A DNA stretch of 64,000 bases from Fusarium oxysporum f. sp. lycopersici 4287. Lineage: Eukaryota; Ascomycota; Sordariomycetes; Hypocreales; Nectriaceae. The DNA is taken from assembly GCF_000149955.1 (NCBI RefSeq), contig NC_030997.1, positions 124,001-188,000 of the forward strand. Direction: 5' to 3'. The notes beneath the pieces were generated by a model. That model was given only the letters and a program-made list of their open reading frames with translations. It was not told the DNA's origin and did not search any database. Both the position numbers and the translations under genes were made by a program. How positions within the stretch are numbered: the stretch's first letter is position 1; every line of letters starts with the position of its first letter. This document shows, one piece after another, positions 1 to 64,000 of this stretch.

Positions 1-814
1 TCGAGCTTGGTTCCGTCGACTCACCAGTTACTGGGATGTCAAGACTGGTAGCGTATGTCACCGAATGTAGATTGAGCTTCTCAAATAAAGTTGACAACCC
101 ATCGCCATCAATCGGAGACTTCGGGCTACTGTTCCCGCGTGCGGCCATTACTGCCAAAGCGCCTTGGAGGTGCATGTATCCCCTGTCACTGCGCTGCTGC
201 AGAGTCTCAGTGAAAGCCATAAGCAGGCATGCGACCACACAGGGCAAAGCACCGTTCCGAAGGTCCGAAACTTCATTTTGGACTAGCCTCAGCGCCTGAT
301 GATAATGTCGTGTCGTTGCCAGTCCCTCCCGAGAGCTAAGCATATGCTCGTCGTACGAAGCGCCGAATGCAGCAGCAGCAGCTTGCACCGCTGGGATTGA
401 GTGAATCATCTGAGGAACAGCATAACTCCAGAATGAAATTTCAGATTGACTCTTGGCACGACGTGGTCCTTGGCTGAGGACTGTGCAGGTAAGATAGACA
501 TAGCGATCTAGAGAAGAGGTCGGGCTGCGCGGGGGACTGCGGGTAGATAAAAGCGCTGCTTCTGCAGCTTTCAAAGAAGGACCTGGAGGTGCGCCAATTG
601 GATAGCCAAGGCATGAGACTTTGGAGAATAAGCAACGTCGACACGATGGCTTTGTCTCATCGCATTTAACTCTACGTTTCCTAGGTATGTCAATACGACG
701 CGCTGGCTTTCTCTCGGAAGAGGGCTCATACTTGCAGGTTAGGCAGCCAAACTTTGACTGCTTGACATTGTTCCGCGTGCGCTTTATACTCGGACTTATT
801 GTTGTTTTCTCCAT
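1..814 (-). CDS. Zn2Cys6 transcription factor, N-terminal part (runs off the window)
   Basis: A fungal binuclear zinc-cluster regulator, presumably nuclear, cut off by the left edge. The start is the ATG read from 814 (MEKTTISPS...). Exon 1 is 814-732 and ends inside the zinc cluster just after CLTCK. A 51-bp intron (731-681, GTATGA...CCTAG) follows, and exon 2 (680-1) resumes with KRRVKCDETKPSCRRC and a sixth Cys in SKVSCLGYP, giving the C-x2-C-x6-C-x6-C-x2-C-x6-C pattern. An intron at this place in the cluster is common in this family. Downstream the protein is Ala/Ser/Pro-rich, then has helical stretches (LPCVVACLLMAFTE, RGYMHLQGALAVM) like those in the middle region of fungal-specific C6 factors. 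The stop and the rest of the regulatory domain lie outside. The target genes cannot be inferred. Confidence 0.85.
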   Translation of the reverse strand, partial: MEKTTISPSIKRTRNNVKQSKFGCLTCKYEPSSERKPARRIDIPRKRRVKCDETKPSCRRCLFSKVSCLGYPIGAPPGPSLKAAEAALLSTRSPPRSPTSSLDRYVYLTCTVLSQGPRRAKSQSEISFWSYAVPQMIHSIPAVQAAAAAFGASYDEHMLSSREGLATTRHYHQALRLVQNEVSDLRNGALPCVVACLLMAFTETLQQRSDRGYMHLQGALAVMAARGNSSPKSPIDGDGLSTLFEKLNLHSVTYATSLDIPVTGESTEPSS

Positions 815-1437
815 GTTTGCATGGACTGGTCGAGTCACTAATGGTAATACGGCTGACAGGACAGGTATGAGGGGCTGAAAGCACGCAATTACAATGTTCC
901 GGCGGCCAGGTGGCATGATTCGCTGTAATCCCTGTCCTTTACTTTCCATAAGAGACTTCACAATTCTCTCCCATTATCTATCCATTTCATGACCTCGTTG
1001 CTCTCAGAACTGAGTGGTAGTTAGTCGACACGGGGGATATGTGGATGTCGCTAGACCCTAATAGCGTAAACAAAGTTTCAATAGCCCTGACGATCGCCTT
1101 GATAGTTTACATTAACGTTTTCACCCCTGCTGTTTCATCTTATCATCTTGGTAGAACATGGGAACGAGCATCGCGACGCAGGACGTCACCTTTCCGTAGC
1201 GTGGTTATCAACGAAACATGTTATTTAAACGTGGCTGTTGGATTTACCAGGGTATATGTTTTTATTAGAGTCTCATGGGATTTGGTGTTGACGTGCACTT
1301 GAGATGGTAAGCGAATCTGAATGGGTAAGCCGTAAGGTATCTACTTATGCTTCTGCATTCAGAAGAAGAAAAACATATATATGCATATGATGTGTTGGCG
1401 GTGATTTGAATCCCGAGTAAATCCATCCTGTTCCTTA
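815..1437. other. intergenic, nothing recognised
   Basis: Lies between the 5' end of the left regulator and the 3' end of the secreted protein gene. I see only short, compositionally random ORFs and no RNA gene or repeat. The last part should hold the 3' UTR of the next gene. Confidence 0.5.
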
Positions 1438-2532
1438 CTAATAGTCGACGACCTGAATGTAACCCAGCTTGTAGGCCGTAGCAGCGCGAGCACACATGCT
1501 GGTGAAGTCAACACCAGGCTTCACCAGCGTCAAGTGTCCAGCACACGTCCAAAGGTCCGCAACCCCCTTATCACCGTACTGGCACTGAAGCATCTGGAAC
1601 CCATTTCCGTCAATGATCTCACAATCTAAAGGCGAAATGCCATTTTCCTCGGCAAGTGTAGTCTCGGCAACAATCACCAAGCTGAAGTCGCCGGATGTAG
1701 AGTACCCGGCGAGCTTTCCTACGTTGGCGCCGTTGCCGATCTTGACTTTGCCGGTGCGTTCGCCCAAGGTGAAGAATAGCGCAGAGGTGGTGTCGGTAGT
1801 GAAGTCGATGTATTCTACGTCGGGAAGTGATGTGTCGCCCAGTGCTGTGAAGCCTGTGCCGCCGAGGGGTGAGAGGGCGGGGNNNNNNNNNNNNNNNNNN
1901 NNNNNNNNNNNNNNNNNNNNNNNNNNNNNNNNNNNNNNNNNNNNNNNNNNNNNNNNNNNNNNNNNNNNNNNNNNNNNNNNNNNNNNNNNNNNNNNNNNNN
2001 NNNNNNNNNNNNNNNNNNNNNNNNNNNNNNNNNNNNNNNNNNNNNNNNNNNNNNNNNNNNNNNNNNNNNNNNNNNNNNNNNNNNNNNNNNNNNNNNNNNN
2101 NNNNNNNNNNNNNNNNNNNNNNNNNNNNNNNNNNNCTTCAGGTGCCTCGCTGGTGGTGGTAGCTGCGGCAGTGGTGGTTGTAGCCTCGGTGGTAGTGTCA
2201 ACAGAGGTGATAACCGGCGCGGCAGTGGTGGTATCGACAAGAGCTGTAGTGGTGGTTTCAACTGAAGAGACAGTGGAAGTCGTTTCGACAATGAAGGTTG
2301 TTCCAGTTTCGCTCTCGGACTCAGACTCAGTCGCGGTGGTAGCAGTCTGGGTCGCATCGATAGAAGCAGTGGAAGTCGCGGCCTCGCCCTCGAAGGAACT
2401 GGTCGCAGTCTCACTGACAGATGTAATGACAGTAGACGAGGAAGCAATTGACGAAGGGTGGCAGGGTCCAGCGTTAGCCAAACTAGCCGCCAGCAGGACA
2501 ACGGTCCCAGTAAGAAGGTTGCGCGAAATCAT
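1438..2532 (-). CDS. secreted Ser/Thr-rich protein with C-terminal globular domain (contains N gap)
   Basis: Starts at ATG 2532 with a signal peptide (MISRNLLTGTVVLLAASLANA), directly followed by GPCHPSS, the same mature N-terminus style as the gene at 14439-15336 (GPCKPSS). Residues from about 30 to 130 are a Ser/Thr/Val-rich stalk likely to be O-glycosylated. The N gap at 1883-2135 removes about 84 codons. The C-terminal part (from PALSPLGG) is globular, has cysteines in PLDCEI, MLQCQY, WTCAGH and TSMCAR, and ends in IQVVDY. The frames on both sides agree only if the 253-N gap length is exact. Presumably a cell-wall or apoplast-exposed protein; no enzymatic motif is seen. The C-terminal layout (a turn with LGERTG, a PxxC strand, a short CxY strand) resembles LEEGTG...PVKC...LSCYI in the second gene, so the two are probably distant paralogs. 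Confidence 0.8.
   Translation of the reverse strand: MISRNLLTGTVVLLAASLANAGPCHPSSIASSSTVITSVSETATSSFEGEAATSTASIDATQTATTATESESESETGTTFIVETTSTVSSVETTTTALVDTTTAAPVITSVDTTTEATTTTAAATTTSEAPEXXXXXXXXXXXXXXXXXXXXXXXXXXXXXXXXXXXXXXXXXXXXXXXXXXXXXXXXXXXXXXXXXXXXXXXXXXXXXXXXXXXXXPALSPLGGTGFTALGDTSLPDVEYIDFTTDTTSALFFTLGERTGKVKIGNGANVGKLAGYSTSGDFSLVIVAETTLAEENGISPLDCEIIDGNGFQMLQCQYGDKGVADLWTCAGHLTLVKPGVDFTSMCARAATAYKLGYIQVVDY
1883..2135. other. assembly gap (253 N)
   Basis: Run of N inside the secreted Ser/Thr-rich protein gene, most likely in its repetitive stalk. The length may be an estimate. Confidence 0.99.
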
Positions 2533-2697
2533 AACGAATGACGAGGTTAAACCTGAAATGAGTGACAGAAGGTGAGTGAAGACAGAAGAGAAAAAGAAAA
2601 GAAAAACTTTGTCTTTCCAATCCTTTATGCGAAAAACACCCCTTATGTTTGTTGACTTAGTTTAGGGCCGATCTTCTTAGTGCAGATCTAGTTGAGG

Positions 2698-4811
2698 CTA
2701 TTGATAGTGGCGGCCATCTAAGCCAGTAAATTGCGGTGGGCGACTGATGGTGGTAATTATCCCGAATAGAGTAATGGCGCTATTGAAAAACTTGACCTTC
2801 TTCATAAATCTCTTAACGACTGTGGCCAAGGAAATAAAACCGACTGCTGAGCACAGCCAGGATAGAAACATAACCCATGAATCCAGCGTTTCGTATACAA
2901 CCGAGGGATGCATCGATCCCTCATTCCAGAATCGTAATCGACTTCAAGCGAGACATGCTTGTCGAGATCATTCAAGTCGAAACCGCCACGATCGAAATGC
3001 GCACTGTCAAACGACGTGAACACGTCAAAACCTTCATCATGATCGTCGCTATCAACACTCATTTCAGAGCCCATTTTAGTACTTCCATCGCTGTTATAGT
3101 TAGTATTAGTATCTTCTGTCTCCGAGATAAAGACGGCGACGCCTAAAGTATCAGAGTCGAGCAATTCTGCAGTGTGAAGTAGCTTTCCCTGCATTATAGC
3201 CTCTTCTACCTTGTCGGCCATATTCAGCATCCATTTCTTTGCAGCTGTCAATGGCACTTGACGCTCGAAGAGGATTTCGCCCAGCCTCAAGGATAGAACT
3301 GGACACTCATCGGCCAATTGCTCCGCTAGCCAGTCAAGTGGCCTTTTTATCGGCTGGCGGTTTCTCTTCCTTTTGCGAGTCTGAATGTAATTTCGAAACT
3401 GAGCGGTTGAGATCTCGCCGACAAACCGCCATAGGTAACCCTTAGTCCGTACACCCTCTTCGGTCAGAACAACGTTTGCAAAACGACAACCCTTATTAAA
3501 CGTAAGCTTTGCATTTTCCCAAGGGCAATCCAACCCGTAGAAGAAGTGTTTGTGTAAGAACTCGATGATAGTCATTTTCCTCACCGCGTTGACGTCGAGC
3601 TTCTCCCGAGGATGATTACGCAAGATTTCTCCATTCATCAGAACAAGTGTAAGCAAGGATAGACTAAGACTGTGCTTGTTGCCCTGGAGCTTTGAGCTGT
3701 TCAAGCGTTTGGTATACTGGCAGCAGTTAGCGATAATGGCTAGTCTATCCCACTCCCTTTCCAGTTGGCGACTCGTTATATCTTCGATGATAGTCGGGGA
3801 CATTGACACTGGGGCTGAATCATCGCTGCTAGCGAGTGAAATTTTATATCGCTTAGCTCTGGAGAGAATAGTGGATAGATACGGTGGTGTCGGCTTGTAA
3901 TTTGAATAGGCTAGACAAAGTTTTGTTGCCTGCTCGTAAAAGTCCTTGGACTTGATCAGGAGTTCTCCGTCCAGAGATTTAAAGTGACGAGATGGCTTTT
4001 CAAGGTTGAGTCTTGGGGAGTGGGTAATGAGTAGTGTCATATTATTGTTCGCACGATAGTTCTCTTGGTAAGTCCATCCTCTGGAGAACCAGGTATCGGA
4101 AGTGATATAGTGTAGAAGTTGAAACGCATCTAGAGCCCTCTTCCAATGTGCCGGTGATAATGGCAAGTATTTATCTCCGCACATTGTCACAAAGCTTCCA
4201 GAGAGAATGTCTGTCAGTAGTTGGAGCTGCTCCGAGGTATTGATATTCCGCGATAGTAACGCGGCTGGGTGCTCGCTAAGGCTATAGACTCGGTCCATTG
4301 CCTGCATGCCTATCTCCTTTGATTCGCCTTCCTGTTGATGGATGCAGTGTCGATCGATCCACAGATAATCGTATTTAACATAATCCATGTACCGCTTTAT
4401 CCGGCTGAAAACTATATTTCTCACGGATGACTGTTTCGGATGGCCAGACTGAATGTCTTCAACCAAGTGCCCACCGTCAGAAATATCGACCTCTTCCGGG
4501 GACGGCTTCCATGTGTACGAGAGGGCTACGTACTTCCTCTCCTCAAAAGCGTTGATTGGGACAAGACCTAAGATCGGCTAAGTTGAGCTTTGACTCTCAT
4601 CACGTCGCAGTAGATCTGTGAAATATAGACAGTCGAGCCTCTCGAGGAAATCCAAAGACTTCTGTTGCGGCACGTTGGCCGCTTGAATGTGGACTAATTG
4701 CGTCGCAATGTTGGGTTCTGAATATCTCGCTCGGATACCGGCAAGCGGTTCATCCATGTCGTCGCCCAAGTGGGAGCTATTGCCTGTACGCAAATGGTTC
4801 ATCTGCGACAT
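2698..4811 (-). pseudogene. HET-domain protein gene with in-frame stop and a 3' frame change
   Basis: Encodes the three HET blocks of fungal heterokaryon-incompatibility-type proteins: VALSYTW (about residue 100), YLWIDRHCIHQQ and RGWTYQE. The HET region is followed by a long C-terminal region with an acidic patch. HET proteins act in non-self recognition and programmed cell death; no partner is evident here. The N-terminal 77 codons start at ATG 4811 and end in a TAG (4578-4580). The same frame then continues without change into GLVPINAFEERKYVALSYTW. A CAG-to-TAG transition, the RIP type of change, would explain this; a 36-nt intron ending CTTAG is a weaker alternative. Near 2920 the frame shifts by one base. 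The shifted frame gives a convincing C-terminus with hydrophobic segments (DSWVMFLSWLCSAVGFISLA, SAITLFGIITTI) ending at 2698, whereas the unshifted frame ends at 2802. Repairing one base gives a frame of 705 codons including the TAG. Confidence 0.7.
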
Positions 4812-5197
4812 GATCCGCTGATTTTGAACGAGTACCGTGATTGATACAGTATTTAATTGGGAGACACTTAAAGATAGACTTTATGTCGCTGGCTGCTTTA
4901 ACTGTGCTAGCATGTGAATTGAAAATGTAATTTCCATCACATGCGTAGAGGCTGTGTAATTAGGCAGCAGTGGGTGGCCTCAAATTGACATAGCGATGCA
5001 GATTGGGTAGCAATCTTGGCTTCTCATGAACCATACAATAGCCTAAGCCACATGTAGTAATTAATTATTTATAATCCGTAAGATCTTATATAGCATACTG
5101 AAATGCATTGTCAGTATTAATATTAACCTGTCGCTATCATAGCTTGGGTAGCAACAGGCTTTACAGAGGGGATATACACAAGACCGCGATATAACTG
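4812..5197. other. A+T-rich intergenic spacer
   Basis: About 385 bp between the HET relic's 5' end and the stop of the next regulator, A+T-rich with many TTAATTA/TATATA-like words. No gene or RNA recognised. Confidence 0.5.
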
Positions 5198-6758
5198 TTA
5201 ATTAAACCTCCATCTCCTATTAAACACGGTTTCTAAGGTCTTTAAATAACCCATATCATCTAACAGACTTTTGCATACATAGCCATGCTTACAACGATCT
5301 TCAATATACTTTATAGTCACGCGAAGGTTACATGCACAGCAGAAAGCCAAGCTGTCAACACCAGAGCGAGAAATATAATCCAGATGATGCTTCGCAACAT
5401 CAATCATGATCTTAGTGATTGTCTCTAACGCGGCTTCAGAGCTCTTAACCCATCGCTCTCGATCAAGGTCTACTGGCAACGAGCCCGCTCTCGACAATAT
5501 CTTGTGTAAAATGTATAACGACCTATCATGAAGTTAAAGCTGGGGTATTGGGATTATTTGGAATGAATGTGTTCTTACCGTATTACTGTTGCGATAGTTC
5601 CACAACGGAGCCCCGGCTCATGCGGCGTCTGTGTCATGAACACAGACAACCGCTGTTGTAAATCTTTGTCCAACTGCTGTAGCTTCAAGAGTTGTGACTC
5701 TGGGTCACCTTGTTCAGACTGATTCGTCTCATTCAAGCAGCGGTCAAGCAAATAGATAGCTTGCGCTTGTCGGCCGAAACTGCTCAAACCGGAAGAGCTC
5801 TGGACAGTCGAAGAAGACATTGTGCAATACGTGGGAATGTATTCGCCGTTGGATTCTGTGTCAGAAGGTAAAGGTACGTCGAAATTTGGGCAGACTGCCA
5901 TGGGAGCTCGGCGTCCGGCATCGCTATACTCTAGCAAGATAAACCTGAAATCTGTCAGCGCGTTGTCTGACACCAGCTAAATTATGGGGAGATGGTATAC
6001 CTTTCCAGCACGATGATGGACCACCACAAATTCCACTCTGACGTCGCTTGCAATCTCGTCTCTTTTTGGACAGCATCCAGCCTATTATATGCAGTGTCAA
6101 CGCCAACAACCTGTGCCATTCTGATGCATGCAGCGATCGATATAAAGGCTGAGTCAATCTGGCCACTAGCATACTCATAAGCCGATAAGATAATACCAGC
6201 CTGGACCAAGGATGCGCTGGCGTGCATCATAGCTTGAACTTGAGCGTACAATGTTTTCACAGTAGTGTGTACTGCTGTATGATGTACAAGAGGATCGGCC
6301 AAGTCTCCACCGGATCGCAGAGTGACAAGGCATATTGAAAGCAAAAGAATCGAAACGTCAGCCCCAACAAGTCCTCGCTTGCTTAGCTCAATATGCTCAT
6401 CCAGGCGTCGTGGGGCTATGACGGGTAACCACCTCTGAAAGTTGTCAAGGAAGTGTTTCCCGGCTTGAAGGGGAGATTGGCCGACTACTTTGTAAAGGTA
6501 GTGCAGATGATAAGCCATCGTTCTGCCCAAAGTGGTAGTGGAAATAGACATGGGGAATAACGTAAGAGACCATGGTTTGAACACCTCTGCTACATTGTCG
6601 CTAATTGGCGGTGTATCGCTCTCATTTTCGTAGACGCAGTCGAAGCCACGTTTGAAGCAGTAGGAACAGGTAGGTAATTCTTTACCGCACGCTTTCTTCT
6701 TGGCCTTGCATATCCGGCAGAACCGGAGTGCTCGTTGTGGTGAAGTCATGATCGACAT
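5198..6758 (-). CDS. Zn2Cys6 transcription factor (482 aa)
   Basis: Three exons: 6758-6001, 5944-5579 and 5522-5198, with introns GTATAC...TTTCAG and GTAAGA...GATAG of 56 bp each; phases agree. The zinc cluster begins at about residue 14: CRICKAKKKACGKELPTC, then C and C in SYCFKRGFDC. The middle region has the fungal-specific transcription-factor signature around the first splice junction (WWSIIVLER joined to FILLEYSDAGRRAPM). No leucine zipper is obvious after the cluster. The gene is divergent from a permease at 7281, with a 522-bp shared promoter, so it is a good candidate for that carrier's pathway-specific regulator. The C-terminus is short for the family, which often runs 600-700 residues. 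Start chosen at the first ATG; a second Met at residue 4 is equally possible. Confidence 0.85.
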
Positions 6759-7280
6759 GGGGTTTAAAGGCTCAGCGAGGTGAGAACTGTGTCTTCGGCC
6801 GCCGCTATTACTGCAATGGGTTTTGAAAATACATTATTTGAAAGAATTAGGAACTGGGTTGGCGAAGTAGAACCTTGAGGTCCGACATGAGAGCTCATGC
6901 TAGTGGACACCTGCGGCCGCCGCTTTGCCCATGTTCGGTCTAGCGCAAGTGGACAAGACGATCATGCCGGAAATAAACTGGGGGACTCTTGGCAATAAGG
7001 CTCTTTTTCCGGCCTGCAGTGCCGAATACTTGCTCATCTCTTAATTGAGGGTTTCCACCATAGCCACGTAAAATAAATAATACCAAGGTCTTCTATCAAG
7101 GTACTCATGAGTGATAAAATAAAGGAGTCGAGATTAATATATAAGCTTAAATATCCAGACGATGTTGTCGATAGAATGGAGGCCAGTTCTTTATTGTATT
7201 AATTGACATCAATTGAGTCACCAATTTTACATTTACTCTACCAAAGGTTTTGACGGACAGAGCTGCTTGATTTGCCTATC
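6759..7280. promoter_or_regulatory. divergent promoter with two identical CGGCCGCCGCT boxes
   Basis: Shared upstream region of a Zn2Cys6 regulator (leftward) and a permease (rightward). An 11-bp word, CGGCCGCCGCT, occurs at 6796-6806 and again at 6914-6924, 118 bp apart. Each holds the head-to-head triplets CGG.CCG that zinc-cluster dimers recognise. Exact repetition in an otherwise A+T-rich spacer suggests operators, but binding is an inference. Confidence 0.45.
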
Positions 7281-9255
7281 ATGACGACCAACAAGAACCA
7301 GTCAGACTCTGAGCAGAGTGTAATAACGACTGAACCATCACCTGTCCAGATGTCCAAGCCAACCCGTCGATGGTGGCATTGGCATGAGCCTGGCGCTAGC
7401 AAAGAAGAGAAGTGGCTCATCTTCAAGCTAGACGCCGCCATTCTCACTTACACCTGTTTGGTATGGGAAACCCCCTTCTAGATCAATGAATTCCCGTTAA
7501 CAGACTTTGTAAAAGACTTTCTTCGTCAAATATCTGGATCAAACGAATGTCACGAATGCTTATGTATCTGGAATGAAAGAGGACTTGGACCTTCGTGAGT
7601 TATGCACCACCGCAATGTCACTGATATCTAGAGGCTAATAGTTTTCTTTAGATGGAAACAAGCTCAACTGGCTTACGACATACTTCAACATCGGCATTAT
7701 CATCGGGGCACCTTTTTCAACAGTAATGCTCACCTTTATCAAGCCTCGTTGGTGGCTTCCTGCTTGCACGATGGCTTGGTCACTTCTAGTTCTAGGAATG
7801 CATAAGGCTGAGACTGCTAAGACACTTTATATCTTACGGTAGGTCGCGACGAGGCTACAAGCCTGATATGAGGGAGAAGGCTAACTAAAGGATCTAGATT
7901 CTTTACGGGTCTTTGCGAATCCGGTGCTATGCCTGGGTCATTCTACCTGGTATGATTCTCTACGAGATACGGAAGGAACATGCTTACTTAGAGACTTGGC
8001 AGATCGGAAGTTGGTATCGCAAGTCGGAGATTAGCAGGCGGACTACTCTATTCTGGTTCTCCTCCGTTAGCGGGCAGATGCTCTCTGGATATATCCAAGC
8101 TGGGCTGTATGATAGCCTCGCTACATCTGACGAGTACAATCTAACAAATCTCTCAGGTATCGAAACGTGAATGGTCGCCTAGGTCTAGCTGCTTGGCGGT
8201 GGTTATTTATCCTAGACTTCTTGATCAGCGTTCCAGTTGTCATTCTTGGTCTTATCATCTGCCCTGGTAAGACACAAATGTTCATCATACGATTTGCGCT
8301 TGACCTAACACAACACTGAACAGATGAACCAAAGGCAAAGAAACTCTGGTGGATGTCTGAAGACGAGAAGCAACGATGTATCGAGCGAATGGCCGATGAG
8401 GGCCGAGACGCTGAAGGTTCCCATTGGGATCGTGCATTGATCAAACAGGTTCTGAGATCTTGGCAACTTTATGCATTTTGTCTTGCTTGGGGGTCAGTGA
8501 CCCCCTTTAATCACGTTTATGGATACTTCTAACTGAATTTAGGTTCATGGAACTTACTTGCGGCGTGAATCTTCAACGATGGATGACACTATGGATCAAG
8601 TCCCTCCGTGTTGATGAAAAACCGAAGTACAGCACTGAGAAAGTCAACGCGATTCCTACGGTGGTAGGATGTACAGTAAGTCACCTCAGCCATATTTGCT
8701 GCCCACTTGTTAACAAAACATCTTCTAGGGCCTTGTCTGGATGCTTCTGAGTGCATTCATTGCAGATAGCTATCAGAATCGGGCTCTACCAATCTGCATT
8801 CTGGGCTGCGTACAGCTGTTCAGCTACATCGTGCTTCTAGTATGGCCAAGCAGCGAGGCTTTCATTATGGCAGCTTATTATCTCGCCAGTGCATACAGCG
8901 CGCTGTCACCGCTGATATCTGCTTGGCTGAACTCCAGTAGCGGTGGGAAAAAACAGCTTAGGGCCCTAACTACAGGACTGATGGTCTCAATTGGATAGTG
9001 AGTTTCAACCACCTCTCAGCCCTCGAGCCAATGATCAGATTGGACAGCGGTAATTGACAGCCACATCCGATTAGTGCCGTGGAGACTGTTGCTCAGCAAG
9101 AGATGTTTCCTATTTCGCAGGCCCCCAAGTTTAAGCAGACTCATGGGTACGTCTTTGGGATTGCATGGATAGCTGTCATGGTTGTCTGGTGCTCTGTATG
9201 TCTCCCACTATTGGAGCGACACTTTTCAGCTCGCCAAATGAAGTCCCGAGGATAA
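7281..9255 (+). CDS. MFS anion:cation symporter, allantoate/pantothenate permease type (487 aa)
   Basis: Ten exons: 7281-7460, 7516-7594, 7652-7838, 7898-7949, 8003-8106, 8157-8266, 8324-8492, 8543-8675, 8729-8997, 9075-9255. All phases close and give 487 residues, normal for the Dal5/Fen2/vitamin H family of plasma-membrane carriers. Family hallmarks are HWHEP near the N-terminus, [20 protein letters not shown] in helix 1-2, [30 protein letters not shown] and [13 protein letters not shown]. The substrate cannot be read from sequence (allantoate, biotin, pantothenate, dipeptides or nicotinate are all known in the family). The first intron needs an AAAAG acceptor, because the nearby CAG acceptor would bring in a TAA. 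The start at ATG 7281 follows the usual N-terminal length. Divergent from the regulator at 6758 and convergent with the amino-acid permease. Confidence 0.88.
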
Positions 9256-9536
9256 TTTCAACGCAATGCGGGTTATTTCAAGGCTGGGTCTTCTGGCCAG
9301 TGGGTCACTACTCAGGGCATGGAAACAGATTTGTGCCGCGCCGGATACTTGGCCACTTCTAGATACCTATGAAGGGCCTCTCCATGACTGGTAGTCTCTG
9401 CAAATCAGGTCCCTTAATGGCCTACTACCGAGAATATCCCCTCACTCCTAAGTATGGTATGTTGCCAGAAATGTGTTTTTTGAGAGCGTTGTTTTTAGTC
9501 AATAGACTTGGCAGCTGATTCTTTGCATCGCGCGCC

Positions 9537-11588
9537 TTACCTCGTATCAGCATCCAAAGTCTGCTGTATTCTCTGGCTGGGCAACCACTTATCCGCTGGA
9601 GTAAACCACCAAGTCAACAAGGCCAGTATCGTAGTGCCCGCCATTATAATGGGCGCGTAGTTCAACGACTCAGCCGTAACTGGGAAGACGTACGGCGAAA
9701 ACAAGACGGCGACTACCCAACCATTCCAAAAGACTGCAATGATTTGAAAAGGCTTGCTGAGACGCCCTAAACTCCATGCTGGCTTGGGGAAGTTCTTGGG
9801 TGTGAGAAAGAGACGCGCAAGGGAGATGAGTCCGTATGCAGCTGCCGAGGGTACGCCAGCGGCGGATACAAGGGAGGTGAATGCTACCGCCGATGGGAGG
9901 ATGGTGCAGGTTATGATTGAGGCGACGCCCCAGACGACGTAGACAGCGTTGCGAGGCTGTCCTGCTTCTACTTTGGAGACCCAGCTAGACCAAGGCAGAA
10001 CTCCATCTCTTGCCACGGCAAATACCAATCGAGAAGCTGCAGTAACTGCGATTGCGGTGTTCTAATCAACCGTAAGTTTTGTCGTTGTAGTGCGATTTGG
10101 AACTAGAGCGACTTACAAACCAAAGTGCCAGTATGCACACAATGTTCATGACTATGTGTCCACCCTCCCCGAGGATGGCAGCATATACTGACACAAAAGG
10201 CTGAGGACCGCCATAAGAGAAGAGCGTATTCGCATCTGGCTGTAACGGTGTTATCAAGCAGCCCATAAACTTTCGATGAGACAAGACTTACCACGCAGAA
10301 CAAGAAGAGAATAACCACCACAAAACCGCCGATCCCACTAACAACAGTACTCCAGAAAATGCCCCTCGCCGCTGCAACAGAAGCGTTCTTAGTCTCTTCA
10401 GCTACATGTCCCGAGGCATCAAAGCCTATCAAGACGCCAGCAGTAGCAAGGTATGAAAGACACCAATTCCAACCAGGCGGGGCCCCAGTGCCGTTATACG
10501 TCGTCATGAAAGCATCGTGTGTTGAACGAAAGCCAAGAGTGTTGCTTGTGGCGATAGGGAGCCAGATTAGGTTGAGGAGAAAGTCGAGAACGACAATGCT
10601 ACTAGACAGCGCGAAGATCCACTTGAAGTACCGAGCTGTTGTATTTTAGATGAGTGTGATAGAAAGCAGTGCTGGGGGGGCTTACGGGGAAGGAGGTTCC
10701 AGATGCAGGCTAACGCGAGCATTATCTCTGTCAGGATCCATTGCACGGCTCGAAACTTGACGCTTGATGAGTCGGAGGGAAAGTCTGTGTTGAACACGAC
10801 GATTTCCTGATGATATCAGACCAGATGGAACCTGTAATGCTATGGAAGATTACTTACCGAGAGCATGTAATTCACAGCAGCTTGCGTGTTGCCTTAATAC
10901 CACAACATTAGAACCCATCAATATTGCACGAAGACAGTACTAACTGGCGCAAAAGGTCGTCCAAGCAGTAGTAGACCACCATGCAACAACGAACCCAAAC
11001 AACCTCCCAAAGCGAGGACCGCCCGCTTCAGCAGCCCAGAGGTAAATGGACCCAGCTAAAGGCAGGGAAGAGCAGATCTCGGCAATGACTGCGGCGGTTA
11101 TGAACGTGAAGACACATGTTACGATGTAACTCGTCCTTTCAAAGGGATTAGCTGAGTGAGGTAGACTGCGAGTTAGGGCTTACCAGTAGGCTAGATTTCC
11201 ACCTGCTGCGATGCCGGTTGAGAAAGTAACGCGCACGCCTCCGATGAAGTAAAGGGCAGCTGGGCCGTGTTAGAAGTTTTGTCGCGGTTCGTTGGGCGGG
11301 ATGACTGACCGAATGTGGTGGCGAAATTGTGGAATTGATTGAAGCTACGTTGTAGGACCTGTTCATAATTAGTTGTTATTTATCTGATAGGTATTGATCC
11401 GCCTATTACTGGTTTATATCCTAGCTTTTCCTACAGCATTTGTGTCAGCTTCAATGTATGTCTATTTGAGTTATTTCTGAACTACCAACCAGAAGGATAT
11501 TGTCGGATGAAGTGTCGCTCGAATTGCCCCTTACATCCCCGCCCGTGTTGACGGGACTATCTTCGGCATTCTCCCGTATCGTCGACAT
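9537..11588 (-). CDS. amino-acid/choline-type permease, APC superfamily (527 aa)
   Basis: Ten exons on the minus strand: 11588-11490, 11430-11410, 11358-11310, 11259-11184, 11135-10945, 10892-10858, 10806-10686, 10635-10292, 10239-10117, 10061-9537. Lengths sum to 528 codons, matching the fungal amino acid/choline transporter family (GABA, choline and uga4-like permeases). Recognisable segments: LGYKPVLQRSFNQFHNFA, YFIGGVRVTFSTGIAAGG, ICSSLPLAGSIYLWAAEAGG, GFDASGHVAEETKNAS, RLVFAVARDGVLPWS and VEAGQPRNAVY. About 12 membrane helices are expected in the plasma membrane. Exon 2 is only 21 nt, and exon 1 uses a GTTGGT donor; both are forced by the reading frame. Two introns end in AAG rather than CAG or TAG. 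The substrate is unknown; association with the neighbouring permease and regulator suggests uptake of a nitrogenous compound. Confidence 0.88.
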
Positions 11589-12263
11589 CGCCGGTGTTTT
11601 CTAATCGTCAAATTACAGGTGTTGATGTAACCCCGGCGAGAATTATGAAGGAATGCAGATGTAAAAACTGTTAGGGTGCCTGAGGTATTTAGCTCGTATG
11701 TACGACAGCCGGCTCATTCGGCACAGTACCCTTGCTAGTAAAAGTCAACATGAACACATTCCACTTAGCGAAAATCACCCCACTGATAAGAGATGCAGTC
11801 CCATAATATTTAATAGCTTCTACCACTGACAACAGGGTGATAGCGGTGGAGCCACGACATTATTTTCTTAAACCCGTTTCTTCGTGTAAAATAGCCGATG
11901 CCAAGCACGTCATCCCACTTATAACCGTTTGATAGAATTCTAGACTCGGCAGAATGAGAGCATGTACGGAGTAGCCAATGTCCTAATTGGATGAATCCGC
12001 CTAACGGCTCAACTGCCATTTATTGGGCAGCTTAACATGCGTTGCTCTAAAACGCACCATTGAGGTATTTATAGAGACATCAACTAATTAAACTACTATT
12101 GTCAATACTACTATAATCGGTAAGCTCGAATTATTCTGCAAATTATGCTGAACATTTATGTATTTGTAGATTTTATTCGCTTCGTTCGTTAAGATCTGGT
12201 CTTAGCGTTGCTGGCTACTTTCCTCCTCGCTACCGCCTGATTTCAGCACCGCTGACAAACTAA
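11589..12263. other. intergenic, nothing recognised
   Basis: Separates the permease start from the mannanase stop. It contains the permease promoter and the mannanase 3' flank. Only random short ORFs are seen. Confidence 0.5.
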
Positions 12264-13736
12264 CTACAAGCATTGGGAATACCACTGGTTCTGCTCCTTG
12301 CAAGTATACGGCGAAGCACAAACCGTCGGTCCAGTCCACGAAGCGCCACCACACTGCCCATACCTAGGCACAGTAGGTCCACCAGTAACAGTCGGCTTGG
12401 AAGTAGTCGAAAGAGTAGTACTTGGCTTCGACGTGGCTGTAGCAGTAGTAGTAGGCTTCGTCGTCACAGCTCCTCCGTTGGCGGCATTGACGGCAGCAGC
12501 ATGCTCATAAACCAACGGCTGAGCCTCATCATCCTCAAGATAGATAGTGTTCCCATCATCGTGATTCTTTCCGTATGAGAACTTGCTGGTGCCGAATTGC
12601 CAGTACATGTCGCTGACTTCAAGATCAAGAGACGCTTTTTGCCATTTGCTCAGAGTAGCGATGCGAGTGGACTTGTCGGTCCAGCCGTATTCCTCGTGAA
12701 GGACGGGCTTTTTGGCCGTGGCACCAGCGGCAGCGTGGTCTTTGATCCATTGAACGACCCAGTCTGTTGTCTTGCTCCAGTACTGAGGGTAAGAGTGGAA
12801 GGTGTTGAAGTCAATGTTGGGAAGCTTGATTTCAGCGTCAAAGTCGGTTCCGTCTGCGCCGTTGTAGGTCCAGTCGTCTGATTGTCTGTTGAAGCCACCT
12901 TCACTTCCGGTGGTAACGAGATGATTTGGGTCGAGGGACTTGATGTATGTGCTCATCTCGCTGACCCAGGAAGTGATGGTTGCGGGGGTACAGTCGGGTC
13001 CACGGGGAAGGTTTCGAGTTCCGTCGGCGCCGCAGCGGGGCTCGTTGGCGATTTCCCAGGCAAAAACGGCGGGAGAGTCCTTGTATCGGTTCACAACGGC
13101 TGAGATGTAGTTCTTGAAAGCCTTCTTGATAGCAGGAAGACGATAGAACTGTATTATCCATTAGTCCCATTTCTCCACCCAATGCTCTGGTGAACTCACA
13201 TCATCATGGTACCGGCCGCCAAGGTTGACTGTATAGACATCCATACCACCATAATCAGCCCAATTGTTAGTCAAAGCCAAAATGAGTTTCATGTTGGTAG
13301 CCTCAGCAGCTTCAATCACAACATCAAGCTTGCTCAGATCAATCTTGACGCTTCCGTCCTTCTCAAAGAACTGCATGACAGTGTTCTCAGCACCAGTACC
13401 GTACTGAGGCAAACCACCAGAGACATAAGTCCTGTTGTTGTCGTGGAAGGCCCAGGTGCGCATGACTTTGAGACCAGCGTCTTTTGCAAGTTGAAGGCCT
13501 AGCTTGACATCTGCGTAGTGATCCGTTCCCCACTGAAAAGGTCAGTTTTGGTGTGAATGCTGCGTTTCAAGGGCACTTACGACGTTGAAGGGGAGGTAGT
13601 AGGCATTGCTACCAGCGAAGAAAAAGTCCTTTCCGTCAAGTTGGAACTTTGTTCCATCAGTGGTAACGAACCCAGCAGGTACAGCCAACGCCGGAGCGCT
13701 AGCAAAAGCGGCCGCGACAATTGAAGCAAACTTCAT
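12264..13736 (-). CDS. secreted endo-beta-1,4-mannanase, GH5 with C-terminal CBM1 (457 aa)
   Basis: Hydrolyses internal beta-1,4-mannosidic bonds of plant mannans outside the cell. Exons 13736-13581, 13532-13200 and 13148-12264 splice in phase. Signal peptide [18 protein letters not shown]. Catalytic domain from about residue 20 to 365: YYLPFNV at a splice site, [10 protein letters not shown], then the acid/base Glu in WEIANEPRC (about E199) and the nucleophile Glu in HEEYGW (about E316). A Thr/Ser-rich linker ([15 protein letters not shown]) leads to a 36-residue CBM1 cellulose-binding module with the usual four Cys and aromatic residues ([19 protein letters not shown]). Subfamily GH5_7 is the best fit. 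Start chosen at MKFAS because it begins a clean signal peptide; an in-frame ATG 33 nt upstream would add an unlikely polar N-terminus. Confidence 0.95.
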
Positions 13737-14438
13737 CTTGAGATCTGAAAAGTGACTGAACTTGATCAATTCTGCTGATCATGACAAACAGTGATTAACT
13801 ACATGTTATATAGTTGTTGCATTCGGCATGCAAATTACACATGCCATTCCCCTCATCCCCATGGGGTGATAAATGCAGCATACCGGAGCTCAACACCCCG
13901 TGATATCCGGATTCGGAACGGGAGTCGACGATCGTCCAGATACGGGCCGGAATGCCGCGATAATCGAGCCGTTATGTTTTTGGAAAGAAAGAAAAGTTTA
14001 CTTTTCAATTCCTGAGAGGCTTTGTCACGCCACGATTGGCGGTGGCCATTTGTGGATAAACGAGTCTGTGCCGTCGAGTGACAAACTCGGGACACTGATC
14101 TTGCATGATCAGAAGAGATTCACATATACCCCCAATATAGTCCACCAGTTGGAGCGATGCAACCATATTGCATGATGAACCTGCACGAGCAAGGACAATG
14201 CAGTAACCCTATTCCAGAGGTTTATTAACCTCCGTGAGTACCGAGAATACCTAATATTACATAGTGAACTTAAACCACTCAAATATGATATCATCCTGAG
14301 TTATCCTTCCAGCACTGATCTCCCAAAACTTGATCTCAGAAACCGAGGGAATCTGTGCTTTACGCGTATTCGCGTGTAGTACCCTTTCAAGCAAGTGAGT
14401 TATATACCAGCGACGGCACATATGTGCAATGAGATTAT
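13737..14438. other. intergenic (mannanase promoter)
   Basis: Upstream region of the mannanase and 3' flank of the next secreted protein gene. No further gene or repeat is visible; ORFs on both strands here lack coding character. Confidence 0.5.
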
Positions 14439-15336
14439 CTAATCCGCACTTCTCCAACGGAACGTCACTGGCTCCAAGGGATTATAGAAGCCTTTACCTT
14501 CATACCCTCCAAAGCCCATCCAAGGGTCATAGTAAGTAACATCATCCTCATCCGTACTCTCCTCCGTGTAAAAGTTCCGAAACACCCCATCATCTGCCTG
14601 ACAATCCCACCCATCATCATCCCTCGGGGGAATGGTATAGAACCGACAATGCCCAGCAGGAATATAGCAAGACAGCTCACCACCAGCTTTCAGATCGCAT
14701 TTTACAGGCGCACCGTAGTATGTGTCTGACGCTGAGCAATCGATGAACCAGCCTGGGTTAGGTACTGTACCTGAACCCCAGCGGATGCAGACGAGTGGGA
14801 AGTTGGGGCGGTATGGGTCGGCGCGGCGGAGGTAGCCTGTGCCTTCTTCGAGGATGAGGGCGACGGGTTCCCAGGCTGGGTTGGAGGAGAATTCGAGATT
14901 GTAATAGTTTTCCCTCTGGCCCATTACTATGCCGTCTGCTGGGCCGCCTTGGGCGATGATGTTGAAAGTTGTTACTGCGGGTTCTTCCGATGTTGTTGTT
15001 GTGGGGACAAGCGTCGTAGTCTCGGTCGTGTCGAGTGATGTTATGAGGGTAGTAGTGTCAGATTCAATTGAGGTCGATGCGAGCGAAACATCAGCAGTAG
15101 AAGTCTCGATGGTCCCTGGTACAGTGGTACTAGCTGTCTCCGTAGACGCGACTCCAGACGCAGTCGCCTGAGTTGCGGTTGTCAACACCGCATCACTGGA
15201 CTGAGAAGCTACGGAAGCTTATTAGATGACTGCGTTGACCCATGCGCTCGCGAAACTTACAAGAACTGGGTTTACAAGGGCCCGCTATCACCGCTGGGAG
15301 CCCAAAGGCCAGTGGAAGAATTGAGTTAAAACGCAT
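14439..15336 (-). CDS. secreted Ser/Thr-rich protein with C-terminal Cys-containing domain (281 aa)
   Basis: Two exons, 15336-15261 and 15208-14439, joined by a 52-bp intron (GTAAGT...CGTAG) just after GPCKPSS. Signal peptide MRFNSILPLAFGLPAVIA. A Ser/Thr-rich stalk covers about residues 30-100. A globular domain follows, with cysteines in PLVCIRW, WFIDCSAS, PVKCDL, LSCYIPAGHC and GWDCQAD. The architecture matches the gene at 1438-2532 (signal peptide, GPCxPSS, stalk, domain with an LEEGTG/LGERTG turn), so these are probably diverged paralogs. Presumably exported to the wall or medium; the function is unknown and no catalytic motif is evident. Confidence 0.85.
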
Positions 15337-15813
15337 AACGAGAGACTTGCCAACAAATTTGGCTGGACAACGTTGAAGGAAAAATGAAGAAGGAAAAGAT
15401 GGCGTTGAAAATGTCCGGGTGGCGGCTGTCATAAACATAGTAATAAAGGAGACCCTGATAGTTGGCCCACTTTAGAAATCGATAGTTTTGAAGCTATCTT
15501 CCCTGCCAAGATGTTCTAGAGCCGTTGTTTGCTGGCGTACCTTAGTAACAGACAGGGGCAGGCAAGCCACTAATTTTAAGTCTGCGGAAATAGCGGCTTT
15601 GGCGATAAGATAACTTTCAGAGCATGGGTTGATGAAAGTGAGTTAAGACCAAGTGTAAAACATGCTTTGCGATGACTTCTATGATAGGTAGTAAGCTCTA
15701 ATGCCAGCCCGCTTCTTGGGGGTTCCAGGCGCGGAAATAGAGGCCATCTAATGGCTGCGCAAGAATTGCTGGATATAAATCATAATCTTGCTAAAAAATG
15801 TCATCCAATCATC
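15337..15813. other. intergenic, nothing recognised
   Basis: Promoter region of the leftward secreted protein gene and the 5' flank of tRNA-Leu. No ORF with coding character. Confidence 0.5.
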
Positions 15814-15913
15814 GGTGAGATGGCCGAGTTGGTTATGGCGCCAGGTTAAGGTTAACCTTAACACCAATTTCCTGGTGGAGCAATCCTCCTGGGTTCGAGT
15901 CCCAGTCTCATCA
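15814..15913 (+). tRNA. tRNA-Leu(AAG) with an 18-nt intron
   Basis: The acceptor stem GGTGAGA pairs with TCTCATC, followed by discriminator A. The anticodon stem CCAGG/CCTGG encloses TTAAGG, an 18-nt intron after position 37, and one loop base; the anticodon is AAG. There is a long class II variable arm (GGAG...CTCC) and a T arm CTGGG-TTCGAGT-CCCAG. The mature RNA is 82 nt, normal for leucine tRNA. Confidence 0.92.
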
Positions 15914-16148
15914 GATTATCTTTTTGTATTTTTGACCCTTGATTAAACCTCAGCTGACAAGAGGACAGGATGCGCCTGACGGCTCGTCATTCGTTTTTGT
16001 TCTCCAATGACCATGATCAAGCCAGCCATCTTCACTTAACTTGGCGAGAGCCTCTAAGTAAAAACACCTCAAAGTCGGTTGAGAGTATTGTTGCTAGAAT
16101 AGGGGACCCTGTCTATTAGAGATAATGTTTATATACAATCTTGACAAA

Positions 16149-17870
16149 CTATGCAGTTGCAGCTGCCCCGGTCGTCTTCCTCGCCTTGACGTTCTTCCAC
16201 TCGAATCCGAAAGACATAATCAGAGCGAAACATCCCATGCCCAAGCCAAGATACCAGATTGACCTCATCGAATCGTTATACGCGTTCAACACCAGGTCAA
16301 CCTTGTCAGAAGGAACAAGATTCCAAAGATTTGTTGCACCACTGTTTGCAAGCGTATTGATGTCCACTCCGGGGATATATTTTGCAATTCTGCTCTCCAG
16401 TTGCCCTTCGAGTAACGTCTGCGACACGGTGACAAAAACTGTTCCGCCGAGGAAAATGAGAAAGTTCAAGATGGAAAGGCCGATTGGGCTGTCGCTTTCC
16501 GGGAGGACGCTCTGAATGGCAATGGCAGGCTGTTGCAGCGTCAAACCCATACCCGCTCCAGTGATAATCTGCAGTTGTCAGTTAGCAACACTCAACATTT
16601 TGTAGACTAAACATACCTGATAGCCAATCCATTTGGCCTTGCTGACATCCGCAGTCCAAGTACTTATCAATGCCGAGCCAACAATAAGCACAGCACATCC
16701 AGCGATAGCAAACGGCGTGTAGTACCCAATCTTGCTAACCAAAACACCACCAAGAATAACACAGAACACATTGCTAAGTAGTAGCGGTATCAAAGCAATA
16801 CCTGAATCTTGCGGCGATTTGCCCTTGACCACTTGGAACCAAACTGGAAGGTAAAACGAGTAGATAACCAGTACAGAACCAATGGCCAGGGCGTTCAGAC
16901 AGGCAAAGAATGTGGTCCGCTGGAAAAGAATTCGTGGGGGTACTGTTGCCTTTTCTTTCCTCCAAGCTTGGTAGCCTGCGAAGATAAGGAATAAGACACC
17001 AAAGACGACAAAGAGAGCGATGACTCGTCCGCTTGTCCATTCTTGGTTTTCTTTGCCAAACTCGAGTGCGAAGAGAAGACTGACGACTGATCCAGCAACC
17101 ATGAGAAAACCCAGTGGATCGAGATCGAGTAATCTCTGACGCCATGACTTCGCTGGTTGGCTTGGTGGTGGTCGGTTCGGCGCCAAAATGCACAGAAGAA
17201 TGAGTGAGAGTCCACCGATAGGAACGTTGATCCAAAAGCACCACCGCCATGTAACAGAGGTAAGATAACCCCCAAGAATCGGCCCCAGGATCGACGAGAT
17301 TCCAAACGCAGAACCAAGGGAACCAAGATACTTCGGCCTCTCCTCCAACGGAAAAAGCAGCGTGATGTAGATAAAAACACCAGAGCCGATACCCGCACCG
17401 CCAATTCCAGTGATAGCTCGTCCAACGATTAAAGCATTCGAGTTAGGTGCAGCTGCACAAACAATCGATCCAATTTCGAATATGGCGGTTAAAATGAACA
17501 AAACCCATTTAGTGGAGTAGTATTTAAAGACGAGACCGAAGGAGAGCTGGAAGACGCAGAGGGGCAGGAGGAAGGCGGATTCGTACCAGGCGATGTCGCC
17601 GAAGCTATCGAACTCGGCGGAGATGGTGGGGATCGCTGTGCCAATGATTGTGCGGTCCTGTATGGTTAATATGATGAAAGGGTTGTATGAGGGTTTGCTT
17701 ACCAGTGCGACGAGGAAGAATACGAGGAAGAGAGCTAGCATTGTTGGTAGGACGACTTTCTTTGGAGGATATATCTTTTCGTTATCAGCGTCGTCGGAAG
17801 ATGTCTTTTCCATGTCGGCGCTTGGCCTATTCGGTGGCATCTCATTTCTGGTTTCTTTTTCATCCATCAT
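16149..17870 (-). CDS. MFS multidrug-efflux-type transporter, DHA2 family (542 aa)
   Basis: Exons 17870-17703, 17657-16617 and 16568-16149. Fourteen-helix drug:H+ antiporter-2 carrier of the plasma membrane. Family motifs: DRTIIGTAIPTI in helix 1, WYESAFLLPLC, GRAITGIGGAGIGSG, and motif C in GISSILGPILGGYLT followed by WRWCFWINVPIGG. The final part (GMGLTLQQPAIAIQSVL, GGTVFVTVSQTLLEGQL) is typical of fungal toxin or drug pumps. Intron 1 is 45 nt and free of stops, so its retention would insert 15 residues into helix 1. Start chosen at the first of two adjacent ATGs. The gene is divergent from a Zn2Cys6 regulator, an arrangement common for pump/regulator pairs. No biosynthetic backbone gene lies in the window, so a resistance or export role is only a possibility. 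Confidence 0.9.
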
Positions 17871-18305
17871 GACAACTCTTGTTAAATAGCAAGACAGATG
17901 CAACGGTGTTTCGTGCTATGTTTAGAGGATATTGGTCAAAGGGGGCTTGCAATGTCTGCAACAGTGAAAAAGAAGCTTTGGTTGAGAATACTATGCAATA
18001 TTGTAACATCAGATAATAAGGAGTAGCGAAACATCAGCATGGTCTTAAATAAAGAAGACATTATTGCTGGCGTTCCAAGTCAATTACATATCTCCCTGCC
18101 AGATCGTCAAGCACCATGTCGATCAACCAATCAGACACCATTTCCAAAATCTCGGTCTCGGTACCGAGCCCGAGCTGACCCATCTCACTACCAAAAACCT
18201 CGCGGGGTCGCCCGAGCTTTTAATTACACAACGTCATGGATCTCAACAACACCGATCACCAACCCTCAATACCACCACGAAGATCACAGTAAGAAATAAT
18301 CCAGA
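17871..18305. promoter_or_regulatory. divergent promoter with CTCGGTACCGAG palindrome
   Basis: Shared by the DHA2 carrier and the zinc-cluster regulator. A perfect 12-bp palindrome, CTCGGTACCGAG, lies at 18157-18168, that is CGG and CCG half-sites spaced by two bases. Another CTCGG lies directly before it and CCCGAG just after. A CCAAT word (18127-18131) lies nearby. It is a plausible operator for the adjacent regulator; binding is inferred. Confidence 0.45.
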
Positions 18306-20385
18306 ATGCGGTCTCAGGCCTGCGAACCATGTGCAAAACGCAAAGTCAAATGCGACAGAGCAGAACCGCCGTGTTCTAATTGTAAGCGTCGCAAGCATGA
18401 TAACTGCACCTACCCTGAAGTCTCGCCTTTTGAGAGGATCAGAAAATTAGAGGAGGCGGTGAGAGCGCTGGGTGGTGATCCTTTGTCAGATACGCCTGAG
18501 AGGTTGAGAGGGCAGAGTGTGAAGGCTAGTCCGACAGAGGGGAGTAATGCTGAGACACCGATTATTGTTCAGGAGGAGGGAAAGTCTGTTTATCATGAGT
18601 CGTAAGTCAGACCAAAGGTTTGCGGGGTGTATATCATGAGACCGATTCTAATAATCTCAGAGAGGGATGGCATACCTGGATCGACGTTTCGCGTCTTTAC
18701 AAAGGCTCCAAGCCAAAGTTCAATGCCTCTAATCCTCGAGGTTCAGCCCTATCACCAGGCAAGCATCTCCCTCACGCGTTTCATGGCTCACCGTGGCGAG
18801 ACAACACCATCCTCTCGGAGAAACTCGACTTTTGCCCGATACCCCAAGCAGAGGCCCTCAAGCTATGGGATTTCTTCATGGAGCGAGTCGAGCACATTGT
18901 CAAGATCAGCTTCAGTTGGACTCTTACCCATCTCAGAGCCGCGTTGTCTGATGCTGAGAAGTGGAGAAGACTTGATAACGGAGACCATGTGCTCATATTG
19001 TCAACTTGTTTATTTGGCGCTACGAGTTTGACGAATCAAGAGTGCTTGAATATTTTTGGTCGTACGAAATCGTCTGTTACGAATGAATGTCGCGTTCAAT
19101 GTGACATGGCCTTCTCAAGAATAAGTCTGCTTGCTATTGACAGTATCTCAACCTTGAAAGCTATGTGCCTGTACATCGTGAGTTACCTTCCCAGAATCCG
19201 CTTACCACGGACTAACATGCTGCTAGAAAGCAAACGTCGACGTCTTGACTTCGCGCAGCATGTGGACTTTGATGGGTCTCATCTCCCGAAGCGCAGAACA
19301 ACTTGGCATGCACCGCGACGGCACAGTACTAGGTCTTTCACCGATTGAAACAGAGGACCGTCGTCGACTCTGGTGGCAGCTTCAACACCTCGATCTGATT
19401 CTTTCCCTGAAAAATAATGTCACTCCCTTGTCCTTTGGCGCAGGCTGGGGATGTCAGACTTCCTTTGAACATTGAAGACGACGATCTTGATCCAAGTTCA
19501 AGAACACCACCAAAGGACCGAACTGGTCTGACGAGTTTCTCGTATACGCTGTTTACGTACTGGATCATGGAGAAGCAGCGCGGTTTTCGACTGACACAGG
19601 CGAGCCAGGCCACAGCGGGTGACAAATCTCTTCTTGGCTGTTTGGGCTGACTCTATGATTGACGACCTCGAGGCTGGCCTCAACGAAAACTTTCTGCAGT
19701 ATTGTGATCCCATCAACCCGTTACATGCGATATTGCAGATTACCGCGCGGGCTGTTGTCAACGTTTTACGGCTGAGAAAGCTCCATGAAGCTCGCATGCG
19801 ATCTCAGCATAGTGATGATCAATGTCATGTTGAGCACTTCAATGCTTGTATGCAGGGTATGCGGTATATCGTCGTCTCTCATTCAAATCTTCAGCTGAAG
19901 CCGTTTATATGGCTTGTCGAGAGCTCATTTCTCTGGTACGCTTGTGAGTAGCAGTTCTCTGTCCGACTGAGTTGTATCCTGCTAATAAATGGGTAGTTAT
20001 TGGAATCTTGGTCGACATGTCGAACTTGGCAGATGTCAACCTTATCAAATCAGCTTGGACACTACTCTCACAGCTTTACGCCGTAGCAGATCATTTATCC
20101 GACCTTGAAGACGACAGAAGAAAATCTCATGCTGCAAGATCAGTGGTTGCGACGTGGTATGAGTGCCGGCAGAAACCAGGCCTGACTGAGATGCAGAAGC
20201 CAGGGTTTGTTACCAAGCTTGAGAAGGACTTGGCCGAGCTGGAAAGGAAGACAATTGCAGAACTAGAAAGCCAAGTCGGTGTTCCACAGGAGGTCTGGCA
20301 GACTCGACCTGTAGAGACTGAACTGCAGCCGTTTGGATTTGAGTTCGCGGATATTGATTGGGCATTTTGGGATAGTATTAATTAG
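18306..20385 (+). CDS. Zn2Cys6 transcription factor with two apparent frameshifts (about 638 aa if intact)
   Basis: Exons 18306-18601, 18661-19177, 19227-19943 and 19997-20385. Zinc cluster at residues 5-35: [18 protein letters not shown], then C in SNC and KHDNC, followed by a short heptad stretch ([14 protein letters not shown]). The middle region is fungal-specific ([29 protein letters not shown]). In exon 3 the coding frame changes twice by +1. The first is at a GGGG run (19447-19450), where dropping one G joins SFGAGW to [17 protein letters not shown]. The second is best placed in GGG at 19617-19619. With both bases removed all four exons close in phase. These may be consensus errors or true lesions. 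Its place opposite the DHA2 pump suggests it controls that gene. Confidence 0.8.
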
Positions 20386-20502
20386 ACCATCTCTTACTGC
20401 TTATTCGTACCGGTTGCAATATCAAGATCCTGACTTCAAGCTGTATCTGGAGCAAAAAGGAGAATTGAGTGACCTTGAAGAGTCTTCATAAGCAAAAGAA
20501 AA

Positions 20503-20593
20503 GGGTCTGGCCGGGGATTGAACCCGGGACCTCTCGCAAGCTAAGCTATAGGGTTTTCCCTAAGCGAGAATCATACCACTAGACCACCAGACC
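20503..20593 (-). tRNA. tRNA-Pro(AGG) with an intron
   Basis: Read on the minus strand: acceptor stem GGTCTGG/CCAGACC, D arm TGGTCTAGTGGTATGA, anticodon stem CTCGC/GCGAG. The loop TTAGGG is followed by a 19-nt intron and one loop base, giving anticodon AGG. The T arm is CCGGG-TTCAATC-CCCGG. Typical of filamentous ascomycete proline tRNA genes. Confidence 0.92.
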
Positions 20594-21056
20594 GGTTTGA
20601 CATCACGTGATATATAAGTATCCATTTACCATTATATTCCTCATGTCGCCAAAAGCAAACCAACATTCTCAATTATGCATCGTACAATACCTCAATACCC
20701 TTTGCAATCCGCCCCTCCAGTCGAACTACAATAAAACGTACTCCTTTAATCCTGAACGACTACTCAAACCTCACGTAGTTGTCCCCCCTGGAGATGACCA
20801 AAGAGAAACTAGGGAACTAGAATACCATTGAACACTCACGCATACAGGTGTACAAACCATCTATCAGAGACTTTTCGTCATATGGAGGAATAATGACAAG
20901 GAACATCATATCTTTGTTTAGTCTTTTTCTATTTGGTAACCGCCAGTGATGTACCTTACCAAGTGCTGTACTCTAAGTGATAGAGCAAAGCATTATGGTC
21001 AATCTGGCGTACTCTTCGATTTATGAAGGCGTCCTTGGTCTCGCAGTAGCTGCAGC
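20594..21056. other. intergenic, nothing recognised
   Basis: Between tRNA-Pro and a weakly supported small ORF. The plus-strand ORF here has no coding character. Confidence 0.45.
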
Positions 21057-21545
21057 TCACGCTGGATATCTCCTGGTATATCCAACCCCCCCGTGAACCG
21101 TGAACTGTCGCTTGTGCAACGTTGCCCTCGCCCTCCAACTAACACGGCGATGCTTTGAGGGTTTCGATCCGGACCGCGTGGCTTGTGCTGCCGCGGTTGG
21201 TGCAGCTCTCGCGGTTGGTGCAGCTCTCGCGGTTGGTGCAGCTCTCGCGGTTGGTGCAGCTCTCGTGGCAGCTGCAGTTCTCATGCCCGCTGCATAACCC
21301 GCGTTGAACATCATCGTTCCTCGTCTTGGTGTGATTCTATTGGTGAAGTGCCCGTGACGAAGCCTGCGTATCGCTGACCCCACAGTAAGAGGTCGATGCG
21401 TTGGGGCGTTAAATGCGAAGACTTGTGGTGGCGCACTTGGTCCCGTTGCTGCTGTAGGTCTTGGGGCCCATGCTGGTCCCGGGTACCATGTTTGTCTTGA
21501 GTCCTGTACCTGTACAATAGGCCGTGTGATATTTCCGAAACACAT
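21057..21545 (-). CDS. hypothetical small basic Ala/Arg-rich protein (162 aa)
   Basis: An intact ATG-to-stop reading frame beginning MCFGNITRPIVQVQDSRQTW, then Pro/Ala/Arg-rich with four perfect copies of a six-residue RAAPTA unit. No signal peptide, membrane segment or known domain. Short proteins with an MCFG start are, from memory, common as unknowns in Fusarium-type genomes, but I cannot verify this. The repeat biases composition and could keep a frame open by chance, so coding status is uncertain. The region 5' of it is duplicated upstream of the next small ORF. Confidence 0.35.
   Translation of the reverse strand: MCFGNITRPIVQVQDSRQTWYPGPAWAPRPTAATGPSAPPQVFAFNAPTHRPLTVGSAIRRLRHGHFTNRITPRRGTMMFNAGYAAGMRTAAATRAAPTARAAPTARAAPTARAAPTAAAQATRSGSKPSKHRRVSWRARATLHKRQFTVHGGVGYTRRYPA
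21193..21282. repeat. 18-bp tandem repeat, four perfect copies plus one decayed
   Basis: Unit GCGGTTGGTGCAGCTCTC, repeated exactly at 21193, 21211, 21229 and 21247, then a diverged fifth copy to 21282. The unit length is a multiple of three, so copy-number change would keep the minus-strand frame. Confidence 0.95.
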
Positions 21546-22012
21546 GATACAACTAAAACGTGGTTGGTGTTATGGGTTAAAAGGATGGTATCGGGTCTTG
21601 TACGGTAGAACTGGTTAACTGTATTGCAGGCTCGCACAGTTAGTTCTTTTTTTGGCACAGGTTTGCAACTGCGGGTGAGGGATGAGTTTACAAGGCTGCA
21701 GTTGCAGAGCCGATGGAAACATTGCCCATGAGTCAACGTGTCCTCTAGCTTCGATCTAAATCTTGAAAATAAACCTGTACGCAAAGTAGCCGCTGTCTGA
21801 TAGGATACAGTGTATGGACAATATTGGCGACGGCTTTGACTCGTTGAAGGGAAGAATGGTGGCAAGGAGGGGACTGGAGCATCTTATGTTCCCTTGGGGC
21901 CGGCAAAGGAAGCATAATCTAGGTTTGCTTATCAACTTTTACAGTACATTGATTGGTCAGGCATTGTAGTATTATGCCTAAGTTCTGAGCGAGATGTTTT
22001 ATTTGCAGTTGA

Positions 22013-22400
22013 GACCGGTGGCTGAGAGTTTATGTCACTAGACAGAACTTGGGAGGAAAGAGACGAATCCAAGAGGGCGGGGTTTACGTGCTTTTATGTT
22101 CAAACCTGCCACATCTCTTCTGTGACGATTATAGAGTTGTTCCTCGAAAGTATAATTCAACACAGCGACCTGTAATATAATGTCCATGACTAATAAAAGG
22201 CTTCGTTCCAGAGGGGCCGCGTCCCGCTATCCGAATGACAACTCGGAACTTTTAAGGTTCAGTATCGTAATCAAGCCACCAATTGCTTTAAAGGCCTGCT
22301 TCTCTCATAAGCCCATGCATCGGGGTGCAGAAACCGGATATCCGGAATCTTTGTCATCTCGGTTAAAAATAAACCCCTGTGTTCAATGAAGGATCGCATT
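22013..22400. repeat. diverged duplicated segment, copy A
   Basis: Aligns by eye with 23035-23480 in the same orientation. Shared blocks include CTGCCAC near the start, CCTCGAAAGTATAA against CCTCGAAAGCATAA, ACTCGGA, ATCAAGCCACCAATTG against ATCGAGCCACTAATTG, and CCGGATATCC against CAGGATATCC. It lies upstream (5') of the minus-strand ORF at 21057-21545. The rest of the spacer 21546-22452 holds no recognised gene. Confidence 0.75.
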
Positions 22401-22452
22401 GCGACGACAGCACCAGAAACTCTGTAGACCTGGAGCAAAAGGATCAGAGGAC

Positions 22453-22743
22453 TTAGAACGGTGCCTGCTTTCCTTGAGAAGCTTGGGCTCTCAGAAGCTT
22501 CTTTCTTCCATTCTCCTCTCGTCGGTCCTGGTCTTTCAGAAATTTCTTTCTCGCTTTCTCTTGCCGATGATGTTCTTTCTGAAGTTTCAGTCTTGCTTTC
22601 TCTTCTTGAACAGCATGACGCCTGTGGATTTTCTTTCCCCCTTTCGCTGCTCGCCTTTCCAGGGCTTGGTCAAGTTTCCTTCTTGCTGTCTCTTCATCAG
22701 CGGTCGTTAGGCGTATGAACAGATGCCTGATAGAACTGAACAT
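22453..22743 (-). CDS. small basic coiled-coil protein with 15-residue repeats (96 aa)
   Basis: ATG at 22743 gives MFSSIRHLFIRLTTAD, then four imperfect repeats of about 15 residues: EETARRKLDQALERR, EEKARLKLQKEHHRQ, QEKARKKFLKDQDRR and EENGRKKLLRAQ. The product is strongly charged, about one third Lys/Arg, and should form a long amphipathic helix. No known domain, signal peptide or partner. A longer frame upstream lacks an ATG. The regular repeat and intact frame support coding, but I cannot ex­clude a chance ORF. It shares its 5' flank with the ORF at 21057-21545. Confidence 0.45.
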   Translation of the reverse strand: MFSSIRHLFIRLTTADEETARRKLDQALERRAAKGGKKIHRRHAVQEEKARLKLQKEHHRQEKARKKFLKDQDRREENGRKKLLRAQASQGKQAPF

Positions 22744-23034
22744 GGCTGACGCTGTGGAGATGGCAGATAGTATCGGTTGTTTGTGCGGCAGATGATCTTT
22801 GGCCGCTAGTCTTGTATCGCTCAACGGTCCAGATGGGATGTGTAACTGTAGGATATATTTAAGTTACAGTTGTGCGGCCAAGGAGGCATTGAGTATTGCC
22901 TACATGTGCAGATGTCTCTTGCGTTCGATCATCGGCCCCGCAGATTTCTTTCAGCCACTTATGACCTTGAATTTACAGCAGTAGCAGTAGCAGTAAGAGG
23001 GAATAAAATAGATGTGAAGATGTTGGCGATGGCT

Positions 23035-23480
23035 ATACCTGGTGGGTGAGAGGGATGCTGTTCAGGAAGGAAAGAATCGAGCAGGAATGGGGCTTTATAT
23101 GCTTCTTTGCTTAAGCTTGCCACCTTCCCTTCATCAGACTGTAGAGCTATACCTCGAAAGCATAACTTAAAGCCCCTGCATGTTATCTGATGTCCTTAAT
23201 CATTACAAATAGGCTTTTTCTTGATGTCAGCCCGACAAGTAAGAGGTCACATGTAAATTCAGTGATAAACCTTCATTGCGGGAAGGCCGAGCTTTTACTT
23301 TACTGATGATGACTCGGAGGCTTCAGCCTTCAAACTCGTGATCGAGCCACTAATTGAAGCTAGCTGATCATTAACATGCACCTGATCCTATGGATTAAAG
23401 CTTGTTGTAGTATATTGGTCAATCCCTATGGGTGCTTGTCTGTGAGAACAGGATATCCTGGGGTTGAGTGCGGGAAGATA
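23035..23480. repeat. diverged duplicated segment, copy B
   Basis: Second copy of the segment at 22013-22400, with insertions, lying 5' of the small coiled-coil ORF. Both copies therefore sit in the promoter position of a short minus-strand ORF. Confidence 0.75.
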
Positions 23481-24335
23481 ACAATCAATTATAGTATGGG
23501 CATTGGGCCCGTTATCGGACTATGGTAAGTTGCAGACCACCTGGTATCCCCGTTGCACCCTGAAGCGATCACCGACATGCTTTGGCGCAAGCTAGTTCAA
23601 CAATTGCCAGCTTAGGTAGTATGCTTAAGTGGAAATAATGATTAAACAGAAATAACTGTTGGATGGACAGCCTTGTTGGTTATGATCCCAGTAGAGATCT
23701 TGGCAGATCTGCAAACAAAGGGGAGAGAATCCTGCTCCCCAATCTGCTTCATTCTCTGTACACTCCTTTGTAAACAATTGCTTGATCAGTATTTCAGACA
23801 TCTCGTCTTGTCATAATGAAGTCTCTCTAGGATATCGCCGTTGGTGGTCAAACCACCAGATTCTATGTTGACGATGTGTCAATTGAGTTTGCTTAACGGC
23901 GCTGTTGGAGAGAAAGTGGAACAGCACTTAGATAAGACAACCATCGGCCCTTTGATAGATATAGATGACATGACCAGTGCTAGCCCTGAACTCACATAAT
24001 CCAACTAACAGTCTCTTTTTTCCACGGAGGCTTCCACGGAAATATATCCACGGAACCAATTTGGCTTATGTATTGTGCATCCAACCAGCTTTGTTGTCAA
24101 TGCTTCTGGCTTACGGTTTCGCAGCCAATCAGACCAACGGAATCATGAACTCCAACTGTGCAGTGGTACCATTTATCCAGTAAATTGGAAATCGCCAGTT
24201 ATAAACAAGAGCCCGTATTTCTGAAGTTTATGTATATATACAGTTATTCTGGTCCTGAGAATGTGACCGATTATCTAACCCGCCCTTGATCTCAACTTAT
24301 CCTTGCTGATTCTCACCTTGGTCCCGTTATCAATA
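23481..24335. other. intergenic, MFS promoter
   Basis: No coding region recognised. Contains the upstream region of the monocarboxylate-type carrier, including a duplicated CCACGGA word around 24023-24056 (TTCCACGGAGGCTTCCACGGA, then CCACGGA again). Confidence 0.4.
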
Positions 24336-25583
24336 ATGTCAAAAGAAGTACCAAACTGGCCAATCGACGGCGGCCGTCGGGCCTGGCTCTCGACCTTTGG
24401 AGCCTGGTGGGCTATGTTCATTACCTTTGGCTGGGTCAATTCCCTCGGTGTCTTCCAATCATACTACGAACAAACCCTGCTTCCAGACTATTCCACCTCG
24501 TCCATTGCATGGATCGCATCAGTCCAACAATGTCTTACATACAGCATGGGTATCTTTCTCGGCAAAGTGTTTGACAACTACGGTCCACGATGGCTTCTCG
24601 TCGTTGGAGGTCTCGCGCAGGTGTTTGGTCTCATGATGACGTCTATATCGACAGAGTATTACCAAGTCTTTCTGTCACAGGCTATTTGCAGTGCCCTTGG
24701 TGCCAGTGCTGTTATGTACGGCACCGTTGGGGCGCTGGCGACCTGGTGGAAAAGTCGAAGGGCTACAGCGTATGGAATCGCCATCTCGGGTTCATCAATC
24801 GGTGGCGTCATTTTCCCGATCATGGTGAATCGCCTTATGCCTCGCGTTGGATTTGGTTGGACTATGCGAATTGTCGCATTCATCATTCTGCTTGGAGCTC
24901 TTTTCTCAATGGCGACAATTCGATCGAACAGAGCCCATGTACCAACAGCATTCAACATCCGGAGCTACATCACCCCGTTCAAGGACGTGAGATTCGCTCT
25001 TCTCTGCTTAGCCTTGACCCTTTTCGGCTTCGGGTTGTTCCTCCCATTTAACTTTATTCCTCTGGAAGGACAGTCAATCGGAATGTCGTGGGACTTATCT
25101 ATCTACTCAATCGTCATTCTCAACGCCCTTAGCATCTTTGGTCGTATTCTGCCAGGCTTCATCGCCGACAAGTTCGGGCGTTTCAACATGATGGTGATCT
25201 GCACAAGCATGTCAGCTATCCTGACTCTGGCTGTTTGGCTTCCCGGCAAGTCGAATGCAGCATTGCTCTGTTACTCGGCATTCTTTGGCTTCTTTTCCGG
25301 CTGCTACATCTCGTTGACTCCGGCTCTTGTCGTTGAGGTCTCACCACCTTCCCATATTGGCCATCGCACTGGCATCCTCTACTTCTGTATCTCTATCGGT
25401 GTCCTTGCTGGTAGTCCCATTGCGGGTGCACTTGTGGAGGCTAAAGATGGTGATTATACGTACCTCAAAGTGTTCTCTGGTATGACCATGTTAGGTGGAG
25501 CTATATCAATTGCCGTTCTTTGCCTCTACATCAAGCACCTTGCAAAGAAGAAAAAGGTGAAATCGCAGGAGCAGGAGGAGTAG
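24336..25583 (+). CDS. MFS monocarboxylate-porter-type transporter (415 aa)
   Basis: Single-exon carrier of the monocarboxylate porter family, about 12 membrane helices, presumably plasma membrane. Family features: IDGGRRAWLSTFGAWWAMFI at the N-terminus, GWVNSLGVFQSYYEQTLL, SSIAWIASVQ, then a central loop (FNIRSYITPFKDVRF), GRILPGFIADKFGRFN (a motif A-like loop) and SPPSHIGHRTGILYFCISIG. It ends in a basic tail (KKKKVKSQEQEE). Start is the first ATG (24336); the open frame upstream lacks an ATG. Fungal members move monocarboxylates, riboflavin or unknown acids, so the substrate is undefined. Convergent with the membrane protein gene at 25825. Confidence 0.9.
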   Translation: MSKEVPNWPIDGGRRAWLSTFGAWWAMFITFGWVNSLGVFQSYYEQTLLPDYSTSSIAWIASVQQCLTYSMGIFLGKVFDNYGPRWLLVVGGLAQVFGLMMTSISTEYYQVFLSQAICSALGASAVMYGTVGALATWWKSRRATAYGIAISGSSIGGVIFPIMVNRLMPRVGFGWTMRIVAFIILLGALFSMATIRSNRAHVPTAFNIRSYITPFKDVRFALLCLALTLFGFGLFLPFNFIPLEGQSIGMSWDLSIYSIVILNALSIFGRILPGFIADKFGRFNMMVICTSMSAILTLAVWLPGKSNAALLCYSAFFGFFSGCYISLTPALVVEVSPPSHIGHRTGILYFCISIGVLAGSPIAGALVEAKDGDYTYLKVFSGMTMLGGAISIAVLCLYIKHLAKKKKVKSQEQEE

Positions 25584-25824
25584 ATAAGCTTTCGGAGGAT
25601 TGGAGCGAAGGGAATTAGTTCGATTTGTTGATGTTCACATTGGTATTCTTGTAGACCTTGACCCTTCCATCAACTATTAATCACTCGATGGAGTGTACTC
25701 GAGCTTAGGCCAGTTAAAATTCTGAATTTGATAAAAGAATCTCATTTGCCTTGCCGAAAAGCAAATTGTATATAGTACGGAGATCACTATCTTCCTCCCC
25801 CTACTCTTGTATTCAAAGCGCTCC

Positions 25825-26757
25825 TCACTTGCTCAAAGACTCCATCTCGACACTTCCCAAGCTCTCGGCACAGACGTCTCGCCAATGGCGAATCCCCAGA
25901 TAAAGAAAGATCAGAAGTGTAATATACTCAGCAAGCAGACACATCAAAGCAAACGCAACCGCCGATCCTATAAGTGAATTCCATATGGTCGTTACGTTGT
26001 CAACAGTGAAAGCGCAAAGAAGTCCATAGACTGTTCGGAGGACAAGTGTCGGAATGCTTGCCAGAGTAAGCTGTATAAACTACGTCATGTCAGTATGCGA
26101 ACTATCCATAGGCAATGTGGAGAGGATGAACGCACAATGTGTCTCTCGGGAGAAATGCGGTGTTTTTGGGTATAGAGATGAAGTAACTCGACAGTCATCA
26201 GAGCAATGACCGCAGCAAGAGTGACATAGCCAGCTTGAGTCAAGTGTCTTGAGAGGTGTATACTAGAACCACTTAAAGCCCCTGCGACACAGAGGAGAGC
26301 AATAGCGGCAATGAATGCTAGGCGAATGATCTTCAAAAGGGCAAAAGCTCGTTTGTTCTCATCAAGACTCGATTTTATACTGCAAGATTAGCATATACCT
26401 TGTTGACGAGTGATGTTTGCTCACATCAAACGGATGAACCCAACCATGGAGATCATTAACGGAATGAGGCCGACATTGAGCAGCACTGTGGTCGCGATGA
26501 TAAGCCCGATACTAGTAGGGTCAGATTGACGGAGAATGGTTAAAATTCCACCAGCGAGACGAGCTAAAAGAGCCAGTTAGCATCATTACTCGAGACAGTA
26601 AAATGAGTCGCTTACCTAGGGAGAATGTGACAAGGGGGTATGAGGCAAGACGCAACCCATGTTTCCAATTGCTGATAAGAATAAACACAGCGATGGGCAA
26701 TACAAGCGCGTAGAACACGACTTGTGCGATGCCAACCGATGTATGTGGATTGATCAT
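25825..26757 (-). CDS. seven-helix-like membrane protein, DUF7702-type (259 aa)
   Basis: Exons 26757-26616, 26563-26425, 26379-26136 and 26079-25825, all in phase. About seven hydrophobic helices: VGIAQVVFYALVLPIAVFIL, a second segment through SYPLVTFSLARLAGG, IGLIIATTVLLNVGLIPLM, IIRLAFIAAIALLCVAGAL, GYVTLAAVIALMTVELL, LTLASIPTLVLRTVYGLL and a last one near VAFALMCLLAEYITLLIF. The layout fits a fungus-specific family of integral membrane proteins often filed under DUF7702; the name is from memory. Function unknown. The 452-bp intergenic region is shared with a divergent Zn2Cys6 regulator. Confidence 0.82.
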
Positions 26758-27210
26758 GATTGTAAGATATCGTCAAATAAAATTGTGGTGCAGTAGGAAA
26801 TGGATATTTATCAATTGAGACGAACATTCTACCTTTATAGTCATTTTTCATAGGGGCCCTGAGGCATACGGCATTTTCGCATAGCCATCAAGACTCGCGG
26901 GATGATACTCAAAAAGTGATAGCGCCATCTCTGCCGGAGATCGGCATCTCGACGAAACTCAGCCGCATCGTGGGACCCATTTCTCGCGCAATGATCCCGA
27001 AGATGGCTTAGCCTTGGCGCGAGCCCTACAACCGACCTCAGATCATTGGCCTGACTAGCCCTTCTAGCTTGATCCACTATTGAGGACTCCGTTATGGCAA
27101 TCATTCGGAGGGCAATTTGAACTCAGACGATGCAAATCTCGACAATCTCGGCAATACCACAATTTGAGGGGTCTTTCTACTGATCTCAGCTCCGAAGAAT
27201 ATTGTTCGGC
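26758..27210. promoter_or_regulatory. divergent promoter between membrane protein and regulator
   Basis: Shared 5' region. It contains CTCCG and CGGAG arms separated by 14 bases at 27087-27110, an everted CCG/CGG arrangement that could bind a zinc-cluster protein. This is weaker than the sites in the other two divergent promoters. Confidence 0.3.
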
Positions 27211-28873
27211 ATGGTTGGAGTGGCAGGGCGATCTAAAGCATGTCACACGTGCAGGCAGAGGAGAATCAGGGTACGTCGACCCACCATCCATGCGATTTAA
27301 GTCATGCGCCCTACGATTGACAGACCTGGAGCTGACTGGATGATCTTCTCAAAGTGTGGCGCTGAAAAGCCGAGTTGTAGTAACTGCCTCAAGTCTGGTC
27401 GACCCTGCGCTGGCTACCATAAAGCACAGGTCTTCATACCATCCCGTTACGCAAAGATAACCAATACTGGAGGAATAACTTTGGACGCACCTCTATCTCT
27501 GTCGCAGTGCAAGGCAAGCAAGCATCACTCATATGGACATCAAAGTCTACCGATAGCCACGCTTCCGATGTCGATATCAGCACGCAACGCGACCAGAGAT
27601 CAGTTCTTAGCCAATTTCATCAACCGTCAACTTCCATCTTGTATCCTCACCTCCGGTCACCTCAACGACCATCGGAAGTGGCTTCTTCGCCTACCCGACG
27701 TAGCAGTACTGACACCGGCCATGGAGTACGCTATCTTAGCACTCAGCACCGCGGCCTTTGACAAAGATGGCGCCCTTGGTGGTCAGAGCCTAAAGCTATA
27801 CACTAGAGGACTATACGAGCTACAAAAGGCCATTGACGACCCCAAAATGAGATCAGACGATCAAACCCTTGCAGCCTGCGTCTTACTGGGCATGTTTGAG
27901 TTCTCAGAATGTCCAGGTAGAACTGTCAGCGCATACATGCGGCATTATCAGGGGGCTATGGCTCTGTTGCAGCTTCGCGGACCCAAGCAGCACATCGGTG
28001 GACTGGCGCATGATGTCTTCCAAGTATTGAGGATGCATACTGTAAGCCGACTCATGTCATGGTCACACAGCTTCTGACTTTCACTAGGCTTTTCAAGGTC
28101 TGGGCCAAGGCCACGCAAGCCAACTAGCCAAGTCAGCATGGATGGAAGGACCATGGATCTCAAAATCAAAGACTATGCATGATCTACTTGTCGATATCTT
28201 TCTGCAGGTTCCCGGACTTCTCTCTGAGGTCAGAGCGGCTACATCTTTACAGCCCCGGCAGTCCTCGCTTACTGCCGGCCTCAAAACATTATCGGCATTA
28301 TTAGCTCTCAATAGTCAACTCAATGAATGGTTCGAGTCATACCAATACACTTACCCGACACTTTACTGGCCACAGCTATCAGTAGCTAGTAGCTCTACAG
28401 ACAAGGAGGAGCTAGGAAAACTCTACCCAGTGTCATTCCACTTTCCGTCCTACCATGTAGCGGAGACTATGATACTTTACTGGGCTGTACAGACCTTGAT
28501 ACATGCCAGTATTTGCTCCCTTTCCTCTAGATTACCATCTAGCGAGACGAAGGGCATCACAACCTTTGAGGGTGATAATCTGCCACTTAAGGACAACGAT
28601 GACATGTCTCTTGCCGACATACAACATATAGTCGAGACATCAGACTTCATGTTATGGCCAGAGACATCAGATCGCTACATCTGTCAGTCAGTGGAATATT
28701 TCTTCCAACAAGAGTTTCGTGGCATAGGCGCTGGCGTTGTTCTATCACCAATATTGGTGGTCAAAGCATGCCTATCCAGATCAGCACGGGACTTTTCTAG
28801 AGAAATTGCTTGGATCGACGAGACAATTGGGCGCATTCAGTATAATGGGGCGGGATTAGCGGCTTGTGTTTAG
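27211..28873 (+). CDS. Zn2Cys6 transcription factor (510 aa)
   Basis: Exons 27211-27270, 27355-28041 and 28088-28873 close in phase. Exon 1 codes MVGVAGRSKACHTCRQRRIR. After an 84-bp intron with a clear GCTGAC branch site and an AAAG acceptor, the cluster continues CGAEKPSCSNC...PC, giving the full C-x2-C-x6-C-x6-C-x2-C-x6-C. The intron splits the zinc cluster, as in the regulator at the left edge. The rest is the helical middle region typical of fungal C6 proteins (YAILALSTAAF, DQTLAACVLLGMFEF, MRHYQGAMALLQLRG). The open frame upstream of exon 2 (from 27304) is intronic and would lose half the cluster. Divergent from the seven-helix-like protein. Confidence 0.87.
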
Positions 28874-28913
28874 CTAATGATGTAATTTGACAAATCCCTC
28901 TGCTATCGCGTTC

Positions 28914-30514
28914 TCAAGAATCGCTCTCATCCTCCTCATCCCTCGGCTCCCATCGACCCATATGGTATAACAGCGCTTTGTTTTCTCCAAGAGGCATCTC
29001 ACCATAAAAGTGAGCTTCCATACCATAATTCACATCTTGGTAGTGTTCGAGACTCATATCGCGCTCATGTCTCTTCGTAGCAATGCTGGCATCCTTGCAA
29101 ATAACTCCGCTGTAAGAAACGCTACCCTCCATATGGAGGTCATCAAGGTCAACCCTAAGACCCTTCGGGGTCTCGCCTGATACGTTGGGGTGTTCGCGTA
29201 TCGCACTAAAGACAAAGCGCCAGTCGACGTCGGCTGGTCCTCGGCAGACGTTACCAGATACCTCGAGATGCTGCAGACTCTTGAAATGCAGAAGCCAGTG
29301 TGCAAGGGCTTGAGGGAAAATGTTGCCCTTTTGGGTCAGGTGAGTAAGCTCCGGGAAGTCATAGCTGGGCTTTCGAATTGGCCAGCAGAGAACACCCTTC
29401 CCGACATGATCTATGCCATAGGCGAAGTGCTGTATGCTGGAATGGCACTTGTCCAGTAAATCGTGACAGAAGTCGCCGGACTTGATCTTCATTTTCTCGG
29501 CATGCGAGTCCGACATAGCCCAAAGGTGTCTCTCAACGAGACCATTCTCACCAGAAGGGACCTCGGGAGAGATATGAAGGATCTTGAGCTTGCTGAAATC
29601 GAGCTCTTCCCAGCCGGGGATGTCCTTGCACTCGACATCACCGGTTATGAATAACTGGATGTTGAGATTTGGGATAGCAACGCCCGACGCTGCCAGGCAT
29701 GTAAAGACCATGGCGATGAGCTTGTCACCTGTGACAGCTGTAGCGTGCTTGCAATGGTACTCAACAGTAGGCTCAGAATTCTCGTCGCGGAGCTCAAATC
29801 TCGCCCATTCGTCTTCTTTATGGTCATGTCGAGGAAGCTGCCACGACATGCCGATGTCCTCCTTGCTGAGAGCGTCAAGATACTTGACCTGGCGAATCTT
29901 CTCACAATCATAGCTTAGAAGCTTCACCTTCTCAAGGCGGTCTCCCAAAGTCTTGAGAATTCCTGACCATGCTTGCTTAAGCTCACCCTCTGGATCTTCA
30001 AGCAATGCCTGCGTATCTCTAGCATCGTTCATATATGCATCATATGCGGACTTTAGCCCTTCAGGCCAAAAGAGCACAGATGAGTCCTGTGAACTGCGGA
30101 GCATCTTCTCATACGCTTTGTATGGAAGCGTCCAGCTGGGTGGTGTCGTGAACGTGACAGAATGCACATGACGAGCGACGCGAGAGAAGTCACCACGCTG
30201 AAGACTCGTGAGCGCAGCACGCGTAGGTTCCAGTACAATATTGCTGAATAGAATAGTGTTCAAGTCGTCGCACTCTGCGAATGTTCTATGCGCCAATCGC
30301 AGAGACTTCAGGTTCTGGTTTGTCTCTTTCTGTATTTTAATGTCCCTGGACAATGCGGTTAGCACTAAGCGGAAATACCATGTACTGGGTGTTCGTACGG
30401 GTACTCGGTGCTAAACGGAACATCATTGAAACACAGTTCTTTGACGATCTCAGCGAGAATTTCGATGGGCAGGCGGAGCAAGTTGCTCTCATTCTGTTGC
30501 AATTTAGAGGCCAT
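28914..30514 (-). CDS. F-box-like protein, tandem paralog 1 (514 aa)
   Basis: Exons 30514-30386 and 30329-28914 (intron GTACAT...ATACAG). The N-terminus has the F-box-like sequence LLRLPIEILAEIVKEL, followed after the splice by NLKSLRLAHRTFAE, the usual second half. The remainder is a leucine-rich, low-similarity body. It ends in an acidic tail (EPRDEEDESDS). Clearly related to the next gene: PPSWTLPYKAYEKML against PPSWKLPFETFEQIL, YSGVICKDASIATKRH against YRGVICQDSTIATERH, and PKGLRVDLDDL against PKGLSVEFESI. F-box proteins usually recruit substrates to SCF ubiquitin ligases; that role here is inferred from the motif only. Confidence 0.8.
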
Positions 30515-31223
30515 TGCTATCTTGAATCAGAGGTGAGTGAAACGTTATTCCAATTCAACAGTAACAGGAGAAGCTGTTATATAAAAAGATAGCTAGAGCC
30601 AACAGTAAAAGTTGAACATGGTTGAGCACGGAAATTGGACCCTCCCGCAAATAACGCTAATTGGGCGCTTTGGTGGGAATGGTGCGATGCTGCCTACAAA
30701 AGCCCCACTACAACTGAAAGACCCTTTCACACAAGTCAAACCAACAAGCCTCGGAGACTACCGCAATTGGAACTGATGAAAAATAAGAATGAATCTTCGA
30801 TAAAAAGTTTACAGAAGGTGAAAACGCCTTTTCTTTCTCGAATTCATAGACAAGCCAGAGTCGAATTGGCCATATCTGTTGGCTGTGAGATTAATTGCCA
30901 TGCTTGTAACATGGCGCTAACCTGTGAGTTTGAGTTGTTTGCCGTGGTTTACAGAGAATCACCACCTGGAGCCCACCTGATTCAGTGTGTATCGATAACC
31001 GCATCATCACTAACAAAGGTCTCAAATCAACCTGCCCTGTCGCTTGCCGACGTCTGAAACAAGTTTGTATCAAGTTGGCAGCATGTTGATACATATAAGC
31101 GACCTTAAAAAGACCATTTTGGAAGAGCTAGTACTGTATAAATCTTTTTAAGTTCTGAGTCTGTACTATTTTACCTATCCTCTACCTCTGCCATTTGTAA
31201 ACTCTGCTGTTTATGCATAGCTT
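30515..31223. other. intergenic, nothing recognised
   Basis: Spacer between the two F-box-like paralogs, containing the promoter of the left one. A plus-strand frame of 140 codons here begins without ATG and has no coding character. Confidence 0.5.
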
Positions 31224-32810
31224 TCATTCTTCCTCCTCTTCACTGTCCTCGTCCCAATTTTCACTCTCACCTCCTTCCTCATCCTCTTCTGAACCAGTTT
31301 CCACCATACCAACATCCCAATCGTTCATCAAGTATCGTAAGCCATGGTTGTCCTTGAATCGCATTTCGTTGTAGAAATGCTTCTCTAAAGAGTAGTTCTC
31401 ATCCATCAGGCCCTCAGGATCAGTGCAATGAGTATGCCTTTCTGTAGCAATAGTGCTATCCTGGCAAATCACCCCTCTATATGTCATCCTAGTCCAATGA
31501 GCTGACTTGATAGATTCAAACTCTACGGAGAGACCTTTTGGGTTTGGACCTCCAACACTCCGATGGTCTCGAACAGCATCGAATATATGGCGCCATTCGA
31601 CGAATAGAAGTCCTCTGGATAGTCGTATACCGCCAAGTTTGAGGTATCGCAGGTTTGGCATATTCTTCAGCCATGAGCTCATAACAATAGAGTTGACGGC
31701 ATCGAAAGAATGGTTAAAACTTTTAAGGGCTGGCAAAGAGGCAACCGGCGGCTGGGTAGGCCAGTCCAAGACGCCACTTCCGTCGAGAATAAGGCTTTTG
31801 AGTGTTGTTCGAGACTTATTGACCAACTCATGGACAATCCTGGAAGCATGCGACTCGATTTCTTCCACTTTCGGACACGGCAGAGCCTTGAGCACACTCT
31901 TGCTAGCCCAATGATCTTCATCGTGCGGGATATCTGGACCGAACTCAAGCTTCTCCAGGGCTGTCAAATTTAGATGATCCCACCCAAGCACCTTGGTGCA
32001 ATCAATGGTTCCCGTCATCGCATGTTTTATCGAGATCTGCGGTACAGCAATACCAGAAGCTGATAGACACGATATGACTGTCGAAAATAGCTGGTCACCA
32101 GCAATGGCAGCGGCATATCGACAGCCATACTCGACAATCCTGTCTGCATGGTGATGAGGGCCAAGCTGATAGAATATTCCTTCATCTGCCTTGCGAAGGT
32201 AGGTGGTATAGTCGGCCTGGCACAACTCATCGCACCGGAGGCTTAGGAGACGAACATCCCGCAAATTTCCGCCAAGAAGCTTGAGAGTTTTCGTCCATAA
32301 GCTTCGAAGCTCACTTTCTGGGTCTTCGAGCGAGAACTGCGAGTCTCTTGCATGGCGTATATATGAGGCATATGCACTAGCCAGCTGCGACTCTGTTACC
32401 GGAGGTTCGCCTTTGGGTATAGTCTCAATCAAGATCTGCTCAAAAGTCTCGAAAGGAAGTTTCCAGCTTGGAGGATTCATGAAGGTAATAATAGATACGA
32501 AGCTTGCAATACGTGACATATCGCATTTTTCAAGGTTAAGTAATCCTGCGCGTGAAGCCTCAAACTGGACGGAGTCAAATAATGAAGCATTGATGCAGCC
32601 CATGTTGGAAAATCGCCGATGTGTCAGTCTTAGGTTCTTGAGCTGGCGCCGTGTGCCTCTTCTCAGCAGAGTTAGCTCAATTGGTTTCTTGGAATACGAT
32701 GATCTGAAGGCAAACCTGTCAAGTTGCGAACATGGGTCGTTGACTAACTCGGTCACGACTTGAGTGGTAATTTCAGTGGGTAGCCCAACAAAGGTGCTGG
32801 GATTGGCCAT
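31224..32810 (-). CDS. F-box-like protein, tandem paralog 2 (528 aa)
   Basis: Single exon from ATG 32810. F-box-like N-terminus (FVGLPTEITTQVVTELV ... QLKNLRLTHRRFSNM), then a body collinear with the paralog at 28914-30514, and a long acidic C-terminus (EEDEEGGESENWDEDSEEEEE region). Same strand as its paralog and about 0.7 kb away, so an old tandem duplication. The intron present near the 5' end of paralog 1 is absent here. Confidence 0.82.
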   Translation of the reverse strand: MANPSTFVGLPTEITTQVVTELVNDPCSQLDRFAFRSSYSKKPIELTLLRRGTRRQLKNLRLTHRRFSNMGCINASLFDSVQFEASRAGLLNLEKCDMSRIASFVSIITFMNPPSWKLPFETFEQILIETIPKGEPPVTESQLASAYASYIRHARDSQFSLEDPESELRSLWTKTLKLLGGNLRDVRLLSLRCDELCQADYTTYLRKADEGIFYQLGPHHHADRIVEYGCRYAAAIAGDQLFSTVISCLSASGIAVPQISIKHAMTGTIDCTKVLGWDHLNLTALEKLEFGPDIPHDEDHWASKSVLKALPCPKVEEIESHASRIVHELVNKSRTTLKSLILDGSGVLDWPTQPPVASLPALKSFNHSFDAVNSIVMSSWLKNMPNLRYLKLGGIRLSRGLLFVEWRHIFDAVRDHRSVGGPNPKGLSVEFESIKSAHWTRMTYRGVICQDSTIATERHTHCTDPEGLMDENYSLEKHFYNEMRFKDNHGLRYLMNDWDVGMVETGSEEDEEGGESENWDEDSEEEEE

Positions 32811-33230
32811 GTTGATACATACACGCTGATGAAGTTTCTGTGAGGAAATGAAGTAAAAACGCCTACGGTTGTGCGAGAATGATTTTAGATGGATGTGTTG
32901 TGTTTTATAGACTAGTGCCCTCAGCCTCAGTGTAGCGGACGAGGTGGAGAATATTTGCGATTACTGTTCTTCACTGGGTATACATTATAATAATGGGGCT
33001 CTGATGCCTAACAGCCCCCTGTTCATCCATCCTTTCCCTGTAACGTTTACTGGATGGTGGATGACGACTTTCGGTGCTAAAAGTCTCAACGAGGACATTA
33101 AAAATTAGTCAACGCACCCAGAGTCTTGCAACACGGTCGAAAACCATAACTGGAGCTGACCGAAACTCCCATGAGCATGTTGGAATTGAAATAAGCCTCA
33201 TCAAAACTCCAACACCAAAGCTCCCCCCGT
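32811..33230. other. intergenic, promoter of F-box-like paralog 2
   Basis: About 420 bp; no coding region, RNA or repeat recognised. Confidence 0.5.
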
Positions 33231-35349
33231 CTAACTAAAATCTCCTCCAGATTCTTCCTCCTGTTGACGTGTTCTTTGGTACCCTTTCTGCTCTCTCAGA
33301 CGAATCTGAAAATATCCTTCATCGCCTTCACAACCAACTGTAACTGTCTTCCTCCATAGTTCAGACTTGGAAGATTGTTGAGCCAAATCGTTTGTGCCGT
33401 CTGGTGGTTTGGATCCAAGAGCAAGAACCAACATGTCTCCGAAATTGTCCCAATCTGAGCCTTGCCAAGGATCCTTGGATTGTATGATTTTGACCAGATG
33501 TATCAAAACCATCAGGACGTGCAGAAGGAGGAAAGTAAATGCCAAGGGGATACCGCGGCTGCTCTCAAAGCGATAGGCGTATGTGTAGTAATACCGTATG
33601 AAGAGTATCGCGTCCTCTTTTTTTGTTGAATCATTTGACTGTTCAGTCTGCGGCTTATAGCCAGGCGACAAGAAGACGTTTCCTGTTTGAGCAAGTCCAT
33701 CGGTAATATGCAAAGCAAGAGCATGTTCATAACATCTTGGAACGAAGGAAGGAGCAGCTTCACATATCTCTGCCATAGAGTCAAAAACCGACTTATGGGA
33801 GAAAGTCGCAATTCCATCCATCCACTTGTCCTCTAAATGTATGAAGTCACTCGACCTGTTACTAATGCTTTGAACTATTGGCTCTTCGAAATTGGTCCAA
33901 GTTTGGAATGACCGGGGTAGCTCAATCCATGTATCGGCAGCAGACCAACGGGCAAACACCAAGCAAAGTGTGTACTTGTTCTCGGAGGAGCCAAAAAGGA
34001 TGTCGGCGCTCACTGGCCAGTTTTTGTTGGCTCGAAGGTTTAGAAATCGGTGGTCGCCCCGTGTGAGGTTATGTAAGTCCACGCCAGCTAAGTCCTTGTC
34101 GCCATCAAGTGTAAGCGTCTCATTTAACAATACAGAAGAGAAATTGAAGAAATGAGAGTCTGGAAGACCATATTGACATTTAACAGCCAGCAAAGGCTGT
34201 TTCCATGCTGTTCCGCCCCCATGGCCTTGAATCTGTTGCTTGCAAGTAGTTAGCCATGGTCCTGGAAATGCTTGGGCGCCTCTATTGACTGCAACTCGTA
34301 GTAGGGTTGCCACAATGGATAATGGACATGTAGCATAGGTTATTTCATTTTCTTGCGCGAGAGAGACTGATTGGGGCCCTTCGTCATAGTTGCTGTAGCT
34401 GATGTTTGAAAACTCCATTTCATCAAAATTGGTATGTAGATCGACGTCAACGCCAGCTCTAAGGAAAGCTTTTATAGGGTCAACTAGAGATTGGACTCCA
34501 GGTAAAGGTATTGACTCAGAACCAAGCACTGTTCTGTATTCAATATGAGGTAACCACTTAACGAGTGGCGAACCCCCGTCGTCGGCAAAAGCATCAAAAT
34601 CGTCGTTTTTCCACCAACCAAGCCGAGGAATCATAGCAATGGCGGATAGCGGGCTGGCTGCAATGCAGAGGATTGAGACGGACACAATCATGGCACCTGT
34701 TGCCCATTGATGTTTGGTATTTTTGCTAGATTGGAATGTTGGAGCCCATAGCTGACGACTTGCGAGGTACCGAAACGGTGCTGCTAGGTAGAAGGAGGAT
34801 GGCAGGAAACCAAGTGGAACACCGATGTCTTGTCGATCGAGTCCATAAGATATTCGGTAAAGAAGGATATCTCCTAAAGAAAGAAGAAGGACCGTTTCGT
34901 GCGCCTTCGCCGCAAATTGAAGAGCGTTCAATCCTTCATTTGAGGGTTCCTTCCAGTTAACCTTAGCGATATAGAGGGACAGAAGTGCCAGTGTGATAGT
35001 GACAGGTGGTAAATGCATGATCGAAAAGTGACGCAGAGCTGACATTCTTTTGCTTTTGCGGGTACACAAATTCCGAAAGAAGGCAAGACGACGCGATCTC
35101 CAAATGCCACTAATGGAAAACAAGAAGTTTCTTCTTTTCCGTGATTTTTTTACATTGAGCTGGTCAACTGTAGGGGCTTCTGGATCTGGACTTGGGATTG
35201 CGGCAGCGAGACCTGGGTCATCTACCTACTAACAGTGAGAATGTATTGCAAACGCCGCGCAGAAAATTGCTCACCAATGGCACTGAGGAACCAACTCTCG
35301 TGCTATTGGAATAAACCGTGGCAAGTTCGTGGTCATCGTCGCCTTGCAT
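33231..35349 (-). CDS. multi-pass membrane protein of unknown function (689 aa)
   Basis: Exons 35349-35275 and 35225-33231 (intron GTGAGC...TTAGTAG). Exon 1 gives MQGDDDHELATVYSNSTRVG; splicing restores an ATG to a frame that otherwise lacks one. Predicted helices: PPVTITLALLSLYIA, HETVLLLSLGDILLYRISYG, WATGAMIVSVSILCIAASPL. A loop of about 400 residues follows, with N-glycosylation sequons and four or more cysteines, and then a last helix (LAFTFLLLHVLMVLIHLV) and a charged cytoplasmic tail. This pattern (three N-terminal helices, large extracellular loop, one C-terminal helix) recurs in uncharacterised Pezizomycotina proteins. No enzymatic motif. Confidence 0.8.
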
Positions 35350-36362
35350 GCTGGGTAGCTTGTATTGTGTTGTGTTCGTGTTGACAGTTCAGTTAACATG
35401 TAACGATGGGTAATCAGAGGAGGAGGAAGAAGAAGAAGAAAAGGTGGAACCAACATTTTAAGCGCAGTATTCAAAGTCTTACATGCATGAATTCAGCCTG
35501 TGACGTAAATATCTGGCCATCTTGTACTTTGTATCTAATCAGGCTCTGGATGCTTGAAGATACCTTAAGGGATATAGGAAAAGCCTATATTATAATATCT
35601 GTACTTAGGGTTATTGTTAAAGGACTTATTAGATTATTTGAAACTTTAAAAAATTAGTTACTAGCTTATAGAGGGGTTATAGAAGGTTTATAGGTAATGA
35701 AATCTTATACCGCCTTTTGTTGCTTTTTCTGACTTCCTAGGGTCCCTTGTCATAAGCAAGGAGGTAGGATAAAACTTTTAACCGCGACCTCCGTAGGTCC
35801 GTGGAGTTAGACCGACTAATAACTGCAACCACTCTCGGGTGGCATAATCAACCAGTGGATATCTTGAACAAATAATAGTAGCCAGAAGTGACACCTCGCT
35901 GGTGTGAAACAAGCCAACAGCACATGGCTGCCTGTTCTCAAATCTTTCTTAATTGGCATTGACCAGTCAATTCTGAGCTGGCGCAAGGGGCTGGATTGCT
36001 TGGGTTATGGTATATCATGCAGGGCGGCCGGTAGCTACTAATAACTCAATTTAAGCTTAGAGTTCGACGAATATTTCCAGAAAGACAGCTTTGGGCTGTG
36101 AAAATCAGGAAAAAGGCTGTATAAATATTTCGTGGCACAATGTAATGGTACGCAGCCGGTACCGGCTTGAAGGATTGAACGACAGCCGAAATCTGTTCCC
36201 AGGATCCAGTAGGGCTTCCACAACATATATGCATAATATGCTATATCTAACAAGTATAAATAATCGGACAAGGGAAGAGTAAGGAGGCTAAATCTATAAA
36301 TAGAAGGCGATACTATCTAGGTATATCCTGCCCTAAAAGGGGGCTATTAGAGAGAGTAGAGT
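35350..36362. other. A+T-rich intergenic stretch
   Basis: About 1 kb. From 35500 to 35700 the sequence is dominated by TTATAG/AAAGG/TTATTAG words, typical of RIP-mutated DNA. No intact gene recognised. Confidence 0.5.
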
Positions 36363-37236
36363 TCAGAGATAAAAGACATTTATCCCTAAAACAAGCAACA
36401 GCGACCAATGACCTCTTAGTCGACCGTCTTCAAGTCTCTCAGCCGCGTTACTCTCTGATGGCGCAGTGGCAGAAGGTACTGCAGTGGTTGTTGATGACGC
36501 GGTCGCGGCACTCTCCGGGGTTGAAGTAGCCTCAGCTTCACTGTTGACATGACTCGGAGTTTGCGAGGAATCTAACCATGGCTGCGCCGTCGTAGCAGGA
36601 TGCTGTAAGATAGTTGACGCCTTTTTCTCAACTAGCACTGACTTGGGACATAGCTCGTCCATGCGCTCACGCTGGGTTATGATCCAACTGTTGGCAGGAC
36701 TGTAATGGCTGATATCGAATCCCCAGAGACGTCGGACATAACAAGGCTCGCAGAGGTACTTGGCAGGAAGTTCTTCATAATCGTCCAAATCGGGGAACGA
36801 ATCGATGATAGCTATAACGGATCAGCATTGGGCAACATGCAGCAATTCTTCACGAACCATTGCAGTATTTTCCTGTTTTGGCATCTTTGTCGCAAATCTG
36901 TCTCCGACCCTCCACCATATTCGGCGCACGCATCCCCTCCGGTTCGCAGTACTTAGCAAAGGCTGCGGCCCATTCTTGGAGGGAGTCACCGCACTTTTTA
37001 GCGCAGATACTATCGGTGATGGTGAAATCATCACCCTCTTCGATTGAGCCTTGCCAACCGGTGCTCCCTGCATCGTCAAGGCTGGCATCGCAGTCGATGT
37101 CTGTCAGCATCACCTTGCCGCAAGCCTCGGGCCCACCGTCTTCAACCCATTGTTTCACGACGTACTCCTTGTAAGCAAGAAAAGCGCTCGCGCCCCAGAG
37201 GAGGTGAGATGCGAGAAGGACTGTGGATAGCTTCAT
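36363..37236 (-). CDS. cysteine-rich secreted, probably GPI-anchored protein (275 aa)
   Basis: Exons 37236-36858 and 36811-36363 (intron GTTCGT...TATAG with a GCTGATCC branch site). Signal peptide MKLSTVLLASHLLWGASAFLA. The mature part has eight or more cysteines spaced over two segments (EACGKV, DIDCDA, SICAKKCGD, KYCEPEG, QICDKD, KYCNG; then YLCEPCYVRR, ELCPKS), followed by a Ser/Thr/Ala-rich stretch (STTTAVPSATAPSES). The hydrophobic C-terminus (WSLLLVLGINVFYL) fits a GPI-attachment signal. The spacing resembles linker regions of LysM-type secreted proteins, but no LysM motif is visible. Likely displayed on the cell surface. Start chosen at MKLST because an upstream in-frame ATG would precede the signal peptide by six residues. 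Confidence 0.8.
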
Positions 37237-37821
37237 AGTATAATAGCCCAACAATTGAAAGAGTGAAATTGGAGGGTTTTAGAAAGAAAGGAATGAGACA
37301 ATGGCTTATAAAGCACGAACCTGCAAATTGCGGCTTCGTCTGCTTTATGGGAGAGAGAAGATGAAGGCTCGTGATAATGACCGCGGCCAAATGATGTGTC
37401 ACTCGCATTGTTTAAATGGGCCTACCAATAGGACCTTTGGAATAAAATTGTCACTTAGGGGCCAAGGACGCCAAGTCGGCTGAACAGACACTGCAACCGA
37501 TCACAATCCCTGTCTAGCGCTGTTCACGACCCTTATTTGATGTAACAAGCTGTTGGTTGTCGGTTATAAAAACCAAAAGTACCATCATTGTTGTCTGATT
37601 TGAACGTGAAGTGGATATTCTAATAAATGGATAGCGAGTCATAAGTGAAAACTCATAGATGCGCGTTAGGCAACCGGGCGAGGTGGAACTCACCGTCGGA
37701 ATAGGCGAAACTTCCATCGACTTAATCTAAGCTTAACCTGTACCCCATAATAATAAAACGCCGGTTACAACAAGTCGCCTTGACGCGATATGCTCAACAA
37801 CATAACCGTCCACTGCGAATA
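37237..37821. other. intergenic, nothing recognised
   Basis: Promoter side of the cysteine-rich protein gene; no further gene seen. Confidence 0.45.
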
Positions 37822-37998
37822 TCACGCAGATACACTCGTGTACGACTGCTCACCTCCTTCAAGCCCTATAATTACCATGCCAGCCAGATCTACCAAAACA
37901 ATTCCCGCGATGAGAAGTAGTAAGAGAAGCGCTAGAGGGAGCTTATCACTCGGCAAAATTGCTGTAACAAATATGAATGCTGGAATGACTTCGCCTGT
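37822..37998 (-). pseudogene. fragment of a multi-pass membrane protein gene
   Basis: The minus strand reads TGEVIPAFIFVTAILP, then a Leu-rich helix (PLALLLLLLIAGIVLVDLAG), MVIIGLEGGEQ and a stop. It has no start codon and a TGA directly upstream. The hydrophobicity and codon pattern show the end of a former membrane protein gene; the plus-strand ORF over the same bases is its shadow. A related, far more A+T-rich copy lies at 45085-45225. Confidence 0.55.
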
Positions 37999-38423
37999 TC
38001 ACTGCTTTTATGGAATGCCGGTCTCACAAGTATAGATAATGGAAGTCAAGGTCCAAAGTAAGATATACGCTGAAAACCAATAAGTATAGTTACTTAGATA
38101 GTAAGACTATACAATGATAGAATAATTAGCACAGAATTTGAAGCCGCTTAATTATCTTTAGCAAACTCATTATGAAGTTCACTACTAAAAGAGATTAAAG
38201 AAGCCGCATTGAATTGATAAAGTATGCTCAGTATAAAAAAAGCAGAATAGGTGATTAGATCTCATGGTACTCTTCCCTAAAAGTCTTTCAGTCGGAGCGA
38301 CCTGCCGTCATGATAACGACAAGAGAAAACAGTCACGTGAGCGGATTGCACGATCCGTTGTGGCTAAACCCCTCTCGCTCTTCCTATATTTCTCACCCAT
38401 CCAGATACCAGTTGCGTACCAAA
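37999..38423. other. A+T-rich intergenic stretch
   Basis: Upstream continuation of the relic is too decayed to read. The right part is the promoter of the next regulator. Confidence 0.45.
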
Positions 38424-40850
38424 ATGGAAGACACCGGGCTGAGAAGGACCCATCGCGCTTGCGCCCCTTGTAGGTATGTTACTGCTCAATATCAATTAGC
38501 TGTCCTGTACTAAATCCATGCATAGACGTAAGAAGGTTAAATGCCCTGGAGAGCGTCCGATATGCTCGTTCTGTCAGCGTCTAGGGCAAGCTTGCGAGTA
38601 CAAGGCCGTCGAGACCTTTTCTCCACAAGAGATTCAGAATCAGATTTCGGGAATTGTAAGTATATGGACTTGCGCGCGTAGAAGTTATGCCGGGGGACTT
38701 CCAAACGACTGTCCTGAATAACTCTTCGCTGCATATGTTGATGATTGGTGTAGAATGACCGCATTGATACGCTGGAAAATAAAATGGACCAGATATTACA
38801 AACACTTAGGTAAATGAATTCCGTTGCATGGTGTGAAAGAAGCTTACGGTATAACTCCTACGAGTCATCTTAACCCGAACGCTACATCCCCTGGGGTATC
38901 ACAGGTTGGCGCTTCCGTTCCGAATACCATACAGCCTCAATCCATCACGCCAGCACAGGAGCAACGTATCTCTGAACCGTAAGATCGCTCCCAAACAGAT
39001 CATCGATTGTTGATATCTCATGCTGATCAGATGGAATAGATCAAACTCAGAAGATCAGGAACTACTCAGAGCAGGCCAACTCTACCAGACTTGGTGTCAC
39101 AATCAACCCGTCCATATGTTTCGACAAGAGGACTTCCTCGATACTCTGAAGCATCGCGATACGGAGCTACAACTTGCTGTCAAAATGCTCACTTATCGGT
39201 TCCCTCCGGGACAGATCAGCGCTGACAAGAATGCCGCGCTATGTCTTTTATCTGCGTCATGTCGGAAGTTGGTGACGGACCGTATTCACGATGGCAAGAT
39301 AAGACTTTCGACGCTACAGACTCTCTGTCTCCTCAGCATGATCAGCTTCTCGGGTGAGCTTTGCTATCTAATCCCTCTCACGTTCAACAACAATTCTAAA
39401 ACATGGGATTACAGAAGGATATGTGATGCAAGCTGGCCTGGACCTCGATATGGCGAATTACTTTGCCAATGGACTACCCCTTGGTTCAAGTCTAGGAGAT
39501 CCTTTCGAATATTCTCTATGCATTCAAGCTATCTCGTTACTGCAGAACTTACAGGGATCCATCCCAGATGTTGCAAAACCTGCTAATATTCAAGGGACTC
39601 TCCAGAGTGCCAATCATCTTCTGGAACTTATCAACCACCGTGCAGAAAGGTTTTCATTATCACGCGAGCCCAGCTTGCAAACAGAACCAAATGATAATCA
39701 AGGTATTTTGGCATACATGTCACAAGCTGCCAAGGTCTGGCATTTGGCAAGGGCATATGCAGCGATGAGAATTGGACCAGATAGCCCTCCACCTTGGAAC
39801 CCACAGTCTGACTATGCACTCGTCAATTTACGTAACCTTGAGCTTGACTGCCGCTTCCCCCTTGTCTACCGCTTTGCTACCAATAACTTCGGCGAAGTTC
39901 CACCGGAGGAACTACAGCAGCGTCGAGATTACTGGGGCCCGTGGATATTTATCCAGTTCATACACGCGGCTATACCAACTCTGCTAAATCATCCGTTCCT
40001 CTTATCTCTCCGACTGAAGAACTTTCGGCATATGATCCCTCAGACATTTATGTATCAGTCATTTGATCTTATCTCGAAACATACAGCCTGGACTATCTGC
40101 TACCTCGATTTGCTGGAACAGCAGCAGTTTGAGATAACGGACCCTACGATAGCACATGCGGTTGTCATAGTTGCAACGATCCATCTGCAGCACAGCTTTG
40201 TCGAGGATAGTGTGCTGCGTACAAAAGCACAGCGTGGTTATGACAAATGCATGCGGTTCTTGGACCATATGGGTTCCAATTGGCCGGTTGTCTTCACTAT
40301 GGTGAGTCTCGGGCCTTAGATAAGATCAAGTCCTAAAACCTTGCTGACACTCATCCAGACCCAGAAGCTCCGTAAATTACAAGATAGCATAACCACTGTT
40401 CCAGCGACTAGCGGCGGGTCTGGTGACAATCAGCGATCATGGTCCATAGACGCGCAACTACTCTGGGAGATCCTGATCTACGAGAAGTCTGGGCACGACA
40501 ACAGCTCTTCCGATAAATCGATGTACGATGATATCATAACCTCGGATACTGAGCATAGTGAGCAAGACACGGGCGGAGGTTTCGCTATAGTCGGCTCGGC
40601 AGGTATTTCCGGTCACAAGGGATCGCTGAGAGAAATCTCGGCATATGCACCCCAAGACAAAGATCCTTACGAGACATTGGCTAACCTCGCTACTCCCAGC
40701 GGGAATAGGCCTAGAATGCAGGAATCTAGTATTTTTGGGGATGTACCAGACTGTGGCACGGTAGATCAGGATAACTTTCTCTTACAAGCTGAGGATTTTG
40801 GACGAGCAGTTACGGATTGGATGAACCTCGACATGGCCGACATTTCATAG
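38424..40850 (+). CDS. Zn2Cys6 transcription factor (680 aa), candidate cluster regulator
   Basis: Seven exons: 38424-38473, 38526-38655, 38754-38809, 38865-38978, 39040-39353, 39415-40301, 40359-40850; phases close exactly. The zinc cluster is split by intron 1 after RACAPCR and continues with RKKVKCPGERPICSFC and QACEY. Exon 3 gives a heptad-rich coil (NDRIDTLENKMDQILQTL), the usual dimerisation element. The regulatory domain includes KMLTYRFPPG, GYVMQAGLDLDMANYF, HLARAYAAMRIGP and CRFPLVYRFATNNFGE. The C-terminus is Asp/Ser-rich and may be an activation domain. Intron 3 ends in GAG, the only acceptor that keeps the frame. It reads towards the enolase-superfamily gene 0.3 kb downstream and is the likely regulator of that module. 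Confidence 0.85.
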
Positions 40851-41171
40851 CATAAACACAAATGTTCTTGTATCCAGTCGCTGCCGCGTGGATTGTGCAA
40901 GCCTCCATGTTCATGTCGGGACGCGATCCGTGCCCGGCTGCGAAACCCGATGCGCACCGGATACCTAGCCCTACTCTGGTAAAGAAACACGCTATAAGCG
41001 CGGCGCCGCCCCCCGTCCCCGCACAGCTGCAGCAGTTGCAGTGCATTCAATTACGCTGCCATCTATCTGAATCATTTATAGGGAGTGCCGAGACTGCTTG
41101 ATTTGGGTATGCAAGCCAAACTTCTTCTGTCCCCATCGGCCTTCTTTCCAGCCACCGCTTATCGTTCCAAG
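40851..41171 (+). promoter_or_regulatory. G+C-rich promoter with CreA-type CCCCGC site
   Basis: Between the regulator stop and the enolase-superfamily start. CCCCGC at 41017-41022 is the reverse of the CreA consensus SYGGRG, next to CCCCCCGT. It suggests carbon catabolite control of the downstream gene. Clusters of CTGCAG/GCAGTT follow. Confidence 0.4.
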
Positions 41172-42284
41172 ATGCATATCCAAGATATCACAGTGTTTAG
41201 CTACGATGCCGACTACCGATACGGCACATACTCCATGTCACACGGCCGCTTAGCTAAGGGCCACAAGTCCCTCGTCGTCAGGATCCGTTCCAACGACGGC
41301 TTTGAGGGTTGGGCCGAAACTGCGCCTCTTGGTAGTGACTATCTACCAAGTTCATTCACCGGTGAATTAGCAGCCATACAAGAGCTCGGTCCCCAACTCT
41401 TGGGCCTGGACCCGAGATCACCTGCAGCTATCGACGATGTTATGAATCGTGCGATGATGGGCGCTTATGCAGCAAAAGCGGTCATTGATATGGCTTGCTG
41501 GGATATTCTCGGAAAGTCTCTTGGTTTGCCAACCGCGATTCTTTTCGGCGGATATCTTACCGAGAGACCGAGGGCCTTTTCTGTTATCGGCATCCGAGAG
41601 ACAGAAGCTGCTGTGACTCAGGCGAAAGACGAGTTCGGGAAGGGCGCGACTACGATGCAGCTCAAGGCTGGAGATAATCCCCTTGTTGATGCGCAGCGGG
41701 TTAGAGCTATTCGCGCTGCTTTACCAGATCATGTTGTGCTCTGGGTCGATGCAAACGGTGGCTGGACTCTGGACGAGGCATTGAGTTTTGCCCGCACCAT
41801 CGGGCAAGAGATTGCTATTGGAGTTGAGCAGCCCTGCCGTACACTTCACGACTGTGCGGAGTTCGGTCGTCGCACAGGTCTACCAATTACACTCGACGAG
41901 AGTATCGTCACGTTAGCTGATCTCTTTGAAGCTCATGCAGCTGGTATAACAGGCGTGAACATCAAGCCATCTCGTGTCGGTGGACTTACAAAGGCCCGGC
42001 TCATTCGCGATGCGGCTGTTGCGCTCGACATGGTCATAAACTGCGATGATACCTGGGGTTCTGCTTTAACGACGGCTCAGAACGTTCTGTTGGCTACTAC
42101 TACCCCGAGCCATCGTTTGCGCGCTGTAGATTTGTTTTGTGAATGGACGGAGCCGCTTATTGCTGATATTCCGAGGATGGAAGAAGATGGGAGAATCACG
42201 CCTAGCACTGAGCCTGGAAATGGTTATACGGCTATTGTTATGGATATGCTAGGGGAACCGTTGGCTTATATTACTTCTAAGTAG
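41172..42284 (+). CDS. enolase-superfamily enzyme, mandelate racemase/muconate lactonizing type (370 aa)
   Basis: Two-domain enolase-superfamily enzyme: capping domain (about 1-125), then a barrel. Visible residues: Lys in TMQLKAG (K165) on strand 2, metal ligands Asp in WVDANGGW (D193), Glu in GVEQPC (E219) and Asp in TLDESI (D242), and the second catalytic Lys in NIKPSRVGG (K265). Such enzymes abstract the alpha proton of a carboxylate and then racemise, epimerise, cycloisomerise or dehydrate. The K165/K265 pair without a KxK motif recalls the subgroup acting on proline betaines and hydroxyprolines, but sugar-acid substrates remain possible. An in-frame ATG at 41109 would add 21 residues (MQAKLLLSPSAFFPATAYRS) that could be a mitochondrial presequence. 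I start at MHIQDITVFS because the family begins with this beta strand. Confidence 0.85.
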   Translation: MHIQDITVFSYDADYRYGTYSMSHGRLAKGHKSLVVRIRSNDGFEGWAETAPLGSDYLPSSFTGELAAIQELGPQLLGLDPRSPAAIDDVMNRAMMGAYAAKAVIDMACWDILGKSLGLPTAILFGGYLTERPRAFSVIGIRETEAAVTQAKDEFGKGATTMQLKAGDNPLVDAQRVRAIRAALPDHVVLWVDANGGWTLDEALSFARTIGQEIAIGVEQPCRTLHDCAEFGRRTGLPITLDESIVTLADLFEAHAAGITGVNIKPSRVGGLTKARLIRDAAVALDMVINCDDTWGSALTTAQNVLLATTTPSHRLRAVDLFCEWTEPLIADIPRMEEDGRITPSTEPGNGYTAIVMDMLGEPLAYITSK

Positions 42285-42923
42285 TAGTTGGTCAAGAAGC
42301 TTAAGAGTTGCTAGAATCTTAAGTCTATATAGTCTACCTTACTTCCATACGCTAGCAAAGAGTTTAAAGGTTCAAAATTTAATCACTTACTTAATAACAT
42401 ATCGCAAATACTAAAGTTCATCTTGAGAATAATCATTCAAGAATAGCCTTCTGTAAAACAAGCTATGTATATGTCTTATCGTTGTAGATACCTTAGCTTC
42501 GTTACTTATTAGCTATATAGAGAGTTCTTCGCCCTAATGTTAAATTTTAGGCCTACTTAGCTACACAAGCATTATCCTATTATGCCAAGCCTTTCAATGG
42601 AACAAAAGCGTTATAATATAACCTACAAACTCCGAAAGGCCTGGTGGGATACCTGTATGATGTTGAAAAGCAATTACGTTGTAATGATGATTGAATAGTG
42701 GATTGAATAAGCCTTGCGCAATTTCTTGTTCTAACGTCTGTCTCGCCTCCCATTAGCACGGTCCTTTGTTTACTGGACCAGCTCAGCCAATATCACTAGT
42801 GAAGGAATAGCATTGGAAAGGCATGCTTAATTGTTCAGTAAGCTATTCACTCCAGCATATAAGTGATGCCCGGCCTCACTGCTATCTGAGCTTAGATCCA
42901 GAAGATCTAGAAGAATCTTGACC
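42285..42923. other. intergenic, convergent 3' flanks
   Basis: A+T-rich spacer between two convergent genes of the putative catabolic module. No ORF or RNA recognised. Confidence 0.5.
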
Positions 42924-44022
42924 TTAAAGATTCTCCTGTGCCCATTCATCTAGATTACCGTAAACATGTAGCCAAAGGGAAGTATGGTCCAGATCCTAGC
43001 ACGAGTTAAGTTAGCTTCTCTATTCCTGCGTCATTGAGCAAATGGATATATCACTTACATGCGTCCTCGGATCGGCATCAACCTCTCTAAACGCCTTGAT
43101 AGCAGCTTCACCCGCCGTCGGCGTAATGCCAACCTTTTTCGCAGCCTCGATACCAATAATAAGGTCTTTCACACTGAGCGCCGGCGCAAACGCTCTCTTA
43201 TACTTGTTGCTAGACGGGGCCTCAGGAACAAGACCAGGGACCGGCTGCTCGAGTCCCATCACCCAAGAATTCGCAGTTCCCTCTCTAATGCACTTAAAGA
43301 GAGCTTTCTTGTCGATTCCGTATTTGAGCCCGATTGCCATTCCTTCCGTTGCGACCAGGTTGTTGGCGAGGGTGATGTAGTTGTGCGCTATCTTAGCAAC
43401 TTGACCCATGCCAAGACCGCCGCAGAATGTGATTGTGCTGGGTATACCAACGAGGGATAAGGTGTCATAGATACGCTGGCCTATTTTGTCGTCTGCGTTT
43501 GGCTCGGGATGGCCGACCATGAAGGATAGGGTTCCTGCGTTGGCACCCCACATTCCACCTGATACCGTAGCTTCGACAAAGCTACCAAGTCCAGCATCGA
43601 TGATTGTCTTGCCAAGCTCCTGTGTAAACTCAATCTCAATGGTACTGCAGTCAATCATCAGGCGCTCAGGGTTCTTGGTAGCTGCGATGACACCATTTTC
43701 GGGATCGAGATAGACCTTGCGAACATGGGGGCCTGCGGGAAGACTGGAGAGGACGACTCCAGCGCCGACTTTGTTTACAAGATCTTTTGGCGAGGAAGCG
43801 ACTTCGATCTTGCCATAGCTGCCGAAGTCGTTGATGAGTCGTTGGATAATGGCCTGATCGAGGTCTAGAACCTGAAGAGTTGAGGAAGCGGGAATCTTCT
43901 TGCGGAGGTTACTGGCTATGCCATAGCCGATGATGCCAAGGCCTTGATGGATTAAGTTCTTGTTTGTTTATAAATGTTCTGAGGTTTGAAAACATACCAA
44001 TAACACCGAAATCTGTCGCCAT
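42924..44022 (-). CDS. NAD(P)-dependent 3-hydroxyacid dehydrogenase, 3-hydroxyisobutyrate dehydrogenase-like (326 aa)
   Basis: Exons 44022-43998, 43942-43059 and 42995-42924. N-terminal Rossmann fold with the dinucleotide motif IGLGIIGYGIA, formed across intron 1. Then VVLSSLPAGPHVR, MIDCSTIEIE, a substrate loop EATVSGGMWGANAGT (in place of the usual DAPVSGG) and SFMVGHPEPN. The catalytic Lys and following Asn are in GLGMGQVAKIAHNY. These beta-hydroxyacid dehydrogenases oxidise 3-hydroxyacids (3-hydroxyisobutyrate, tartronate semialdehyde and similar) with NAD(P). The last exon (DLDHTSLWLHVYGNLDEW...) is reached by a GTAAGT donor with a GCTAAC branch site. Reading through would end 13 codons later at a false stop (43020). 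Convergent with the enolase-superfamily gene, suggesting consecutive steps in one degradation route. Confidence 0.88.
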
Positions 44023-45084
44023 TGCTATAAACGATGATCGTTGTCGACGCAGGTGTCCTTGGAGAGGCAGTAGTCAGGCAATTGAGTGCGAAACACAGCA
44101 CGAAGCTATTTCTCTGGTGACGTTGAGTGATTCCCAAGGCACGAAGCTGATCCTTCTTATCATTTTCTCCATGAACATAGATTTCAGTGCATGACCCCGT
44201 CTTCGCCCGCTCACGTGAGCCACCGACTTCATCACTAGCCTCTCGAATCCCTCCTCGGCCTACTTGCAATTCCCCTATTGACTCTGAATCTTTCTCCTCA
44301 TGATGGCGGGGACGCACCCACGGTCCGAGTAGAACTAAGCCTTTTTGCATGGCTGTGGGGACGGTCCGTGTTGATGTTGCTCTGTGATAGGCCCAAGGTT
44401 TGGAATTGTCCAAATCCCCAAATTCACCAGAGATTCGAGTTTGACAATGATTACAGCTCTAGGCCCGAGGAGACCCGAAGGCGAGGATAATTAAACTTGG
44501 ACGTGGAACTATATACATATTAGACGCGGGAAAAATCAAGACGTTTTGAAATACTGTCTAGCCCTTGGATAGGTGAAAGGACTTGGGTAGACAGGCTGTA
44601 CACTAGAGGTTATCAATAGTACATGAACATATTCTTCGTATTATGAATAGAAATTTTAAATGTCTTGATACTTCTATTATAGGAAGCACAATTGCAAACA
44701 TGGGAGGGAGGTATACGCGAATGCACAACATATATCACGAATAGTTCAGTTTATGTCTGGATTGCCAGAGGGGCTAGTAAGTATGTGGCTTTTCGCGATA
44801 TGTAGATGAATATGACCTTAGCCGGTTATCCGGAACCACGTCTGAATACAATCCATCGTTAACATTTAACTGGTTAATAAAGTTCCTACTGTGGCTTGTC
44901 TGTTTGGAATGACAGATGCGGGGTATCCCTCTTTAGATCCATTGTGTTAGATATAAAGCCACGAGGTTAGCGATTATTTATTAACTTTATCAGCGCTATA
45001 ACCCATTCTTTAATAAGCAAATCTAAAAAGACTAGTATCTCCCTGTCATTGCTTCCTTGCAATACTTGCCTCTTTTAAAATATA
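44023..45084. other. A+T-rich intergenic stretch
   Basis: About 1 kb without a recognisable gene. It contains the oxidoreductase promoter on the left; the rest is increasingly A+T-rich. Confidence 0.45.
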
Positions 45085-45225
45085 TAATCGCTATGCCAAC
45101 CGGATCCACTCTAACCATCTCCTAGAAGAGAAGTAGTATAAAGAGCATTATAGATAATTTAATATTTAGCAAAATTACTACTATAAGCATAAATAGTAGA
45201 ATGCTTTATGGCCCTGCAGTTATTT
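45085..45225 (-). repeat. heavily mutated copy of the membrane-protein relic
   Basis: Aligns base by base with about 37875-38005 (ATGCCAACCGGATC against ATGCCAGCCAGATC, GAGAAGTAGTA shared, GCAAAATTACTACTA against GCAAAATTGCTGTAA). Most differences turn C to T or G to A, the RIP signature. It is not translatable. Confidence 0.6.
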
Positions 45226-45525
45226 AATCCTATGGCAAGTGATTAGATGCATAGCAGCCTGAAGAAGGTATTTAAGATGAAAAAGAGGGGACTGGCTCCT
45301 GATGGAAAAGATTGTTCTGCCTTGATAACTTGGTTTTGCTAGCAACTTGCTTTGTTTTAGCTACAGAATGGAAATGATGTTGAAGTTGATTAACTACTAT
45401 AGAAACCAGTAAGCGAATGATCCAGCGTACGCATCCTCCCTAAGAAACTCTCCACCAAACCCAGAAAGAACATCAAGACGCAAGGTACACTATGCCCACT
45501 CAGCTACAATAACCCAACTGGCTTC
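45226..45525. other. intergenic, nothing recognised
   Basis: 3' flank of the small secreted protein gene; no gene seen. Confidence 0.4.
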
Positions 45526-46116
45526 CTAACCGCAGTTGACTGCATGTGCTGGGTACTTGTTAGGCTGAGAGGTGAGGCGCAGATGACCTTCCCAAGTTCC
45601 ACCATGGGACAGCACACAGCAGCCCATGATAGCTCCATGCTTATGCTGCCAATCAGCACAGTCCTTCACCGCCGCCAGGATAGTCTTCGTCTCAGCCGTA
45701 GTCTTGCAATCATGGCCACTGGTAGTCGCCAGGTACGCATAGCCCTCAATCATATGACCGTTCGAGTCGGTGCCAGTCGTCATGGAGCAAGAATTGTGGT
45801 TCGACTTGCTCTTGATAATGTCGGCGATCTGCTTGTAGATATTTATGCCCGCCTCAGCAGCCAGGATGGTAGTGCCAGCAGCCAAGGCCACCGTAGCCCA
45901 CGCCGTGACGTCGATGTGGCGACGCTTCTCAAAGACAGAGACGTAGCCGGGATCAACGAGGTCCAAAGTTGCCGTGAGGTTGGAGTCTACGCCGTTCCAT
46001 TGCTTGACGAGAGGATTGTAACCTACGCGCTGACTTGACTTGTCATAGAACCCAAGACTCGGTTCAACAAAGCCAAATGCGAGGCAAGCAACCCAAGTTT
46101 TGCTGAGGTTGACCAT
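45526..46116 (-). CDS. small secreted cysteine protein with Kex2-like processing site (196 aa)
   Basis: Single exon. Signal peptide at about residues 1-22 (VNLSKTWVACLAFGFVEPSLG). A propeptide-like segment follows up to FEKRR at 63-66, a Kex2-type dibasic site. The rest would be a mature chain of about 130 residues. It begins with a hydrophobic helix (AWATVALAAGTTILAAEAG) and then holds six cysteines (NSCSM, HDCKT, KDCADW, GCCVL, VNCG) and ends TSQPNKYPAHAVNCG. The precursor layout resembles Kex2-processed fungal effectors and killer-type proteins, but I do not recognise the family and assign no toxicity. Extracellular location is likely. Flanked by A+T-rich decayed DNA on its 3' side. Confidence 0.75.
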   Translation of the reverse strand: MVNLSKTWVACLAFGFVEPSLGFYDKSSQRVGYNPLVKQWNGVDSNLTATLDLVDPGYVSVFEKRRHIDVTAWATVALAAGTTILAAEAGINIYKQIADIIKSKSNHNSCSMTTGTDSNGHMIEGYAYLATTSGHDCKTTAETKTILAAVKDCADWQHKHGAIMGCCVLSHGGTWEGHLRLTSQPNKYPAHAVNCG

Positions 46117-47210
46117 GATCCTGATGATATGCGTATGATAACTGCGGCGGCGTCTAGAATAAAGATGAGGAGCAAGAACTGAAGATCTCCCATAGTATTG
46201 GTTGGAAGGGTGTAGAGAATATGTGTAACTGAGGGATCAGAGGGTCTTTTTATATTTGGAAGCACTCTCCTGTCGCTCGTTGCTCGTTTTCCAAGGCTCT
46301 CTCGTTTTCGCTGCTTTGACCTGCAATTTCGGCTTTTCGAAGGATTGAAAAACTTGATCGTGCTGGTTGTTGGCTCTAGTCGTTGGTTGTTGGTTGTTGG
46401 TTGTATATAAATGGACTGAACAAGGGTTTCATGTGGGGGACCGGATGAAACGGAACAATTCACAAGGTGCATGTGATGGTTGTTGGCTCTAGTAAGGACT
46501 AACAACGCATATAGAACCTTTCCCACAATTCATCCTCCTGCATTCCAAAAGCCAACCCATCGCATGTCGCTATCACTTGAAATATGGAAACATGCGCTTA
46601 ATCGTAGAAAAAGAGTTTACCGCCAAGCGCGCTATAAGCTTAACAAGACAGGCGAATTTCCCTAGTATTGGTCAGGTGTTTGGGCTCTCCTAAGCGCTGG
46701 CTGCATCCAGCCCTGATTATAAAGTTTATCTCGGAAAGAAAAGTGCCGGTTTATGCGGCAAATCTTTCGACCTAGCGCTTTGACCGGCAACGCGGCACAA
46801 CCCGTTGGTGTAATGCGGCAAATAGTATTCCTTTTACCAGGTCATTCAGAACACTACTGGTTCTGAGATAAAAATGCCTCAGTAACATTTGCGGAAGAAA
46901 ATGACTGTTATCTGTTGGCCTACTGCTTCGGCGATTACCACTTGCAGGCAGGCGATGGATGAGCTTCGGTATAGCACGAGAAGAATGAGCTGAATAATGA
47001 TCCAGTGTTTACGATCATCACTTAAGCCTTGAGCACGGAAAATATATCTTAAGAAGTAATGTTGAGTATTATCTAGAGAAGACAATCAATTTGTGCAGCC
47101 TAGTTCGGAACCGAGTAACAGGAGATGAAAGCCTCAAAACGCTGGTGTCATCTTTGGCAATACAGACTCTTAGTGAACTACCCTATCAATACATACCAAT
47201 GGCCAACACC
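46117..47210. other. intergenic with short GTTGTTGGTT-type repeats
   Basis: Near 46370-46410 the word GGTTGTTGGTTGTTGG is repeated imperfectly, and GGTTGTTGGCTCTAGT occurs twice (about 46363 and 46478). CGGCAAAT occurs twice near 46755-46820 (TGCGGCAAAT). No gene recognised. Confidence 0.45.
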
Positions 47211-50200
47211 CTAATGAACAACGCTAGCCACCTCTTTCGCAGTCTGAACCCCCTCAACCTGTTCCCCAGCCCACTTATTCCCATCGAATACATGTCTATA
47301 TACGCCCGAATTACTCAACTTCTTATAAAACACATACATTTTATCCTCATAAACAACAGAACAAATATCCCCCTCGATATCATCGCAGTCCGGTATAAGC
47401 ATGGCTCCGGTCTTCTTAGAAAGCGTTATCCAACGCTTCCCATCAAAGGCATTATACCACAGTTTCTTAATGTCAGCCTCGCCGTATCCTCGATGCATCA
47501 GATACAGCTTGTTCTGATAAACCGCTGCCGTAACACCGGATGTCGCATATCGAGCAAGGGTATGTGCCTTTTCCCAGCGCCTTCCGTCAAAGGCAACATA
47601 AGCATACCTGTGGGAGCTGAAGCCGTATCTAGGGAGATAGAACAGGTATATCTTGTCGTTGAATACAACAGCGGTAAAGCCCACGGTGACGTCGTCGATG
47701 TGGATATCAGTGTCGCCCTCCCATGTTCGACCGTTGAAGACATTGTATTGAAGTTTCTCTTGGGGAAGTCCATGGTGGAAGAGGTAGAGTTTGCCTTGGA
47801 AGGTGACGGCACACATCCCTGGTGAGGTTACGGTATTTGGAATAGTCGTGGCAGCTCCTCTTGTCCATGCTCCTGATACGTATGATTCGTAAAACACTTG
47901 TGACTTATGGTTTTGGGGGTTAAGATGGAAATGAAAAGCTTCTTCTAGAATGAAGCTAGGCAGAAACCATCGCTGATATGTAGTCCAAAAGACCAAACCT
48001 TGTAATCCTTGCTCCAAGTCTGGCCATCAAAGGTGCTCCAGTATGGCCAATCTGCGTCGTTATTTGCGCCGCGGTGAATTAGATGGATCTTCGCTTTATG
48101 ATCTGGAACATGAGGCTCAGGCTCAGGCTCAGGCTTTGGATCTTGTGGCGTGGGGTCTGGTTGTGGTGTCGGCTCTGGCTCCGGCTCAGGGAGAGCAGGA
48201 GGTTCGTCCTCATGCCCCCAAGTCGCCAACTTCTCAGCAGCCTGTGAGTAAAGAACCGAAATGCCCTGATTCGGCGCCCACTCAACACGGAACGTCTCAT
48301 GTATATCCATCCACACGGCTTGAATCTCAAACATCAAAGGCTTATCATCCGCAAAGGTCATGTTACTTGCCCTGACGATTATCTTTGTGACACGCGGAAT
48401 ACCCTTCTTCAAGGTATTCAGAACATCCTTGCTGATCTGAGATACCTCTTTCATGACCCTCTTAATATCATCCAGCGTTGCGATGAGATGATTGACTTGT
48501 ATCTCCATGTTTTCGTAATCCTTCTTCTTGTTCATGTACTCATGTTGCGCAGGTAACATCTTGATCTCTCCCTCAATCTCAGCAATCCTCTTCCTCGCAG
48601 CTTCTTGTTTCGGTGAGAGTCTCTCCTCAGTCTTGTCAAGATCCTTCTTCGCTTGCTCGTAAGCAGCCTCGAGTTCCTCGCTCTTCCTTACCAATGCTTC
48701 GAGCAGTCTGATTTGACGATTCATATCTTCTCTTTCATCCTTTAACATCTCCTCGATCCAGGCCGCGAGTCCTCTGTTGACGAAACCATCGAGCGCTCTT
48801 CCAAACTGGTCGATCTTTCTGGCTGCTTCGTTGATCGCCACTTCGATGCTCCGGAAGGCTGGAAGGTCCATTATGGCTTTTCCCGCGTGTCGGAGTTCTG
48901 CGTCGATTTCTTTTCGAGCATGCGCTTCTTCGAGACCTAGCGTGGCTTCTGTGAGCTTGGCGACCTGAGAAGGTGTTAACAAGCTGATGCATGTACGTGT
49001 ATGAAGGGCCAAATGGCACGTACCCAATATGCCTTGTCATACCATGCACAATGATTCAGGTTCCACTCGCAATTCCTCTTCCAATCATGCCGCGTTTTTT
49101 CGAGTCCTGTCGAGGTCAGAGTTTGTCGGTGGCTCAAAGGTCGAGTACTTACGACCCCACCATTGCCAACTTCTGTCCGCCTCCCTGTAGCTTCTCAATG
49201 CATCTCCCCAACTCGCGTCTCGACTATCTATCAATCTCTTCTTCTCTCTCTCCATAGCATCCCTTTTCGCCTTTTCTTTCTTAATCTCATCATCATACTT
49301 CTTCTTCATCTCTGTCTTCTTGGTGCCAAGCCGCCTTCTTGCCTCATCTCTCAAATTTCGCTGCTTTTCAATCTTCTTCTCATTTCTCTCCTTGGCCTCC
49401 TTTGCTTCTCGGTAAGCCTCTGCGTACTTATCGAACTCATCATGAAGTCCCCTCAATAACTCGTTCTCTTTATCAATCTCATCCCGCTTCTGCAAGACTT
49501 CTGCAGTGCACTTCTTTTCTAGCTTATCCAGCTCACTCTTCATTGCTTTCAGGGCAGCTTTCTTCTGGGCGAGTTTTGTGGTCAAGTCGCTCCGTGCATT
49601 TTCGATGGCCTTGTCGGCTAGTTTATGCAGTGCGTCAATACCGTTCGTGATGCCTTGCAAGATAACACCCAAGATGTCAGTCTCCAAGATTGCCTCGAAG
49701 CTCATCTCGGCCCCTTCAAGAGAATTGTGATTCTTTACCACGACATCAGCTTTGAGGCTCAACAGCAAGCTCTCGGTCAGCTTGATCTTGATATCAACTT
49801 TGAGGTACTGCTCTTGGATGTCAAGGTCAAGAAACACACTGATCTCGAGGCTGTAGTACCGGATCCTGCCGTCAATGAACAACTTCTGCCTGTCTTTGGT
49901 CATCTCAATATCCATCGTTGCCCGATCAACGCCCTCTCGCGTAGATGTAATTTCAAGACCGCCGACCTTGAAATTGTCAATGCCGGCTTTGATAACAACG
50001 CCATTTTCATCGAATCTACCGTCGAACTCTCCTTTCTTGCCAAAGCACCACATCTTGCTTGCACCTGAATACCGCGATCGTAATAGCGACCCAAAAACTC
50101 AGCACCAGATGAGACATATAGCTTAAGGTCCTTGAAGACTAGCTTGTCCTCCGCACCTTTCATCTGCTGCATTGCTTGGTTATCAATGAGGACGCCAGCG

Positions 50201-53200
50201 AGCTGGATAATTTCCATGGCATCAAGATTGTGCATCTCAAGTTGGAAGACTGCCTCGGCGCTGGTAACACGTAGACCCATGTCGAGCTTCGCACGGAACT
50301 TTCCAATATCGACTTGTCCTCGGAGAGCAATTTCACTAGGTTCCGTTAGGGTTTTAGACTAACAGTAAACGCGGGACTTACTCTGGTCCAGTAACGAGAA
50401 CAGTCGCATATGTAAAGCCTGTTCCGAACCCGAGCTGAGAAAAGACCATGTTCTTGTTCAGATTAAATGGATTCACCCATTTAGAATCATCAGACATTTT
50501 CCTACCAAGCCGTTAGCAGTGCATCATCACAGCATGCCACCAAACTTCCAATTCTCCTCTTGCACCCTTGAAGCTTCCAACAATGACTCCCTCCACAGAA
50601 ATAGGATCTGAGTCTTTGAAGGTCAAAGTCAATGTTGCGTGGATGTTCAACTCTGGCCCCGTAGACGGCTTGATGGCGATAGTAGTACCGAAGCTGTGGA
50701 GGTATGCAGTATCCGAAAGTTGCAACTAAAACACATCAGTACGATCCAGCGTGGGCATACTTGGGGGCTTACTTTGAAGGACTCGGGGAGATAAACAGTA
50801 GCACTGATTTTGCCGTTCGAAGTTATCGATAAGACGAGTGTGAGTCCTTCCAACTTCTTCTTCCCGTTGAGTTCCTCAAGCTGTGGGAAGGAGGGGATGG
50901 TGGCACAAAGCTGCAGGCCTAATCAAGATGTTAACTCGACAAATTAAAGCATCGGATATGTACTTACCTTTGACAACAGGATAGTTGTACGCATCAACCG
51001 TTCCCAAGACGTCCCAGTTGTCTGGCTCCTTCGCTTCTTCCTCTTCATCCTCATCCTCATCCTCTTCTTTCTTGTCTTTGTCCTCATCTCTCTCTTCCTC
51101 CTTCAAATCCTTATCAGGCTTCTCCTCCTCAGCGACTTTGAGCACATCAAGGCTGTTTATCCAGATTTCGCCATCTGACACCTCATTGGTAATCGCCTTG
51201 GGCTTCAACTCATCACTCTTCTCTTTATCACCATCTTTCTTCTTTTTCTTCTCATTACCATCTTCATCTTCTTTCTTGTCATCTTTCTTTTTCTTCTTCC
51301 TCTCATGAGGTGAAGCGATAAGTGCAATGTTCCTCAATTCCAGGTTAAGAAAGCTATCCTTTGGAATATCATTCCAGATCTCTCTCAACCTGACGTTCTC
51401 AATAGCACCGAATGCCAGCCACTCCCTCTTCTCCTTGTCTTTCTTCTGCTCAGTGTAAAGTCCGACCTTGATGGCGACCTTGTTGATTTCGACCACACCT
51501 AGAACGCCGAATCTGCTTCCTCTCTTGATTTTTTTCGTCTTGTGATCCTTCTCCTTCTTTTCAGATGGAGTCTTGGCAGATGATTTATCACTTGACTTGA
51601 CCAGACTCTTCTCTGCCACCTCACCATCTTGATCCTTGCCGAGTACCTCGGGTTTGCTCTCGCCAGTGGGCTTAGAGTCCTTCTTGTCCTTGCCACTCTT
51701 CTCATCCGGCTTCTCCTCATTCTTCTTGGACTTGAATCCAAAGAAGATCTCCAAGCCCGCTTTTTTAATCATGATCTCAGTATCAGGGATCTTGACGTCT
51801 GAAATACCACCTTGGACAGTCACTCCCTCACTCGCGAAGGTAAGGCTCCCGACTGCGCTCGAATGTTCGTTGAAAGTGACTTTTCCGTTGAGCTCAAGGG
51901 CTTACCTAGTAGTCTTCTCTTCTCTCGACTTCTTACTCGACAACTTGAGTTTCATCTCTTTGGAAGTGATTTCATTACCTCCAGCTGTCTTCTTCTCGTC
52001 CTCTTTTTTCTCGTCCTCTGGCTTCTTCGTCTCCTTCTCAGGTAGCGTCTGTCCCGAGATCTGTGCGTGCATTTTCTTGATGTCAGTTAGTGTAAGGTCA
52101 CCTACCTCAGCCTCCAGAAAGTTATCATCTAGATATGTTAGCAGCTGTCTATCTAATTGCATCTTAAACATACCTCGCGATATCTGTCCTTTGACTTTAA
52201 GGGTTCCATCTCCTAGCTCCAGCTCCGCTGACAGTTCCAGCTTAACCGTGCTGCGAAAGTCGCCCTCCTCAAATGATGCCTTGAGCTCCGCATCTTTCAT
52301 CTGGCGCGCGTTATTAGCAACGCCTTGGAAGCAGCCTCTGGACGTACCGTAACGTTCTCAATACCGTAGATGTTCTCCCACTTGTCCGGTTTGATGAGCA
52401 AATTCCAACTTCTCTTATGTTTGGACTCGTCCTCCTTCTTGTCGGTCTCCTTGCCTTTCTGATCATTCTCTCCGCTCTTGTTGTCATCGTCTTTAGGGCT
52501 TGCATCCATCGTCTTGATTGACTTGTCATTCGCAGCTACTCCTCCTCCTTCATCCTCAGCAGCCTTATCGTCCTCATCACCCTCTTTGTCGTTTTTTTTC
52601 TTATCTTCCTCTTCCGCGGCAACAAAGTCTCTCGCAATCCTGTAGTTCATATCCAACGGGACATTTACATGGGGAACTTTTGTGACTAGCACGGTTCCGA
52701 AAAAGGCAAAGCCAAAGAACCAAGACTTCTTCTCTTTCGCTTTGTTGTCGGAACCTTCTTCATCGTCCTCCCCCTCCTCATTCTCACCACCACCATCATC
52801 CGGACTCTGTTCAGTTGCGCGGAACTTACTAAGCTTGGTTGTCTCATTCTCTCCGCTGCCAGTGTCGTGATCGCCATCAGTCTCACCCTTTGGCTTTCCA
52901 TCTTCATGCTTATCGCCTTCGGGTTTTTCTTTTGATGGCTTGTTCTTGGTCGCTTTGGTGGCTGTGATCTCAATACCCAGCGTCCTGGAGTTCAAAAGAT
53001 CCCAAACCTTCAAAGCTAAAGGTGGAAAGAAGCCTTGGAGTACGAGATTCTCAATCTTGGGCCTCTTTGACCAGTCGCGCGTGTCCGCCAAATGGGCACT
53101 GAGATGAATAGACTTAGGAGGGTCAGTGGGTCCAAAGAGTTTCTTCAAGGCATCACCGGCCCAGGCAAGACTATCCGTGAACAAGACGTCCACTTCGAGT

Positions 53201-54435
53201 CGCAGACCGGGCTTGAGAGAAAGTTCTTCTTCTCTTCAGAGTAGGTGAGCTCTAGGTTCTCCACGGGAAGGTTCTTGAGGTTGAAGTCGTTAATGGAGGG
53301 GAACAGTGTCCCCAAAGGCTGGCCTTTGAGGCTGAAGCTTTCCGTGTCCAGTTTGATCTTCTCTCTGGCGGGTTCGTCCTTATCGTGCTCCTCACTGTCC
53401 TCCTCTTTATCATCCTTGTCATCCTTGTCATCTGACTGTTTCGTGTCTGGTTCGGTAGACAAGGGTACCATCTTCCCACTCGGTTCGTCGGTGTCATCTT
53501 GATTCTTATCCTCTTCATCTTCCGTTTCCTCGGGCACATCAACGACATCCTTCTCAGGTCCTAATAGTGAGTCAGGTTCGTGTCCAATGTATAATTCACA
53601 TGAACGCGGTTGAAGGAGGCGTCTGCAATCATGATAGATGTAGTCACTTACCTTTATACTTGTATAACTTGGCAGTCAAGCCCTTGATCCCCCAAAAGTC
53701 ATCTATATCTCCAGACAAGACAAATCCATCCATCTTAGACCTCCCAAGCTTCTCCTTCTCGCTTTCCTCATCCTTCTTCTCCTCAAGTGCTCCTCCTGCC
53801 TTGAGGGCAGTAAGGGCCCAAGGAATGGGCCCCGAGGTCGATTTGCCAGGGCTGTACAACGAGAAGCTCCAAGTCTCGTACAGATTCATGGCAGTTGAGT
53901 CGGCACTTTTGATGTCGGAGCCGCCTCGGCGTTCATCGGGAAGAATAAGGAAAGGCATTGGAGGCTTTTCGGTCTCATCATCCAAGATCTTGGCAACCAG
54001 TTGAGCAGGCTGCCCCTTGCTTGCTCGAATAGGCTGGACGGGAAGGTCGGCGAAGCCATTTATGTCCTCATCTGGGATGACAAGACATAGATTGCGTACG
54101 ACAGCGCCTCCGATAACTATAACTCGCTGGACAGGAGGATTATCGGACTTGACAGTTCTGTTCCAGCCCGCGAAGCTAGCACCAGCATCGGGCGGGGTGC
54201 CGGGCTGCTCATCGGTCTCTGAGTCAATCTCGGACAGTTCTGGGATCTCAACGTCGGGGCGAAAGGCAAGAGGTGTAGATCCTATGATGCGGCTGATGGG
54301 AACATCGAGAGAAGGCATTTCAATTGGATCCATTTCTTTCTCAATGGCATCTCCGGGGAGGACCAAATCCGGATCTGGGTTGGGCGGAACGAGGCCCCAT
54401 TCTGGAGGAAATTCGTAGCTCGATTGAGATGCCAT
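47211..54435 (-). CDS. giant multidomain protein with charged linkers, coiled coils and C-terminal propeller-like repeats (about 2,236 aa)
   Basis: Eleven exons: 54435-53652, 53560-52348, 52300-52174, 52128-51906, 51857-50968, 50918-50773, 50725-50541, 50501-50382, 50335-49153, 49106-49024, 48964-47211. All phases close if one base is restored at each of three spots (near 53226, 50056 and 47949). No signal peptide (MASQSSYEFPPEWGLVPPNP). The first 1,500 residues hold several beta-rich segments (FVLSGDIDDFWGIKG, VLGVVEINKVAIKVGLY, VSDGEIWINSLDVL, SKWVNPFNLNKNM) separated by Lys/Asp/Glu-rich linkers. Two long coiled coils follow (about 49550-49200 and 48960-48500), then a Pro-Glu linker (PEPEPEPTPQ). 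The C-terminal domain has at least five repeats of the type YVAFDGRRW...SGVTAAVYQNKLYLMHRG, like beta-propeller or lectin-like repeats. Intron 51905-51858 has a GAG acceptor; without it a TAA (51904-51902) stops the frame. Function unknown. Confidence 0.75.
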
Positions 54436-56741
54436 GACTAGAGTTGCTGCCTTGTAACTGTTTCGGGATGATTGAGTAGCTTAGAAGATTGATTATGGTC
54501 TACCGCTCGCGAAAGAATTGGCGATCCAGCTCTCCATAAGTACAAGCAATCAATCCCATAGCTGGCTGAAACAGTTAGACTCAAATGTCGCAAACTGAAG
54601 ATCGATCAATCATTGGATATTGCAATCTCTATCAATACGTGCGCAAAACCTGCTCATCAACAGGCCTAGTGCTGTCTCGCATGCAAGTCCAAACCATTGA
54701 AGACTAGGACACCTCAGTATCTCGATGTTCTTCTTCCCAATTGGGCATTAAGCTTCATTTTTCTGTCACTTCTCGCTTTGAACTAGCTGTGGCAGGGCTT
54801 AGCTGAGACATTCTAAATGGTGACGATCATCGCTGGCGGTGATGTCAATCGAACCAATTGAGACGATAGGGACATTATCTCCTGCATATCGCATCAGCAG
54901 AGACGTCGCAAAACAAAAAGTCAATCTGGCAGCTCATTGCTGTATTCGACAAGTTATGACACTGCGAGTGGAAAGAAAATCGGATGGAACACTGTCCGAG
55001 ATGGTGGATGGAGAAAAGATCAACTTCAGCTCATAGTTGGAGACAGATTATTGCCTGATTTGGGTTCTGCTAAATTAGCTACTGAAGACTAAAGCGTCGT
55101 GCCGCTGCGGGCCGCGCATACGTTGTCATCCCTCAGATCGCCCTCGCTCATCGATCGATTAATGAACGCCGCGGCTTTTTTGGACCTGGAGTAACAAAAG
55201 AATGATCTGTCTGGCTCTACATACTTTGTCATCAGGCGATTGAATTGCTTAAAATTATCGCAAGCAGAGTCTCGGGATGTTCAGGGCTGCTCGAAAACAC
55301 CAGCAAGGCTGGTCATAGGAATTAATAAAACATTATCTTCCTTGCTATCATAGCAACAACATAGTGACTCCTACTATGAAAAAATCCCTTACATAATCAA
55401 TTAATTAATCCAATATAAGAAAGAACACTAATCTAAAAACGAGATGCGTAGCATGGCTGTAATAGTTATAGGAACAAGGCAAGCCTTGCTGCTACAGGGT
55501 ATTTTGATGTTATCGCGATAAGGATAAGCTCTTATCAGTAATCTGGAGAAGCATGTCATTTCACCCTCCACCACGTCGCGATCGGCAGTTATACCGAAGC
55601 TAGAATGCCAATGGAAATGGAGTTGTCCAAATCTCAATGATAAAGATAGAAATATTTGCAGGCATTTCAACGGGAAAACAAGATGAAGCGAGTTCAAAAT
55701 AGATATCTCCGCCAAATATTGGATGATGATATAAATAGAAAGCTTGGCGTAGAAAAGGAGAATTCCTGCTTTGTCATTCCCAGCCTTAAAATAACAGCCG
55801 AGGCCCCATCGCGGGCAGGGCTCACCAATTGATTAGCGGAAAATATCTTGGCCCGATTTTATCTATACGAGGTTTTGCCCCGCGAGCTGCAAAGTTCTGG
55901 GCCCAACTTCTCCTGGTCCATTTACGAGAAAATGCACTTCTCTCTGCAATAAGCTTTACAAGTGAAAACTCTGTTGAATTGGAACTTTAGTATCGAGATG
56001 ACAGAGGTTAAAATACACAAGATCAAATTTGCACGGAACAATGCAGAGGTCAAGAAAAATATCACCAAACTGAGAAGTCTGCTGAAACTATCAGCGTTTC
56101 TAAAATTATCCGAACCCTGGCTGGAGCCAAAGTCCCAAGAATTGAATTGGGACGAAAAAAGAGAAAAGGGGGGGACGGGCCAGTTAAGCCTCAATGCGCT
56201 ATGTAACGGTCTCTCCGAAGCATAAAAACGCATGTCATCAAAGCGCTAAGCGGAACCCGGACATTCCGACCGTCAGCGAAAGAAAACGAGAAAGAATACG
56301 TACGTATGCAAACACGAAGGAAGTGAGGCAAAAGTCCAACGTTGCTTCTGCAGAAACTATTTAAACACACAGCCAGCCTCTTGACGGCCACAGGTTTCTG
56401 GTTGCGGCTTTGCATCATGAATTATTGGGGGAGGACGACGTAGGGAGGGAGCCATACCCGCTTTGGTCATCAATCTGACGTTAGCTACGGGGCGCTAGTA
56501 CCTGATTGTAAGCAGGGATGAGCCCCGTAGACTAGCAAAGCCCCGGCAGTTCTATGACAATGTCCGTCACTAACTTTGTACAAAAAGGACAGCAACGCTT
56601 CAAAATATACTGCTTTCTCTATCATTCTATCCTTCAACTCGCGGTGACCTTGTAATACCCCGCAAGTCGGTGCTACCACCTCTGACCACCATATCCTATC
56701 CATTCATTCTCTAGAGATCATCTCCACGAAACACCGCCAAA
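54436..56741. other. long intergenic region, nothing recognised
   Basis: 2.3 kb separating two divergent genes: the promoter of the giant gene on the left and a TATA-poor, C-rich promoter of the disordered-protein gene on the right. ORFs up to 103 codons occur but lack an ATG at a sensible place or coding character. Confidence 0.5.
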
Positions 56742-57716
56742 ATGCCCGGCCGCACTTCCCCAACACCTAGTGTCATGACACAGGAAGCCTACCGAAAGCG
56801 AAAAGAGGAGGAGAACAGCGCAGACGAAGAAGAGAACATCAACTACGATTCCGACGACGATGGCAAGCCAAAGAAGCAAAATGATCAAAGAAAACGCCAA
56901 GAAGCTCACCTCGCTGGGTACCGACAACAAATGATGAAGACGACCGAAGGCCCGCCATCAGTAGAACACTCGCGCATTCCCTCTATACAAGGCCCATGGA
57001 TGAACATCCCCGACGATGATAGCGACGACGACGTGCCGCTGGCGATGCTGCAGGCTCGAAGTCAACGCGATCGTATGTCTCGCTTAGCAGGTGTTCGATC
57101 AAACCCCAATCTCCGAGCTTCCGCGCAACAACACATGATGAGACCTGGTTCGGCGCAGGGAAAGCCCGATAACGGTTCACATCTGCGCTTACCATCCTTC
57201 GCAACGAATCTTCCTCAAGATCCTTTCCAAGACCCGTTTCAAGATCCATTCCAGACGAAGAAGCCGATGTTTACGGGCGGTTTAATCAGTGTTATTGCAA
57301 ACGAGGAGCGCGCTAAAGCTTCGCGGCGGGGAACGCCGAGTGCTAGCTTTCAAGCACCACAGAACCCGTTTGCTTTGACGGGTGCATCGCCATACATGCC
57401 TTCACCGTATGGCGCGCCAATGCCGCAGCAATTATCGAGACCGCAAACGCCTTCTGGCCAAATACATCAGCAAATACCCCAAGGCATTCAGGACCAGATG
57501 CAGTTCATACAGACGATGACGTTTGGCGCGCAACATCAGTCTAATAATTCATGGGGTAGCATTCCGCAACGGCCGGGAACGAGTGGTAACGCGGCTCCGG
57601 CGGTGAAGCCTGCGCTGCCGGCTTACGGAGGGTATGCGCAGTCTATTCCGCCGGCGGAGAGGAGTAACGTTGGGTTGCCTAGTCGATATAGGGCGGTGTC
57701 GAAGCAGAAGGCGTAA
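56742..57716 (+). CDS. conserved disordered protein with DPF and NPF motifs (324 aa)
   Basis: Single exon. Starts MPGRTSPTPSVMTQEAYRKR, then acidic and basic patches (EENINYDSDDDGKPKKQNDQ, AHLAGYRQQMMK), a DDDSDDDVPLAMLQ segment, and three consecutive DPF(Q) units (LPQDPFQDPFQDPFQ). GGLISVIANEERAKASRRG and NPFALTG follow, then a Gln/Pro-rich tail. Proteins of this layout (YRKR...NYDSDDD...YRQQMMK...DVPLxxLQ...GVIANEERAxxxRRG) are widespread single-copy unknowns in filamentous ascomycetes. DPF and NPF peptides bind clathrin adaptors and EH domains in endocytosis, so an adaptor-linked role is possible but not shown. Unlike its accessory neighbours it looks like a core gene. Confidence 0.85.
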   Translation: MPGRTSPTPSVMTQEAYRKRKEEENSADEEENINYDSDDDGKPKKQNDQRKRQEAHLAGYRQQMMKTTEGPPSVEHSRIPSIQGPWMNIPDDDSDDDVPLAMLQARSQRDRMSRLAGVRSNPNLRASAQQHMMRPGSAQGKPDNGSHLRLPSFATNLPQDPFQDPFQDPFQTKKPMFTGGLISVIANEERAKASRRGTPSASFQAPQNPFALTGASPYMPSPYGAPMPQQLSRPQTPSGQIHQQIPQGIQDQMQFIQTMTFGAQHQSNNSWGSIPQRPGTSGNAAPAVKPALPAYGGYAQSIPPAERSNVGLPSRYRAVSKQKA

Positions 57717-58092
57717 TGAAAGTGAATAGAATGATAGACTGGGGGAAGCGATATGATACCTGATGCGGAGATAATGCGATTCGGAGACTGTACCAAACAT
57801 ATATTTTATTTGTCTACTGGGAATTTGGCGTTCAAAATGCATGATTAGATATACACGGCCTGTATAATATAATTCTTCATCATTGATCATAAATGAATCT
57901 CAAATATCGCCATGAACCCACTATGATCTGTATCACATGTCCCAAACCCATGGTATTCACTATCATAAGATAAAGACAGTCTGGTCGCTTAGCGCACCTC
58001 GAAAATGCTCAACATCATGTTATTTTAGCGAGAGTAAGCCAATCACCGTCCATTTCCATTCAGTCACCCAATTTTCCGACAATAACCCGCTC
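57717..58092. other. intergenic, convergent 3' flanks
   Basis: Spacer between two convergent genes; nothing recognised. Confidence 0.5.
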
Positions 58093-59795
58093 CTAATCGA
58101 CCGGCGAAACAGTAAGCATGAGCCTTCTCCCGCGCGGAGCTATATTGAACCGATCCTCCATCTCCATCTCCCAATCCTTCATTTCTTCCGCAACTCTAAA
58201 CCTTAAACCTGATCGCATGACCTCGCTTACAGCCCAATAAAGCTCCTGCCACGCAAGATTCTGGCCGATACAATTTCTCTTACCAAGACTAAACGGTGTG
58301 AGAGCAGATTTCATCTCCGGAGTCTCGGCGAGCCATCGCTCAGGGATGAATCTCTCTGGGTCCGGGAAGACTGAGGCATCGTGGTGGTGAAGCCAATTCT
58401 GCATTCCGACAACCGTGCCTGATGGGAGAGTGTACTGGCCGAGCGTCATAGGCTCGGTAAGTAGACGAGGTAGGGTTGAGATGATTGTTGGATGAGCGCG
58501 GAAGGTTTCTTTGATGATTGCATTGATGTATGCGTTGTTTCTGATGACCACAATATCATCATCAGGTATTGCCAGTACTTCCGTGCGCAATCGCTCCTGA
58601 ATAGCGGCGTTATCCGGCTTTGAGAGCTCGTACAGCAAGTATGTCAATGTCGACGATGTAGTACCCGAGCCAGCAAACATATAGCCCATAGCTTCCTCGA
58701 CAAGCTCTTCATGAGTAAGTTTGCGCCCCAGGTATCCATCAACCCCAGTCGCAAGAGGCGTAAGCAAATACTTCTCATCATCCGTACTCTTCTCCAGAAA
58801 GTGATCGACCATCTCATAAGACTTCTCCCGCCAGTAATCTCGTTTACGATATGAGTCACCAATGGCGCCTGGCAATTTGGTACCGACGTCAAATCTGGCT
58901 ACAAAAGGAAGGGCGCCGTCAAAGAGCAACGTAAGGGCGCTTCCATCCATTGCTTGGAGTAGTTTGAGAGCAGCTGCGCCATTGATGTCGTTGGAGAAGT
59001 CTTTTGCGAAGCCAGCTTGGCATATTACCTCAAGGCTGAAGAGACCGCATAGTGTGTAGGCATCGACGGGAGATGATGTGCCGCTTCTAAGCCGTTGCGC
59101 GAGACGTTGGGCATTGCCTTTTATCAAGGGATCGAGCAGCACAACGGACTGCATTGAGTATGGGGGACTGCTCATCTTTCTTCGTGCAGCATGTTGTTGG
59201 ACATTTCTATTATATCAAGTCAGATATGATATCAGGCCCTACCATATGAAGCCAGTGGAGAACGTAGGAGGAGGTGACAGAAAGGAAAACTATACTCACA
59301 TCATCTGGAAAATATTGTCTTTACCCACAAAGGTAGCAGCTTCATAGAAGTCTGGGTTTTTAATCATTCCCTTGGTATTGAGATAGATGGTGCGCAGGTG
59401 TCTCCAGTTACTGATTGATACCTCATTCGGACCAGTTCGTACAATAGGACCGTACTTCCTGTGTAGTTCCTCCAGCTTCTGTATTCCGGTTCTTGTATCA
59501 GCATAAGCTCGAAGGGGATGGTTGAAGATGCACATACGTAAACGCGACGGCCTTGTATGGTACTCAGCCAAACTGCTGCTCCAGTGAGCTTGGTAGAGGA
59601 TGGCCCGGGGACATGTCGAAGTGGACTGAAGAGTAAACGACGGATAATCTGCAAAGCTCTCGATTAGACGGTGATATGAGCGGAGAGACGGCGACTGACT
59701 TTAATTGATAAATAAAGCAGACATAACGATAGTGAGAGCACTGTGAGGAGAGCTTCTCGAGAGAAGTCCGAAATGTTATCAAACAAGCCGCTCAT
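58093..59795 (-). CDS. cytochrome P450 monooxygenase (499 aa)
   Basis: Exons 59795-59700, 59648-59538, 59478-59300 and 59206-58093, in phase. N-terminal membrane anchor (ALLTVLSLSLCLLY), hinge PLRHVPGPSSTKLTG, then KYGPIVRTGPNEVSI. C-helix NVQQHAARRKMSSPPYS. I-helix oxygen-binding motif GYMFAGSGTTSST. ExxR in KETFR. PERF region FPDPERFIPERW. Heme-binding loop FSLGKRNCIGQNLAW with the thiolate Cys. All catalytic elements are present. An ER-bound oxidase using CPR electrons is expected. The sequence looks like the CYP families that oxidise secondary metabolites or xenobiotics in Pezizomycotina; the substrate is unknown and no biosynthetic core enzyme is adjacent. Intron 2 uses the ATACAG acceptor 16 bases beyond an AAG alternative that breaks the frame. 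Confidence 0.93.
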
Positions 59796-60877
59796 GCCGA
59801 CAGGTAGGAAGATTATAAGTGAGAAAGTCGAGACTGCTATTGAATTCTAAGGCTAGGCTCTCGATTTATACAGTTGATACTTCAATTACCGAGTAAGCGA
59901 AGGCATTTATAATTCAACGTCGCTTTTCATCTTCTTAAGTAATAGGAAACTCAGAGGTCTTTGCGGGGTTAAATAACTGTGGCCCATTGGCTACTCGGCC
60001 CCTCATGGCCATGAAGCAATCGGGATGTGGAGTCCCGCTCTCACAATTGAGTCGGTTCTCTTCGACCAAGGCATCCTAAAGTTCCTGTGCTCCCGCTCTC
60101 TCCTACATCTATCTCAACTTTTAGTAGATCTCTTTCATACTAGATAATATCGCATTTTGACTCTACCCAGCATAGAATACATGATAGAATACATGATAGA
60201 ATAAGCGTCGAGACACGCGGCAGACCACGGTGATAGACAATGCCGCCTTCAACTCGGTCACTTTTAGTCTTCCCCGAATCTAGTGTTACCCCGCAATCCC
60301 GCAACCCCGGCATTCAGTAAACGCCGGCTCAAGCTGAGTGCGTTTATATTGACATTGAAGTCCTTTGTATCATGATTCAATTGAGGCGGTAATTTGCGAT
60401 CAATATGTTCAGCTTCGTGCCTACTCAGCGGCTGAGATGAGACCGCCTGCAGATACTAAGCCGAGACTGATCTTGAAGTAGCAGTCTGCACCTGCTGCTA
60501 CACGATTCAACGCGAGATGGTGTATAAGCATAGCGTTTTCTTCAAGTGAAAAGTCCTTCACTCTAGAAGGAAATTGCTAAGATTAATGGCTTCGGATTCT
60601 GTTCGGATATAAGAATAGAAGTTTAGCTTATGTATGAAAACTGGAAGGGCTTGAACACTATACGGCCGAATCTTGACGTTGCAGTGACACTCTTGGCAGA
60701 AATTCCTTCACGATGCCCGGACTGACTATTCACCCGTTCCGTACAGGGATCAGAAGAGGGGCGCTGAACTCCTTTCACAACATGTCAGATTTATCGTTTG
60801 GAGATAGGAAAAGAGCATGAAGAACAAATCTGACTCTATGACCCTGTTGGTAAACCTATCGTCTAAATCGGTTTGCT
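59796..60877. other. intergenic with a short tandem repeat
   Basis: P450 promoter and HET-gene promoter. A 12-bp unit ATAGAATACATG is repeated 2.7 times at 60172-60203. No gene recognised. Confidence 0.5.
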
Positions 60878-63032
60878 ATGTCCACACCTCCTATCTCGCA
60901 GCTATGCAAGAACTGCTCACAGGTTCTCGATATCGATTTTTTGCTGGACCATTACCCCATCACAACAAAGGCTACCGCCCATACGANNNNNNNNNNNNNN
61001 NNNNNNNNNNNNNNNNNNNNNNNNNNNNNNNNNNNNNNNNNNNNNNNNNNNNNNNNNNNNNNNNNNNNNNNNNNNNNNNNNNNNNNNNNNNNNNNNNNNN
61101 NNNNNNNNNNNNNNNNNNNNNNNNNNNNNNNNNNNNNNNNNNNNNNNNNNNNNNNNNNNNNNNNNNNNNNNNNNNNNNNNNNNNNNNNNNNNNNNNNNNN
61201 NNNNNNNNNNNNNNNNNNNNNNNNNNNNNNNNNNNNNNNNNNNNNNNNNNNNNNNNNNNNNNNNNNNNNNNNNNNNNNNNNNNNNNNNNNNNNNNNNNNN
61301 NNNNNNNNNNNNNNNNNNNNNNNNNNNNNNNNNNNNNNNNNNNNNNNNNNNNNNNNNNNNNNNNNNNNNNNNNNNNNNNNNNNNNNNNNNNNNNNNNNNA
61401 AGGTCCATTGACCAGTGTGAATCAACCTGTCATCCGCGGGGGCCTTCTGGCTCAATTCCCTCGCGACTTCTCGATATATCGGATTATAAAACCAGGGGAC
61501 GGATCCAACTCGTGCAGACAGAGAAGTTGCCAAGAGTCAAATACGCAGCGCTAAGCTACTGCTGGGGAAATGCAGATGATGCAGCTTATCAACCGAAGAC
61601 AAATTCTGCCAATTTATCAGAAAGGCTCAATGGTTTTTGTATCGACACTATGTCTCCTGTCGTTCGCGATGCTGTCATCACTTGTCAAGCCTTGGGGATG
61701 CGTTACTTGTGGGTTGACGCGCTCTGTATTCTCCAAGGGAAAGCTGATGTCGCGGACTGGGACATAGAAAGCCAGAAGATGACTGACATCTTTCGCAATG
61801 CATATATCACGATTTGTCCATCGTCGTCAAACAGCTGCCGGGAAGGTTTTCTAGGTCAACGTCTGGTGCACCCTGGCATTCGTGTCAAGACTCCGATAAC
61901 ATCAAACGCTATTTTCCAGAACGAAAGCCGGGAATACTCTATTTTGCCATACTTTGAGCATGATAAGAATACACCCTCCTTCATTAACAGCCATGAGTTT
62001 ATAAATTCGAAATGGTACAGCCGCGCTTGGGTATGGCAGGAAGTAAACTTTTCAGCCCGTCTCGTCATCTTCACACCTACATTTGTCTTTTACCGGTGTC
62101 CAGAGACTCTGCTGTGCGAGAATGGCGCTAGAAAAGAAACAGCAATAATCCGAGAAGGGTTAGGAGAATATCACAGTAAGAGATATCAAGATGCACAGCC
62201 GTTTGCATTCTTCAGAACCTGCGTGGAAGATATCTCAAGCAAGGACATCAGCTTCGAATCAGACCGTTTAGCGGCAGTGGCAGGTGTTGCCAAGCAAGTT
62301 TCTCAAGCGACAAGTAGTCAATATGCTGCTGGTCTCTGGGTCAAGGACATTTATAAAGATTTGATCTTTGAGAGAAATCTTCGCTCGCGAAACAATCGTG
62401 ACAAGGGCGGACTCGAGAAATACATCGAGTCATTGAAGACCAGACACTCTGCGATAGGACCTACGTGGTCTTGGCCTGGACATAGAGCCGGAGTCTGTTG
62501 GGACTCGAACTTCTCGTCGGTGGACCACGAGACTCTGCAGCTTAATTTTGCAGATTGGAGATATGAGTGCAAACATCTCGTTATCACCACTGACAAAGTA
62601 GGTGATAACTTGTTTGGTCAAGTCAGCCGGGGTTCTTTAGCTGTGACCACTAAAATGGCGTCTTTGACTGAAATTGCAGCACTTCACGACGGAGACGATG
62701 ATGAACTGATCAGAGACATGCTGATTACGCCGGAGTATACAAGTCAAGTCGCTTGCGGTATCAAATGGAACTGGGATGTTGACAACGAGGAGACTTCAAG
62801 TCATCTGGCAGATAAGATCCTGGCCATGGCATTCTCTAGCTGTTTATATGGACGCAGTAGCATCAGAAACATGTATGGATTGATGGTGTATCCGGCGGAG
62901 AAAGAGGGCGAATATTACCGAGTAGGATCCTTCGAGGCAGAGAGTACTGCTGATGATGATGATGATGCCGACGAGAATACTGGGGTTCTTATGGCAGAGG
63001 AGTGGAAAGAGAGAAGTATTGTAATCATTTAG
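60878..63032 (+). CDS. HET-domain protein (contains N gap)
   Basis: Starts at ATG 60878 (MSTPPISQLCKNCSQVLDID); the CxxC start is common in HET proteins. A 413-N gap (60987-61399) follows, then PSRLLDIS, KYAALSYCWG (HET block 1), MRYLWVDALCILQ (block 2) and SRAWVWQE (block 3). The C-terminal half is a helical region with TRHSAIGPTWSWPGH, ending in an acidic stretch (STADDDDDADENTG). The frames on the two sides differ by one base with the stated gap length, so either the N count is an estimate or an intron lies in the gap. The likely role is incompatibility or cell-death signalling after non-self recognition. It is not closely related to the HET gene at 2698-4811 and keeps an open frame. Confidence 0.87.
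60987..61399. other. assembly gap (413 N)
   Basis: Run of N inside the second HET-domain gene. Confidence 0.99.
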
Positions 63033-63110
63033 AATAGAACTTTATTACTTGCATATCATAAAAGACGACTCTATAGCTGCTGGAATACCGAACTGAAAAG
63101 CTGCTAGTAG

Positions 63111-64000
63111 CTACTGAGCGCCAAGGAACATGTATCGCACACAGCCTGCATCAATGTACCCTCCAATACCGCCATTGTCGCCTACGAGTCAACCCATTAG
63201 TATACGATCAGTGAAAGATGGGACAGAGTACTTACAGCCTGCATAAGCCTTTACAAATAAATCTTTGCAAAGCGGGCCATCCTTTCCAAGCGGTGTATAC
63301 GGGTCCTGTGACTCAACAGTCGTCTTACATCCCTCAACCCACGAAACCTCATAGTAATAGAGATCGCTCTTCGTTGTACCAGAGACAGGGCTGTCGGGCT
63401 TCATCTCAACGGGCAGGTTGGCCTCGCAGTAGGCATCTGCCAAGGCCTTCACGGCGCCTGGACTAACGTCCTTATGATCACCGCCTCTGTTCTTACAGAA
63501 GACCGGACCTAACTCCAGAGGTGTGATCTTCTCCTCTGGTGGTGCTGGAGCTTCGGTAGGCTTGGTCGAGACCCATGATGCGCAATATGTGTTCTCGACG
63601 CATGCCTGTCCTCTGCCACCGCCCCCCTGAGCACACTGTGTGTTAGTCGCTGTCTCAGCGCATGAGCTACCGTCAGGAGTAGAGATAGGTCCTGGAACAT
63701 CGGTAAGTGTTGGGAGACCAGTCAAGTGAAAGGGCGGTGCTGTTGTCGATGTGGTAGGCATAGCGGTGTACTTGTAGGTACCGCATCCGACATCAATGGT
63801 ACCCTCGAGAAAGCTGTTCTCAGAATCAAAGCACTCATCGCCAAAAGCGTACATCGAATCACCACAGGGAATCTGGCAATCGCCCTTTGCACCGCTCCAG
63901 TCGTATTCGAACACCCAGCCCTCGCAAGACTCAGCTCGTTCTCGGAGCATATGTCTTCTCATGTTGAGCGACGCACGTTTCTCTTGAGACCCGCTCTCAG
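63111..64000 (-). CDS. secreted-type cysteine-rich protein, C-terminal part (runs off the window)
   Basis: The 5' end lies beyond 64000. Exon 64000-63236, then a 54-bp intron (GTAAGT...CGTAG), then 63181-63111 ending CVRYMFLGAQ. Splicing joins KAYAGC to DNGGIGGYIDAGC; reading through would end falsely at 63189. Paired cysteines throughout (GDCQIPCGD, DECFDS, VGCGTY, SSCAETATNTQC, QACVENTYC, FCKNRGG, DAYCEANL, EGCKTT, PLCKDL). The C-terminal segment WVEGCKTT...GPLCKDLF...CDNGGIGGYIDAGC occurs, from memory, at the end of large secreted SGNH-hydrolase-like and chitinase-like fungal proteins. The catalytic part, if any, is outside, so I give no function. Confidence 0.78.

What the first reader, a model, noticed from the sequence alone, without database searches (positions are those of the whole stretch)
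47211..54435. A giant 11-exon protein with beta-rich modules, charged linkers, coiled coils and a propeller-like tail
The architecture matches nothing I recognise. There are several beta-rich segments of about 100-150 residues, Lys/Asp/Glu-rich linkers, two long coiled coils, a Pro-Glu hinge and at least five C-terminal FDG...W...YLxHRG repeats. There is no signal peptide, so a propeller-like sugar- or protein-binding tail sits on a probably cytosolic scaffold. The eleven exons sum to 2,237 codons only when three bases are restored. That closure is strong internal evidence for one very long gene and against several short ones.
Basis: partly seen in the sequence, partly recalled or inferred. 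Interest (0 to 1): 0.78.

Follow-up and report, generated by a model that had tools for sequence, protein, structure and literature searches.

The report
Broken giant fungal lectin-tailed scaffold gene
One very long Fusarium gene for a giant, probably cytosolic protein that ends in a lectin-like propeller; it belongs to a fungal family that carries no established family name, and this copy is decaying and has no open reading frame.

Summary
Relatives carry the same modules on one polypeptide; the full-length unfused Fusarium models P0006 and P0003 have 2,230 and 2,252 aa. The tail is a predicted beta-propeller (pLDDT 85); its nearest PDB folds are fucose lectins PLL/PHL, AFL, AAL, and it has sequence relatives in bacteria. 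The "three bases" fit the frame changes. Two lesions show in other F. oxysporum models, so sequencing error is unlikely; all 7 F. oxysporum models found are gapped or truncated. Only this locus matched in the genome. No Pfam or NCBIfam model reaches its cut-off for the gene's own modules. All 38 homologs found are from ascomycetes. The tail is in 17 of 25 Fusarium proteins and 0 of 13 others, and changes faster than the main beta part in 12 of 12 comparisons. The beta part's fold is unassigned. Function is inferred: a cytosolic glycan- or protein-recognising scaffold, perhaps for defence.

The parts
47211..54435 (-). whole gene (ATG 54435, stop codon ending 47211), 10 exons, reading frame broken
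   Evidence: homologs
53652..54435 (-). exon 1: N-terminal region
   Evidence: 82-85% identical in the five pairs other than window-P0014
52348..53560 (-). exon 2: acidic linkers and beta modules, with a frame change near 53.24 kb
   Evidence: the same out-of-frame letters begin in the models P0010 and P0011
52174..52300 (-). exon 3: beta strands
   Evidence: strands predicted in relative P0036
50968..52128 (-). exon 4: beta modules separated by K/D/E-rich linkers
   Evidence: strands predicted in relative P0036
51902..51904 (-). in-frame stop TAA inside exon 4
   Evidence: models P0010 and P0011 skip residues across this place
50773..50918 (-). exon 5: beta strands
   Evidence: strands predicted in relative P0036
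50541..50725 (-). exon 6: beta strands; the junction implied by relatives near its end has no GT here
50382..50501 (-). exon 7
49153..50335 (-). exon 8: last beta module (not folded here) and first coiled-coil-like stretch; frame change near 50.06 kb
   Evidence: P0011 is in frame here, P0010 skips 31 residues before it
49024..49106 (-). exon 9: short Trp-containing link
47211..48964 (-). exon 10: second coiled-coil-like stretch, small C-terminal domain of the core, Pro-Glu hinge, propeller
47945..47947 (-). in-frame stop TAG in propeller repeat 2, with a frame change just after it
   Evidence: model P0010 ends at this residue
47214..48100 (-). propeller tail (in two frames)
   Evidence: repeats counted in relatives; bacterial relatives
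45529..46236 (-). downstream neighbour, DUF6736 (CSS2 C-terminal) gene; not part of the gene but a synteny marker
   Evidence: 80% identical to the end of the fused F. phyllophilum model P0001

Best explanation
This is a decayed copy of one long gene, the only copy found in its genome. Full-length relatives encode an about 2,250-residue, probably cytosolic protein: an N-terminal part of amphipathic beta modules split by charged, low-confidence linkers, two coiled-coil-like stretches, a Pro-Glu hinge and a beta-propeller tail of lectin type. Shown: the gene's extent, the breaks in the frame, the one-polypeptide state in relatives, the predicted propeller fold, the absence of the tail in the 13 non-Fusarium members found, and a tail that changes faster than the main beta part. 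Inferred: the coiled coils multimerise the protein, the tail recognises variable glycans or proteins, and the beta part is the scaffold or effector. The most likely role is that of a cytosolic recognition or defence protein that became dispensable and is being lost in Fusarium oxysporum.
Confidence: 0.53

Rival explanations
1. The beta part is a lipid-handling sheet or groove (works like bridge-like lipid transfer proteins or apolipoprotein B), the coiled coils dock it, and the tail is an accessory.
Against: Alternation is normal for any soluble beta sheet. No Foldseek match reached E 0.001, best 5.5e-3. VIA rmsd is 7.5-11.7 A. No lipid-transfer Pfam domain in the 5 relatives scanned. Model mean pLDDT 58.4, pTM 0.47.
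Confidence: 0.2
2. A cytosolic defence chimera against fungus-eating animals: the tail binds gut glycans and the rest acts on the membrane, as in ingested cytoplasmic fungal lectins.
For: Tail folds closest to fungal and Photorhabdus fucose lectins. No clear secretion signal, as for fruiting-body lectins stored in the cytoplasm (PMC6272156, passages). Tail changes faster than the main beta part in 12 of 12 proteins; scattered distribution; gapped models in F. oxysporum.
Against: No toxicity or expression data. Fruiting-body defence lectins are described as small (PMC6272156, passages). The 13 members found outside Fusarium lack the tail. No toxin family reached a cut-off. The coiled-coil-like stretch changes as fast as the tail in some species.
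Confidence: 0.22
3. The gene is intact in this strain and the lesions are assembly errors or hidden introns.
For: The rest is well conserved (83% identity overall to P0003). P0011 is in frame at the exon 8 lesion.
Against: The exon 2 frame change appears in two other strains' models (P0010, P0011) and the exon 10 stop in P0010. Two stops, three frame changes and a non-GT junction would all have to be errors or introns.
Confidence: 0.08
4. Several short genes rather than one.
For: Broken frame; no family match above cut-off.
Against: Relatives from Fusarium, Trichoderma, Stachybotrys, Rosellinia and kin, Aspergillus, Arachnomyces and Cenococcum carry the core modules on one protein.
Confidence: 0.03

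Closest known systems
PLL/PHL seven-bladed propeller lectins of Photorhabdus
   Same: Propeller fold, best Foldseek and VIA matches
   Different: 11-15% identity. The tail here has about six repeats (my reading) on a giant scaffold; mostly one obvious Trp per repeat instead of the two described for the hydrophobic site (PMC12203525, passages)
Fungal fucose lectins AAL, AFL, AOL, AofleA, SapL1
   Different: Solved as chains of about 300-350 residues; no Pfam fungal-lectin family among the tail's matches at E 10
Bacterial F(D/N)G..W Kelch-like repeat proteins (Tolypothrix GH18 protein; Rhizobium and Streptomyces free-standing)
   Same: Sequence relatives of the tail, 22-29% identity over 66-100% of it in the 8 of 12 records listed
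   Different: No beta scaffold or coiled coils seen; in Tolypothrix the repeats follow a GH18 domain
DUF6603 (PF20248) large fungal proteins, 6 matches at 5 places in the same genome
   Same: Long open frames (up to 1,842 aa); likeness in beta-rich texture is my impression
   Different: No significant link by BLASTP or by profile comparison for the 3 of 5 places compared

Membership tests
Ascomycete giant beta-scaffold family (no established name found) | Co-linear N-terminal, beta and coiled-coil modules on one polypeptide | tested here: met
   window exons match piece by piece
Ascomycete giant beta-scaffold family (no established name found) | Open reading frame in the window copy | tested here: not met
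   three frame changes, two stops
Beta-propeller lectins (PLL/AAL type) | Propeller fold | tested here: met
   (prediction; 231 residues, most but not all of the repeats)
Beta-propeller lectins (PLL/AAL type) | Two conserved tryptophans per hydrophobic sugar site | tested here: inconclusive
   one Trp per FDG..W motif in most repeats; no residue-level superposition was available
Beta-propeller lectins (PLL/AAL type) | Binds fucose or methylated sugars | not testable with these tools
   needs glycan array or ITC
Kelch domain | Pfam Kelch model above its curated cut-off | tested here: not met
   PF01344 at 19 bits against 20.1; PF24681 at 19.7 against 50
Bridge-like lipid transfer (RBG) proteins | Repeating beta-groove fold | tested here: inconclusive
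   large beta structures are nearest, with no significant match; model of low overall confidence
DUF6603 | PF20248 match above cut-off | tested here: not met
   own-genome search found PF20248 at other places, none in this locus; not among the Pfam matches of the window pieces or of relatives

The most novel reading that the evidence does not exclude
A new class of giant cytosolic fungal recognition proteins: a membrane-active or lipid-binding amphipathic beta sheet, multimerised by coiled coils, to which Fusarium added a bacterial-type, fast-changing lectin propeller. It would act against animals that eat the fungus or against foreign cells, and is being lost repeatedly in F. oxysporum.
Probability: 0.13. 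Interest if true: 0.68.

Novelty: new variant of a known kind. Interest (0 to 1): 0.42.

Why it matters
It bounds a protein family of about 1,500-2,300 residues, found here in several ascomycete genera, that reaches no Pfam or NCBIfam cut-off, and ties it to a tail whose ligand can be tested. It also suggests that a gene annotated differently in each F. oxysporum genome is one decaying gene, which would explain the inconsistent models. If the tail binds glycans, it would be a lectin carried on an unusually large intracellular scaffold.

Tried and rejected
DUF6603 as the family: six matches at five other places in the genome, no link by BLASTP or hhalign for the three places compared, with single sequences on the DUF6603 side. 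Pfam, NCBIfam, PADLOC and PHROGs scans gave nothing above a curated cut-off for the gene's own modules; below it, coiled-coil, Kelch and chance matches (NCBIfam on 9 window pieces only, PADLOC and PHROGs on 2 relatives each). PDB sequence searches gave none for the window tail and ricin B chain at E 0.46 for a relative's tail, which I read as chance. Bacterial genome scans for the tail gave 86 and 58 pattern matches, none confirmed; the plasmid tblastn did find relatives, so the negative scans reflect the pattern method. Paper searches: none for DUF6603 or for six locus tags; the 5 and 3 papers listed for giant propeller or lectin terms do not name this family in title or abstract start. Searches were seen as listings with the start of abstracts only. 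RBG proteins were not among the listed fold matches, which excludes nothing. Codon-rate tests of decay were not possible because no DNA of fungal relatives was at hand.

Full report
What is there. The window lies in a 61.2 Mb assembly (G000, contig C12). Its protein matches place it next to Fusarium oxysporum strains (98% identity to FOMG_09799 of f. sp. melonis over 75% of the query). On the minus strand a gene runs from ATG 54435 to a stop codon ending at 47211. Nine introns of 39-91 bases give ten exons: introns 53651-53561, 52347-52301, 52173-52129, 50967-50919, 50772-50726, 50540-50502, 50381-50336, 49152-49107 and 49023-48965. The 39-base intron is the odd one.

The frame is broken. Relatives read straight through places where the window does not. 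There are three frame changes (exon 2 near 53.24 kb, exon 8 near 50.06 kb, exon 10 between 47.95 and 47.90 kb) and two in-frame stops (51902-51904 and 47945-47947). Near the end of exon 6 the junction implied by relatives' proteins has no GT in the window; the letters of model P0011 fit the other donor that I used, and another F. oxysporum model, P0036, reads into the intron and stops. The eleventh exon probably came from treating a stop region as an intron (my inference).

The lesions are mostly real. The out-of-frame letters after the exon 2 break also begin in the models P0011 (f. sp. melonis 26406) and P0010 (Fo5176); P0010 ends at the exon 10 stop. Both models jump over the exon 4 stop. 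At the exon 8 break P0011 is in frame while P0010 skips the 31 residues before it, so that lesion may be private or an assembly error. All 7 of 7 F. oxysporum models (representatives of 90% clusters) have 4-10 gaps of at least 8 residues. Of the 13 other close models, 5 of 13 have none. The reference columns were defined from 7 of those 13, so this comparison is partly built in, and gene models are predictions.

It is one gene. The X-joined search gave 25 proteins, a profile search 21 of which 9 were new and a core-only search 5 of which 4 were new: 38 in all, 25 from Fusarium and 13 labelled Aspergillus (4), Annulohypoxylon (2), Rosellinia, Rostrohypoxylon, Poronia, Trichoderma, Stachybotrys, Arachnomyces and Cenococcum. 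Each search scored only the roughly 8,000 candidates sharing most words, so absence outside ascomycetes is not proven. In its own genome the family has one locus: one DNA match, and 11 of 11 protein matches here; that tool scores only the best candidates. A conserved neighbour (DUF6736, 45529-46236) is fused to the homolog in the F. phyllophilum model at 80% identity. That model carries a sulfotransferase domain in between, which has no match in the window.

Architecture. The charged linkers are not essential: no K/D/E/G-rich window was flagged in 3 of the 7 relatives scanned (P0024, P0025, P0028). In five pairs of close relatives the linkers are 47-84% and the beta modules 85-98% identical (the pair window-P0014 is left out, because P0014 lacks much of two beta modules, one falling to 27% over 11 residues). 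The tail figures for P0002 and P0005 were spoiled by fused neighbour letters, so I recounted: measured against P0003, the tail is 71-90% identical in 10 close relatives, 46% in P0019 and 28% in P0021. In 12 of 12 it is lower than the main beta part (88-95%, 63% and 59%). The first coiled-coil-like stretch is lower still in 3 of 12 (P0009, P0012, P0016, all F. fujikuroi) and tied in 2 (P0017, P0019). So the tail changes fast, but not uniquely so.

Function. No clear secretion or membrane signal is apparent. Fungal fruiting-body lectins without secretion signals are held to be stored in the cytoplasm and taken up by grazing animals (PMC6272156, passages). A fast-changing lectin-like tail on a probably cytosolic scaffold, scattered among ascomycetes and decaying in F. 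oxysporum, fits a recognition or defence role, but nothing here tests it. A lipid-handling scaffold is the main structural rival. For the window strain the practical verdict is a pseudogene or, at best, a source of truncated products.

Score. The unnamed family, its modular tail and its shared decay are of moderate interest. Paper searches showed no description, within an open-access library only and with 34 and 61 seen as listings.

Noticed in passing
L002-L007 (G000 C4, C8, C9, C10, C13): Six DUF6603 (PF20248) matches at five places, some in very long open frames; the C13 match has a TAG inside and the C9 place gives two matches.
   Followed up: partly
window 46294-47210: The sulfotransferase domain (PF17784) that some relatives' models carry after this gene has no match here, although the next neighbour is conserved.
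   Followed up: partly
window about 60900-61550: Masked stretch that translates as X in several frames.
   Followed up: no
P0032: A protein labelled Aspergillus niger is 48% identical to the Rostrohypoxylon member over 98% of it, whereas the other Aspergillus members show 33-34%; possibly mislabelled or transferred.
   Followed up: no
P0028 and P0029: The last 70 residues of the Trichoderma viride and Stachybotrys elegans members agree at 62 of 70 by eye, closer than I would expect for two genera; transfer or mislabel possible.
   Followed up: no
window 41082-42281, 43023-43967 and 58096-59214: Neighbouring enzyme-like frames: mandelate racemase/enolase, 3-hydroxyisobutyrate dehydrogenase, cytochrome P450.
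   Followed up: no
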